A stretch of DNA of 64,000 nucleotides from Cyclina sinensis (lineage: Eukaryota > Mollusca > Bivalvia > Venerida > Veneridae), in assembly GCA_012932295.1 (NCBI GenBank), contig JAAONU010000002.1, forward strand, positions 23,157,770 through 23,221,769, written 5' to 3'. Below, in pieces: positions 1-64,000 of this stretch. Position 1 is the stretch's first letter. The number at the start of each line of letters is the position of its first letter. A program made the position numbers and the translations under genes. Below the pieces are notes generated by a model. It was not told the origin of the DNA. It did not search any database and saw only the letters and a list, made by a program, of their open reading frames with translations.

Positions 1-340
1 AAAGAAAATGTAAGAACACTAACCCTCCCAGTTATGAGAATTTTATCATTTTGCTTCATAGTCATCACATCTTTAACCCATCCACTGTTGCACTGGTTAA
101 GAGTGTCCACTGATTTCAATGCATTAAGCTGTTGCATGCTGTAAGCACTCTTTGTATGAATCAAATAACTGACAATGTGGTAATACGAAACAGGTGGCAA
201 TGAATCCATGTCACTACACATTTTGTTTTTTCCACCTCGTAAGGATCAATTTCGATCAAAGCAATCTTTTCGTCATATCTCTTACATGAAGCACTATCCA
301 AACTGTCCCTGTATCTAATTTTTGGCCTTGAAAATGCCAT
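1..340 (-). pseudogene. 5' end of a gene resembling the YqaJ-recombinase-associated family (partial, frameshifted)
   Basis: Reading leftward from ATG at 340-338, the translation begins MAFSRPKIRYRDSLDSASCK and continues KRYDEKIALIEIDPYEVEK. It then loses frame at an A-rich run near 240-225. It resumes in another frame with DSLPPVSYYHIVSYLIHTKS and a stretch ending NSGWVKDVMTMKQ, still open at the window edge. The combination of SLDSASCKRY, PPVSYxxIVxYL and WVKDV is what I recall from N-termini of multicopy invertebrate proteins that carry a C-terminal YqaJ-type exonuclease; that domain would lie off the left edge and is not visible. The single-base frame change suggests a decayed copy, a sequencing error in the homopolymer, or a start at the later ATG. 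The family call is from memory of the pattern, so it is moderate only. Confidence 0.45.
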
Positions 341-566
341 AGTTGCAACCTATTTCTGGTATTTTATTGATTAAATGTTAGCGTTCGTTTTAAGTCCTAC
401 CAAGATGGCGGATAAAGCGGAAACGCGCACCTGCTAGCTACTTGTGGGAACTATGTATTGTGATTTTTTATCCGCCGCTTTGTGAAAGAAAGTGCAATTT
501 TGAATTGTAAAGGGGACGAATATCGGCCCCTTTTATAGAAAGAAAAAATGCCCTGGAAGGTCAATT
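341..566. other. Upstream stretch of the left-edge gene, GC-richer
   Basis: No gene is seen. The stretch contains a small inverted pair around 405-420 and 470-480 (GGCGGATAAAGCGG versus TCCGCCGCTTT) and AAGATGGCGG at 404-413, a form common near animal promoters. A promoter role is inferred only from position. Confidence 0.2.
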
Positions 567-965
567 ATGAGTCAAGGTCAAGTTGCATCTAGTCCATTTG
601 AAGATCTTGTCCAAAGGGTTGTTGTGTCCAAGTATGAAGACAATCCACCTATATTAAATAATTTAGTTATGGCTAATTTAAGCAAAATTCAATATTTTGA
701 CCTTAAAGGTGAAGGTCTTTTGAGAGTCAAGGTCAAATTTAGTCTGGTCTACTTAAAGGTCTTGTCCAAAGGGTTGCTGTTTCCAAGTATGGAGACAATC
801 CACCTACAAATAATAAAGTTATGGCCAATTTTAGCAAAATTCAATATTTTGACCTTGACTATGAAGGTCATTTAAAAGTCAAAGTCAAGTTTAGTCTGGT
901 CTACTTGAAGGTCTTGTCCAAAGGGTTGTTGTGTTCAAGTATGAAGATAATCAATCGAGGAATAA
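567..965. repeat. Tandem repeat, about 153-bp period, 2.5 copies
   Basis: The phrase CTTGTCCAAAGGGTTG recurs at 606, 761 and 913, and the sequence between is similar in each unit (tatgaagacaatccacct, ttcaatattttgacctt). The open reading frame over it is a by-product of the repeat and matches nothing I recognise. Confidence 0.7.
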
Positions 966-1395
966 AAAAGTTATGATCAATGTTAAAGTTTTTGGACGGG
1001 AACAGCAACGAAACGACACCATGACTATAGCAATAACTCGATTTTTTTTTTTTTACAAAAAAGGTGAGCTAAAAATTAAGAAGTAATTCAGAAATAGATA
1101 CTATCCACATATGTGTTTAATATATTTGATGGGTTTCTGGTATTTCCATTTCTTTATCATACTGGCTCATATCTCTTATAACAAGTGTTCTGGTTTTCCA
1201 CATCACTCAGAGTCAGACGTTTCTAACAGGCTGACATTTCTTTGAAAAAAATAGAACATTTACCTTGATTTTAATAAGTTTAATATATAATTATATTACA
1301 CCCAAGTACATCCCATTTGAACAAATTTGACTTTCAGGAAAGGAACATTCTAACTCTAAGCAAGTTTTATAAAATTTGGTCTGGTGATTTCAGAC

Positions 1396-2066
1396 GTTAC
1401 CGAACAAATCGGTAACACGACAAATCAGTAACATGATTTTACATAGTAAAAAAGGAGAAATCGGTAACAATAGAAATATTGTATGTACCAAGAAAGGTGA
1501 TTAAGTAGGTGTGAAAAGGCTTGCTGGGGTACACTGCTCATCAGAGAAAGTGATGGAGTAGGTGTGAATAGCACCTTTGATGACAGAGATTACTTTAAGT
1601 GGTGTTCTGCCATGGTTAGTCAAAAAACTTATTGAGGCTATTGTTCAGACAGTTTTTATTTAAAAATCTGTCTTTGATGGAAACAAGTGAAAAACATACT
1701 TCTTTACTTTAAAACATAAAAGCACTATCACAAAGTTTTTTTTCTTTTCATCCTAAAACTAACTTTGATTAGAATATTATAGAATCAACTTTTAATAATT
1801 TAAATAATGATAATCATGATAATTGCATGACAAACGCAAATTGTATATATAATTACCTGCTGAGACAAACTATCAGGCCTAACTTCTTTAATGACCGACA
1901 CGTGATGTTAGCACCTTTCTATGACGAGCAGTGACTGTGTGTACCCCAATATGCCTTTTCACACCACCTTTATTGGTACATACAATATTTCTATTAATTA
2001 TTTCTCATTTTTTTTTACTATGTAAAATCATGTTACCGATTTGTCGTGTTACCGATTTGTCGGTAA
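1396..2066. mobile_element. Non-autonomous DNA element with long terminal inverted repeats
   Basis: The left end (GTTACCGAACAAATCGGTAA, then acacgacaaatc, later caatagaaatattgtatgta and a ggtgtgaaaaggc segment) is matched in reverse complement by the right end (acatacaatatttctatt, ccgatttgtcgtgttaccga). The inverted repeats extend about 130-150 bp into each side. There is no transposase frame inside, so it looks like a MITE of about 0.67 kb. Confidence 0.7.
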
Positions 2067-3611
2067 ATCATTTCAGAGGATATTTCCTTGAAACTGGACA
2101 ACGGACGAAGAACAGCCATTTATCCTAAAAGCTCTTATGAACTTTATGTGAACGGAGAGCTAAAACAAATGCTTACCTAGGAATTCCCCGCCGCTTTTTC
2201 AATTTAATGTAAAATTCTGTTATCATGAATTTGCTCACATAGGTTATAAACCACCAAAACAATCAATTCTTTATTTGCAAATTGGCGAATGACTTTAGCA
2301 TTTTCTTGTAGATTTGCATCAAATAAATAAAAATCTAGGGTTCGGTCAAAATGATGTTATTTGTTTTTATGTCATCCGGCTATATTGATAAATAAATTTG
2401 TATTTTCATATTTCATATAAGAACAAAATCTGCATGTGTGAACTAACCCCGAAAACTAAGATGGTTATGTTCTTCTTCGTAAATTAAACAATCATTCAAT
2501 ATGACAAAATGACATTAATAGACAGTGTGATTTTGAATTTTGCATTCGATACTGCTCCTCATCTTAAATTGCTTTACAATCTCGGAAATTATGGCATAAA
2601 TGTCATTCTGTAAGAACGCAAACATAGAAATCATCATCATGAAGAGTCGATTCGGGAGTTCTACACAGAACCATACATTTTAGGTTCTGTGCTTTCCTTT
2701 ATGTTACATATAAATGATCTCAAAAAAGTGTTAGATCACAAGTCCGTTTATTTGTGGATGTTTGTTTGATTTATTCTGGCCCAAAACCAACGCATCTGAG
2801 AATATACTCAAGACTTCACTTCATTTCGGCCTCCAAATAATGGACAGGCAACTTAGGTGCGTTTAAGTGCGTTGAAACAAAATATTTTTCAATGAAAGTT
2901 ATAAGCTATGGGGTAAATGCCAAGCTGCAAGCTGAATAAGCAAATTCTGTGACAAGTACAAAACAATGTCCGTCCCCGCAACTGATCTGGCGTTCAACCA
3001 ACGGCAACGTTATCAACGTAGTTAAAACTTCAAATCGGTCAAAACAGAAACATGTAACACGGACGTTCGTGCATCACATTATCTGAGACTGGAACTTGCT
3101 TGCAGTGACTTGTGTTTTTTGTACAACAGTTGCTGCAGACATTGGTGAGATGATTTCGAGTACTAATACCTTGGAACAACATATTAGGTCCCAGCTTATA
3201 CAGATACAGATTTTTTTTCTGAATGTATAATTTTAATTATATGAAACTGCAACTAGACTCTCAACACTAATCAGATTGAACGATTCGAGGGAAAAATCCA
3301 TTGTGTTAAAATTAAACAGGAAAACTGAGAATTTATTCCATCTGCCACAACGCGGTAACTGTTTTGTTTTTTCATGGCCTGAAATGGCGGTTTCATATAA
3401 TCGCGCTGTGAATCGATGATGCTTGGTATCGTCTAGAGTATCATTTAGAGAGACTAAAAAATTATGGCTTAAGTACAAAAGCCTTTTTGATGACAGGTAC
3501 AACATTTTCAATCGAACTGAAACAACAAATTTACAAGTAGGATCAATGACCTTAATGCCATATACAAAATGTTATAGGATGTACAAACTTCCTTCACATC
3601 TGTCCGAGATG
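2067..3611. other. No gene seen
   Basis: AT-rich sequence with only short, unsupported reading frames. I find no splice-consistent exon or recognisable repeat. Confidence 0.3.
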
Positions 3612-4529
3612 CAGACCTGGGATAATTATAAATGTAATGGTAATTATTTACAATAAATTACATTTTTCACCTAAAGTTTGAAAGTAATGTGTAATTTAAC
3701 ACATTTTCAATTACATGTACCTTTATTTTAATAAATTACATTGATTTTACAACCTGTAATTAACAATTACTTTCAATTACTTTTCAATTATTTATTCTCT
3801 TTACTTAAACAGGGATCATTAGTCTATCATTTCGTGATGTAAAACATCCCACCTTCATTTCAACAAAATGTATTGTGTGAAAATATATTGTTCTTATTAT
3901 TTACCTTCATGTTTAGATTTTGTTCACAGTTTTCTTTCACAAGTGTACAATACACATAGCCTGAAGATAACTGTCCATTCAGTAAAAGCATAACTTAAAT
4001 ACAGTTCTGCACATACCGTATACTTGGTCACTATCAACTTCAGTTTTGATGTATTAAGATGTATGTTAATATTTTGAATCACTTTGATTTACCAAAATAC
4101 CAAATAGGAAATTTAAGGCAAAATGTTTACACTGTTTTTCAAATATCACCAGAAACTTGAAAGTTAAAAGAGGCATTTTTCAATAACTGGAAAAATATTT
4201 AGACCAGAATTGAAACTTTGATGATGCTGTAACAGTGTTATTTGCAATAAAAACTAAAAAAACTAAAACAGATTTGTACAGATTTCTTAAAGACATGACC
4301 CAGTTATTAAAAGTTCCCTTACATATCATATGCCAAGTTGTGATGTTGTAAAGCCAAAAATGACCACAGAATGAAATGAGTAATGTAATTAATTACATAG
4401 GAAATGAAATAGTAATTTAATCAATTACTTTCCAAAATTTGTGTAATGTAATGGGTAACTTATTTAAGATTTAACAATTTAATGTGTAATTTGATTAATT
4501 ACTTTGCAATGTAATCGAACCCAGGTCTG
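3612..4529. mobile_element. MITE-like element with CAGACCTGG termini
   Basis: The left end CAGACCTGGGATAATTATAA and the reverse complement of the right end (CAGACCTGGGTTCGATTACA) form a terminal inverted repeat. Both ends continue into (t)aattac-rich sequence that is also inverted. The interior is AT-rich without coding sequence. No target-site duplication could be seen. Confidence 0.6.
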
Positions 4530-5214
4530 CCAGGTTTAACTGTATCATCTTATCTTATGACTTTTATGAAGGTCCAACAAGCCTTTCAGCACTAGTGGTC
4601 GGACCCCGACATGTCTTCCAGCATGTCTAAAAGTTGTTTGATTTTGAAATCTAAATGGGAGAATGTTATGGTGCTTACTTTTAGCAATTACGGTAATTGT
4701 TTTCATTATTTGAATGCCAAAGAAGTTTAACTGTATCATTACATAAGCGAGTCATTTTTATACACATGTCTGTAAAGTGAAGTCAATGAAGTAAAAAGTG
4801 AAAGTGGCAGCCAAATGCCAATTCATCAAAACTTGCCAACCATCAGATGTATGTGAATTGGTAGCGAGATGCCATTTCGACATTAACACTAATTGCCAAT
4901 TCGACAAGTATTATAAATTATTGATATTAACTGAATTGGCAACTGGCTTCTGGCACCTGGTATTGCTTTTTACTGCGGTACAGATCTTTTACAAATTAAT
5001 CACTATGCATGTATAAGTTCTGCAAATTACATGGAACAATCTTAATCGCAGCTTTTTTTACGGTTACCGTGGTCATGTTTTGTACTCCATATTGTTGTTA
5101 TCTTCCACTATAATATTGATCTCAGCCAGAAATACGATTTTGCTAGGCTCCACATATGAAAAAAATACAGAAAAATAAAATATAAAACTTAAACTTTGCA
5201 TTTATGTTCATCCC
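4530..5214. other. No gene seen; short GAATTGGCAACTGGC-type repeats
   Basis: The phrases aaTTGGCAAC and TTGCCAA recur on both strands at 4820-4960 and again at 6370-6408 (GAATTGGCAACTGGCAAC), which may mark ends of a decayed element. Nothing coding is convincing. Confidence 0.25.
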
Positions 5215-5345
5215 AACACTTGGCGTTAAACCATCTGGTTCTTTAAAGTGTGCCATGTATAGCGCAGATATACAGGACCTTGGTTTAAAGTCTCACCCGA
5301 AAGATCAACACATGTAGATGCCCGGATTCTCCTATATCATATTCC
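5215..5345 (-). mobile_element. SINE fragment (conserved core), reverse orientation
   Basis: The reverse complement contains CGGGTGAGACTTTAAACCAA, nearly the same as CGGATGAGACTTTAAACCGA at about 15133-15161 and related to the 51055-51085 copy. This core is typical of tRNA-derived SINEs common in molluscs. The tRNA-like head is not evident here. Confidence 0.5.
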
Positions 5346-6419
5346 CTTCTCTCCTGGGTGGCTTTATACACCTTAGATGTAGAATGAGCATTACAACAAC
5401 AAACAAGCAACCCTATAAATTTTGTGTTTTATAAATAACTAGATACTTTGTAACAGAAATAAAGTTGTTTATCTCTTAGGAAGTAATAATTCTTTTTCAA
5501 AAATATCCATCTCAAACTCATTGTTTTGGATTTATTTTAATTTCAATTATTATAAAAAAAGATTTGCGTTTTGTGTTTAATGTATTGCTACTTCTCTGAA
5601 GAAAAAAATGTTGTTTTTATAAAACGACTGTACTCCAATTAATGACGTATAATTTGAATAATGTTTTCATTCTAAAATGCGACACAAGAAAGTCGTTCAA
5701 CCAGAACATTCATATTCTATATAACATTCTGTTCTCCCGAGTCAACAAAATATATTAATAGTGTTTCTCTGGAAGAACCAGTCCCGATCATTTGCTGATA
5801 CATAACAGTCTTTTTAGCCGTTAAGATTATCCAGTGAAAAAAATGTGGTTATAAAAACTCTGCTATTTACTAGATGGCGCTCTATTTGTCCTTGAAATTA
5901 CAAACAGTGATGACTTCTATCCTTTTTTTATGAAACGTAGCCCTTAGTATCCTTTTGTTCTGTTTTTCTCAGCCACAGTTTATGAAATGTTTCAGAGGTT
6001 GTTCCTTAATTTGCCACGGTTAACCTTATCAGGTCATACGAATTCCAGTAGCTTTCTGGATGTTAGTACCGGAGATACGTGCCCCGTGAAATATCCAAAA
6101 ATGATTTAAGTTGAACACATTTTCTGCTTTATGAATCTAGAATCATTCATTTCTTAATAGGCAGAAAAACCATGTGCATTTTATGGTCCCTAGGTAAAAG
6201 TCATAGGATATTTCAACTGTAAAAAACTGTAACCGATTTAAAAATTAATATTATAGGCACTTTGGTTTTATGAGTAAATTATGTAAAAACATTTTTTGGA
6301 TTGAAGGTGTTGTTGTTACACGAATAACTGTACATGTTTATTATGCCGCATGTCTTCAGATAAGCAGAAACTGAATTGGCAACTGGCAACCGGCAACTGG
6401 CAGCTCACTTCACGCACAT

Positions 6420-7899
6420 AGTGTAAGGTACATATATTGTTTTTCTTCGTCTGTTGCTGAAATCTTGGACAAGCGAATTCGTTGAATTTTGGCAATCCAA
6501 CTCTTGAAGATATTTGTTTTGCACATTTTCCTTTGTACTCCTATTTAAATGAATAAATTTTGGGACATGAAAGGAAGAAGAATAATTAAAATCATAATTT
6601 TTGGGAAAAGCTTCCAAGCTATATTGTTGAGTATTGTAATATGAGAGTGGAATTTTGGTCATCAAATGTAAGATTATGCATAGATAATCTTTTAACTTGG
6701 CTGTAGCAGTTGCCACATATAACCATCGTTGTCGCGTCACTCACGTCATTCCTAAGATCCCACTAATACTGTCAGATTAGACCGGTTTGACAACGGGAAA
6801 TCTAGTGAGGTAAATAAAATTTCATTCGTTGGTGGGATAGTTATGAAGCCGAAAGGACCGGCGGATATACAACGGATGTCCCTCCGAGGAACATGCCTAA
6901 GGAGTTATAATGATCTAGGCATAGCCGTTTGGATTTTTTAAATTTCCCTTTTAAGTCTTAACGCTTTACTAGTCAGCATTCAGGATATTATTATTAAAGT
7001 TACAGGTAAAACTTGTGACTGGCTGTTTTTAATGATTAAATCAATTTTATTGTATCGATTGAGACATGATTGAACCGTAAAAGAAATTAAGTTATTAATT
7101 GAAACAATTTTGAAAGTTGAACGTGATTGCACCTTTGGAAGTTCAAGCGAAAAAAATGTTCCCTATGGAAAAAAGAATTGAAACATAAAAAATGACATAT
7201 TGTCAAGATTATTGAATGATTTGATCGAAAGAGGAAATGCATGAGATATATGATCCCGTGTCTAAGGGAGACTAGGATTCTTATTTCATTATCCTGGCTT
7301 ACATATCAGCGACCGAGCACTCATGTCTTTTTTTACAAAAAAAAAGATGTCCAAGGATGCGTCAGTTTCAAACTACTTCTTCTAGAAGAATATTGTCATA
7401 CAAATAAGAATATTCTTGTAAGAATCACTCGAAACCTGTTTTCTCTTTCCACAAAATTTTTCCTACCTGTGAAGTGGATATGCATAAGGGAACTGTTGTT
7501 TTTTCCATGGCTCATTTGAATCCAATCATAATAAAAACCATAGAAATCATTATCTGTTACAGATTTTCATGTACATTGTTCATGCGTTTGTCAATATTAC
7601 CAACTAATGTCATACATGACATAAAAGCATGAATTCATTGTGTTACCTAACAGCTCTAGATTCTGATACAGAGTAAACATTTTTCGTAAATACCAGTTTA
7701 CAATATTTTCACTCTGCTTCAATAAACTCTGCATAAATGTTTGCTCAGCTGTATCGATTGTACAAAGAATGAATGAAAGGCCTGGTTTTACCGAAACAAA
7801 CTTTGTATCTGTCCCATCCTGGAATGATGAAACACAACTAGATTGAGTTTCTGGAGAATTCTTGTACTGGTTATTAATGAAACTGAGTGAACGTATGAG
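6420..7899. other. No gene seen
   Basis: Only short isolated frames occur (for example 6405-6740 on the minus strand and 7241-7519 on the plus strand), with no recognisable domain or consistent splice sites. Confidence 0.3.
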
Positions 7900-7953
7900 A
7901 CAGACAGACAGACAGACAGATGAATGGATGGATGGACGAACGGACGAACGGAC
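7900..7953. repeat. Compound tetranucleotide microsatellite
   Basis: (GACA)n runs into (GATG)n and then (GACGAACG)n. Confidence 0.85.
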
Positions 7954-8347
7954 AATGCAAAATCTGTATCCCTTGTCCTGCTTCGTGGATTAAGGAAAAC
8001 TTGATCATGTCACATACCTAGTATATAAGCTCTAGGCTTTGTGGGTTGAAGAATATTTTTTCCATTCCCCTTAAAAAACGATTTAAAACTTTTAAGTCTG
8101 AGGCGATGTAATTTCTGATCCACGAGGCATAATTTGAAAAAAAAAATCTTTCAAGAGAATAAAAATAAGAATTGGGGCATATGCCAAACATCAAAGTTCC
8201 AAGCGTTGTTGTTTTATAGAAGCTTTTTTGTCCCATAAAACACCACGTAAAACTTTCGAGCTCCACCCCTCTTTCTCTCTCTCTCTCTTCCAGAGCGTAC
8301 CAATTTTGAGTGTTATATCTCCTGTTGCCTGACCTCAAGCGGACGTC

Positions 8348-8348
8348 A

Positions 8349-8390
<42 letters not shown>

Positions 8391-8407
8391 CATCATCATC
8401 ATCATCA
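8348..8407. repeat. Trinucleotide microsatellite (AAT)n-(ATC)n
   Basis: Uninterrupted taa/taat repeats change phase into atc repeats. Confidence 0.9.
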
Positions 8408-8639
8408 TTGCTTAAAAAATCATATTTTTTTCCAAGATTTAAAGGCTTATGAGATAACTGAGAGGATGTAATTCTCCGTAAATCAAGCAAGAGAGTGTTT
8501 TCATTTGTTTCCAAAAGAAAGGTCTTAATGCCATACATATAGTTGAGAAAATTTATCAAGGGTCAAAAAAAAATCTCATATTATTATACTCTGTGCAAGA
8601 ACTTCTGCAGTGATGATACTATTGAAGCCCTGGAGGGAC

Positions 8640-8860
8640 TTCTAAGTTCATGACTTCTAACTTCCGAAGTTCTTACTTCATGATTTATGACTTCTAACTT
8701 TTTTACTTCTCACTTATTACTTAATGACTTCTAACTTCATGACTTCTAACTTCATGACTTCTAACTTTTTTTACTTCTAACTTCATGACTTCTAACTTTT
8801 AAATTCCTTACTTCTAACTTCCTTACTTTTAACTTTATGACTACTTACTTCTAACGTGGG
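8640..8860. repeat. Degenerate short tandem repeat of CTTCTAACTTCATGA type
   Basis: Many imperfect copies of ACTTCTAACTTCATG lie head to tail with a period of about 9-18 bp. It is a simple low-complexity array without coding signals. Confidence 0.75.
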
Positions 8861-8872
8861 GTGTGAAATACC

Positions 8873-10956
8873 CTGTAATATTTTTATAGACAGATTCTTC
8901 TTCTTCAAAAAGAAAAAAGACTTGGGTGTAGCTCAGTTTGGCCGAAATATTTCAAAAACAAGGATTTTATTTAAGAAAAATCAATCAGTGAAGGGCTTTG
9001 CTAATCCGCTGCTATCGCCTTTTCCTGGGCTGTGAGGTTAGAAATACCCTGTAATTTTACAGAAATCAAGTACAGGCATCAAGAGTAAATATAAATAAAT
9101 ACACTGGCCAATTTTCAGCTTTCCGTCGGTCTTCTTCCGACGGCAATTTAAGAAAAAAAAAAACAAGTTCAGGGGTCAGCAGTTCATGGCGGCGGGGAAT
9201 CGCCGAATATGGCGCTCGCTAAAAACAGGCGACACTTGTAGCCGGCGAACGGCAGGTCGCACAAGGGTTGGGCTTATTTTATTCGAAGGGTCTCGTCGAA
9301 CGTCTGGGAACATCAGTGATGATCAGTACAGTTGAAAAAACAGGTCGCCAGTGAACGGTGGTACCTGTTGCCGACGAACGGCATGTCGTAGAAACTTGGG
9401 ACTTGTTTCATTAAATTTGTCTTGTTGAGCGTCTGGGAACATCTGCTATAGCTGACTTAAAATATTCAAGAGTTCGATCGATAAAAGTCAACAACCAGGG
9501 GCCCGGTCACCTCCTCTTGAACACGTGCCTGTCGAAAATCCTGTAGCCGTCGAACGGCTGGTGGTAGAAACTGGGGACTTGTTCCATTCGATGTGTCTCA
9601 TAGAGGGTCTGGGAATATCGGCTATTGCTGACTTCACAAAATCCAGTGGTTCGCTCGATAGGAACAAAAAATAAGGTTCCGGTCACCCCCATGTGAGACG
9701 TTTCTGCCTTAAAAAGCAGTACCTGTAGCCGACGCTCCGTAAGTCATACAAGGCTGGGGCTTGTTTTGTTTGACATGTCTTGTCGAGGGTCTGGGAACAT
9801 CTGCTATTGCCGACTTCATACATTCAGCAGTTAGATCAGTACAAGTGAAAAACCAGGCCCACCCTTTCCTTCAGACGTTGCCCGAAAGTGATCGGTGGTA
9901 CCTGTAGCCGACGAACGGCTTGTCGGAGGAGCTTGGGACTTGTTTCATTCGACGCGTTTTGTCGAGGGTCTGGAACATCTTCTATTGTCTGCTTCATTTA
10001 TTCATTAGTTCAATCGGTAGAGGCGAATAAGTAGGGGCCCGGTCATCCATTCTTTTAGACGTGCCTGCCGTAAAAACAGTACCTGTATCCGATGAACCGT
10101 AAGTCGTACAAGGCTGAAGCTTGTTTTATTCGACGCGTCTTGTCGAGGGTCTTGGAACATCTGCTATTGCCGACCTTACCCATTCAAAGGTATGATAAGT
10201 ACAAGTGAAAAACCAGACTCGTCCTTCCCTTCAGACGTAGTCCCCCTCGTGAACGCTGGAACCTGTAGCCGACGAACGGCTTGTCGTAGGAACTTGGGAC
10301 TTGTTTCATTCTAGGCGTCTCTTCTAGGGTCTGGGAACATCTGCTATTGCCGACTTCATGCATCCATCAGTTCAATCGGTAGAAGCGGAAGACTAGGGAT
10401 CTTTACTATTGCCTTTTCCTGGAATGTGAGGAGTAAATTTACAGAAATCAAGTACAGGCATCGAGAATAGATATAAATAAATACGCCGGCCAAATTTCAG
10501 AGTTATGCCCGCTGTTTCCGGCGACAATTTAAGAAAAAAAACAATGCCAGTGGTCAACCGCGCACTGAGGGCGGATAAGTGCAAGATCTGAAGCACGCCG
10601 GTCATGCATTTTCTTTAATATCTACACTTCTGGCTAAGATTTTTTAATGAAACTTGCACATTTTTCACAAAATAAAGCTGTAATGAAGTATGTTGATTTT
10701 CACTTTAACAGAATGAACGAAAAAGGAAAAATAAATGGTAGAACTAATGAAACATGAAATTTGACACCCCTGCCATTCGTCTGGCTGTTAAAATATTTTA
10801 TACGTAGAATCTTTTTAAAAAATAAGACTGGCTATGTGTAGCTTAGCGTATTAAAAACATTCATGCCAAAATATTTTAAGAAACAAGGATTTTATTTATG
10901 TAAATTCAATCAGTGTTGGGGTGAAACGCGCTGCCAAGCCGCCGCTATGGCCTGGA
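8873..10956. mobile_element. Composite repeat: 180-bp tandem array flanked by two pairs of direct repeats
   Basis: A core array at about 9235-10390 repeats every ~180 bp; the phrase CCTGTAGCCGACGAACGG or a variant recurs near 9361, 9541, 9721, 9900, 10081 and 10261, followed each time by ggtctgggaacatctgctat. It is bracketed by a ~140-bp direct repeat (9015-9165 and 10400-10545, both with ACAGAAATCAAGTACAGGCA). Outside that lies a second pair (about 8890-9020 and 10800-10956, both with ACAAGGATTTTATTTA). The two flanking pairs are in the same order on both sides, so the structure looks like one segmental or element duplication whose middle expanded. No coding sequence is seen. Confidence 0.6.
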
Positions 10957-11289
10957 CGTTTTTTTTTTAATGTTGTTAGACGGATCTCAATAAGACCTTT
11001 AAAACGCGCAAAAAACGAACCTTTCAGTTGCCCTCGTTCGCCGTTGACCACCGGCTGATGTTAGCCGATTTTTACTCTTATTTCATATAAAAAAGTAAAT
11101 GTTACATCAATAAATTTATTATATTCAGAGCATTATCATTCAAAGTCTCATTATAAAATCGTGTTTTTGTCCTTTTTTTTCAATAGTTGTAAAATGCATA
11201 ATTATAAAGAAATGCAACAAATAAAGTTTATTTCATTTTTTTTTTAAATTCTTAAAAGTCAAAATTTTCTCATATAAAATCACGGGGGA

Positions 11290-12428
11290 CACCCAAAACC
11301 CTCTTAGTCAAAACTCACTTGGTCTAGAAATAACATAGTAGTCAAAACTCTCTCGACACAAATAGCAGGATGGTCAAAACCCCCTCAGCGAAAATGAATG
11401 GGCAGTCAAAACCCCCTTAATTTGTAATAATTATCAAGTTACTCATATTTTCTGATCTCTCTTTGAAATCTTAGGAGAGCGGACTCGTCAGGAGACATTA
11501 GTTATATTGAGTTATATTGAGAAGGAAAAAGAGACCCCTCAATTTGTGATATTATTACATTAATTTACTCAATTTTGCATCTCTCTGATCTTCTGTCAAT
11601 AATCTTTGTTGAGCAGGGAAATATAAGGTGAAGGAGACAAATCTTATACTGAGAAGGAAAAAGAAGACCATTTTAATTTACAACATTTAGATTGGACTAA
11701 CAACTTAACACATTATCTATATTTGCACATGTATGTACCATGGTAATGAAAAAAAGGTTCTGTTCCAGCAAAATTTGTGTAACGTTTTCATATCACCGAG
11801 GGGTTTTGAATACCCATTGAGGGGGATATGACTACTTTTTTTATTTTTACCAAGGGAGTTGAGACCGGGGGACGGACAAAAGCCCACTAGGACAATAGCC
11901 TACTGCTGAATTTGGCAGGTAGGACAATAGCCCACTGCTTATCAAAAAAAATTCCAAAATCAAATTTGAACATTATCTTTTGTTTTATTTACAGCTATAT
12001 ATATTTTAAATACAAATTCGATCTTTTTCGGTTTATAGTCAAAACATTAATTTTCAGTTATTCAGTGCGTTTTGCTCATTTATACCATGTGTCTACCAAC
12101 TAAGCATGCGTAAAAAGTATAGCTGGTAAAAAACCATTGGATCAGGATCTGATGATAGTTTAAACAGAAAATTCAGACTTTAAAAAAGTCTACACTGTTG
12201 ACTTATGAATATATATTTTAAATTCATCACATAGTCAATTTCTTCATTAAATGCATAATTATTTATATAAGTGGACTATTGTCCTAGTGGACTTTTGTCC
12301 TAGTGGGCTATTGTCCTAGTGGGCTATTGTCCTACACTCGTTTTGACCACCTTGTTATTTTTGTCGAGGGGGTTTTGACTACTATGTCATTTTTAGACCA
12401 AGGGGGTTTTGACTAAGGGTTTTTTGAT
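11290..12428. mobile_element. Foldback element with nested long inverted repeats
   Basis: The left arm (11290-11420, with TTAGTCAAAACTCACTTGGT, ACATAGTAGTCAAAACTCTC) is the reverse complement of the right arm (12335-12428, with GACTACTATGTCATTTTTAG). A second inverted pair lies inside it: GACAATAGCCCACTG near 11880-11940 against GGGCTATTGTCCTAGTGGGC near 12290-12336. The interior has no long frame. Phrases of the arms are themselves tandemly repeated (gtcaaaaccccct). Confidence 0.7.
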
Positions 12429-12919
12429 ATTGTACATTCAAAAATTACATCTACCCGTCGGTAACCATAGTGACCGGCTAATGACGGTCATAAAACACCT
12501 GGCAATCGCTAAGCCACCCGCTGGTTAACCTGGACACGGGCCATAAAACACGCTTGAAGTCAATAAGTTACCTTGGGCAATGCTTTAAATTTAAAGTATA
12601 AGCAATTTATATATGGTAAGAGAGATAGAAAGAAAAGTTTTAATAAAATATTTACAAAAGAATTATTTTGTCTTTATTGAAAAGAAAAAGAATAGAAAAA
12701 GAAGAAAAAAGTCTTTATATGAATAAATTGCAGTGATTAAGAAAATGCATAATTTATAATATGAAAGTAATAAGACAGAAATGAACATGTTGCTATAACA
12801 TATTTCTTCACTTTAGGTATTTATTTTTCCGATTGTCTCGCCGAAAGAAAAAGAGAGAAAGAAAGAATGAAGTACCCGGGTAACGCACCCGCCGTTATTT
12901 TATGATTCCCCCCCCCCTC

Positions 12920-13440
12920 CGCAAATTGTCGCTCTGTTGTGGGTACTGGCATAAATGCATAGTCCTTTACAAGTTATTTTACTTCACGGGTATGATTTCT
13001 AGTATGGGTATCTAGTCTCCCCTTCTCTCAGTGCAAGATAAGCTGAATTAAGCGAGTACCGCCGCCACCGCAGTATTTTTCTTAAAAAATTGTGAGTGTC
13101 GCTCTATTGTGGGTACTGGCACTCATGCACAGTCCTGTACGAGTTATATCCCTAAAACCCTGGTATCAATTCTTCTGTGGGTACCTTGTCTCCCCTTCCC
13201 TCGGCGCAAGAAAAACAGAAGTACCTGGCTACCAGCGCCGCCGTATTTTGCTTGGTGGCTTTTGTCCGCCTTATTATTTTCACGGGAGGGCTTATGTTCG
13301 CCCTGTCATTTTCACGGGAGGGCTTTTGTCCGCTTTGTCATTTTTAGACGGGCGGCTTTTGTCAGGGAGGGCAAGTACCGCCGCGCCGCTGTATTTTTTG
13401 GTGAAATTTTTCTAAGTGTCATTCTCTTGTGGGTATTTCC
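12920..13440. repeat. Tandem repeat of about 170 bp, 2.5-3 copies
   Basis: GTCGCTCTATTGTGGGTACT (13098) matches GTCGCTCTGTTGTGGGTACT (12928) and a third, shorter copy near 13417. The intervening tctccccttc and GTACCGCCGC segments also repeat. The overlapping frames at 13092-13456 are repeat by-products. Confidence 0.6.
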
Positions 13441-13679
13441 ATCCTTTAAAATTTGAAAAAAAAAACCCTTCATATAGTACCAGGTGCGTATAAATTGTTT
13501 ATAATGTCAGCTTTAAATATACAACGCTCTAATATAACATACCCGAATACCAATGGCAAAGTTAATATCATGTGCCCAGGTTGGCGTTTTGAAATCGCCG
13601 ATCACGGTAACCAGTTGCCAAACCTGACTTTGGAAGAGGCTCCAGAGCTTCCATATGATACACTTTGGTGTTAGGTGAC

Positions 13680-14460
13680 ATGGAATTCAATAAACTGTTT
13701 ACTGCCGCAATAACATGAAGGATGACATGACGGACAGACGACGCAAAATATATCACCTACGGCAGAAAATGATAAAAAAGATATTCTGTGTCAGTTCATT
13801 TAGTGATTTTAAATTTTGTCTGTATTGAAATATACTGTCACTCGTGCCTCCTTTTAACTGACTCCTTCGCCCATTCTTTTAACATGTTGTAAACACTCAC
13901 TTTCTTAAAAATTCAAAGCTCTGTTATATTATGACCTGGTTTCTAAGCACGGTTTTATTTTGTAATCGCACTGTTAAAAGTTGATAAAGTTGATATAAGC
14001 GTAATGCACTATACAAATTTGCATATATTATAACGCTATACTACACTCCTTTGATATCTACACAAAACTGTGATTAGTGTTAATCTTTGATAGTTATCAG
14101 TTTTCATTCAAATCAGAGCATTATTTTTTCATAACGTGTGATATATATTCGTACGACGTTCATATTACGATACAAATTTTTAAATTAAAATTGCATTATT
14201 ACCTGTGACTTAACCTGTACAATGTAGGTCTGTTTAGCTTATTTATTTATTTATTTCTTTATTTTAACTAACGTTATTTGATTTAATGTTAATTTGGTTT
14301 GTGAAAAAAAAAAACTAGTATCACCTAAACCGTTAAACTTGGCATAGCCAAATTAACTAGAGGTTTGCGCCATTTTACACTTGACCACCGCCAACACCAA
14401 GAATATATTTAATTAATGTATAAACTTTGCTACTTTCATTGGAGTTTAAAATTTACAGCC
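13680..14460. other. No gene seen
   Basis: AT-rich intergenic sequence without recognisable exons. Confidence 0.3.
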
Positions 14461-14519
14461 TGTTACATTATTCATAAGAAAAATAATGTAAAATGAAAGT
14501 ACCCATTTGTTTCAGTGGA

Positions 14520-15065
14520 AAAGCAGTCTTTAGCAGAAGTGTATTATGGTCTAGTACATTCCTATAACTGTATAGCATCTTACGGACATGAAAGTCCGTA
14601 ACAGTAAGTACACAATTATAGGAATGTATGCAATAGACCATAACAATAAATAGAACTTCTGACAACTTCGTCAAGGATTCGATTCTTTGGCTTAGTGGTT
14701 AGAGTGTTGGCCTTGGAAACGCTAAGATCGGAGTTCAAATCCCGCTCTGGCTTGTATCTTCAAAGATGTATTGCATTTTTCTGTCACGGACTTTCATGTT
14801 CGTAAGATGGTATTATGGTCTAGTCCATACCTTCCTATAATTGTATAAATACAACCTTTGAAAACTGCGTCAAAGAATCGATTCTTTGGCTCAGTGGTTA
14901 GAGTGTTGACCGTTGATACGCTAAGATCGAAGTTCGAATCCCGCTCTGAGTCTTCTAAGATGTATTGCATTTGTCTGTTACGGAGTTTCATGATCGTAAG
15001 CCGGTGTTACAGTCTAGTGCAAACCTTCTGATTATTGTATAAATACAACCTTTGACAACTGCGTC
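14520..15065 (+). mobile_element. Two tandem copies of a tRNA-derived SINE-like unit
   Basis: GATTCTTTGGCTTAGTGGTT, then GTTAGAG at 14700 and GGAGTTCAAATCCCGCTCTG at 14733, resemble pol III A and B boxes. The whole unit recurs at 14878-14948 with GAAGTTCGAATCCCGCTCTG. Both are followed by a shared tail (TATGGTCTAGT, TTCCTATAATTGTATAAATA). No acceptor stem can be paired, so these are SINE heads rather than tRNA genes. A hairpin-forming inverted repeat (TATGGTCTAGTACATTCCTA and its complement near 14617-14640) precedes the first copy. Confidence 0.5.
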
Positions 15066-15240
15066 AGAGACCTGGACTGGTTAACCAGAGGTCCCGAGTT
15101 CGATCGCCCGCACCTCCACTAAAATTACTAATAGTCCGTCGGATGAGACTTTAAACCGAGGTCCAATGTAACAGTGCTATACACTATACATTGAGCATGC
15201 AAAAGAACCAGGATTGTATCTTGCACTACCCCGAAAACAA
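15066..15240 (+). mobile_element. SINE fragment with tRNA-like head and conserved core
   Basis: CCCGAGTTCGATCGC resembles a B box, and the CGGATGAGACTTTAAACCGA core at about 15138 is shared with the copies at 5215-5345 (reverse) and 51050-51090. The end is A-rich (aaaacaacaacaac). An insertion of a mollusc-type SINE is the simplest reading. Confidence 0.55.
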
Positions 15241-16880
15241 AACAACAACAACACAATAGAAACAAAAAATGTTTTCACAATTGTTATTTGATAAAAGCTT
15301 ATTTATTTAAAAAATGCATAACAGAGTACATACCAGTCTTCGAGATTTGGCCCAACAATAATCATTATTTCTTTATCACGGCCGCCAGATACATTAATTA
15401 AATTCGGCTGCATAGAGGATCTGCTTCAACCAACGAACTTGAATATTGATTATAATGATGCACAACAGGGCTTCCGCTAAGCTTGGCTGAAGTACACACA
15501 CGTGTACAAAAGAAATAACGTAAATAATTAAACAACGATTATAAGGAGGAAAAGGATAGTATGTCATCATAATAAAATGAAAATTTTAAGCCTTGTGCAA
15601 TATCTACGCCTGAAACTTGACACACTTACATCCATTCACACAATAATACAAACTATCTTTTGTGTTGACTGTATTCATTCAGTAATTTCCATTTCTGAAA
15701 AAGCTGTGGTTTCAGCTGTTAGAAATACTGAATAAGGTAATTTCTTTTGGAAACTTCTTGTAAAAAGTAAAAATAATGCCAAATGTACGAGCAAAAAAAA
15801 AATTTTTTGATCTTTTTAAGATTCAGAGTAAATTCAATTCGGCAACTAACAAACAATTCTTACAATTAGATTTTATCCATTAGCCATAACGATATCATAG
15901 TGGTTTGTATTTATCCCGAACGTTCCAGGTTACTTGATTGATTACGTTAACACTCACACAGAAATACCCTTTGATGACCAATTATCTTATGACTTTAAGG
16001 CTTACGGCATATGTCATCACTTCACAAGCTTTGTTAGGAAAATTAACATGTATAACATATATAATTTTCTTCTAAATGCAGAAATGCGAAAAACAAAAAA
16101 CATTTTAGACTCCTTTTCAAATCTATAGATATGCAAACAATTTTGTGAACATGATTTTACCCAAATTGACCAACTCTTTAAATCGGTAGCTAGCCCGATC
16201 TGGTCTTAAAACAACTTTTGTGAATTTATTTGTAGTACACTTTCAGTAAGTGAAAATCATAAGACCATACAAAACTGGCGAAATCAAAATTCTTTCAATA
16301 TAGAAAGACACACGTAATTTCTTATAAAACTTGAGTCTGGCAATAGCTTAAGATTGGTTAAAGATTCAAACCAAAGTTACACTTAAAAATGCTTTCCAGA
16401 GTAATATTGAAAGTTTGTTCTTTGTTACTTCTTTATACTGCTTTTAGAGCTAAATTTCACTTCATGTCGCTTCACTTAAACTTAAGATTTGAAAATCATT
16501 ATGGATTAACTGATATTATTGGTTAATTTTCTCACTTTTTTATTATTTAAGCTGTTTAAACGACTTATCCAAGTGAGTCAAATTAAAATGCAACATTGGA
16601 TAAAAAAATATTTATTTGGCATTTAAAATGCCTAGATTACTGCCAAAAATTACCATTTCCAGGCCAGAGCAAGATACTTAGTCAATAAGAGGCCAGATTG
16701 AGAAAACTTTTTATAAAAGCATGTCACCCGTCATTAAGTATATAATCGACAGGTTAATAAAAAGGAACAACTACAATGAAAACACATCACTCATAACTTT
16801 TGAAATCTTCTGACATTTAAACGAAATTATCAGAACTCAACTTTTTTGAGGGAAAAAAAAGATATTATCATCCAAAAACA
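15241..16880. other. No gene seen
   Basis: AT-rich. The frame at 15934-16128 has no recognisable similarity or splice context. Confidence 0.3.
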
Positions 16881-16885
16881 CAAAA

Positions 16886-16912
16886 TAGAGAGAGAGTGAG
16901 AGAGAGAGAGCC
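16886..16912. repeat. (GA)n microsatellite
   Basis: Short run of AG dinucleotides with one interruption. Confidence 0.85.
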
Positions 16913-17085
16913 GGTATGTATTAATGATAACGTCTAACACCAGGCATTCTCAGCTAACGAACTGACTTGATAAATGTTAAAGCCGATTTTTTCCATTAAA
17001 ATTGAAGAGAAGGTAATATAATATGGAAAAAAAAACATTATATTATGCTTGTTTACGTTATATAAACTGAAAAAAATGTTTCAAC

Positions 17086-17164
17086 CAGGATTTGAACCCA
17101 CGCCCTTTAGATCAGTAAAAATATAAAATGACAGCTCTCCCAACTGAGCTACAGCACTTCCACA
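17086..17164 (-). other. tRNA-like sequence (tRNA pseudogene or SINE head)
   Basis: In reverse complement, TGCTGTAGCTCAGTTGGGAG is a good D-arm/A box and GTGGGTTCAAATCCTGG a good T-arm/B box. The T stem does not pair well, the anticodon arm is irregular (an AT-rich insertion), and no 7-bp acceptor stem closes it. I treat it as a tRNA-derived relic rather than a functional tRNA gene. Confidence 0.35.
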
Positions 17165-18040
17165 CATTATAGTGACAATAATAATTATATAACCATAGTA
17201 TTTACCCCCGGCTAAAGGGGAAACTTTTTACCGATAAATCAATCTATATATTGTGATGTGTTTCTGTCATCAAAAATAGGTCAATAACTTATTTTAGATA
17301 TATTCTGCACAATTACAGCTAAAATTTCAAGATGTAAATACATTTTCTCGTTTTTCGTCGTCGGCCAATCTGTGAGTCAGTGACTAAAATGTACTGATAG
17401 ATTTTCATGTAGATGAGGATACAAGAAACAGAATACTGAAAACTTATCTCTATTTTCTAGAATTAGTAACTTTACCACTGTAACGAGTGTAACAGAGAGG
17501 TGAAAAAGCTATTTTATCGCAACAAAAAACATTAACCTTTCCAAACATAGCCGATGCAGACCGAAACAATCCGAATTCTAACTTTTTACGGGGGGATATA
17601 TCTGCAAGTAACACGTTTTTATTAAATTATGTTCTATCTGTTTTATATACATCGTGGTATATAACAATAAAATCAAAGAAATAATGATTATACACAATCT
17701 GATATGATTCACCAGTCTATCAATTCATTTTTAACCGTGAATTTATGAGTTGAAGAAGCGGTTCTACTTTCTATCCATTTGTTTACATGCCTTATATACA
17801 CACCCTCAACTTTGAAATATATTTTTTCAAAACATGCCAAAAGAATTAAACAAAATTTGCTTTAAATGAAAAGGTTATCCCACTATCTCTATACAGTGAT
17901 TTTTTTTAAACCGTCTGACGAGCCGAAGTTGCCAAAAATATTCGATGAACATAAGGTCGAAGCGTTTTATTTCGACCTTAAGCTCGCTTCGACTTTAGGT
18001 CTATTTTTGCTTGAAAAATTTCGACTTTATATCGTAAACA

Positions 18041-18044
<4 letters not shown>

Positions 18045-18078
<34 letters not shown>
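18045..18078. repeat. (TA)n microsatellite
   Basis: Uninterrupted TA dinucleotides. Confidence 0.9.
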
Positions 18079-18079
<1 letters not shown>

Positions 18080-18277
18080 CATGTCTCTCATAATAACTTA
18101 GTATACTGTTTCTTTAATCATTTAAATATCGCATTATTATTTGTTATTATTTTTTATATTATTTTGGGCCATATGGCTCCCAGACAGACAACTGAAGCAA
18201 ATTAACTCTCTAGCTTGTGTTTTTTTTTCTGGTCACTAATATATAAAACATGCTCTATTAAACTGACCACTAGCTTG

Positions 18278-18790
18278 TGTCTTATTTCGATATGTCATGA
18301 ATGATTATTCACATTACAGCAGTGTAACATCTATGCTAGAAACATTAAAATGGCAAACTCTTGAACAAAGACGCATCTTTTCATCCTTAGTCATGCTATT
18401 TAAAATATCAAGTAACTTAGTAATGGTTGATCATCACCATCTTATTCCAACTATCAGAAAACCTTATAACTATGTTATTCCTCATTCAAGAACCAACTAC
18501 CATTCAACTTCCTTTTTCCCACGAACTATCAGATACTGGAATGCACTACCAACTGAACTCAAGACCTGTGTGAAGCTGTCATCTTTCACATCTGGTCTCC
18601 AAGCTCATATGTTCTAGACGTCATTCAGATTTTACATTTTAATCATTCATGTATGATAGCACGTTTTATCTTTTATCACAGCATGTTGCTGCATGTATTG
18701 TAAAATAGCATTTTAACATTGTCCCCGGCCTCTCAGTGTAATCAGTAATTGATTTTTGAGAGTACGCCCGTAGATGTAGATGTAGATTTC
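18278..18790 (+). mobile_element. 5'-truncated non-LTR retrotransposon: 3' end of the reverse transcriptase ORF
   Basis: The frame 18278-18617 encodes the C-terminal part of a LINE reverse-transcriptase protein. The visible motifs are SVTSMLETLKWQTLEQRR, LVMLFKI, HHLIP and SFFPRTIRYWNALP, the characteristic tail after the RT fingers/palm in CR1- and Jockey-like elements. The catalytic part is missing. A short 3' UTR ends at TAGATGTAGATGTAGAT near 18772-18788, a microsatellite tail typical of such elements. The insert is bracketed by imperfect direct copies of tttctggNcactaat..aaaacatgct (18227-18256 and 18787-18816). Confidence 0.75.
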
Positions 18791-19024
18791 TGGCCACTAA
18801 TTTATAAAACATGCTTTACCAAATGGCCATATCAGTGAAGTTTCCTAATTCATGTCTTTATTTTTCATACTTATGACATCTATGATACAACCTGGCACTA
18901 TTATTTATATCATATTAATGGCTGAATTTTTCACGAACCCGCTTGTGAACAGCTCGACATAGTCGTAACATACGGCACCCAAGATCCGTGTATGAACGTG
19001 CGTTTGTTCGTCTGGATTGGCTTC

Positions 19025-19310
19025 TCATGGCAATAACTTCTTCGTTAATTGCGGGAATTTGATGAGACGTTGTGCCATGTGCAAGACCCACATCCTGAAC
19101 TGGAAGGTCAAGGTCACAGTGATATGTTTATTTATAAAGAGCAAGGTCACACTGACATGTTGATATATAAATCTCGTCTTGACAATAACATCTGAAGTAC
19201 AAAATCCACAAACTTGAAACTTTGTCAGTAGATAAATCTTGATGAGGAATAGTGCAGTGCACAAGAACCGTAACTCTGTCTAATTGATCTTTATAATTAT
19301 TTCCCTTTAT
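19025..19310. repeat. Dispersed repeat of the GGTCAAGGTCACAGTGA type
   Basis: AGGTCAAGGTCACAGTGATA and neighbouring 'gcaagacccacatcc' phrases resemble the long dispersed repeats that fill clam genomes. The minus-strand frame here is not a gene. Confidence 0.35.
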
Positions 19311-20430
19311 TTACTTTTTTGTTCGGAGCAATACTCATGAATAGGATTTTTTTTTAAACTTCACACAGAGATACGGGGCAATAAGAGGAAGACCAGTAAC
19401 TTTCCCTAGCACAGATTTAGATTTTTATCCTTTGTTATTTGGTTTTTTTTTCAATTTCTAAAATTTTTAAAGGGACCTTGTTGAAACTTTACACAATGAT
19501 ATGGGACATTAAGTAGAAGTGCACTGTAGAAGAGAAATAATTATGCAATTCTTTCCTGCTTTAAGATGAGTTCTGTCTAGCTTTTAACTAAATTATTTCT
19601 TGGTATCTTGTGTTTGCTTCACAGTATTACACAAAATCTGAAAAAGTGATTTTGTTTAAACTTGACTCATTGATAGAGGACATTTAGGAGATGCCTTCCA
19701 TTATCATATATTTTTCATTTCTTAGTCCCAGCTCCATAGGCGGCTGCCCATTAGCGGGCTCGACATGCTGCCCATGGGCATTCTAGTTAGTATAATTCGA
19801 TCACATTCTGTATCACTGTAATTCTCCTGTTTTGATTTCAGCACATCTCATCCTGATGTTCAACATATTTTTCCGCTGTATGATGTCTCATGCTTTAGTT
19901 TAGTTATGCACTGCTTAGTATTTGAAGTGAAATGCAAGAATGATTGTCAATTTGAATGGTTTATGTAAGGAAACACTTGAATAAACGTAAAAATTGCCAT
20001 ACTTTTCTGGCAGTGCGTCAACAAAATGTTTCGTAACTTAAAAGTTCAACTAATTGTGTTCTAAAAAGATGGGCTGTATTTTACAAGAGATCGTGGAATA
20101 TCATTAAATGTCAGACTTAATTACAGATATTTTATTCAAGCCTGTAAGCAAATTAAAATGGACAGATATAGTTAAGATAAAAACAAACCCAATATCGTTT
20201 CTTGAAAATGATAAGCCCAGTCAATGCTCAAATTAATTGAGAGAGCTTTTACTGTAAAAAGTTAACGCTAAACATATGCCCTAGGATCCACATTCTTCCT
20301 GTGCAAACACTGACCAGAAACGTAAGAGGTGGTCATTAAGAGTATCACTACAAACCATGTACAATAGATAGAATTGCTTACTTTTGGTCATCTTGATACT
20401 ACTGAAGTTTAATCATTATGAGCAACTGAA
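19311..20430. other. No gene seen; likely upstream intron or flank of the TspO-like gene
   Basis: There is no convincing first exon for the downstream TspO-like gene here. The sequence is AT-rich with low-complexity stretches. Confidence 0.3.
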
Positions 20431-20436
20431 TCTTGA

Positions 20437-21345
20437 CACATATCATATAAGCTGAAGCCTGGTGCACCATATCATATAAGCTGAAGCCTGGCGCACTATA
20501 TCATATAAGCTGAAGCCTGGCGCACCATATCATATAAGCTGAAGCCTGGCGTGTCATATCATATAAGCTGAAGCCTGGCGTGTCATATCATATAAGCTGA
20601 AGCCTGGCGCACCATATCATATAAGCTGAAGCCTGGCGCAAAATATCATATAAGCTGAAGCCTGGCGCACCATATCATATAAGCTGAAGCCTGGCGTGTC
20701 ATATCATATAAGCTGAAGCCTGGCGTGTCATATCATATAAGCTGAAGCCTGGCGCACCATATCATATAAGCTGAAGCCTGGCGCAAAATATCATATAAGC
20801 TGAAGCCTGGCGCACCATATCATATTAACTGAAGCCTAGCGCACCATATCATATAAGCTGAACCCTGGCACACCATATCATATAAGCTGAAGCCTGGTGC
20901 ATCATATCATATAAGCTGAAGTCTAGCGCACCATATCATATAAGCTGAAGCCTGGCGCACCATATCATATAAGCTGAAGCCTGGCGCACCATTTCATATA
21001 AGCTGAATCCTGGCGCAATGTGTCATATAAGCTGAAGCCTGGCGCAGCATATCATATAAGCTGAAGCCTGGCGCACCATATCATATAAGCTGAATCCTGG
21101 TGCAGCATATCATATAAGCTGAAGCCTGGCGCACCATATCATATAAGCTGAAGCCTGGCGTGTCATATCATATAAGCTGAAGCCTGGGGCAGCATATCAT
21201 ATAAGCTGAAGCCTGGCGCAGCATATCATATAAGCTGAAGCCTGGCGCACCATATCATATAAGCTGAATCCTGGCGCAATATATCATATAAGTTGAAGCC
21301 TGGCGCAGCATATCATATCTGCTGAAGCCTGGCGCACCACTCATT
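20437..21345. repeat. 29-bp minisatellite, about 31 copies
   Basis: The unit is CATATCATATAAGCTGAAGC followed by ctggcgcac. The last four bases vary between units (cacc, gtgt, caaa, catc). The order gtgt-gtgt-cacc-caaa-cacc occurs twice running in the first third, so a 145-bp higher-order repeat is present. The array lies about 375 bp upstream of the TspO-like exon. Confidence 0.95.
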
Positions 21346-21720
21346 TCTCCCACATATTGAGATATTTTGCATTTCGATAGGCGTTCAAAGTGTTTCGTAT
21401 TGAAGAAGAACTTTTGTCAGATAGAGGCTTTTGAAGATTGCTGGATAAACGTTTTACTATGTTCAAACAAAGTTATTTGCATTTTACATTATAACATGTA
21501 CAAAATGCAGCCATTGACATATAAGATAAACTTGTATGAAGAACCACATCCTTTTTTTTTTTGTTTTTCCTTTTAAATTTCAACTGTGAACTTGAACTAC
21601 GTCTGAAGTTCTGTACAATGTAAGGTTTTTATTCAATATAGGTTTATATAAAATTTGAATATACGTATGATATAAATTCATCTTCACGAGCCTGTTAAAA
21701 TTCAAGCATTTTTTTTCAGA

Positions 21721-22495
21721 TCTATACGTTTCGGACACTGGTACAATATCTGACAAATACTATATTGAGATCACCCCCGCCGGATGGACCTTCAGTATTT
21801 GGGGCTTCATTTACGCTTGGCAAGCACTCTGGATAATATATGCTATAGTCAATCTCTTCCGGAAGACGGAAAAGGGTCCCTGTTATACCTACCCTGTGCT
21901 TCTTCCGGTTCCTTACCTTGTCAGCTACCTATTCAACCTAGTGTTTAACTGTGGATGGATGATTTCGTTCGACAGGGAGATACTTGAACTTGCATTGGCA
22001 CTCCTTTTCCTTATAACCGTGACTTTATATATCTGTTTTTTCTTCTCATATAGAAGTTTAAATAAGGAAATCGACATTTTAGCCAAACAGGGGCGAAAAC
22101 ACGATGTCTGACTCACGAGATTTTTAGTTCAAAACGGTTTAAGTTTATACGCAACGTGGTGTACCATTGCAACATTACTGAACTTTGCAATTGTTCTTAC
22201 ATATCGCTCCGCACACGACATCAGTCAAAAAGATGCATCAACTACCAGCCTCAGCATTCTAACTGCTATCATCATTGTGTTTTTAGTTGCAGACTGGTTC
22301 TTCACGGACCGGTACACACGCTACACGTTCACGCCCTACATTGTTCTGGTTGTTGCACTTACCGGAAGTCTGGTTAAGAACTACGAAGAGGGAGAGAGAA
22401 ACGCAATATTTACTATTGTTCTGCTTGCTGTGTCAGGAGTTGCTGCAATCGTAAAGACATTTCTGTTGTTTTGGAGACACTGCAGAAAAACCTAA
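21721..22495 (+). pseudogene. TspO-like (tryptophan-rich) multi-pass membrane protein, last exon with an in-frame TGA
   Basis: After a strong acceptor (ttttttttcag at 21710-21720) the frame reads about 258 codons to TAA at 22493-22495. The N-terminal part contains ITPAGWTFSIWGFIYAWQAL, the W/P-rich signature of the TspO/MBR-like fold; hydrophobic segments follow, and the second half has FLVQNGLSLYATW, ATLLNFAIVLTY and several further helices. Only one break exists: TGA at 22109-22111 between KHDV and LTRFLVQNG. The frame is otherwise intact on both sides and both halves look constrained, so a single TGG-to-TGA change (Trp to stop) is likely. It may be a null allele, a young pseudogene or a base error. 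The first exon is not identified upstream. AATAAA lies at 22525-22530. The gene converges with receptor gene D. The family name is inferred from motifs and topology. Confidence 0.6.
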
Positions 22496-22524
22496 GACGG
22501 AGTAAAAATTACGGACACCGATGG

Positions 22525-22530
22525 AATAAA
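22525..22530 (+). promoter_or_regulatory. Poly(A) signal of the TspO-like gene
   Basis: AATAAA lies 30 bp after the TAA stop. Confidence 0.5.
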
Positions 22531-22781
22531 GGTGTGAACGTTCGGTGAACAGGGAAAGGCTTATGGTAATGTGGAATGGACAGCTCCTTCAGAAAAGAGA
22601 TCCAAAGAAACTTTAAGGAAGACTAACCATAGTTGTTTACTCATAATTTCATGATTCGATTTTGTGTTTAATTACTAAAAATGTATTTTTTACAATGTCA
22701 CAAGTATGTGAGTGGTTTCGCCCATTAAATGATAATTCTGACAGTTGAATAATCGCAATAATCCAGATTAACAACTTCCTC

Positions 22782-22787
22782 TTTATT
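22782..22787 (-). promoter_or_regulatory. Candidate poly(A) signal of receptor gene D
   Basis: AATAAA on the minus strand about 440 bp past the TGTATAA end of the gene D tail. It is the first canonical hexamer I see. Confidence 0.35.
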
Positions 22788-23228
22788 GCTTCACGATCGG
22801 ATATCGCTATAAATCATGATTATTGTGTGTTTAGTCTTGCATACGACTTGTCAGTTACCCTGCTTTGTGCAGATTTCTCTTAAGTAACGTTGTAAGTTTG
22901 ATCGCTTCCTGCAGGAGTTAAAATCTGTGTGAAATGCTTCACATGCTTTCTTCCATACAGGTTATCTGTCATCTCCGCTTCTATTGTAAATGTCGCCTTT
23001 TGTTAAATAAACCTTGTCCATCAGTCCAAAATTTCTTTGCTTTAGTTTGTCAACAGATTACTTGCTGGTATTGTAGGTATCATTATCAAGTCTATCTATT
23101 CTGTCGTAAGAATTTCCCGCTTTTATATCTGATCGTGTGCAAAAAACGTTTTAAGGATTTTCGTTTCCTAGTACATTATATGCACTTTCTAAATGACTAT
23201 CTGCAGTCAAACGTCCACATTTCCTCTT

Positions 23229-23619
23229 TTATACACCAGCTTGATCTCTTACAGAGATTTTGTCATATGAACTGTTTGTAGGACAAATATTAGTTGCTGC
23301 GTTGTAATCTGATGCATTAGGTATCATGATAACTCCACTTTCTAGTGAGAAGTCAGGATAGTTATACTCGGTATCGTCCGGAGTGTTCCGGTCAGCTTCT
23401 ACGTTGTACGAGAAGTCGGGATAGTTATACTCGGTAGAATCCGGAGTGTTCCGGTCAGCTTCTACGTTGTACGAGAAGTCAGGATAGTTATACTTGGTAG
23501 AATCCGGAGTGTTCCGGTCAGCTTCTACGTTATACGAGAAGTGGGGATAGTTATACTTGTTGCAATCCTGACCAGGGCCGCTTTCATTCGCCTCTGCTGG
23601 TTTATGCGAGTACTTGCAT
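23229..23619 (-). CDS. Gene D exon 9: cytoplasmic tail with tandem tyrosine units
   Basis: Begins in phase 2 with RCKYSHKPAEANESGPGQDC. It then has three full copies of a 21-residue unit (YNYPDFSYNVEADRN plus TPDST) and a fourth partial one, and ends SSYDKISVRDQAGV before TAA at 23231-23229. The acceptor cttatag fits the frame, whereas an acceptor 24 nt upstream would run into a stop. Confidence 0.8.
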
Positions 23620-26600
23620 CTATAAGTTCAGTTCGACATTTCTGATAAATTGTCAAAACCAATAGAAAGGAGCTGTTTGTTTTACCTAGAAGATAATGTG
23701 AGAGCATAAATCAAAATGATTTTGTTAAAAATGTCCTGTTCTGAAAATTTACAAACATGTACTGGCACGTTCGTGCTCATGTTGATATATAGGACTTCCT
23801 GAGCAGGTAGCTAATTGAATCATTAGTTTTACTTGTAGATTTAGAACTTACTGTTTAATCTTACCTGTTTCGAATGATCACAGCACTGATTACACCGCTA
23901 ATCACGACTAGTGTAAGTGTGATACTGACTCCAATAGTGACGTCAGATCGAGTGGCTTCATCTTAACGACGAGAACAACAACAGCAACAACAACAACAAA
24001 ACTTTAAACTATTGACGAGCATTAAGTGTTCGCATTTTTAAACGTTTAATCGTTATTGTTTTCATCATTACTACGAGTTTTAGATTTACTAGAATGACTT
24101 TTTGTATTACGATTTGAAGATGCAGAAATATCAAATATATGAAAGTATTGCAAGACAATTAGTTTTAAGTGTAAAATTTGCTCTAACATTTCATGCGTAT
24201 CATTGTCTAATTGTCTAAACGGCTGCTGTATTCAACGTATTTGGTAGACATTAAGATTAAAATTAAGATTGGCCTTACCTATGTCAGAGATTGGATGTGT
24301 TGGTTTCAAGGAATTCTTGAATTCTTCATTACTTGGTAAAGTTGAATCTTTGAAAGATGATGTGGTAATTGCCTTTGCAAAATATGGCCAGAGTTATCAC
24401 AAAATTATTTATTGTCTGCAAGGTTTATGGACTTCTTTCCTAGTATATCATTTTTGAAAAAGAAATGTTTGAGTCATACAAAAACAAGTTAACGCGTTTG
24501 CCTATTATAATTATCTCATTTCGAGAAGTGTACAAATACGAGCTAAAAATAAGATAATAAACCAACAGAAACATAGACAGTCTAATTGATTGTTCTACAA
24601 ATCTAGATCCCTTTTCCTCTTTAATTGCGGGAGACCACTAAATGCCAACTATTTTTGAAAAAGAAATGTATCATAAGTTTAATCGTACCCTACTGTGATT
24701 CTGGCAAATCTGTAAACATTAAAATTCCTGAAATACCTCTGTCATGGCAATTCAAATTAGATTAAAACATGACATGTAGTTTATATAAGGTTGTGTGTAT
24801 TTGCGCGCATTTCAAAACCCTTTAATACATCATATAAAATTAAAATAAAACATAACCTAAGTACTTTACGAAATCAAGTTTCGAATCTACAATTCGAGGT
24901 TTTGCAATATGAATAAATTAAATTTGTTTGTTTTTTCTTCTTGATAACTGGAAAGGTAAAATACTTTTCAAACTATCATATTACCTTCATGGCATAATAT
25001 CTTCAACTCTCTCTCTGTGGTAAAAGTGAGAGGATACTTGTTATGGTTACTTTCTTTTATACTGCCGTACTTCAAATTGACGAGATATTCCGGATGCGAT
25101 CCTGGAATATATATAAAAGTTATATGAATACTCTTCACACATTCTTAGAATATGAAATTGATCAGTCCTAGAGACTATGCTTCAGACTTTGCCCTTGTGT
25201 TATGTAGCCCAAATATTTCCGATAAATTGAAGGGTTACATTATAATTTCAGTTTTTGTATAGCAATATTAAAACAGGTCACACTATGAGTAAATTACACA
25301 AAGATAGTGTCTTTTACACCTTCATACTCGCCGCCAAATTAAATATTATAAAAAATAATGACTATTCTAATGGGATATATAATGGTTGAAAAAACAAAAC
25401 TAAATCCTACTAGAGAGATATGAGTCTTGTCTGCAGACGACATCCATTTTAAAAACACCTGTCCATACAGAAGGGCCTTCGGAACTAGGCGTTGTTGGGA
25501 TGTCAGAATATATCACTGGGTATCTTCCTTCTTCAAAACAGGTCCGTGCAGCCTTCAACCATGCATTGTCTCTAGACGTAGGCACATTAACGATTGTCCC
25601 ATTTCCTGAAAATATACTATTCATATAGATGATTGTGTGATGATAGATGACACTTTATATATACTCAACAAACTATGAAATGTGTCTAGCAGTGAACTTT
25701 TTTTTTGTTATCCAGTAATTTTTGAAAACACAGTGCTTACGATTTTGTTCAAGAACAAGTTCATATTGTTATCAAGTCATTTTTGAAAACACAGTGCTTA
25801 CGATTTTGTTCAAGAACAAGTTCATATTGTTATCAAGTCATTTTTGAAAACACAGTGCTTACGATTTTGTTCAAGAACAAGTTCATATTGTTATCAAGTC
25901 ATTTCCGAAAACACAGTGCTTACGATTTTGTTTAAGAACAAGTTCACATTTGAAATAAACTGTTGGAAATTAAATACTAGTAACTAGACGGGCAGACTAG
26001 TTCGTAAATCGGCGATACACAGAAAACAATCACATAATAAATCTGCAGTGTCCATTAACATGGCAGACATAATTCGTTATTCTATTTCAGTGGCAGCAAG
26101 TTAAGTGACCTATGTTGGTATGCCATACCGGTTCTGCAAATGGTGGCAAATTTTTCACTGCACTTATTCCATTCCATTGCCTTTGAATTACGATCGATAC
26201 TAAGACACGTTTCATCTTCGTCTGCTGACACAGCGTTCGATTTTTCCAGGGCTAAAGAAACGTTATCGTCTGCAATAAACGTTCTAGCGTTTTTCTTTTA
26301 GAACAATATATGATTACACAATGACCGTCATAGTGGACGGACAATTTTTTATCAGTTCTGCTCATGATTTATTCGGCGTTCAAACTATTCGTTAAAACTC
26401 TTCAAGAAGACAACTGCCTATCTTATGCTATGTTAATTGAAAGTGCTATTAGACCATCTTCTTATCCAATACAGCTCTCTAGATACACGTGCTTTTAAAT
26501 TTGGTATGTTATGCTAGTTAGGATTGAAAGTAACCAACAGTACAACTTGCCCGTCTCGGAAATATTCAGCATGAGTCAACTTAAATACGGAGAGAGAAAG

Positions 26601-29069
26601 GTGCGTTATTGCAGAAAATAAGATATTCAAGTTGATCGGCAGAGTTTTCAGATTTTATTAATTTTTTTTAATTTTTTTTTTTTGCTAAAAATAAAATTAG
26701 GAAAAAATTGCATTCAATTTCCAATTTGGAAATACTTAAATTTCAACTTGCCAACATATTTATCATGTCAAAGTATGTGGTAACTGAAAATTAGCGCTCG
26801 GAAAACAAACTTTTTTTTCTCATTTTTTTGGGCAGTTTAGCAAAATATTGAAATTTCACTTGTCTTTATCTGTAAATGCAGATATGTGACCTATCTTTTT
26901 ATTCATTACTTTAATGTTGTTGACCTAAATATGATTTGTAGAAAAAAATCTATAAAAAAATCTAATGTAGGAATATTTTGTGAAGCAAAAAAAAAAAAAA
27001 AAGATGCATTATTCATTACATTTTGAAATTTAATTTTTAGATTAGTTTGCATTGCTCATTCAGATAATGGGATAGTTTAGTGCTTATGTGTGCTGTTCAT
27101 AAAACATAATATTAACTTTCACACTGAACACTTTCATGCAACTTTCCTTCACATCTTTGTTTTATAGAGATTTTTTTCTTCAAATTTTGCTTTGTTACCA
27201 TGGAAACCAGCAAATCATTAAAAAAGGAACATGGTAACATATGTTTTGCTTCGCTGCATTTTGTTCAGCATGAAATTTTAGATAAGACATGTTAAAATGG
27301 AAAGAATCTGAATGTGGAAATTAAACTGTAGAGATCGTATTTAACCTTTAAATGTTGGTTGGAACAGGGAAACGTGATCTTTTCCACCACAAGCGATTTT
27401 TTTACACTCCTCATTGCAACCCGTCCTGAAGATGTTTTTGTTCCAGCTGTAAGGATGGCTTTCTATACAATAGCACTGAAATATAAGAAATGTATCAGTT
27501 ATTACTCTGCCTTTCATGGGGAAAATATCCAAAAAAGTTGTCCCCCTTACAATTCTAATTACTATTGTGACTAATTTCTTTTCCTTACCGTGTCACACAG
27601 GTTAATAATATATGAGTAAATCTTAGATGTAACATTTAAGCAAACGATGCGCATCGATTCTTAGAAAGATCGTAATGGTATGACTATTATCATCAAGGTT
27701 TTATGTTATTCTCTAAATAATGGTAGCTGTCATATCACAAGGAAAGCCAAATTTACACTAAGTAGACGAACTATTTTGCTATATTTTGAAATAAACATCA
27801 ACAACAAAATGGTTATAAAACAACAAGCTTCCATTTATTTTGTTTTTGAATCTCCTCAAATGTAAGAACTTGAGAATGTCTACCTTGTGCGCAGTGACTC
27901 CTATTGCCACCGACGTTTCACAGCTCGGGTAGCACTGGCTTGGGTTTTTATCAATTTCAATATAACTTCTGTTGCTTTCAGGAATGTCTTCCAACTCTAT
28001 ACATCCTAAATAAGAAAATAATATTTCAGATATGTATAAAAACGTCTAATTTACCTCTTGTCTATGAACCTGTTTAATGACTATGAAGAAGATTTCAATT
28101 TTAAATATTACATGAACTTGAAAGAATAGAATCTTGCCCGATTATTTACCGATATATTCAAAAATCATTGTAGTTCTGTAGTATCCTATCCATACTGTGT
28201 CTTCGTCAAGGTGGAGGGTATCTTGTAATTCCACGAAATATCCTGTCTTGTCGATCTGTAGATTTGGTGTTGCAATCTGACAATGTGAAGACGCTTCGGT
28301 CCACTTTGACTCATTAGCAGATATACTGTAGGAACCTGAATATTCAAACATTGCAAATATTTTGAAAATAAAACACACACACTCATAAATCAGAAAGTTT
28401 AATCTAGTTTAAACTACCATGTTTACATGGATTATAGAACAAGTTCTTTGAGTCAATGTGGATTGTATATCAATGTTTTTAAACTTATTTGAACTACTAT
28501 AATGTGTTATGACCGATGGTGGTAAAACTCCCCCAATGACGACATCTGCTAGTCAAAAACCTTTTGTAATAACGTTAGTGTTTGGGAATCCAGTTGTATC
28601 CTATTCAGATGTTCAGACGTATATGGTTCCTTGCCTTGAGACAAATATTTTGATTTTCGCTGTATACTTTGGTTGCAGAAGTATATCTAGAGTAACTATT
28701 AATATAAACAGCTAGTCAGTGTGTTAGTCTCCAAAAGTTTTGGTTTGACCTTTTGCCTCCGAGAGTATTTCTTGTCAAATGTTGGCTAACGGAAATGTAC
28801 AAAACTGCTAGTATAATTTTCTCTGCGTGTTATGCCTAAATACTGTATGTATGCAGTCCCACAGATTGTCTGACTTGATAAGTAGTTCAAGTGGTTGCAC
28901 CGTGAACTCTCCATCAGACTGACTCTTCCTGAATTTCATACTCGAAAAAGATTAAGAGCAAGTATCAATTAAAACGGAAGTTCATACAAAAACACTTACC
29001 AAAACATCGTGCGACTTGAAATAATAATAAAACTGAACAATAGACACTGATCTGTCGCGAAATAAACAT
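23229..29069 (-). CDS. Receptor gene D: type I membrane protein, CTLD interrupted by WSC, tyrosine-rich tail (476 aa, nine exons)
   Basis: Coding exons, in order: 29069-29000, 28335-28150, 28005-27884, 27475-27346, 26251-26129, 25605-25411, 25101-24985, 23961-23865, 23619-23229; the sum is 1431 nt. Intron phases are 1,1,0,1,1,1,1,2. Approximate residues: signal peptide 1-23, CTLD first half 24-85, WSC 86-169, CTLD second half 170-210, degenerate second CTLD-like module 211-314, TM within 315-346, cytoplasmic tail 347-476. The WSC part has all eight cysteines (GC, QCYPSC, CYC, GCNEEC, ACGG). The tail has a 21-residue unit repeated in tandem, each with YNYPDFS, and ends near SSYDKISV, an ITIM-consensus sequence. 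The gene is tandem with paralogues C and B and convergent with the TspO-like gene. A surface recognition receptor is inferred; the ligand is unknown. Confidence 0.85.
23340..23565 (-). repeat. 63-bp coding minisatellite in the gene D tail
   Basis: Units of 63 bp (21 codons) repeat about 3.5 times with few differences, keeping the reading frame and multiplying the YNYPDFS motif. Confidence 0.9.
23865..23961 (-). CDS. Gene D exon 8: transmembrane segment
   Basis: VTIGVSITLTLVVISGVISA then VIIRNR forms one hydrophobic helix with a basic stop-transfer end. Phase 1 in, phase 2 out, donor GTAAGA. Confidence 0.85.
24985..25101 (-). CDS. Gene D exon 7: membrane-proximal module
   Basis: SHPEYLVNLKYGSIKESN through PLTFTTERELKILCHE. 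Homologous to the exon ending RVLCGK in gene C and QVLCAG in gene B. It has only one cysteine, so with exon 6 it makes a one-disulphide module. Phases 1-1. Confidence 0.8.
25411..25605 (-). CDS. Gene D exon 6: second CTLD-like N-half
   Basis: AWLKAARTCFEEGRYPVIY and SVWTGVFK repeat the W-xxA-xxxC ... WTG layout of exon 2. Acceptor atattttcag, donor GTAGGA (weak), phases 1-1. Length 195 nt, the same as in gene B. Confidence 0.8.
25707..25950. repeat. 61-bp tandem repeat, four copies, in a gene D intron
   Basis: GAAAACACAGTGCTTACGAT plus tttgttcaagaacaagttca recur every 61 bp between exons 5 and 6. Copies are nearly identical, so the array is recent. Confidence 0.9.
26129..26251 (-). CDS. Gene D exon 5: CTLD C-terminal half
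   Basis: DETCLSIDRNSKAMEWNKC followed by SEKFATICRT gives the C-x12-W-x2-C-x7-C pattern that closes a C-type-lectin domain. It supplies cysteines 2-4 to the cysteine in exon 2. Phases 1-1. Confidence 0.85.
27346..27475 (-). CDS. Gene D exon 4: WSC second half
   Basis: Opens in phase 0 with CYCIESHPYSWNKN and contains GCNEECKKIACGGKD, the closing half of a WSC domain (CxC, CxxxC, CGG). Donor GTTAAA, phase 1. Confidence 0.85.
27884..28005 (-). CDS. Gene D exon 3: WSC first half
   Basis: GCIELEDIPESNRSYIEID, then NPSQCYPSC, ending TAHK before donor GTAGAC. Phases 1-0, 122 nt, the same size as the gene C counterpart. Confidence 0.85.
28150..28335 (-). CDS. Gene D exon 2: CTLD N-terminal half
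   Basis: GSYSISANESKWTEASSHC begins the exon and VWIGYYRTTMIFEYIG ends it. WTEAxxxC and WIGYYR are the usual landmarks of the first half of a C-type-lectin fold. Acceptor ttgaatattcag, donor GTAAAT, phases 1-1. Confidence 0.85.
29000..29069 (-). CDS. Gene D exon 1: signal peptide
   Basis: MFISRQISVYCSVLLLFQVA followed by RCF, then donor GTAAGT; phase 1. The length (70 nt) is identical to exon 1 of gene B. ATG at 29069-29067 is the only start giving a hydrophobic leader. Confidence 0.8.
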
Positions 29070-30360
29070 GTTATACAAACAAACGCCTTCAGATAGCTTG
29101 ATCTGAGTTCATTGTTTCAATGAAGACAGTATTTCAATCATACACTTCACTTTACATCCGTTCTTGTCAGTCAAATACGTGAAACAATAATGATCACGCG
29201 GAAGTTATGTATATGAATCTATTAGGATGATTAAAATTTTACAATATGAAATACAATCGCAATTGTTGTTTCTGTTAGACTACAATCTCGACATATCTGG
29301 ATTATTTACGTATTTCAGTTTACACTGTCTATATGCATAATTCAGATGTTAAAAAAATCTGAATGTTACCATATGAGCTAAAATTACTTAAGACTGTAAA
29401 AAAAATCTTTGACACGTGCAATTTCGTGATAAACGAGTTTGAGAAATATTCAGCAAAAATAGTATTTGAATGACCACTTTGAAACATCCTGTTATGAATT
29501 TCTTTAAATAAACTTAGGTTTAAGTAAAATTTGAAGAATCGTTTTCGACCACATTTGTAGTTATTAAACGTTTTGTGGAGACAAGATTTCATATCTCGTG
29601 AAACACGAGAGGTCAGAAAGTCTGGTCTTTCGGCATGCGTGCATTACAAAAAGGAAGTAATCTCTTACTTCAGCTGTGAGGAATGTTTCGGTTTTTAATA
29701 AGCCCTTATATATGAAAACTGTTTAAGGTTTTTTTATTAAATTAAATGTCCAGCTAACTCGAAGTTTCTGAGGTCAGACTGATACAGAAGACAAACTCAT
29801 TGCCAAAAATGAATTATCAGTTTTACATAAAACTGGAGGATAATGTATGGTTATATTGAAGCCATTTTGTAAAACATTGTACGACTACATGTAGCAGCTT
29901 ACAACTGGAGATCCAGATTTCATTATTTCTTGAGCATTTTTATCATGGAGATACTAGCATGGACGGGCCGCTTAACAGTGACTTTAATATGCTCGTTATT
30001 CAATAAACAATAACAAACTCCTGACATTGTCTATCTAACAAAATTCTTAAGTTAATAAACCGAAAAGGAGGTTTATAAATTTTCGTCTTATTACAGGAGG
30101 AAGTTTGCTAAAGGCTAAAATCTTATTTTACTTTCGTAATGGGTCGGTTTCAGTTTCAAATGAGTTCCAAAGAAAACGCTTACTTTCTTTGTGTTTAAAC
30201 GTTTGTCGACAACAATGGTAAAGAACAAAGCCCAAGTTTCTTATGAAACGAAAACTAAGAAGAATAAATACTGAAAGTAGCATTTCCAAGAAGGATGTTA
30301 GAGCTCTACACCAACAATACTAATTGTTTTGCCAAGGACAAGTTTTCAAGTTTGCACAAG
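29070..30360. other. Intergenic between genes D and C; no gene seen
   Basis: AT-rich. It should contain the gene D promoter just above 29069, but I recognise no specific element. Confidence 0.3.
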
Positions 30361-30361
30361 A

Positions 30362-30411
<50 letters not shown>

Positions 30412-30412
30412 A
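30362..30412. repeat. (TA)n microsatellite
   Basis: About 24 TA units, then atctatatctata. Confidence 0.9.
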
Positions 30413-30961
30413 TATCTATATATAAGATAACTCCCCTAAGCTTGATGAGTTTTGTTTCTTCAGTAAGAACGGATTTTACATTTTCAGTATTTAGAGCGAT
30501 GCACTATTGTCATTTACATTAGACGAGAGGGACCTTTATGAGCTATTGCAACAGATCACATCTTGAAGCCAAAGAGGTTTTTTAAAACAAAGAAATTGTT
30601 TGCATCAAATCCTATCAAACTCACTTTTATAATTCTCGAAAACAACTGTAATATTGATATAAAGATGTATTTAGGAGAAGCGGCTTACTAAATGACGTAT
30701 GCACAATCGTCCTCACGTACAAGTAATCTATTAGTTACCTTGTGATTTTCTCTGTTGTTCTTTTGTAACTTAAGAATAAATGGCGACCAATAAGTCCATT
30801 AACTCTACGGCATTATATAATGTTATTCTGTTGTTCTCAGAGCCTTTCACATGTTCTCTCAGACAAAAATCTTACCTCTTGTCTGAAACAGTCATTTTGT
30901 AAAACATAGACATAATCTTAAACATAAAATCGTAAGTCAAAGCAGTGATTTATTTGTAAAT

Positions 30962-31565
30962 CTAAACTTTTGACACAGACTTGCTCTGCATACCGTACAC
31001 ATTATCAGACATACAGTGTGTGAGCTTATGTCCTACATGATTGTAAACGCCTTCATCCATTCTGACAGTTTTGTTATAGATACTATCTGCGTTAGGATAG
31101 TTTGACGTTTGATTCCCATCAGCACTGGAGTCGTATGTGTCGTCAATCAAATGGTCGTGTGATTGCACAGTGTTAGGTTTTCTCCGTGTGAACGTATGGT
31201 CGTATATTTGATGTTGGTCGTCGTACAGCTGATTATATACATGGTCTGTCTTTCTTTCTCCATGTTTCTGATGTGTTGATGTAGTATCGTAAGTTATGTG
31301 GTCTTCAGTTGAATCGTTATTTGTGTTTTCAATAGTATCATCGTAGGTTCTATTTTCTACAGCTGAGTCGTAGGTTCTGTGGTCGTAAGTAACTTCGTAT
31401 GTTCTGATCTTCGTGCCACCTTTCTTTACATGTGGCTCCAGGACAAAGTAGCTATTACTGTCTTGAGAAGTGGTTGCCATAGTGATATCAGGGTAGCTGT
31501 AGTTATTTTCAGCACCATGAATAGTCTCTTCGTTGTTATTACATTGTGTTGTCACTTGTTTGTGC
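30962..31565 (-). CDS. Gene C exon 10: long tyrosine-rich cytoplasmic tail
   Basis: Starts [18 protein letters not shown] after acceptor tttttccatag in phase 2. It carries [15 protein letters not shown], repeated TYD motifs, [21 protein letters not shown] and VYNHV, and ends QSKSVSKV before TAG at 30964-30962. About 200 residues, polar, with no domain recognised. Confidence 0.85.
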
Positions 31566-34257
31566 CTATGGAAAAAGTAAGACGATTTTAACAATGATGG
31601 TAATGTTGAACGATTCAATTAATATTTAAAGATGATTTCTTTAAAAATTGCAAACAAATATAGTTGACGAAAACATCAAACTGATATCAGACTGAGAACC
31701 GTAAAGATGATAATGCAAACATTATACGCTTAATCCATACGGCATAATTTTATGTCCATTAGATATAGAAAAATAATGTTACTTGTTACCTTCTCTTTAA
31801 AAAACCAATAGTCAGTACAATGAAGGCGACAGTGATGACCAGAGCTGCTACAGACACTCCTAGTGCAATATACATCCCCCCAGTATCATTATCGGTATCT
31901 AGATAAACATAAAAACTTCAGCTACAGACACTCCTAGAGCAATATACATCCCCCCAGTATCATCATCGGTATCTAGATTAACATAAAAACTTCAACTACA
32001 GACACTCCTACAGCAATATACATCCCCCCAATATCATCATCGGTATCTAGATAAACATAAAAACTTCAACTACAGACACTCCTAGAGCAATATACATCCC
32101 CCCAGTATCATCATCGTTATCTAGATAAACATAAAAACTTCAACTACAGACACTCCTAGAGCAATATACATCCCCCCAGTATCATCATCGGTATCTAGAT
32201 TAACATAAAAACTTCAACTAAAGATTCAGAAAAAAAATCTTCTACGTTTTTTTCCTCACATTTAATTCGTTTATCATTATGTTTTATACGTTAAAAACTA
32301 ATATCATACTCATAAATACTTCAAAATAACTTTTCAACTTTTGAACCGACTATATTTTTTATTATTTCGGCTTTCTCACAGATAAGTTAATGGCAGTTTT
32401 AATGCGTCAGTTGTTCAAACCAACAATCTTCAGACTACAGATAATAATGGTCCACCAGTCTTTTAAGAAGAATAACAATTCCACATCTTTTGTAAACATG
32501 TAGCGTTATAAAGGTGTCTCGACAGCGTCAAAGCAACGGGAGTTATTTTTTTAGTAAACAATCCCTTTTAGTGTGAAGAGAAATTCCACGCCTCAAGGTC
32601 TGCCTTTGATAAATTTATTTGAGAAATGGCATGAAAGTTTTACCTGCAGTGCTTGTAACATTAGAATATGGTACTGATGTCGGTATTAGGCGGCTTCTGT
32701 CTTTTGTTGTTGTCTGCCATACATCACCTCCACCACCTAGGATGTTTTAGTACAAAGACAACAGAATTACTCTCAATGAGAACGTTGGTACAAAAGGAAA
32801 TGGTTACATGTACAAATTAATGATTATTATTGTAATCACTGCTTAAACTAAATATAAATAAATATCTAAATCATAAATAATATTTATGTCCATACCTTTT
32901 CCACAAAGGACACGTTTCTCAGCACTCGAGTTTGTAAATTGAACTTTGATCTGCCCTGGTTTGTGTTTATACAGATAACCGTATAACTTCTGGTCATTTC
33001 TGCGCTCAGCTACAATGTAGACCGTATATAATTGCATCTATTATATGATAAGTCAATATAAGTAAAAAAGGAAAGACCATGTTTTTGCTATGACCTACAC
33101 AATTTTGTAGCGTATGTAAGTGACATAAACAAATACATCACATTTGTATAAATAGTTTCTACTTCTGACTACATAATTTGTTTATTATATTGGCAAGCTT
33201 AACGTGACGTATGTAATATTCAAGCACTTACTTGGAATATTCGAATCGTGTTTGTATGTTACAAGTGTTTTGAAACATCCTGTCCACAGCTGAGATCCTT
33301 CTCGCTTATTTACTTGTTTAGAATCAGTGAAGTTTGTTGGAGCATAACTTTTACTAAAGCAACCGTTTGCTGCATTCAGCCATGTCCTGTATTCATCATC
33401 TTGTAAAGTTACAACATTGACACCTGAAACGTATTAAGACGCTTGGTAGCATGGACAGACCCAAGTCGTGCTAGATTTGACACGTGGTACACAGTACCTC
33501 GATCTGTGGGCGTCATTATTAACCGCATTATGATTTAATGGGTTTCATACCTAAATCTTATGATACGTGTTTTTAGTGATATTAAAAGACTTTTGGAGTT
33601 TATTTTCAAATACGACAGATGCTTTATTATGTGCAATAAGTTTGAAAGGATTATTTCAACGAAGATTAAAAAACACAAGTCATACATACAGTAACGTATT
33701 GTGAGTGAATGAATATCTTTTACAATTTCGTACTTAAAAGAACAAAATGTGAATTAAAAAATTGTTAACAAAAATATCGACCAACAACTTCAGAAATATA
33801 CAATAAAAAAGTCATGTGGCTAACACAACGTCATGTAGGTCTTGTCAACTTGAAAAATAGATTGAAACAAAACAGCCTCACCATTGTCACACATGCTTAA
33901 GAGTGAAGTTGCGCATCCTTGCCAATAGTATGTCTTTGGAATTGCCGGATCAAGACAAAGACAGTCCTTGTCACCAGAAGGTCCTGGCAGCGGAGATATG
34001 GTACTGTGGTCAACTGTTTGTAAATGTGATCAAAATAGCTGTCTTTTACATATGCAGTATTAAACTTCAGTATAACAACAGGATTGTTTACTTTAAAAAA
34101 AAAACACAAGAAGAAAATACTAACAACAATACCAAACACAAGAAGAAAATACTTAACAGCAATACCAAACAAAAGCAAAAATAAAAAAGGCTTTTGTGGT
34201 CACAGTAGCTTCATATGAGCCCTCTGTGAGTGGTTCTGTGACCCAGAAACAAAGTAC

Positions 34258-34345
<88 letters not shown>

Positions 34346-37300
34346 GTAGATAGTAATGGTTAACTTTTGGTGAACATATTTCTGTTTAAGTTTATGCAGG
34401 GTATACTGTCATTTGGAGAATAGAATCTATATATTATAATAAAAAAAGAAAGATTAAAAACCTTGAGGACCATGATGGCCCTTTTATCGCTCACCTGAGT
34501 ACAACTGAAACTACTTACATTCACACACCAAATATTTAAACTTAGATTTGTGATTTCTGACAAGGAGACTTTTAAAGTTTTTTTCTATATATAAAACCAA
34601 CAGACCCCTGATTTTTATCCTCGGTGACGTTGACCCCAGTGACCCAAAAATTCAACCCTAAGGGAAGATACATACCAAATATTTAAGATATTGGTTAATA
34701 AATAAAGACTCTCTGGGGCAAAGTAGAAAAAAAATCTGTTTTTAGCCTCGGTGATCTTGATCCCAGTAAAAAGCAGAGATTTATGTAAGGTGGCTATATA
34801 CTCAATAACTAAAATATATGTTAATGAATAAAGGCTATATGATGAAAAGTAGAAGAGTCTATTTTTAGCCTTGGTGACTCTAGGAGCAGGGACAGTTATG
34901 ATCCCAGGGCCAAGATTTGAACAAACTTGGTAGAGGTCCATTAGGCCATGTTACACATCAACTATCTTAACACACGACCTTGTAAGTTTCTAAAAAGAAG
35001 GTTTATAACGTTTTTTTCCTATGCGTCTTTAAAAAATCAAGAGACCCCTAGAGTATGGTCAATTTTGACTACAAAAGCATAATTTGAATAATCTGAGTAG
35101 AGTACCTCTAGATGATCCGCCATGCAAAATATTTAAGCCTTGGGCTTTGTGATTTCATAGAAAAAAACATGATTTTCAAAGTTGGACCTATATATGCATT
35201 TATTAGAATTAATAAAGTGACCCCCGGAGCAGGGCCATTAATAGCCACAGGGACATAATTGAACAATCTTTGTAGAGGACATCTAGGTTAACCTGAATAC
35301 CAAATATCAAATCCCAAGGAATAGTAGTTTTAGACAAGATTTTTAAAAGTTTTTCCTTTATAAGGCTTTGTAAAACCATGTTTCAGCTTAGACCGAGCCA
35401 AGTTTGACCCTAGGTTCATTATCTTAACAAACTTGGTAGAGGAACATTTGGCAATGCTATATACCAAATGTCTAAGCTCAAGGACTTGCGGTTTCGGAGG
35501 GGAAAAATTTTGAAATTTGCACTTTTAAATATATAACATAACGGTGGCACATAGGTGACATGCACAACTCCTTTTTAAATTGCACATCTCTTTTTTTATC
35601 TCCCTCGAATAGCAAACATGTACGGTTTTTTTTTTATAACACGATTCTTTTTTTATTCCGCTCCTCTTTTTTTCAAATGCAACAGATGTGTGTATATTTT
35701 TTCAGATTTGCACTTTTTAGTCTACATCGTTCCGATAACTTAGATACTCGTTATCACGACACACTAAGTCGTTCCCTCTAGTATCTCATGGGAACGAGAT
35801 AAAGAAAGAGAAGTGCATTTTAAACAAAGAGTTGTGCATTTCACCTCTGTACCACCGTAATTTTTAGGTCCTGTAACCCAGATTTGCAATGGACTGGAAC
35901 TATTTGAGCTGCATACAACGGACAACCACCGATTAAGCTCTCATGGGCTAAAAACCTCAATGATAACTCATTAAATGTTGATAATTATTATCTAAAGTTT
36001 ACTTTCACAATTAAATTTGACTAAACTATCAACAAAACGTTTTAAATACAAAAACAAATCACCAATTGGATTGATTTTATATATTGACAGGTAAGAATAT
36101 TTATCGTTATCAAATCCACAAGCGACTAAAGGGTGGTTGCAGGAATGTGTACACCTTGTCCGCTTCGTGTTTTTTGTTGTGTTCCACGTATCCCCCAAAC
36201 AGAAACACTGAAAAGGATAAATTGAACGTAGCGCCAGAGATAGGTAATCCTAAGAATTTTCCACTTGTATATAAATAAGAATTAAATGAATAACACATAA
36301 CACACATAATGATAAAACATTTTTTCAGTATATGTTAAAGCTACTTGGCAAAAGTTCATTTGCAGATTTGATTAGAATCGATATATATGATCTGACACGA
36401 GTTTTCATTTCCTATAAAATCTATGCAACGAGTTCAGGAATATGTTATAAAGCGAGCCTCTGGCGAGCTCAAGCCTCTTTTGAGCTCAATTTAACATTAT
36501 TACTAGACGAGTTGAATAAAAGTTTAAATGAAATGTTAACGAGAGTTAGATTCTTTTTATCACATGAACAAAATAACCATAAATAGGTTTTACCTGTGCT
36601 ATATTTATTTGAACTGTACTGCAACAAGCTTTTACAAAACATCCGCGAAGAAAATAGTTCCAAATAAAATGTCAAAATATGTCGGAAATACTGAACGTAT
36701 AGGACGTCTCTTTGAAATAGGACACATATATGATAACAAATATAAAATATGACAATAAATGAATTAATTTTAAATTAGAATTAAGTAAATGCGTAGTTTT
36801 GTTAGCACCTATATTACACATGTGCTATATATATAAAGAATATGAAATGGTTATATTGCATTACAAACAAAACTTGCCATGTGATAAAGTAAGATATGCA
36901 AAGAGTCGATAAGATTTCTTAAGATTTGATAAAATTCGAGAAGATTCATAAGATTTAAAGTTTTACAGCGCAGTATGAAAACGTGTTCATTTTCTCAGAC
37001 AATACGGTCAAATAATATTTGTCTTGTTTCAGACTTTATCGTCAGCTGTTCAGTTTTAAAACAGTATGCTAATGATTATTACCCGTGATTTGGTCACGGC
37101 GACTATTTTACTCTCTCCACATCTAGGGAAACAGTGACCGGGGTCGCCTTTTATTTCCACATGTTCAGGGACGGTGTAAAACAAATTCTCTTGTTCTATA
37201 CAGCCTGCTCAAAAGTGGTAAAACACAAATTGAGGATGTCTTAATAACCCTTTTCTCTTTTTTTCTGTAAGTGAGGGTAAATGCATTGCACTGCAGTTCT

Positions 37301-40300
37301 ATAATTTAATAGAATGTATATGAGTCAGAAAAAGGTCGGATTTGTTAAATGAATATAATATTTCTCCATTGAAAAATTGATTGTTTGATTACATGCATTT
37401 GTCAAAATACTCAAACAGGATGGTACACCATGCCAACAGGAGTAGACCAAAGCATTTAAAACATACTGAATTTTAAATATTCTACCAGTAGAAAACTAGC
37501 TAAGAATAAGAAACAAATAAATATTAAAATAAATCAGTCTGGAGAACATTTACTAAAATTAAAAACAAAGAATCTGCATCTTATATTGGTAAATATCTGT
37601 TTCGAACGCTTAGCTAGCATTTTGAATTACAACTTACTTTTTTGTACTTAGCTATACCAGTAAGGTCGCTACAAACCTATATATTCAAACACCCTGACAA
37701 CCTGGTAGAAGCCTGTCCATATCTCTTCATTGTCTGGAACATCTATATTTATGTTTACAACACTGTAAACAGTTGGCTTATATTCTATAGCAGTTAGCTT
37801 TGGTGTGCCTATGGTGCATTCGATACCTGCCTCAGACCACTGGAACGAGCCATTGGAAACGAAGAAAGCGGCTGTGAATGGAAACGTACCATCAAATATA
37901 TAGAATGCGGCTGTGAATGGGAGGTGCCGTCGCACATGGAAAAAGATGCTGTGAATGGGAACCTGCCGTCGTACATGTAGAAAAAAGGTTGTAAATGGGA
38001 ACATTTCGTCAGACATGTAGAAAAAGGCTGTGAATGGGAACATGCCGCAGTACAATGTAGAAAGGGGCTGTAAATGGGAACGTGCCGTTGGACAAGTAGA
38101 AAGATGCTGTAAATGGGAACATGCCGTCGCACATGTAGACTAAGGCTGTAAATGGGAACATGCCGTCGTACATGCAGAAAAAGGCTGTAAATGGGAACAT
38201 GCCGTCGTACATGCAGAATAAGGCTGTAAATGGGAACATGCCGTCGTACATGCAGAAAAAGGCTGTAAATGGGAACATGCCGTCGTACATGTAGAATAAG
38301 GCTGTAAATAGGAACATGCCGTCGTACATGCAGAATAAGGCTGTAAATGAGAACATGCCGTCGCACATGTAGAATAAGGCTGTAAATGGGAACATGCCGT
38401 CGTACATGCAGAAAAAGGCTGTAAATGGGAACATGCCGTCGCACATGTAGAATAAGGCTGTAAATGGGAACATGCCGTCGTACATGCAGAAAAAGGCTGT
38501 AAATAGGAACATGCCGTCGTACATGCAGAAAGATGCTGTAAATGGGAACATGCCGTCGCACATGCAGAAAGATGCTGTAAATGGGAACATGCCGTCGCAC
38601 ATGTAGAATAAGGCTGTAAATAGAACATGCCGTCGTACATGCAGAAAAAGGCTGTAAATGGGAACATGCCGTGATATATGTAGAAAAAACGTTTGTGAAT
38701 GGGAACATACCATCGCAAATGTAGACAGAGGATGTGAATGGGAAGGTGACGTCTGACATGTAGACAGAGGCTGTGAATGGGATCGTGCCGTCACACATGT
38801 AAAAAGAGGCTGTGAATTGAATCATGTAGTTTGACATGTAGGAAAAGGCTGTGAATGAGAACGTGTCGTGAAACATGTAGAAAAAGACTGTGAATAGGGA
38901 TCGTGCCGTCGGACATGTAGAAAGAGGCTATGAATAGGACGTGTCATTGGACATGTAGAAAGAGGCTATGAATGGAAACGTGCCGTCGTACATGAATAAA
39001 GAAGTTGTATATGGAAATTTTCCTACGGACATGTAGGAAGAGGCTGTGAATTGGACGTACAATTGGACCTGTAGAAAGAAGCTTTGAATAGAACATGACG
39101 TTGTACATGTATAAAGAAGCTGTGAATGGAAATATGCCGTCGGACATGAAGAAAGAGGTTGTGAATTGGGACGTGCCGTCGGACATGTAGAAAAAGGCTT
39201 TAAATGGGAACGTCCTTTTTGACCCGCAGGAAGAGGCTATGAATGAGAACGTGCTGTCAAACATATAAAACAGACTGTGAATTCCAACTTGCTGTTGGAA
39301 GGGTACATAGAGGCTGTTAATGAGAAAGTGCCGTTAACATGTAGAAAGAGGCTGTGAATTGGGACATGTAGAAAGAGGCTTTGAATAGTAACGTGCCTAT
39401 TGGACCTGCAGAAAGAGGCTGTAAATGGGAACGTGCTGTCGGACATATAGAAAGAGACTGTGAATGGGAACATGCTGTTGGACAGGTACAGACAGACTGT
39501 TAATGGGAACGTGCCGACGGACATGTAGAAAGAGTCTGTGAATTGAAACGTGCCGTCGGAAATGTACAAAATATGCTATGAATAAAAACATGCCATTGGA
39601 CATGTAGAAAGAGGCTTTGAATGGAAACGTGCTATTGGCCCTTTAGAAAGAGGCAATGAATGGGAACATGACGTTGGACAGGTACACAGAGCTGTGAATT
39701 GAAATATGCCGTCAGACATGTAGAAAGAGGCTGTAAATGGAAACGTGCCGTTGGACATGTAGAAAGGTAGAACGAGGCTGTGAATGAAAACGTTCTATTG
39801 GACATGTAGAATGAAGCTGCGAATGGAAACTTGATATCGGACATGAAGAAAGATACTGTGAATGGGAATATGATATTTGATATGTAGAAAGAGACTGTGA
39901 ATGGGAACGTGCTATTTGTTATTTATAAAGAGGCTGTGCATGGGAACGTGCCATTTGTCATGTAGAAAGAGGCTGTGAATGGGAACGTGCCATCGGAGAT
40001 GTAGAAAGAGGCTATAAATGGAAAAGTGCTAATAAACATAAAGAAAGAGGCTGTGAATGGGAATTTGACATTATATATGTAGAAAGAGGTTATTGGGTAT
40101 GTAGAAAGAGGCTGGAGATTGGAATTTGACATTCTACATGTAGAAAAAGACTGTGAATTGGAATGCGTCATTGGATATGTAGAAAGAGGCTGTGAACTGT
40201 TACATGCCATTGGATATATAGAAAGATGCTGTGAATGGGAACGTGCCATTGGATATGAAGAAAGAGTCTATGAAAAGGACTGATATTTGAATTTAATGCC

Positions 40301-40932
40301 TAAGGAATACAGTATAAAGCGAGACCGGGACACTAAAAAGGCAGTCACGTGGATGTTTTACGCTGAAATATATAACTGCATTTTCTCTAGATGACAAATG
40401 TTCTCCACCGACAAACCTGTCAGCGTTGTAAATTTAGAGTTCGTAATAGTTTACGCAAGTTTAAGATACTAAATTATTAACGAATGCATTTTTCATGAAA
40501 TATATTGCTGGGTATACAAGACAAGTTCGTCTGTGTTTCTACGTACAAAAGGAACGTCATCTTTCCGAAAGTTATCGCTTTACTTAAACTGTTCGTACCC
40601 CACAACTAATGACTGATTTTTGTGCGGTCATAAGATAGCTTGAAAATGCCAACCTAATATAATAATATAATATACCTAATTCAACATTTTAAAATCAAAA
40701 TTGATGTAAAAGACTTGAATAGTTATAGTCATTAGTTGTGTCTTTTATTGAATGTTTTTATCTGTCAGCTCTATGTTACCGTGCCATATCCTGTTTGTAG
40801 ATAAAACTATGTACATTAACAATGTAACATTTTAAATTCATTACCTTGAATAATATCCATTGAAATTAAATTCAACAGCAAGACCTGAATAGGTGAAATA
40901 TTTTCTAAACTGTATTCACAGAACTGCAACAT
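30962..40932 (-). CDS. Receptor gene C: type I membrane protein, CTLD interrupted by WSC, extra stalk, long tyrosine tail (597 aa, ten exons)
   Basis: Coding exons, in order: 40932-40845, 37871-37677, 37204-37083, 36207-36063, 34013-33882, 33423-33232, 33009-32896, 32736-32644, 31898-31790, 31565-30962; the sum is 1794 nt and the frame is continuous. Approximate residues: leader 1-29, CTLD first half 30-94, WSC 95-183, CTLD second half 184-227, second module 228-329, Thr/Ser-rich stalk 330-360, TM within 361-396, tail 397-597. The stalk exon has no counterpart in B or D. The tail is rich in YD/TYD and holds YFVL, YNQL, YPDI and YNHV. Two arrays of splice-acceptor-plus-exon units lie directly 5' of exons 2 and 9. 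Start uncertainty: an in-frame upstream ATG exists at 41007. AATAAA on the minus strand at 30954-30949 is only 8 nt after the stop. Confidence 0.85.
31790..31898 (-). CDS. Gene C exon 9: transmembrane segment
   Basis: [20 protein letters not shown] then [11 protein letters not shown]. Phase 1 in, phase 2 out. The first 48 nt are also present in each 74-bp copy upstream. Confidence 0.85.
31899..32220 (-). repeat. 74-bp tandem array: four extra copies of the TM-exon acceptor and exon start
   Basis: CAGACACTCC recurs on the plus strand at 31851 (in the real exon), 31925, 31999, 32073 and 32147, a strict 74-bp period. Each extra unit holds the acceptor tatctag, 48 nt of TM-exon start and about 24 nt of intron. 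Reading on from a copy ends at the TAG of the next acceptor. Confidence 0.95.
32644..32736 (-). CDS. Gene C exon 8: Thr/Ser-rich stalk, gene C only
   Basis: [20 protein letters not shown] then [10 protein letters not shown], an unstructured, probably O-glycosylated linker. 93 nt, phases 1-1, so it can be skipped without a frame change. Acceptor catcctag follows tactaaa, donor GTAAAA. Confidence 0.7.
32896..33009 (-). CDS. Gene C exon 7: membrane-proximal module
   Basis: [20 protein letters not shown] then [17 protein letters not shown]. Acceptor acattgtag, donor GTATGG, phases 1-1. Confidence 0.85.
33232..33423 (-). CDS. Gene C exon 6: second CTLD-like N-half
   Basis: [19 protein letters not shown] and [15 protein letters not shown] follow the W-xxA-xxC ... 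WTG layout. Donor GTAAGT, phases 1-1. Confidence 0.85.
33882..34013 (-). CDS. Gene C exon 5: CTLD C-terminal half
   Basis: [20 protein letters not shown] then [12 protein letters not shown] matches C...W-xx-C...C. The start at 34013 (acceptor aaacag) makes the exon 132 nt, the same as in gene B. A second in-frame acceptor at 33985-33984 would shorten it by 30 nt. Confidence 0.75.
34261..34344. repeat. (TA)42 microsatellite in a gene C intron
   Basis: 84 bp of perfect TA repeats. Confidence 0.95.
34345..35530. repeat. Decayed dispersed repeat in a gene C intron
   Basis: Phrases such as ATACCAAATATTTAAG, aacttggtagagg and 'ttgaccc(t/c)ag' recur several times with drift, a texture typical of old interspersed repeats in clams. 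The frames in it are not genes. Confidence 0.35.
35541..35858. mobile_element. MITE in a gene C intron
   Basis: ACGGTGGCACATAGGTGACA, tgcacaactc at the left is matched in reverse complement at the right end (ACGGTGGTACAGAGGTGAAA, tgcacaactc). The size is about 318 bp. Internal short inverted pairs continue inward. No coding content. Confidence 0.75.
36063..36207 (-). CDS. Gene C exon 4: WSC second half
   Basis: [31 protein letters not shown] and YLSIY complete the eight-cysteine WSC pattern. Acceptor ccttttcag, donor GTGATT, phases 0-1. Confidence 0.85.
37083..37204 (-). CDS. Gene C exon 3: WSC first half
   Basis: [20 protein letters not shown] then DPGHCFPRC, ending TKSR before donor GTAATA. 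122 nt, phases 1-0. Confidence 0.85.
37677..37871 (-). CDS. Gene C exon 2: CTLD N-terminal half
   Basis: [19 protein letters not shown] through [18 protein letters not shown]. Same W-xEA-xxxC and W-TG landmarks as gene D exon 2. Acceptor ccattcacag is itself the last unit junction of the 39-bp array. Donor GTTTGT (non-optimal), phases 1-1. Confidence 0.8.
37872..40262 (-). repeat. 39-bp tandem array (about 61 copies) in gene C intron 1, built from the exon 2 splice junction
   Basis: Read on the minus strand each unit is TTCACAGCCTCTTTCTACAT followed by gtccgacggcacgttccca. Thus every unit has an acceptor-like TTCACAG and then ten codons like the start of exon 2 ([10 protein letters not shown] against [10 protein letters not shown]). 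Copies are nearly identical at 38000-38650 and diverge toward 39200-40260. Because 39 is 13 codons, all three minus frames stay open for long stretches. Those frames (up to 355 codons) are repeat products, not independent genes. Confidence 0.9.
40845..40932 (-). CDS. Gene C exon 1: signal-peptide exon (candidate)
   Basis: [20 protein letters not shown] then NLISMDIIQ, donor GTAATG, phase 1, which joins exon 2 correctly. The leader is less hydrophobic than in genes B and D. A longer form from 41007 is open. The exon is placed by frame, phase and position. Confidence 0.55.
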
Positions 40933-41009
40933 TTTAGACGAAGTAGATGTTGTACATCCAAATATTGTCAGGTTATATCTCAACACATCATTTCCTTGTT
41001 TGTACACGA

Positions 41010-42470
41010 GAGTACATTTTACCGGCTCGTTTCAACATATATTAACACATGTACACACGATACTTAAGAAATCATAAACTTTGAGAGTGGTTTTTGTTTA
41101 ATGTATGCCTGTAAAGTTCGTATCAAAATTTTGTCATAAGAAATTGTAAAAATAGTAACAAGTTTACTATATACAAGGTACTGACAGAAATAAAATTTAA
41201 AAAAGGATACTAATTAAGCTTAGATAATCTGTCTTTGTTTTAGGCTAGTTGTGCGTATATTTGCAGTGTTACCGATGACTCATGCCGGCTGCTGTAAAAT
41301 AGGATAAAATTTAAGATAAACTTAATTGCCAAAAACGCTTAAGAACTTGGATTTATAGTTACAGCAATAATTCTAGAATTCATCGTTGGTGACAAAAGAC
41401 AATTATTGCACACAGATGTCCAAATCGACAGAAAGATTATTTTTCTATTTTTATGTACATGTATAATTAATTTTTACTCGTGGAAATTGAGTGGAAGAAC
41501 ATGTGTCATTGAAACTAGAAATTAGACGTTTGTGCCATTGTAGGAAATTCGTCATTCAGTCATTGTACTGTCAGTTCAAAATGTGAAGTATTTTCTGATG
41601 TTAATAGGATAACGACAAGAGGCAGGACCAAAACCTTTGAAAATTTATGTAGTTATCAAGTACTTAGTTGTGCCAATCCTAAACTGTGTCAGGAAAAAAT
41701 AATCATCTGTTTGTCATGTATATACAAATGTACTTCATTCAATTTTATGTCAAGCCGAACCCGTTTGATTTTGCATTGTCTAAATCGAGACAATAATGTC
41801 ATAGTTATTTCCTTAAAATTAAACTAAAACAGTATCTCTCATCTTCAGTCAATATGACAAAAGTATAGTCATTTGCAGTTGATATTTCCTAATCATTGTT
41901 TCTCACGTCCGTCAATCTGACTAAAAAGGCAAACATATACAAAATTACCTATTTCACTGATATAATATCAACTTTATTATTAACCAAGATTACAAATTTT
42001 CTTGCTCTTACTTAAGTTAGACTAGTTAGTGTTGATAAAAAGGTTACATGCTGATAGTGTGAATTGATGTGAAATAAATCATTTTGAAAATACCATCCGA
42101 ATGTAAAAGCTTTGTACAAGGCAATCACTTTTCCTGTCTATGTTAAGTATAGTAGAAATAGAAGTACACACATTTTATAGACAATATGTTATGCCACTGA
42201 GTAATCACAAACGTAAAACTCACTCAAGTATGTACTATGATAAAAAGAAGAAATTAACACATATTGTTAAAATACATTTGCTTTTCTCAATATTTTTATA
42301 GTACTTTGTAGTCTAGTACCGTTATGGATTCTCATTTTGGCTATTATCACGATGTTTGCTTATAACCAAATTCTCACTTCTTGGAGCTGTGGTATCTCTG
42401 ATTTAGTTTTAGGATCATTGGTTTTGTTATAGTTTCATTCTGATATCGTTTAGGTACTGTGGAGAGATAC
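41010..42470. other. Intergenic between genes C and B; no gene seen
   Basis: AT-rich. AATAAA on the minus strand at 41978-41973 may be the gene B poly(A) signal. Confidence 0.35.
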
Positions 42471-42473
42471 CAA

Positions 42474-43002
42474 TCAGGCGGACTTTATTGGATGAGGATC
42501 AGTTACATGATCTCCGCTTGTAACTTTCACTTTGACTTGGTCGAAGGTGTCGTAAGTTTTGTCTGCTTTCCACGTGACTTTATCGCCAGAAATGCAAATA
42601 TGGTCATACGAACTGCCTCTATTAGTATAACATTTGTCATAGAGCTTCTCCGTAATTTCTATTCCATCATAACTTGAAGTAGATTTAGCAGTCGTTTGAT
42701 CATTTCTTTCTTTCACATTGTTCACGTTTCCATCCCAAAAGCCACCTACTATGGTAGTTTTATCCTTATCACCATGGGCGAGCTTTTCAAGCAGGTAATA
42801 GTTGTTGTGTTCGCAGACCTGAGATTTCGAGTTACTGATTTGTTCATCATTAGGGCCGTCTAGGATTGCTGTTAAATCTACGCTCACGTATTGGTTTGTG
42901 ACGGCTTCATGTTGGGAATGGCGTAGCTCACAAGCAGGAAATGCTCTTTCAGTTAAACTGCTAGTCATTTTTGTTGCTGTTTTCGTGTGTAAATTTTTTC
43001 TC
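42474..43002 (-). CDS. Gene B exon 9: cytoplasmic tail with ITIM-consensus tyrosines
   Basis: RRKNLHTKTATKMTSSLTER opens the exon after acceptor tcactttag. QYVSVDL, TSSYDGIEI, GSSYDHICI and KTYDTFDQVKV are candidate phosphotyrosine sites. Stop TGA at 42476-42474. Confidence 0.85.
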
Positions 43003-46000
43003 CTAAAGTGATAAAAACAGTTGCCGAAAATCTGATGACAAGCCTTAATTAGAATTGAAATTATTTATAAGAAGTTGTTGTTTATTTCTGTTCAACAAGT
43101 ATTATAATACACAGACACTTTTGGTAAAGAAATTGTACTTGTTTCACCTATGCGAAGCCATAAGGCACACATATACCAAGTTTGGTGCCTGTCTGAGAAG
43201 GTTTCAATAATTGCCAAAATTCACAAATATGTCTTATAAATATATTTATAAGGCATTTCAGTGAATTTTAGAAATTGTACAAACTTTTAGAGATTAAAGT
43301 TCGAGCAAACTCACTTACATATGTAAGATAAGACTTGGAGATACAAATATGTTTCGAATAAATAAGTGACAGTGATTATAAAACATACCTTTTTATCCAC
43401 AATACGGCTACAGTTATCACAACCAGAATACCCACAGTGACCAGTACAACCAGCAATGGACCAACTGACGCCTCTACAATTAATAAATCTGACAGTATGC
43501 GCGTCTTGAAAAAATAAATCATTAATAACAGTAATAATAATAATTATTATTCTTATTATTATTTTTATTATTATAATTTTAAATATCATATTTTATTCAG
43601 AAAAAAACATTTGCATCTCATTAGTACACCATATATGACACTCGTACATTGATATTTTATAGTTTTGTGTAAAGAATTATACCTTTTATAATGCCTGCAC
43701 ACAGAACTTGTCTATTTGAATTGTGTTCTTCTGTGAAGGTAATAATGTACTCGCCATTTTCTTCTGTCAAGAAACCATACTGTATCACACCTGATTCGTA
43801 TTCAGCTAAAATACGAGTCGTAAAGGAAGAACTTATGTTATGGCGAATCAGTCTTTGGCTATTGATAAACTTAATAATCACTCCGGCTTACTTACAGCAT
43901 TCTGAAGAAATACCTAATGCTCTTAAAACTTAAATGTATATTTGAAACGACTTTGACTATATTCTTATTATCTGTTATCAGTGTTAAATGGTGTATGTAA
44001 GTCTATTAATAAGCGAAGATATATCAAAGAACTGTGGTTTTGCTTTTACTAATATTGTTGACATATTTATAACATTATTGCGAAAAACACACTGGCTGTA
44101 TGGTGGCTGATTTGTGCCATGTCGTATTGGCGTGTTTGAGGGGTGAAAATGCGATAACACGAAAATATTATTTTAGCGTGGAGGGCGAAATTTGCAATTT
44201 TGGCGGGTTTTCGCCTGGCGACCTTTCCCCCGCCACATGAAAACACGCCACATTATATGTGCCGTGTCTGTACCTAAAGGTTGTCATATGTTTGTATGGC
44301 GGGGCGTAAACGTGCCATGCGAAAATACGACAAATTATAAGTTTGTCGTGTTTTCGCGTGGCGACATTTCGCTCCGCCACACGAAACACGCTACATTCAA
44401 TGTGTCGGGTTTTTTCCCTTTAATTTGTCATGTCTTTTTATTTTTGCCGCGCCAGGCAAAAATAAGAAAATGTAAATGTGTAATATTTTTGCCTGGCGCC
44501 CCGCCACACAAAGATGCGACATTGCAATTAATTTTTTCGCGTTACGGTCACGCATGCGCACACAAATTTTACATATGTTTACATGATACAAGGCTGATAA
44601 GTTAAATTCAAATATATAAACATAATTCTTAAGTTCAAATAAAAGAAACTCAGGATACTATCATTGTTATTACTCTCCATTTTTTTCTGTATGTGCAGCA
44701 TAATGTGTAGTTAGGCGAAAAAACTAGGAGATTTTTTTGTGTTTTAGCGTGGCGCCCCGCCATGCAAAGATTGCAGGCAAAACACGAGATTCAAAATGTG
44801 GCGTGTTTTTGCTTGGCGGGCTTTCGACCCACCAGGCGAAATCAAGATAAATTGAAGGTAAAAACACGACATATAGAATGTGGTGCGTTTTCGCATGGCA
44901 CGCGAAACCGCGATAAAGTTATGATTTGTGGTATTTTCGCGTGGCAGGTTTTCGCCCCGCCAGCAAAGACACGACATACTGTTGGTAAAGACAAAACACA
45001 TAGAATGAGGCGTGTTTTCGTGTGGCGGGGCGAAAAGTCGCCTGGCGAACACACGCCAAAGATACAATTTATCATGTTTTCGCGTGGCGGGTTTTCCCGT
45101 TTTCGCCCTGTCACGCGAAAAAAGATGATGAAATATGTTCATACAATCTATAACAAGAAATATCAGCAATCCATTTGATGAGTCTCTAAGTCAGGTAAAA
45201 AAAAACATGAAGGCCGATTAAAAATCTGCATTTCAACAGTAGGACTACTCTGGCATGTACGCCCAGAACAGCTGCCTTTCTACCGTAGGACTCGGACATG
45301 TACGCCGGAAACAGCTGCATTTTTACCCTAGGACTCAGACATGTACGCCCAGAACAGCTGCATTTCAACGCTAGGACTTAGACAAAAGCGCCGAGATCTT
45401 CAGCCTTTCGACGCTAGGACTCAGACATGTACACCAAGAACAGCTACATTTCTATCCAAAGACTCACACATGTTCGTCAAGAACAGCTGCATTTCGACGC
45501 TAGGACTCCGACATGTACTCCGAAAACTGCTGCATTTCGACGCTAGGACTCAGACATATACGCCAAGAACAACTACATTTCTACCCTAAGACTCAGACAT
45601 ATACTCCGAGGACAGCTGCATTTCTACCCTAGGAACGAGACATGTACGCCGAGAATAGCTGCATTTCTACCTTAGGAATTGACATGTACGCCGAAAACAG
45701 CTGCATTTCTACCCTAAGACTAAAGCATGTACGCCGAGAATAGCGGCATGTCTACCTTAGGACTGAGACATGTACGCTGAGAACAACTGCATTTCAACAT
45801 TTTAACACACATCTATGACGAGAACAGATGCACTTCTGCCCTAGGACTTAAACATATACGCCTAGAACACCAGCATTTCTACCTAAGGACTGAGACATGT
45901 ACGCCGAGAACAGCTGCATTTCTACCTTAGGACTGAGACATGTACGCCGAGAACAGCTGCATTTCAACATTTTAACACACATCTATGACGAGAACAGATG

Positions 46001-49000
46001 CACTTCTGCCATAGGACTAAAACATATACGCCGAAAACACCAGCATTTCTACCTAAGGACTGAGGCATGTACGCCGAGAACAGCTGCATTTCTACCTTAG
46101 GACTAAGACATGTACGCCGAGAACAGCTGCATTTCTACCTTAGGACTGAGACATGTACGCCGAGAACAGCTGCATTTCTACCCTAGGACTGAGACATGTA
46201 CGCCGAGAACAGCTGCATTTCTAACCTAGGACTGAGGCATGTGCGCCGAGAACAGCTGCATTTCTACCTTAGAACTGAGACATGTAAGCCGAGAACAGCT
46301 GCATTTAAACATTATAACACACATCTAAGACGAGAACAGATGTTCTTCTACCCTGGGACTAAAACATATACGCACAGATTAGCAGCATTTCGACTTTTAG
46401 AATAATTCAGACTGGTACGCCGATAGCTACATTTTGACACTTAGACTGAGACATGTACACCGAGAACAGCAGCCTTTCGACACAAGTTGTCAAACATGTA
46501 CGCCGAGAACAGCAGCCTTTCGACGCGAGGTCTAAAACATGTACGCCGAGAACAGCTGCATTTAGACACTAGGACTCAAACATATACGCCCAAATCAGCA
46601 ACATTCCAACACTATGACTCGGACATGTACGCCGAGAGCAACTGAATTTTGACATTAGATCTTACTGATAGGAAAACTTGCTATGTTGACTATTTTAATC
46701 ACTAGTTGGAAATTCTGAAAATACAACTACTTCTAAATTTATTAATTTTTACCTTTCTCATTGTACAGCGTATGATGGTATATTACGGGACTTCTTATAA
46801 CATTGGTCCACACTGTTTCATTTTTTTCCTGACTAGTCAGATTATTTGAAAATGGTAACATCAATGCTCCGGATGAAAAGCATTCAGTGGAAGTGCCAAT
46901 CCAAGAATGTTTTACTGACGGACTGGCTGTAAGAAGATACTTTCCAGCTTGAAAAGAAAAGCAACAATAACAGTTATACTTTACACAAATATCTGATATT
47001 TGTTAACATGGTTTTATAGTTCCTGCATAGGTAAAAATGACGTTTTTTTTCATGTCATAAGGGGAAAAACGTTTTCTTCAAGATACCTCTGTTCATGTAC
47101 AATAAAACGTATTAAAATAAATCAATACACTACATATTTGTGAACAGTGCTTGTTTAATGTACGTATGTGAGGAGATAGGTGGTTATTTACATTTATCTA
47201 AGACGCGATGTTAGTTTCAGTGCAATGTTCGTTTTGGCGTGAAGACAGAATGCCATTCAGTTTTCCCTTTCCTGTTCCTCTACCAACCTGACTAAAATAA
47301 GTGATTACTGCTGTCATAAAACATTTTTAAGTTTGGTTGAACATATCTAAATTCTAATTTTTAATTCAACTTTGACATATGTCCAGACAGAACTTGACAT
47401 ACCACAAGACAATTTTCATCGTAAATAGATTAACGTACAAAATTCACATGCAACAGCATTTGAATCGTTGCAGTTTGCCCATGAAAACTGCTTTCTATCT
47501 TGATTGACTTGAAGACATGACATGCTCCTTTCACTGCTTTGCATGTGTACTTTGGCTTGGTTATGACCAGCTGAAATAAAAGAAAACCCTGTCGATTTTA
47601 CATTACTCTTCTAAATATTCGCACTAAAATCTTTTCAAACATACATTTTATCTTATAAATTCTAGCCGTGTCCTAAGAATCTCTCGTAAATACAACAGCA
47701 GAAATATTATTTTGTATTATATTATATGCATTAAATTAGAAACAACGACATTGAAACAACAGCTCATAGTAAACTTTAGTAAATCCATTCACAACTCTCT
47801 AATTTGATTATAAAAATCGAACTGAAATTCTAAGCACTTATTGCTATGGTTAACCTCACTGTCAAATGTAGAACAGAAAATACAAGAACATTGAAAGAAA
47901 AGTAACATCGTTATTCCAAAAACCTTTCTTTAGATATGATATGTTTAAACATCATCTCCAGTTATTAAAAGTGTTTTGTATTTGATCTAAAACATAATTG
48001 AGGGGCATCTGTGTCATATGTCGTGTACACTTCAAGACTGAAATCTTCGTTTGTTAAATATAAGTTAGTGCAATTTTTGAATTTGTAAACAAGTATGTGA
48101 TATGTTGAGCAAATATTGCCTTATTTCAAAAAAAAATATTTATTCAAAAAATAAAAATATAAAAATAAAAGGGCAAGTTAAACGAATATCCACCAGAGAA
48201 TATCAATATTCACCTCGGTCAATATTTATACCTTCTGGTTGATATCACACCATATTTTACATTTTAGTTAATAATTGTATAAATGCAGTTTTCTTTTGCG
48301 TCTGTCAGTCAGTAAGTACTTACAATTGTGTAAATTTTTGGCTTTGGTTCCTTATTTCCAAGTCGCCATTCATTATCCTCATTATCCATATTGGAAATAT
48401 ATAGAATAAGTTTGTTTTTCAGAAACTGTATTACAGTTTAAACGTATTATGTTTTTGAGCATTTATCTTAGAAAAATTGTTAAGTTGTTATACAATGCAA
48501 ATTCTATATATACGTGTACATCAAAAGGCAGTTCACTATCAATTTTATAAGCCTAGAACTCCTCTTATTACCATTATTTTTCTCTGCACTGTGCATTCTT
48601 ACTCCGTGGTTTTAAACCACTGTAATACTTGTGATAAACATTGTTGTTGTTACAATAAAAAAAAATAGTGCGACCTAAATAACTGTAATGCGTGAAAAGT
48701 ATGCATTTTTAATCTTCCTCTTAAATACTAGCTTTTTCAGTATCACTTACAGAATTTGGAAACTAGCTTCATGAAACTTAGTGTTACATGGTTAGAACTA
48801 TATTCTTATTCTATATTCTTGATCACATTTGTATTTGAAAGTGCCAACCTTTTTGCTACAATCTGACTATCGATAACACTGTTTTTCATACCGTGGGTGT
48901 AAACAGATAGGAAACCAGGTCCACCACACACCACGCCCTGTTGGTACGTACATTCACTACTGCAGTTTGGATTCATGGCTGATGTATTACTTACTGACCA

Positions 49001-50407
49001 GGGGTTCACTTGGAAACAAAAACACTGTCAAAACATAAAGATTGTATTGTCTATAAAGTTTCACAATCAATAATGTTCATATTAGTGGTATATTTTGAAA
49101 CAGATTATATTTCTATAAATATATCGTTTATTTCTTTCTTTCAATACAAGTCAGTGAGAGTCGTTGTTTCCATATTATGTTTGATAGATGACAGCATTTA
49201 TGTATTAAATTAATTTATCATTTTGACAGTTAGTACCTACTTGAATTGATTTTGTATTCAAATAGCATTAACTTGTCGCAAATTTTAAGTTACATTAGTA
49301 GTGTGTGCTTATATTAAAATATATAATGTATTTTTGATGTATCCTTCTTGATATTGTAACACTTCGGAGAACACATTACCTTCATGTCCATCAGTCCAAA
49401 ATAGTTTGCGTATCCACATTGCCTAAAACACTGACCCGGACTGCCAAAGTCCTCAAAGCCATTTCTGTTGAACTCTTTCTCAAGACAGCCTTTAAAATGC
49501 TCAGAAATAATAAAAGTATGCATCCACTCTTATAAAAACATCTCTTGGGTGCCATTATATTTTATTATTCTACTTTTACACAAGTGCTTCCTAATCATAA
49601 TATGCCAATGATGAACTATTTTAGTTGTGAATGTAAATAATTATCAGACGATTTTCATGAAAATCCAAGATCTAAGAATGTAAGCTGAACAAAAGTTCAA
49701 ATTGTTCATTTATATGATAAAAAATAGACATACATGGTTATTCTTCTGCTTTTTATATATATTTTTTGTATTGTATATACTGGAGAAAATAAAGGTTGCA
49801 CAACCTGCGAAAACATCTTTCTCTAAGTTTCATAGAAGAACAGACACAATATATGTTTGGATACAATCACACCCACCTACATAATTGAAAGATTCCATTT
49901 TCTCAAAATACCCGACCCAAACGTCTTTTCCGTTCACATCAGACAGGCTGTCATTATTGACAACATTTTTACCAGAAGTAAACTCAAAAGATGGCGCCCC
50001 AACATAGCAAATATTTTCCGTTTCATTCCAAAATGAGACGATTGTCGAAAGATAAAAGTGTTCTTCTGCAATAATAGAAAGAATGACACTAAAATTAAAC
50101 TATATGTGTAGACATGTATAAACTTTGGCTAATTGCATTTTATAAGTTTTAGTTTTGAAATGATGTATACCTTTTTCCCTCCTAAAATTGTAAATAACAC
50201 TGAGAGTTTAAACCCTTATCTTTGCATTTGCTCTTTATTTTATTTTTACATAAAGCATCGCTAGATGTATTAATGTTCTTATATAGTTTTGTTATTACAT
50301 AGCTCATGTAAATAGATTGAAACATAGATAAATTTACCTGACAGCGTAGCAGCAAAGTGCTGATTCACAATGCTAAAATATACTAAAAACTTTATATCCG
50401 AATGCAT
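42474..50407 (-). CDS. Receptor gene B: type I membrane protein, CTLD interrupted by WSC, ITIM-like tail (521 aa, nine exons)
   Basis: Coding exons, in order: 50407-50338, 50065-49877, 49489-49380, 49024-48892, 47570-47439, 46947-46753, 43805-43683, 43473-43389, 43002-42474; the sum is 1566 nt. Intron phases are 1,1,0,1,1,1,1,2, identical to gene D. Approximate residues: signal peptide 1-23, CTLD first half 24-86, WSC 87-167, CTLD second half 168-211, second module 212-317, TM within 318-345, tail 346-521. The tail holds SSYDGI and SSYDHI, both fitting the ITIM consensus S/I/V/L-x-Y-x-x-I/V/L, 21 residues apart. Intron 6 (2.9 kb) is filled by two tandem arrays. A receptor function is inferred from architecture; partners are unknown. 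Confidence 0.85.
43389..43473 (-). CDS. Gene B exon 8: transmembrane segment
   Basis: ASVGPLLVVLVTVGILVVIT then VAVLWIKR, donor GTATGT. Phase 1 in, phase 2 out. Confidence 0.9.
43683..43805 (-). CDS. Gene B exon 7: membrane-proximal module
   Basis: EYESGVIQYGFLTEENGEYI then ITFTEEHNSNRQVLCAGIIK. The acceptor cgtattttag matches the position used in gene C. The open frame upstream of it is intron. Phases 1-1. Confidence 0.85.
44120..45130. repeat. GC-rich array of short imperfect palindromes in gene B intron 6
   Basis: Variants of GCGTGGCGGG and TTTTCGCCCCGCCA, with AAAACACG and CGTGTTTTCGC on alternate strands, recur every 40-90 bp. Each could fold into a hairpin with its neighbour. The GC content is well above the surroundings. 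The overlapping frames on both strands mirror each other and are not genes. Confidence 0.75.
45226..46663. repeat. 43-bp tandem array, about 33 copies, in gene B intron 6
   Basis: The unit is ACATGTACGCCGAGAACAGC followed by tgcatttctaccttaggactgag. Copies at 45890-46280 are almost identical and the edges diverge. Some units carry a variant block (acacacatctatgacgagaacagatg). The period is not a multiple of three, so frames here are accidental. Confidence 0.95.
46753..46947 (-). CDS. Gene B exon 6: second CTLD-like N-half
   Basis: GKYLLTASPSVKHSWIGTST then ECFSSGALMLPF and ETVWTNVIRS. Length 195 nt and phases 1-1 as in gene D. The WTG landmark is WTN here. Confidence 0.8.
47439..47570 (-). 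CDS. Gene B exon 5: CTLD C-terminal half
   Basis: MSCLQVNQDRKQFSWANC then NDSNAVACEF, a textbook C...W-xx-C...C ending. Acceptor tatttcag, donor GTACGT, phases 1-1. Confidence 0.9.
48892..49024 (-). CDS. Gene B exon 4: WSC second half
   Basis: CFCFQVNPWSVSNTS, NCSSEC, VVCGGPGFLSVY: CxC, CxxxC, CGG and the usual SVY end. Acceptor tttgacag, donor GTATGA, phases 0-1. Confidence 0.9.
49380..49489 (-). CDS. Gene B exon 3: WSC first half
   Basis: GCLEKEFNRNGFEDFGS then PGQCFRQCGYANYFGL, the most typical WSC-like copy (YFGL in place of YAGL). Donor GTAATG, phases 1-0. Confidence 0.9.
49877..50065 (-). CDS. Gene B exon 2: CTLD N-terminal half
   Basis: EHFYLSTIVSFWNETENIC through KDVWVGYFEKMESFNYVG, collinear with gene D exon 2. 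Acceptor attattgcag, donor GTGGGT, phases 1-1. Confidence 0.85.
50338..50407 (-). CDS. Gene B exon 1: signal peptide
   Basis: MHSDIKFLVYFSIVNQHFAA then TLS, donor GTAAAT, phase 1, 70 nt as in gene D. Confidence 0.75.
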
Positions 50408-51029
50408 AATTTCCTTTTCTGTTTAAATGTTACAACAGAAATAATTTCATCACTTCGATAACACAGTTTTGAAAACAGGAAGAGAAAAGATATAAGGAAG
50501 TTGAAAGTACCATTGTTCTCTACTTTTCACAAATCTTTCGTCTGTAAGACAAACTACAGAATTACTGATAAAGTTCTGTGTACAACTCTAACAACTTTTT
50601 TTTATCAGAGAGAAAAAAACCCACTCTTTCTGGAATGTGTTTTAATATTACTGCGGTTACATTTGATTACGCGTCCGGATTGACACGATAAAGGAAGCAA
50701 ATTTGCGTTGCGTTTTAAGCAATTTCGACGCAGAGTTACTTCCCCTGTCATATCAGAAACAACCAAGTTTTTCAAAGAAAGTGCATTTTTTTGAAATTGA
50801 TTAATGTTCGTGCTTTGTACCAACAAAATCAGGATAATTACAAGTTTACTTTGTGTTGAATATCAATCAATAAGTGAAATTCAATATTAAGAAAAGTATA
50901 ACAAAAAATGAACATATAACAACCAAGTTTATTAAATTGTTTGAAAGACAAGAAAGTACTTGGAACGAATCTGTAGTGGAGTGATAAAGCACATGATATG
51001 TATTTCAGGGGTATTAAGTTCAATCACTT
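50408..51029. other. Upstream flank of gene B; no gene seen
   Basis: AT-rich. The promoter of gene B should lie here, but no element is specific enough to call. Confidence 0.3.
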
Positions 51030-51110
51030 ACTTATCCACTGACACTATTGTCATTCGGTGAGGCGTTAAACCAAAGTTCCGTGTATTAGTATTTTACACT
51101 TAACACTGGG
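51030..51110 (+). mobile_element. SINE core fragment
   Basis: TCGGTGAGGCGTTAAACCAA then agttccgtgta matches the core of the SINEs at 15066 and (reverse) 5215. Confidence 0.5.
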
Positions 51111-51529
51111 GAAAAACAGATTGTGGCAAAACAGAGTGTGACCTGTTCAGTGGAAAAGGTTAAGGCTGCAGGAAAGTTAAGAATTCTCTGGCCTTTATTC
51201 TTATGACTGTAAGGAACTTTGAAAGTTAATGGCATGGCACAGGGAACTTTTGACAATGCCTCCACTACATGTAATTGCCTTTCCTAGTTCTTATTTTGTG
51301 TTCTACAACATAATAGTCTTGCCAACCTGCAGTTAAGGTACAAACTAATATATTTCCATATTTCGCTATGTAGAATTGTACTGACACCATTAAATCAGCG
51401 TTTTATTTCCAAATAATGCTGAGGAAGTTTTAATAAGGCATTCAACACAAGGGCAATCAGTGATAACATGTGTCGCCTGATGATAGCCAAAAAAGCAGTT
51501 GTATTGAGAGGTGATTGGACAATCTCTCG

Positions 51530-51910
51530 GCTATTTTTTTTTTAATTCAAGGGCCAGAACTCAGCCAAAAATCATTCTACCAAAAATCCCATTAACTATG
51601 TGCAAGAACTTGAGGTACTGATCAATCCTATAACATTTTATTCATGCTTAGTAGTATAAGAGAAGAAGTGCGGACAAACTTCAAAACTAAAAATCATTAA
51701 AGGGCCATAACTTTGACAAAATTCATTGAACCGGAAAATGCCAATGATATGCACAACTAGACTTAAAACTGATCATTCCTGTAAAGTTTGGATGAAATCG
51801 CACAAGTAGTTTCTGAGGAGTAGTCCGGACAAGTTTTGTGACAGACGGACAGATGATGTAGAAGTGATCCCTATATGCCATGTTACTTTGTAGCATGCGA
51901 CACAAAAATT
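51530..51910 (+). repeat. Dispersed clam-type repeat ending in a GACAGACGGACAGA motif
   Basis: AAGGGCCATAACTTTGACAA, cctgtaaagtttggatgaaat and TGTGACAGACGGACAGATGA are the usual phrases of a very abundant molluscan interspersed repeat. A G-run (aggggggggg) follows at 51912. Confidence 0.5.
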
Positions 51911-53743
51911 AGGGGGGGGGCAGGGCAGTATAGTTAGCTGTATTTTATTTCTTTCATTACAGCAGCTTAGTCAAACTAAATTCTATCTGGATATCTACAA
52001 ACCTAGTACTTCTAAATGTTATTCATTTTTGGTGCTGTGTGCTTGGCTAAGGAAGATGTAAGGGTTGTCAAAAGCAGTAGGAAATTTCTCAGGTGAGCTA
52101 AAACATGCCTATGTAAATCTATAAATAACTGGTATATGGTATTTTAGTGAAAAAGTAAGTCCATCTTACACAGGGTTGTTTGACACAGTATAATATCATG
52201 GATCTTTACCTATAAAGCAAAGGAAAGGGAAAAAAAAGTATAATGCATCAAAGTCCTATTTTTATTGTCTGTTTTGTATTAAATGCCTGGTTTCAAAACT
52301 TTGTTGGCTTATATGGAAGGGTTAAGTTCACCTTTCTAGCTTTGAATTATAGTTATCCAACTTGAGTACTTCAAGTCTTACATGTACAGATCTCTTTGCA
52401 ATGAACCAGGGTTTTCATTAAGACCCGGGAGCCGGATAATTACCCGGCTATTTTTTATTTTTTCCAGGCTACTTTTCTTAAAATCAGGCTTATTTTATAA
52501 CAAACTGACAGCAAATCATCTGCCTACTTTACATTCACTCCCTTCAACTAAAAAACTTAATGAAACCCCTGATGGACTGTCTTTATCCTTACTTAAATCA
52601 GACATTTAGCGAAAGATCTTAAGAGTCTAAGACATAATGTTCTAGATCAGAAATTTCTTGCATAGCATGGTTTTTGAATCCATAATCCTTGGACTGACAG
52701 TCAACTCTGAACTGAATAAATAAAACAGGTAATGGCTTCTTTTCCTCATCAACGGAACTAAAAAAAGAGAAAGGTAACACAGGCTAATTATTAGCATTAG
52801 GCTCAATATGAAAAAATACCGGAGGAGCTATTAAGCGAGTGATTAATTTTGCTATAAGAAAGTACTACACTGTCAACACATACCATTAAAAGTATTAACT
52901 TTAGTGGGTTGCATGTCAATATCACCACTTCTCTGCCTTCACTGACAGAGCTTCCTTTTTCCTAGCTGTCCTTCCCCTTGTACATTGTACCTGATTAACT
53001 GACCAACAGCCACATTATCCCTGAGGCTCATATCACAGGGGCCGGAAAAGTATACCCTTATGAACAGTAGTATCTGTCAACTGTAAAAGAAAGAGGAATT
53101 TTGAATGCATGTCATTAAACAGCCATAAAGTAACAGTGATGAAATGATATGTGAATCTGTTCAATTTCTATTATACATGTACTTAGTCATTCTCCTCTTA
53201 ATACATTTGATATACTTCAATACCGATGCTAGATGAGATTTCAACAAATTATTATAGTAGCTGCCAGGATGGGTTAAAGTTCATCAGTATGTAAGAACCC
53301 TTCCAAACCAGAGCCCCTCTTAATTGGCTGATCCCACTTCGACCTCCATGTAATTTACCCCTTCAAACCGGATACCCATGCACTCCTGATACCGAACAAT
53401 TTTGCAGAAATATACAGTTAATATCAATGTGAATCTACCCCTTAAACCCATTCATGACTTTCCCTGGCTAAAATTGGTCATGCATTTCAGATTTTCAAAC
53501 TTGCCAAAATCAAGTTATGTGTCAAATAAAGACCATAAATGTATTTTATTGCTTCTACATTTGGAGGCATTCATGGGTTTACATTTCATTACTGAAATTT
53601 GTTTTGTTTGCAACTTCCTACAGAAGGTAGACATAACCTGACAAATCCCCATTGTGAAATAAGTAAATAAATTTTGTACAATATACCCTTTTTCTTTGTT
53701 TTGGACTGCTTTAAAAGGACATTTAAAGTTCATTTTCTTTAAC
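51911..53743. other. No gene seen
   Basis: Intergenic sequence; a short CCCGGGAGCCGGATAATTAC-type palindromic patch lies near 52420-52450. The frames at 52382-52609 and 53402-53641 have no recognisable similarity. Confidence 0.3.
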
Positions 53744-53750
53744 CAATTAC

Positions 53751-54997
53751 CAGGGCCTTAATTGAGAGGGACTGGACACTCGAAAATTGCGAAAATATGG
53801 TGGCGCACGCATGCGCAGTCGTTTCTTTATAAATACCTTAATGGCGGATAGTATATGTTGTTGCTTATATGAAAGTATAATCAAATGCTGAAAAAAAAAT
53901 ACAGTAAGAAATTAGTACGAATTCTAGCCGAATTAGTAAATAAATATTCTCATAATGTTTTCATTATCTGGTTTGTTATTTTTCAACGCAGCTGCTGCTT
54001 CAAAAAACAATAAAATCGATACTAAAATGGAATCATTGTTTTCCAAAATGGCGGAAAGTATGTACACATTCTTGTTTCCTGATCAACTTTCGTGGGGTAT
54101 CAGACGAAAATGGAGTTACGAAAAAAGTCGGCATTAGATGGACGTAGATAAGTGGGCATAGAACGGAGCTTTACAATGTATTTTATTCCTTTATCTGTGT
54201 TTGTTTATGAAATAGAGCACCGTAAACATAGCAGTTTTAGGCGAAAATACAGTCTTTCAGTGATCATCAACGTACAAACTTTCGGGTGGTATCAGTGCAA
54301 ACAGACCTGATAAAACACTAAAAATGAATTGAATCTCACTCTACTTGGACGATCTTGGGATCTGGGTATAAGTTTTCTAACCTTTTCTTCATATTTACTT
54401 CATAATAGATGATTGAATATTGTGCTTTTATCAAATCGAGACAGATTTTTTTACAAAATAAACAAAACATATTGAGTTGTTATCTTTTACTTGTCCGCTT
54501 GCAAATAAAGCTTCTGTTGTTGAAGTAGAAATTATTTTTTTTAAAATATGAATGTTTCTTCTTTTTACAAATTTTAAATACTGAAAATCAGTCCATAATT
54601 GACAAAAAGACTGATGTTTTTTGTAAACTAGGTGCGAGCATTGCTTTCCACTAACTAAAGGTAGATAATTACAAAAAAAAGAGAGAAAAACGTATTGAGT
54701 TATCGTCTTTTACTCGTCGGCTTGCAAGAATAACTTCCGTTGTTGAAGTGATAAAAAGATATAAAAAAGGTCAATGTTTTTTCTTACTTACAAATTTTAA
54801 ATTATGAAAATCAGCCCATTATTGACAAAAAAGACCGGTGTTTTTGTAAACTAGGTGCATTCCAACTTACGCTATCCAACGATCAATTTATCGATCGTTT
54901 TTTCCGTTATAGGATATACAGGTGAACGCGCGACAGCATATTTTGGTTATTCTTTCGATAGATAAGGAGTGTCCATTCCCTCTCAATTAAGGCCCTG
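53751..54997. mobile_element. Non-autonomous hAT-like element with target-site duplication
   Basis: The left end CAGGGCCTTAATTGAGAGGG (then actggacactc) is inverted at the right end (gagtgtccattccctctcaattaaggccctg). The flanks are CAATTAC at 53744-53750 and CAATTAC at 54998-55004, a 7-8 bp duplication. The CAGGG terminus with an 8-bp-class duplication is characteristic of hAT transposons. Inside, a ~240-bp segment is duplicated (about 54475-54640 and 54705-54860). No transposase is present. Confidence 0.75.
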
Positions 54998-55004
54998 CAA
55001 TTAC

Positions 55005-56800
55005 CAAATGTCTGGACTATTATTGAAAGCAGCATAAACACAAAACAAAATTTACTCTTGCATTGCATTGAATCATGACAGTGGTGCAGTAATGTAGTCA
55101 CAAAAAAGACAACAATTCCGGTACAGGTCTGTGTGTGTCTTTGTTTCCAAATATGGACTTTAAAAAAAACCCTCCAAACAGGACAATTGTAAAATATTTA
55201 ATTTCATTCCACTCGACGAAAATAAATCCAGTATTTATTTTATACTGGGAACAACATAATTATTATATAAGGTCCCGGTTTTATAGCAGAAACTTTAAAA
55301 TCCTCTATATATACATTCATTTATGACAAAAATATAAATAAAGTCTTAAATAAAGTTCGAGTTATATAGATGTATAACTTTTTTTTCTTTTGCAATGTGT
55401 TTTTTTTTGTTGTTGTTGTTTTGTTTTTCATATTTACATAAGAAAAGGGCCGAAAAGACCAGGGTTTTGAGGCCGAAACGTTTAATTTTTAAAAGTGTGT
55501 GGTAGTAAATAAGCAAAAATGAAGATGATTGTTATCAATAATGTAAACAATTTAACTTTTAAATTAAAGTTGAAAATTAAGGTCTCGACGTCTGTTTGCA
55601 GCAGCACGGTTCTCTAACTCTGGGGGAACGATTGTCTATAAAAAAACACACAAATTTAGATAAGATAAATCTAAATGACATCAGTTTACATCGGCACATA
55701 GCAAGCAAACGAATAGATGTAAACTTACGTTCTTCTTTGTTGTTTTGAGTCATCCGATGAATCGAAACCGGAAATATTGATGACATGATCATTACATTCC
55801 TTTAGTAGTCTCTAACAAAGCTAGAGTTCTGTATATTTAAAATGTAGTTGAGTCGATGTGCAGAACTAATATATAAATTTACTTTAAACAGAAAAAAGTA
55901 AATTCCTTCGTAAAGGTATGTACTTTTTCATCATAATTAGCTAAAGCTAGATTTGGCGGCACGATTAAGTTGGTATCCGGCAATGAATGAACGTAAGACT
56001 GAAACGAGAACCAGACTAGCGACACGATGAGCGATTGATTGAGAAAATTGCATAAGAATCATGCGCCACGATTTTTCTCAAATCTTTCACTAAATACAAT
56101 TCTAACACGATCTGAAATATTTACTACATAAACATATATATAGGAAAACCAGTTGTTTTTTATTCTACGATAAAATATGGCTTTTACATTGTGCGCCCAC
56201 CTATTCCACACTACACATAGTTTGATCGTTTTTTTCTCTTTTTGCCGTAAACTTAGTATAATTTCATTTCTTAAATGTGACAGTACAAAAACTAAATCCT
56301 TTTTCAGGTAAACAAATATTAGGCACTCGTACTTAATAAGTACAAACTTATTTTTTCACCGTGGGAAAATGTTGCGATGCAAACGCTATGGAAATAGTTC
56401 CAATTTCCGGTTTACGAATGAAATCATATCACGTGACACGAAACGATCGTAGTAAATGTTGTAGTAGTAGACAAACTTCCGGTTCGTCTGCAAACCTACT
56501 AACACCGCAGAAACTGACAAAGTTTACTGTTATTAATGGAAATTTGTTGTGCTGTTTTAAGAAGATTATCTACGTTTGTCTTTTGTTTAAATTAATTGCA
56601 GATTTCATGAATAAATATCAGTATCGATAAATTCCGGTATGTACTCCTCTCTACACTAGCGTGTAAACTGTAACAGCTTACCCAGCCTACTGACGAATTG
56701 CACACTTTACATAAATGCTTTCAAAAATAGTTCTAGATATTTTCGTGGTTAGAATCGAATTTCTTAATTAAAGCAGTAAAAGATCGCAAAAAGTGAAGTT
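55005..56800. other. No gene seen
   Basis: AT-rich intergenic sequence. The plus-strand frame at 56361-56630 lacks recognisable features. Confidence 0.3.
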
Positions 56801-56844
56801 TTACATGTTACAACAAGTATCCATATGATAGTTACGCATTTGGT

Positions 56845-56966
56845 ACCACATTGCCAAGTTCTATGCTCTATTTTGTCAGCTGCGGAACACTCAATTTGTA
56901 TGCTCTCAGGAATTTCCAAAGCATCGTATAGAGTCTGGAAATACGGTAACTCTGTATTCCCTGCTA
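56845..56966 (-). pseudogene. Possible stray exon related to the receptor CTLD C-half (weak)
   Basis: After an acceptor-like gcgttagcag the minus strand reads GNTELPYFQTLYDALEIPES then IQIECSAADKIEHRTWQC. The C-x11-W-x-C spacing recalls the CTLD closing exon of genes B-D and the entry phase (1) fits. The last cysteine and a clear phase-1 donor are lacking, and no neighbouring exons are found. It may be a relic of another family copy or chance. Confidence 0.25.
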
Positions 56967-57019
56967 ACGCAGTGAATACAAAAACGTATGTAAATAAATA
57001 AATCTGTGACACGCATGTA

Positions 57020-59420
57020 TGATAATAAATAGTACGCTCTGCGACATGTTAATTTTTTCCCCCGGATCAAAAACGGCAGAGAGTAATGGCAGATAAAAAG
57101 TCTTCGGACATGACATACGACGTTTACAAATGCATCAGGTCGAGTTTAACATGCTGTTTAATTACAAAGTGTGAATTGATTAATGTCATTACAATTTCAA
57201 CGAATAAATTTGCCTTGACATGTACAAGTTAAAAATTCTTCATCCGTGAAAACAATTCTGGGTGATTAAAGCCGATGTATTGAGGGCCTGTTCCGTCTTG
57301 AAGTAGTGTTTATGATAGTCGCAAAACACCGACAGCATTTCAAATTGTAACAACAACAACAATCGAAATAAATCCATTTCAGACACACCGGCAATAACAT
57401 GATTATATGCAGACTCGATTGGTAGTTTCGCCGGTACACTTACGCCCAATATGCCTAATTTCAATTTGCTTTTCCATGTATCGTTTTCAATTAAAATGAT
57501 TTTCAGAAAAAAACTTCCATTTTTAACCAGTCAGACAGCGTTGCCAATTACAGCTCCGCACAAAGCCTGGTTCACGACAACACTTTTGGTGGTGTTTAAC
57601 CTGTAACAAATCGCGTAACCGAGGAATTTACCGAAAAGGCAACTACCAAAACAAACATTCCAAAATAACCAGAAAATACACATGGAAAGTAATTTCGGGA
57701 ATAAATCCTTTCATAAAAGACTAGTTGTTGATTATGCAATGATCTTTAGAGTAGCTGTATGATCTAAATAGGCTGAAGTCTCGAGTATATTAACACTAAA
57801 TCCCACTTAGGGTTATAGTAAATTGTTAACGTCATCTGAGGCTAAAGAGGTCTTCTTTGGTTAATATCACACTTGGACCTGATTTTTACTTAATTATATC
57901 GAACCAAACACAGTACCCATCAAAACGATATGAGCACATGACATTTCAAGGTCAACTGACATAGTCTGTCAACTAATTGCATTTTATTATACTTATGAGA
58001 GCCTTTTTTTAAGGGAAATACACTGTATTTAAAACAAAAAGTAAAAAAATGCCACTTTCCTGTTTCATAATGTTACTCTTAGTTATAAGGTTACAATGAT
58101 TTACTTAGACTTCATGTGGTCGATGTACTTTGTGGTTTTAAACTTCAAGTTCCATAAATTGCAATCACATTGAAACATTGAAGGTTTGAGAGTTAATATA
58201 CAGAAGTTCAAATAATTTTGGCCATAATGTATGATAGAAATACAAATTTACTCGTGTATTAAATGTCTACGAGAAACTAGTGATATAAACAGACGAATCT
58301 TAGCTGAATGTGATACATATACACGCGAACGGACACGCTTAACTCAATTATTTTCTTAGCATTAACTCGGAAGCATTTATTGGAGGACTCGTTGATTCAA
58401 TTTATTGGCTGTCTTTGGTATTAATCCAGAACCCCAAAAGAGCTTCACCAACCTATGTTGTAAATACATTCACGACATAACAATGCAATATAAAAAATTA
58501 TAATAATAATAATAATAAATAATCTTAGAACACTCTAAAAACATTCTCCATGAGAGAATGTTTAGATTAATTAGGTTAGAAATGCAATATATAAATCCAT
58601 TTTTAATGTCCCCATACATGACACTTATATTTCGTGTTTTCGATAAGTTATAAATGTAATCGGAAAAAATGGATAAGAAAAGTACATAAAGAAGTTTCAA
58701 TAAATAGCGTTATGTTTGAAATCTCTGAAAATCAACATTTCATATCCTTGTAAATAAGTTAACATTTTGTATGTATATTGTTATAATCCTATATAATGTA
58801 ATTGTGTATTTAATGTACGATATATGCATTGTGTATGATATGTTCTTTGTGTATATGTTCAGTAATCGTATGTTATGTTCTCATGTATATGTTTTGATTA
58901 ATTGTTATATCAGTCTCTGAAAAGTGGAATAAAAGAATATATATATTCTGTTTTAAATAATTATATTTCGTTCATGTGCATTATATTTTTTGTCCCTTTG
59001 AGTGGCGGATATTTCTGGGTTAACGGTGGTTGGGCATGCGTTTTTCTTAGTGTGCATAACAAAGCCTTTAGGACGTAATAGTAGCAACTTAGACCTCTCT
59101 AAGGTTTCTTTTTTTTTAAAAAAAAACCTACTGCTTACAATTAGATTTAGATATTTTCTCTCCGAAAACTTATTAACGTTTTCTCCTCAAACACAACTTC
59201 ACGATAGAGATACATGATTACTCTGGCGTCGTATGCACCTTGCACTAAATTTTAACTAAAAAGTATTTATATATATTTGGCTTGTACAATGACCTTATAT
59301 TACGTCGATTCTTATCATTTTATTTACAATTTGTCAATATTAAGACTAATTCACGGAAAACCTCGACGATTGAGAGACATCACAGGCAATGTCTCCTGCT
59401 GTTTTATGAGTTTTCTTGCC
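57020..59420. other. No gene seen; one leader-like frame
   Basis: A minus frame at 57375-57240 encodes MDLFRLLLLLQFEMLSVFC and ends 27 residues later without a good donor, so it could be a small secreted peptide or chance. The rest is AT-rich with no exon I can support. Confidence 0.25.
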
Positions 59421-59560
59421 TGTGAGAAAAAAATCATCGTTATTTCACTAATGCCTTCTTAGAATATATCTGTTTTACTTATTATTTTATTGTCTGTGAG
59501 AAAAAAATCATCGTTATTTCACTCATGCCTTCTTAGAATATATCTACTTTACTTATTATT
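59421..59560. repeat. 74-bp tandem duplication
   Basis: TGTGAGAAAAAAATCATCGT with its following ~45 bp occurs at 59421 and again at 59495 with very few differences. Confidence 0.9.
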
Positions 59561-59712
59561 GTCATTTTTATGATCCATTGAATAGAAGGTCGTCTTCAAG
59601 CATCGCATTATACATGTTCAATAATTGCTTTACCATTATGAAGCCTCTGGATACTTGTTTTTAGATAATCATAGATTTCTTTACCGGATTAGTGCATCCA
59701 AAATGAAAACGC

Positions 59713-59949
59713 TTGCATTGCTTGTTAGAATTCCTGGGAAAGATCGTAATACTTATTTTTGATGTTCATCATATTTGCTGGGAAATAGGAAGAGTGGGTA
59801 TCAGTTATAAAGTCATAAGTTGCAATCGCGACGCCGCTGGTGATTATAATTATCAGTCCAGATTTGTAATTCTCTCACATTTTGGCAAACCTGGTTACAT
59901 ACTTTTTAAAATCCATTTCTTTAAAAGCATTTCTATGAAATACTGGTAA
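59713..59949 (+). other. Candidate exon, plus strand (unrecognised)
   Basis: The frame contains KIVILIFDVHHICWEIGRVG, SYKVISCNRD and FGKPGYILFK. It resembles, at low level, the minus-strand frame at 60031-60265. No domain is recognised. It could be a decayed exon. Confidence 0.2.
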
Positions 59950-60030
59950 AAGCTGTCTCTGAAACAATGAAAGAAAAACCACAAACAGATATAAGTTTTG
60001 CTCATATCATTTTACTACGACATTTACCAA

Positions 60031-60265
60031 TTAACAACTGAAATCTGGGGTAATCAAAATGCCTTGTTTGTCAGAGTCTGAACGTAATATACCTATCAGG
60101 GTGTTGCAAGTAGACATTACATTGTAATCGGAACACCTAATGATCTTGAGAGACATTTCTGGGTGCACTCCGCGCACTCCATAAATATCGAATACAATGA
60201 TATTACCCCTATCTTCTGAGACCGTCACGGGCAATTGGAACAGTCTTTCTTTTCTGAGAAGTAAA
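60031..60265 (-). other. Candidate terminal exon, minus strand (unrecognised)
   Basis: After acceptor cttctcag the frame reads KERLFQLPVTVSEDRGNIIV, FDIYGVRGVHPEMSLKII, RCSDYNVMSTC and KQGILITPDFSC to TAA at 60033-60031. It looks coding in composition, but I cannot name a domain and see no partner exon. Confidence 0.3.
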
Positions 60266-60295
60266 GGTTCAGTCTAGGTCACACAAATGGCCTTC

Positions 60296-60425
60296 AATAA
60301 ACGTTTTAGCAGTGGTCAAGGTGAGCGATCTGCCTCTGCTTGTGTCAGACAACTTGGCAAATTCGAAGGCGGTGGCGTTATGATGTGGGATGGAATCATC
60401 GGGATAGGAGCATGTACAGAAGACT
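60296..60425 (+). mobile_element. Tc1/mariner transposase fragment
   Basis: RFSSGQGERSASACVRQ then KFEGGGVMMWDGII corresponds to the R-GER....CV..-F-GGGxVMVWGGI segment of the Tc1-family DDE catalytic domain. Only this piece survives. Confidence 0.6.
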
Positions 60426-61829
60426 AGACTCATTATCTTTCGTTGAAACTTGTTGAAGACTTTCCTTATAATAGTAAAGCAGGTTACAATCTCGTGAAAT
60501 GGATTGAAATTACATGTTTCAAATATTCTTTAGAAAGGGTTCACAACGAATTGTCTGGTTTTATGCATTTGTTAAGTGACCAGGTAATATTTCTCGTGTA
60601 AGGCACAAGAAGAAACACTTTGGAAAATTCTTCTGATGCGATGGCTACACAAATATCTTAAACCATACCATAAGACATGTGCGAACATTGATTAAACTTA
60701 CACGTCTTTTTGAAATTTTTTTGTTCAACGTTTTTCATACAAACGGAAACCTAAAAAAATATTTGTTTTTATCATTTTTAACCATAACGTTCTTTTCAGT
60801 TTCTTTAATATCTAGAAAGTAAGTGAACATCAAATCATTCATTTCAAAAACGTAGAAGCCAAATTTACTTCCATGGAACGAACACTTAGTGCTGAGATAA
60901 GCTAAACAGAGTACAAAGAACTACTCAAGTAGCAATTTCTCTCTGTCAGGGTAAGTTACTAAGGAGACAACTTTGCATATCGGTAAACGTTTATTAGAAG
61001 ATTAATTTATTACAGTACAGTTTTAATATAGAGAATAAAACAAAACGAAAAGTGTTCAAAACCTAAGTCTTACGCCACTTCACTGCACTTCCGCTTAAAG
61101 AGATTCCTTTTATATCGAAGCCGTCCTGTAGTGTATCATCCATATACCTAATCCTTAACCCATAATGCCTCGCGTCCCCAAAATTAGACATACACAAATA
61201 GTTCAGACCTAGATCAGACGCCGCCGCATAAAAAAACTTACTTCCCTAAATAGAGTGAAATCGAAATTTTTTACCAGGAACCCTTTTAACTGAAAATGGA
61301 CTTGTCCAACTAAGAAGGATGGCATAAATGGGTTAAGGATTGTCCTCCCTTGGTTATATGCATTTAGTATATCTTTTAATTAGACGTCGTTGTGTGTCTT
61401 TTCTTCATTCCATAATAGAAACATATTCCAGATTATTAATTACTCTGAAGCAGACAGAAAGTTAGGTCATTTCTATAAAAGGCGTACAAATCTAAGCATT
61501 GCAGAGCAAACTACGTGAAGTAACACAGACTTATAACGCTTGACATGAATCTTGAAAAAAATGGCAGACATAATTATAACATGTTGTTTAAATACTACAG
61601 ATTGAATGCCTTAATAGAATCTGCAGATGTATTTTTTCACATTTTGTTCTTTAGTGGCACCAACTTCTCTGCGCACTTAAGGGTCGTATGTTCAACCTGA
61701 TTTAGAATGAGAATATTGTAATAAAATATTTCAAACACTCAACTTCATGCTCCGAGTCGTATATAAATTTCTTTTACAATTTTTTGACGTTTAACAGTTC
61801 CTCCTTTAATCACACATGTTGACGTAAAG
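60426..61829. other. No gene seen
   Basis: AT-rich; would contain the 3' UTR of gene A if the tail exon above is right. Confidence 0.3.
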
Positions 61830-61926
61830 TTATTCTTGATGCGGCTGTTGGGAAGGCACATCTTCTGCTTTATCAGATAAACTAAGACTCTCATAATCAT
61901 CGCTTATCATCTGTCTCTCTTTGATC
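61830..61926 (-). CDS. Gene A tail exon (candidate): short cytoplasmic tail
   Basis: After acceptor gataattccag, in phase 2 as in genes B-D, the frame reads RIKERQMISDDYESLSLSDK then AEDVPSQQPHQE and TAA at 61832-61830. The tail is only about 32 residues with one YESL motif. It is linked to the TM exon at 63919 by phase and strand; a ~2-kb intron carrying a Tc1 relic lies between. Confidence 0.5.
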
Positions 61927-62939
61927 CTGGAATTATCAAATCATGCAAGACAATTTCTGAAGAGGACATACGATGATGTATCTAATGTTTTTGAAGTAAA
62001 TTCAACTATAAAGTTTCTACATATTATCTCTAATCACGTTCATTTTACACAGATTGGTTTTCGGTACCATTTTGAACTAGCTGATGGCTCTGTGAAGGTG
62101 AAAGATTTAACACTACGTACGTTTCATATAGCATGAATCTTATCTTCAAGTATATACAAGAGTCGCGTGCTAGAGTCACGCATGACATGGGTTAATATTA
62201 CATACTGAGGTTTGTTGATGTAAGTTTTTACAATCAATTAACTGTTTTTATATATTTTCCTTCAGAACAAAATATTAATACGCATGCTTTATATGGAACC
62301 AGGGTTGTTGACTGACAATCGCTTTGATTATCTTATTTTTTTTCATCCTTCAACCCTTAGAACTGTCTTGCATAGAAGCATCACTGTCATTGTTCCTGTT
62401 TTTGATGTTCCCTATCTTTGATTTATTAACGCCATTAAGAAATATGGAGCCATACTAATTAAAATACATTACCAGAGAAAAAAATCTACCAACAAGTTTT
62501 TACCACTCCTTTTATGAAACGTACATGTATAGTTCACCAATAAATTCACACACACATTTACGAAAGATTTACACGACGTTAAGCTTACACCTTCACACAG
62601 CACCCCTTTCCGTTGCATCAAACCTATGATTATTATATTTTAGCCTCGACCTAACGCTGCATGTCCCTCAAGCATATATGAGTACTGACGTAAAAAGAAA
62701 CACTTGTTGCTTGATGTTAGTTACAAAGATACCAAAGATTTATTTTGATCAAATGATATACTTTTCTAAGATGACATTGACGTCAGAAATGCTCTACTCC
62801 CGTGGTGTGTAGCCTATAGTCAGTAACGGACATGACCACCTCTCTGAGCTCAGTCTGCACGGACTCAAGATGTCATACAGTCTTGCAAGTTTATGGACCG
62901 TTTACAGTTTCATGGCTTCCTATTTTTGATTTAGGTTCT

Positions 62940-63520
62940 GAACTGGTCTGTTGAAGTTAGATGCAACGTCTGATGAGTCAGTGTGACAGGCCCCACAGGT
63001 ACTCATTGTTGGGAGAATTTCGTGAAGTTCACGTTGATTTCATAAAATATATTGTCGCAGAATCTGGCAAGATGGGGAGACACACCTGTTGTACGGTCAA
63101 CTGGATACTTTGAGTAATGGATAAACATATTGCCTGAGAATTTGGTCTCCATATTTTTCTTCCGTCATTTAACATAAGTCGGTTCTTAAAGTGTGGTACC
63201 GCCATACACGATTTAGGACCCTTATCCGAAGCGGTCAAGCTCTACCAGACACACGTCTGTCTCTTTGAAACCCGTCTTCGACCGTCGGAATGGTGCTACG
63301 TGGTTTGCATTCATCCGTGAACAAAACATGCTTCCACTACCTTTTTGGAAAGGTCTTTTGGCATTGACGTTCGAGCAAGGCCATCGTTTAATCCTTTCTC
63401 TCGGGTGTTAGAGGTGGACCGATGTAATGTCTGTACGGAGGCGGTTTCTGTCTTCTTTTGAGGTTTCTCTTACATGTGAGGTGTTTGTACATGAGTGTAG
63501 TGACACATTTAATGTCATTT
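62940..63520 (-). mobile_element. Degenerate Tc1-like transposase
   Basis: Reading the minus strand across several frames and stops gives IGPPLTPERK, KHVLFTDEC (the region around the first catalytic Asp of the DD34E family) and GDQILRQYVYPLL, in Tc1 order. Frameshifts and stops are numerous, so it is inactive. It lies inside the putative last intron of gene A. Confidence 0.65.
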
Positions 63521-63654
63521 TTTAGGCACTGGAATCCAGAGCACAGATTCTTTTTTAATTTGCAGGGTTGAATGGCTTTGGCATTACTACTGAGGCTTAA
63601 ATGGCAGAGTTCTACTCAATTCATATTTATGCCCACGAAGAGAGGCATATAGTT

Positions 63655-63700
63655 TTTTAACTGTCCGTCTGTCAGTCAGTCTGTTGGTCATTCCGTCCGA
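63655..63700. repeat. GTCAGTCAGTCTGT-type microsatellite
   Basis: CTGTCAGTCAGTCTGTTGGT, the short repeat that commonly ends dispersed clam repeats. Confidence 0.5.
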
Positions 63701-63918
63701 AAACTGTAACACTGACCATAACTTCCTAATTAGTAATTGAATATACTTCATACTTAGACATAGGCATTTCTATTTCGAGTCAGAAATTTCTTAAGTATAT
63801 TGCAAAAATCTGTGTTATATTTCCAGTTATAAGTCTTGTTATAATTTAGATATGTAGACATGTTCAACAATAAATAAGGTAAAATGCAGAAGCTGCGCCC
63901 ATATTGTGCGAACTTTAC

Positions 63919-64000
63919 CTCTTTCTTAACATCACAAGAAGAAGGACAATTGCTTCTACAAGAATACACGTGCTGACTATCACGACGACTACTGTTTCAA
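63919..64000 (-). CDS. Gene A transmembrane exon (partial at window edge)
   Basis: ETVVVVIVSTCILVEAIVLL then LVMLRKR, followed by donor GTAAAG in phase 2: the same layout as the TM exons of genes B, C and D. The acceptor lies beyond the window. The ectodomain exons should be to the right. Confidence 0.65.

What the first reader, a model, noticed from the sequence alone, without database searches (positions are those of the whole stretch)
31790..32220. A second junction array in the same gene: five 74-bp copies of the TM-exon acceptor, predicting a tail-less isoform
The true TM exon begins at 31898. Four further copies of its acceptor plus first 48 nt lie directly upstream. If a copy is used, translation runs through 13-16 hydrophobic residues (MYIALGVSV..EVFM.I) and stops at the TAG that belongs to the next acceptor. 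The product would lack most of the membrane helix end and the whole ~200-residue tail, giving a soluble, weakly anchored or decoy receptor.
Basis: partly seen in the sequence, partly recalled or inferred. Interest (0 to 1): 0.85.

Follow-up and report, generated by a model that had tools for sequence, protein, structure and literature searches.

The report
Tandem-repeated splice junction in clam receptor
In a receptor-like gene of what looks like a clam, the spot where one exon begins has been copied several times in a row; the one matching spliced product found ignores the extra copies, so this looks like a bivalve example of a repeat type known from amphioxus rather than a proven switch to a shortened receptor.

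Summary
In detail: five 74-bp units (31848-32217), minus-strand gene, each 23 nt of intron end plus 51 nt of TM-exon start (reader: 48); only the last (exon start 31898) continues into the exon. Acceptor positions and predicted stops are as stated. Two paralogous loci carry the same array with 6 and 11 units. The tail-less isoform is not supported: the one close database product (P0001, 94.7% identical, uninterrupted ORF) uses the last acceptor, and two searches for the truncated form found none. All 19 upstream acceptors of the three loci would give a stop at least 109 nt before the TM/tail junction, which predicts nonsense-mediated decay. Upstream exon-like and intron-like parts vary at similar low rates (2.0% and 2.5%), with three frameshifted units, so coding constraint does not show. 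Best reading: a "mirage" minisatellite, a tandem repeat spanning an intron-exon boundary, described in amphioxus, whose extra acceptors are mostly skipped. The gene has a second, more degenerate one at exon 2. Known kind; no bivalve case in my searches. No RNA reads were available, so a minor or regulated isoform stays open.

The parts
31848..32217 (-). Array of five 74-bp units; gene-sense unit = 23 nt intron end (with AG) + 51 nt of TM-exon start
31790..31898 (-). True TM exon (109 nt); its first 51 nt and the 23 nt before it are the last unit of the array
   Evidence: gene model; P0001 carries the same junction
31899..31972 (-). Upstream acceptor copy, exon-like start 31972; stop 109 nt before the TM/tail junction if used
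31973..32046 (-). Upstream acceptor copy, exon-like start 32046; stop at 183 nt
32047..32120 (-). Upstream acceptor copy, exon-like start 32120; stop at 257 nt
32121..32194 (-). Upstream acceptor copy, exon-like start 32194; stop at 331 nt
32218..32224 (-). 7-nt stretch before the first unit, TCTTTAG here and TCTGTAG in the two paralogs, matching the TCTGTAG that ends a unit; likely slippage point
32644..32736 (-). Exon 8, the donor side of the junction
30962..31565 (-). Last exon: tyrosine-rich cytoplasmic tail, 200 residues, and stop
37863..40063 (-). Second junction array of the same gene: 39-bp units covering the acceptor and first about 30 nt of exon 2
37677..37871 (-). Exon 2, start of the mature ectodomain; used from its last acceptor in P0001
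40845..40932 (-). Exon 1, signal-peptide-like start

Best explanation
A mirage-type minisatellite: a stretch spanning the end of intron 8 and the start of the TM exon was duplicated in tandem, probably by slippage between two TCTGTAG repeats, and grew to 5, 6 and 11 units in three gene copies. Each unit carries a complete-looking acceptor. The spliceosome mostly joins exon 8 to the last acceptor, the only one within 109 nt of a real donor, so the normal receptor is made; occasional use of an upstream copy gives an early stop and a message expected to be degraded. Shown: the array, its units, its presence in three loci, the predicted stops, and one product with the last junction. Inferred: the slippage origin, the preference for the last acceptor in this very gene, the reason for that preference, and the decay of the rest.
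For: Array and unit anatomy. Same junction array in 3 of 3 loci found, with 5/6/11 units. P0001 reads straight from exon 8 into TM exon and tail and from exon 1 into exon 2, so both arrays are skipped; its DTDNDTGG has the Asn that in the window gene only the last unit encodes, the four upstream units encoding Asp. 19 of 19 upstream acceptors give a stop at least 109 nt before the TM/tail junction, g3 judged in local frame only. Upstream units: 11 substitutions in 437 intron-part sites, 19 in 969 exon-part sites, 3 indel columns. The best donor-like GT in a unit matches 5 of 9 consensus positions against 6-8 for the nine real donors. Flanking TCTGTAG in 2 of 3 loci and TCTTTAG in the third. 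Amphioxus mirages are reported not to disturb regular splicing (PMC3087553, PMC3902484, passages), and in human CBS 844ins68 the distal of two copied junctions is favoured (PMC2630376, passage).
Against: P0001 is one product from an unnamed source, 94.7% identical to the window gene; whether its own gene carries the arrays is not known. No RNA reads were seen. All 22 units keep the AG, though with so little variation that says little. The array acceptors are as pyrimidine-rich (9-10 of 16) as several real ones (9-14), so nothing in the site itself explains why upstream copies would be skipped, and no RNA structure does: z 0.17, 53 of 100 shuffles fold as well, with the last acceptor predicted slightly less accessible than the others. 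Units are not more alike within a locus than between loci (mean 3.69 vs 3.11 differences), unlike the within-cluster homogenisation described for amphioxus. Intron-part and exon-part rates were compared by eye, without a test.
Confidence: 0.78

Rival explanations
1. One reading: upstream acceptors are used on purpose to make a receptor without its tail, soluble or weakly anchored.
For: Acceptors intact in 22 of 22 units. In 15 of 19 upstream units the same hydrophobic end and stop would result. The truncated end MYIALGVSVVEVFMFI is hydrophobic (mean Kyte-Doolittle 2.17, scale recalled).
Against: No such product. All stops lie at least 109 nt before an exon junction. In g3 three units are frameshifted and one reads past the stop. 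The stop comes free with the acceptor TAG, so its presence is no sign of selection.
Confidence: 0.06
2. Regulated unproductive splicing: the array is a poison-acceptor bank, and the share of upstream acceptor use sets how much receptor message survives; unit number tunes it.
For: Every upstream acceptor predicts an early stop (19 of 19); the array is kept in three loci, with different numbers of units.
Against: No evidence of use; no sign that the exon-like parts are constrained; two of the three loci carry other apparent defects, so their arrays say little about function.
Confidence: 0.1
3. Assembly artefact: the copies are an error of long-read assembly.
For: Tandem arrays are prone to copy-number errors (recalled).
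Against: The same array at the same junction in three separate loci with locus-specific substitutions and unit numbers. Exact unit number may still be wrong; raw reads were not available.
Confidence: 0.03
4. The units serve as small exons of their own, a step towards intron gain as proposed for mirages.
For: The intron-gain model is proposed for amphioxus globins (PMC3087553, passage).
Against: Best donor-like site in a unit 5 of 9 against 6-8 for real donors; no extra residues at this junction in P0001.
Confidence: 0.03

Closest known systems
Mirage minisatellites of amphioxus (Adh3, troponin C, globins BflGb6 and BflGb9, PGBD5)
   Same: Tandem repeats spanning an intron-exon boundary; [quoted passage not shown] many units carry splice signals; regular splicing reported undisturbed; unit number varies (6 and 3 in two BflGb6 haplotypes); unit length in the reported range of 10-160 bp (PMC3087553 and PMC3902484, passages).
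   Different: Different phylum (bivalve-like, inferred); every intact unit carries an in-frame stop in the acceptor itself; two such arrays in one gene, shared by three gene copies; no RT-PCR and no allele comparison here; no within-locus homogenisation seen.
Human CBS 844ins68
   Same: A duplicated intron 7/exon 8 junction (68 bp); the distal site is strongly favoured and mostly normal mRNA is made, with traces of another transcript in the nucleus (PMC2630376 and PMC1334203, passages). One passage calls the sites donors; the cited Romano 2002 title says 3' splice site.
   Different: Only one extra copy, a polymorphism in one gene; here 4 to 10 extra copies in each of three loci.
Uncharacterised receptor-like proteins of Mercenaria mercenaria (LOC123559442, -443, -445, -456)
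   Same: Same gene family: 36-46% identity; two of them covered over 98-99% of the query.
   Different: Proteins only; whether their genes carry the arrays could not be seen.

Membership tests
Mirage minisatellite | Tandem repeat whose unit spans an exon-intron boundary | tested here: met
   23 nt intron end + 51 nt exon start per unit
Mirage minisatellite | Unit length within the reported 10-160 bp | tested here: met
   74 bp here; range from PMC3087553 passage
Mirage minisatellite | Regular splicing is not disturbed | tested here: inconclusive
   P0001 uses the last acceptor, but it is one product of a 94.7% identical gene whose own array is unseen
Mirage minisatellite | Length instability (unit number varies between haplotypes) | tested here: inconclusive
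   5, 6 and 11 units among three paralogous loci; alleles or individuals not testable
Mirage minisatellite | Homogenisation inside the cluster with boundary units left out | tested here: inconclusive
   g3: units 1-5 differ by 3-5 from the consensus, units 7-10 by 0-1, as expected; but mean difference within loci 3.69 is not below that between loci 3.11
Alternative-acceptor isoform pair (functional tail-less receptor) | Messages or proteins of the second isoform exist | tested here: inconclusive
   None in two protein searches; no RNA reads available
WSC-domain protein | Pfam PF01822 above its gathering score | tested here: not met
   16.1 bits against 27.8 for the window model; P0001 no family, P0003 14.8 bits

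The most novel reading that the evidence does not exclude
Acceptor choice in a length-variable array toggles the receptor between a signalling form with TM helix and tyrosine-rich tail and a form ending in a bare hydrophobic stretch, which by its layout (small and polar residues, then 16 hydrophobic residues up to the C-terminus) could even serve as a GPI-anchor signal; unit number, which differs between gene copies, would set the ratio. GPI use is conjecture from recalled layout rules; no predictor was run.
Probability: 0.05. Interest if true: 0.75.

Novelty: new member of a known kind. Interest (0 to 1): 0.36.

Why it matters
If the reading holds, mirages are not confined to cephalochordates, and one gene offers two of them, of different age, in three loci with 5, 6 and 11 units of the 74-bp type: a natural series for asking how the spliceosome picks one of many near-identical acceptors, and whether such arrays seed new introns or exons. 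If the upstream acceptors prove to be used, it would be a repeat-length dial on a receptor. As it stands it is a well-documented curiosity with an explanation already in print for another animal group.

Tried and rejected
RNA structure as a means of hiding upstream acceptors: rejected, z 0.17, and the last acceptor is predicted no more accessible than the others (0.34 against 0.40-0.54 mean unpaired). Polyadenylation inside the array: no AATAAA or ATTAAA between the start of the array and the end of the TM exon in 3 of 3 loci; those found lie upstream of the array (only these two hexamers sought). Units as exons: donor-like sites weak. The 61-bp array at 25705-25950 near an exon of the neighbouring gene was read and is not a junction array. 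Structure prediction on five sequences gave mean pLDDT 30.4 and was not used. Sequence search of solved structures with P0002 gave only a chance-level hit (E 0.85). Species: not named by any tool; the assembly size (902.86 Mb) is close to that reported for the clam Cyclina sinensis (902.8 Mb of contigs, 903.2 Mb final; PMC7251785, passages), but identity is not established. A survey of how common junction arrays are in this genome could not be run, and the family members lacking the array were not found (unanswered calls below).

Full report
Observation. TRF gives period 74, 5.1 copies and 95% matches at 31848-32224, and in gene sense (minus strand) the units align without gaps in the window. 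A unit is 23 nt of intron end (TTGAAGTTTTTATGTTTATCTAG) and 51 nt of exon start. The last unit runs on into the real TM exon, 31898-31790, with a good donor. The four upstream exon-like starts are 31972, 32046, 32120 and 32194.

Gene. The spliced model has ten coding exons: a signal-peptide-like exon 1, an ectodomain, a TM exon and a 200-residue tyrosine-rich tail. No Pfam family passes its cut-off; WSC is a weak hit for the window model (E 0.014, 16.1 bits against 27.8). Its named relatives are uncharacterised proteins of the clam Mercenaria mercenaria at 36-46% identity; hence 'clam-like', by inference. Other exons of the family lie on the same strand in the window.

Paralogs. A DNA search of the window's own genome gave 6 matches at three places, and a tail-protein search gave 3 matches, at those same three loci. 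All three have the 74-bp array at the same junction, with 5 (window, g1), 6 (g2) and 11 (g3) units, and all three have the 39-bp array before exon 2. Some unit variants are shared between loci (unit position 17 in units of all three; position 60 in g1 and g3), and units are not more alike within a locus (3.69 differences, 80 pairs) than between loci (3.11, 151 pairs). So the array probably had several units before the loci duplicated, and unit numbers changed later. g2 has AC instead of AG before exon 7 and g3 has a 146-nt exon 4 that breaks the frame; these two may be decaying, or the assembly may be wrong there.

Origin. The 7 nt before the first unit are TCTGTAG in g2 and g3 (TCTTTAG in g1), the same as the last 7 nt of the unit. 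Slippage between such short repeats is a plausible start (inference).

What would upstream acceptors do? In all 19 upstream cases (4, 5 and 10) a stop follows at least 109 nt before the TM/tail junction; in 15 of 19 it is the TAG of the next acceptor, in one (g3) translation runs past it into the following unit, and in three (g3) an indel in the unit changes the frame (g3 in local frame only). By the recalled 50-55 nt rule these messages are NMD targets; the rule was not tested for bivalves. Exon-like and intron-like parts of the upstream units vary at 2.0% (19 of 969) and 2.5% (11 of 437), plus 3 indel columns in the exon part; no test was run and the numbers are small, but there is no sign of coding constraint.

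Is there evidence of use? The protein database gave one close product, P0001: 602 aa, contig of 3927 nt, source tag 'lgn', 94.7% identical to the window model over 602 aligned positions. Its ORF runs across all nine intron positions, so it most likely comes from RNA (inference; the tail search found no intron-free copy of the tail in the assembly). It joins exon 8 to the last acceptor and exon 1 to the last exon-2 acceptor. It has the Asn of DTDNDTGG that only the last unit of the window gene encodes. It is a mosaic relative to g1-g3, so it may be another allele, copy or close relative, and whether its gene has the arrays is unknown. A search scored on the truncated end returned P0001 alone among 17 candidates; a search with a 93-residue truncated fragment returned no candidate. 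These are absences in a protein collection, not in transcriptomes.

Why the last acceptor? Nothing in the sites separates it: pyrimidine content is 9-10 of 16 for the array sites and 9-14 for the gene's real acceptors, and structure does not help. The remaining difference is distance to the donor: only the last copy makes a 109-nt exon. I therefore favour exon definition, as inference. The human CBS 844ins68 allele, a copied junction in which the distal site is strongly favoured, is a precedent (PMC2630376 and PMC1334203, passages).

Known kind. Tandem repeats over intron-exon boundaries are described in amphioxus as mirages, with regular splicing kept and unit numbers varying (PMC3087553, PMC3902484; passages only). 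My searches for such arrays in bivalves or under related terms listed no bivalve case; they cover open-licence full texts by word match only. So: a new member of a known kind, in a new host group as far as searched.

Second array. The 39-bp array (37863-40063) repeats the exon-2 acceptor and about 30 nt of exon 2. With one motif I counted 38 acceptor-like sites including the real one; 6 are in frame, 3 of these open to exon 2, again counting the real one. Use of the nearest copy would add 13 residues in frame. It is more degenerate (about 75% matches) than the 74-bp array and so probably older.

Limits. No RNA reads, no alleles, no second species' DNA. The genome-wide frequency of such arrays and the state of more distant paralogs could not be tested because the search machine did not answer.

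Noticed in passing
37863-40063: 39-bp array covering the acceptor and start of exon 2 of the same gene; use of the nearest upstream copy would insert 13 residues in frame. Present in all three paralogous loci; skipped in P0001.
   Followed up: partly
45247-46649: 43-bp array, about 33 copies, upstream of this gene and between two exon-like stretches of a neighbouring gene; similar 43-bp arrays occur upstream of both paralogs (g2, g3).
   Followed up: no
23347-23557: 63-bp repeat, 3.3 copies, whose length is a multiple of three, in the region of the downstream neighbouring gene; may code a repeated tyrosine-containing tail segment.
   Followed up: no
L008 / L013 (C2:22868100-22887900): The g3 gene copy has 11 units and an exon 4 of 146 nt instead of 145 that breaks the frame.
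   Followed up: partly
L007 / L012 (C2:23378000-23397800): The g2 gene copy has AC instead of AG before exon 7.
   Followed up: no
20439-21339: 29-bp array, about 31 copies at 90% matches; relation to any gene not examined.
   Followed up: no
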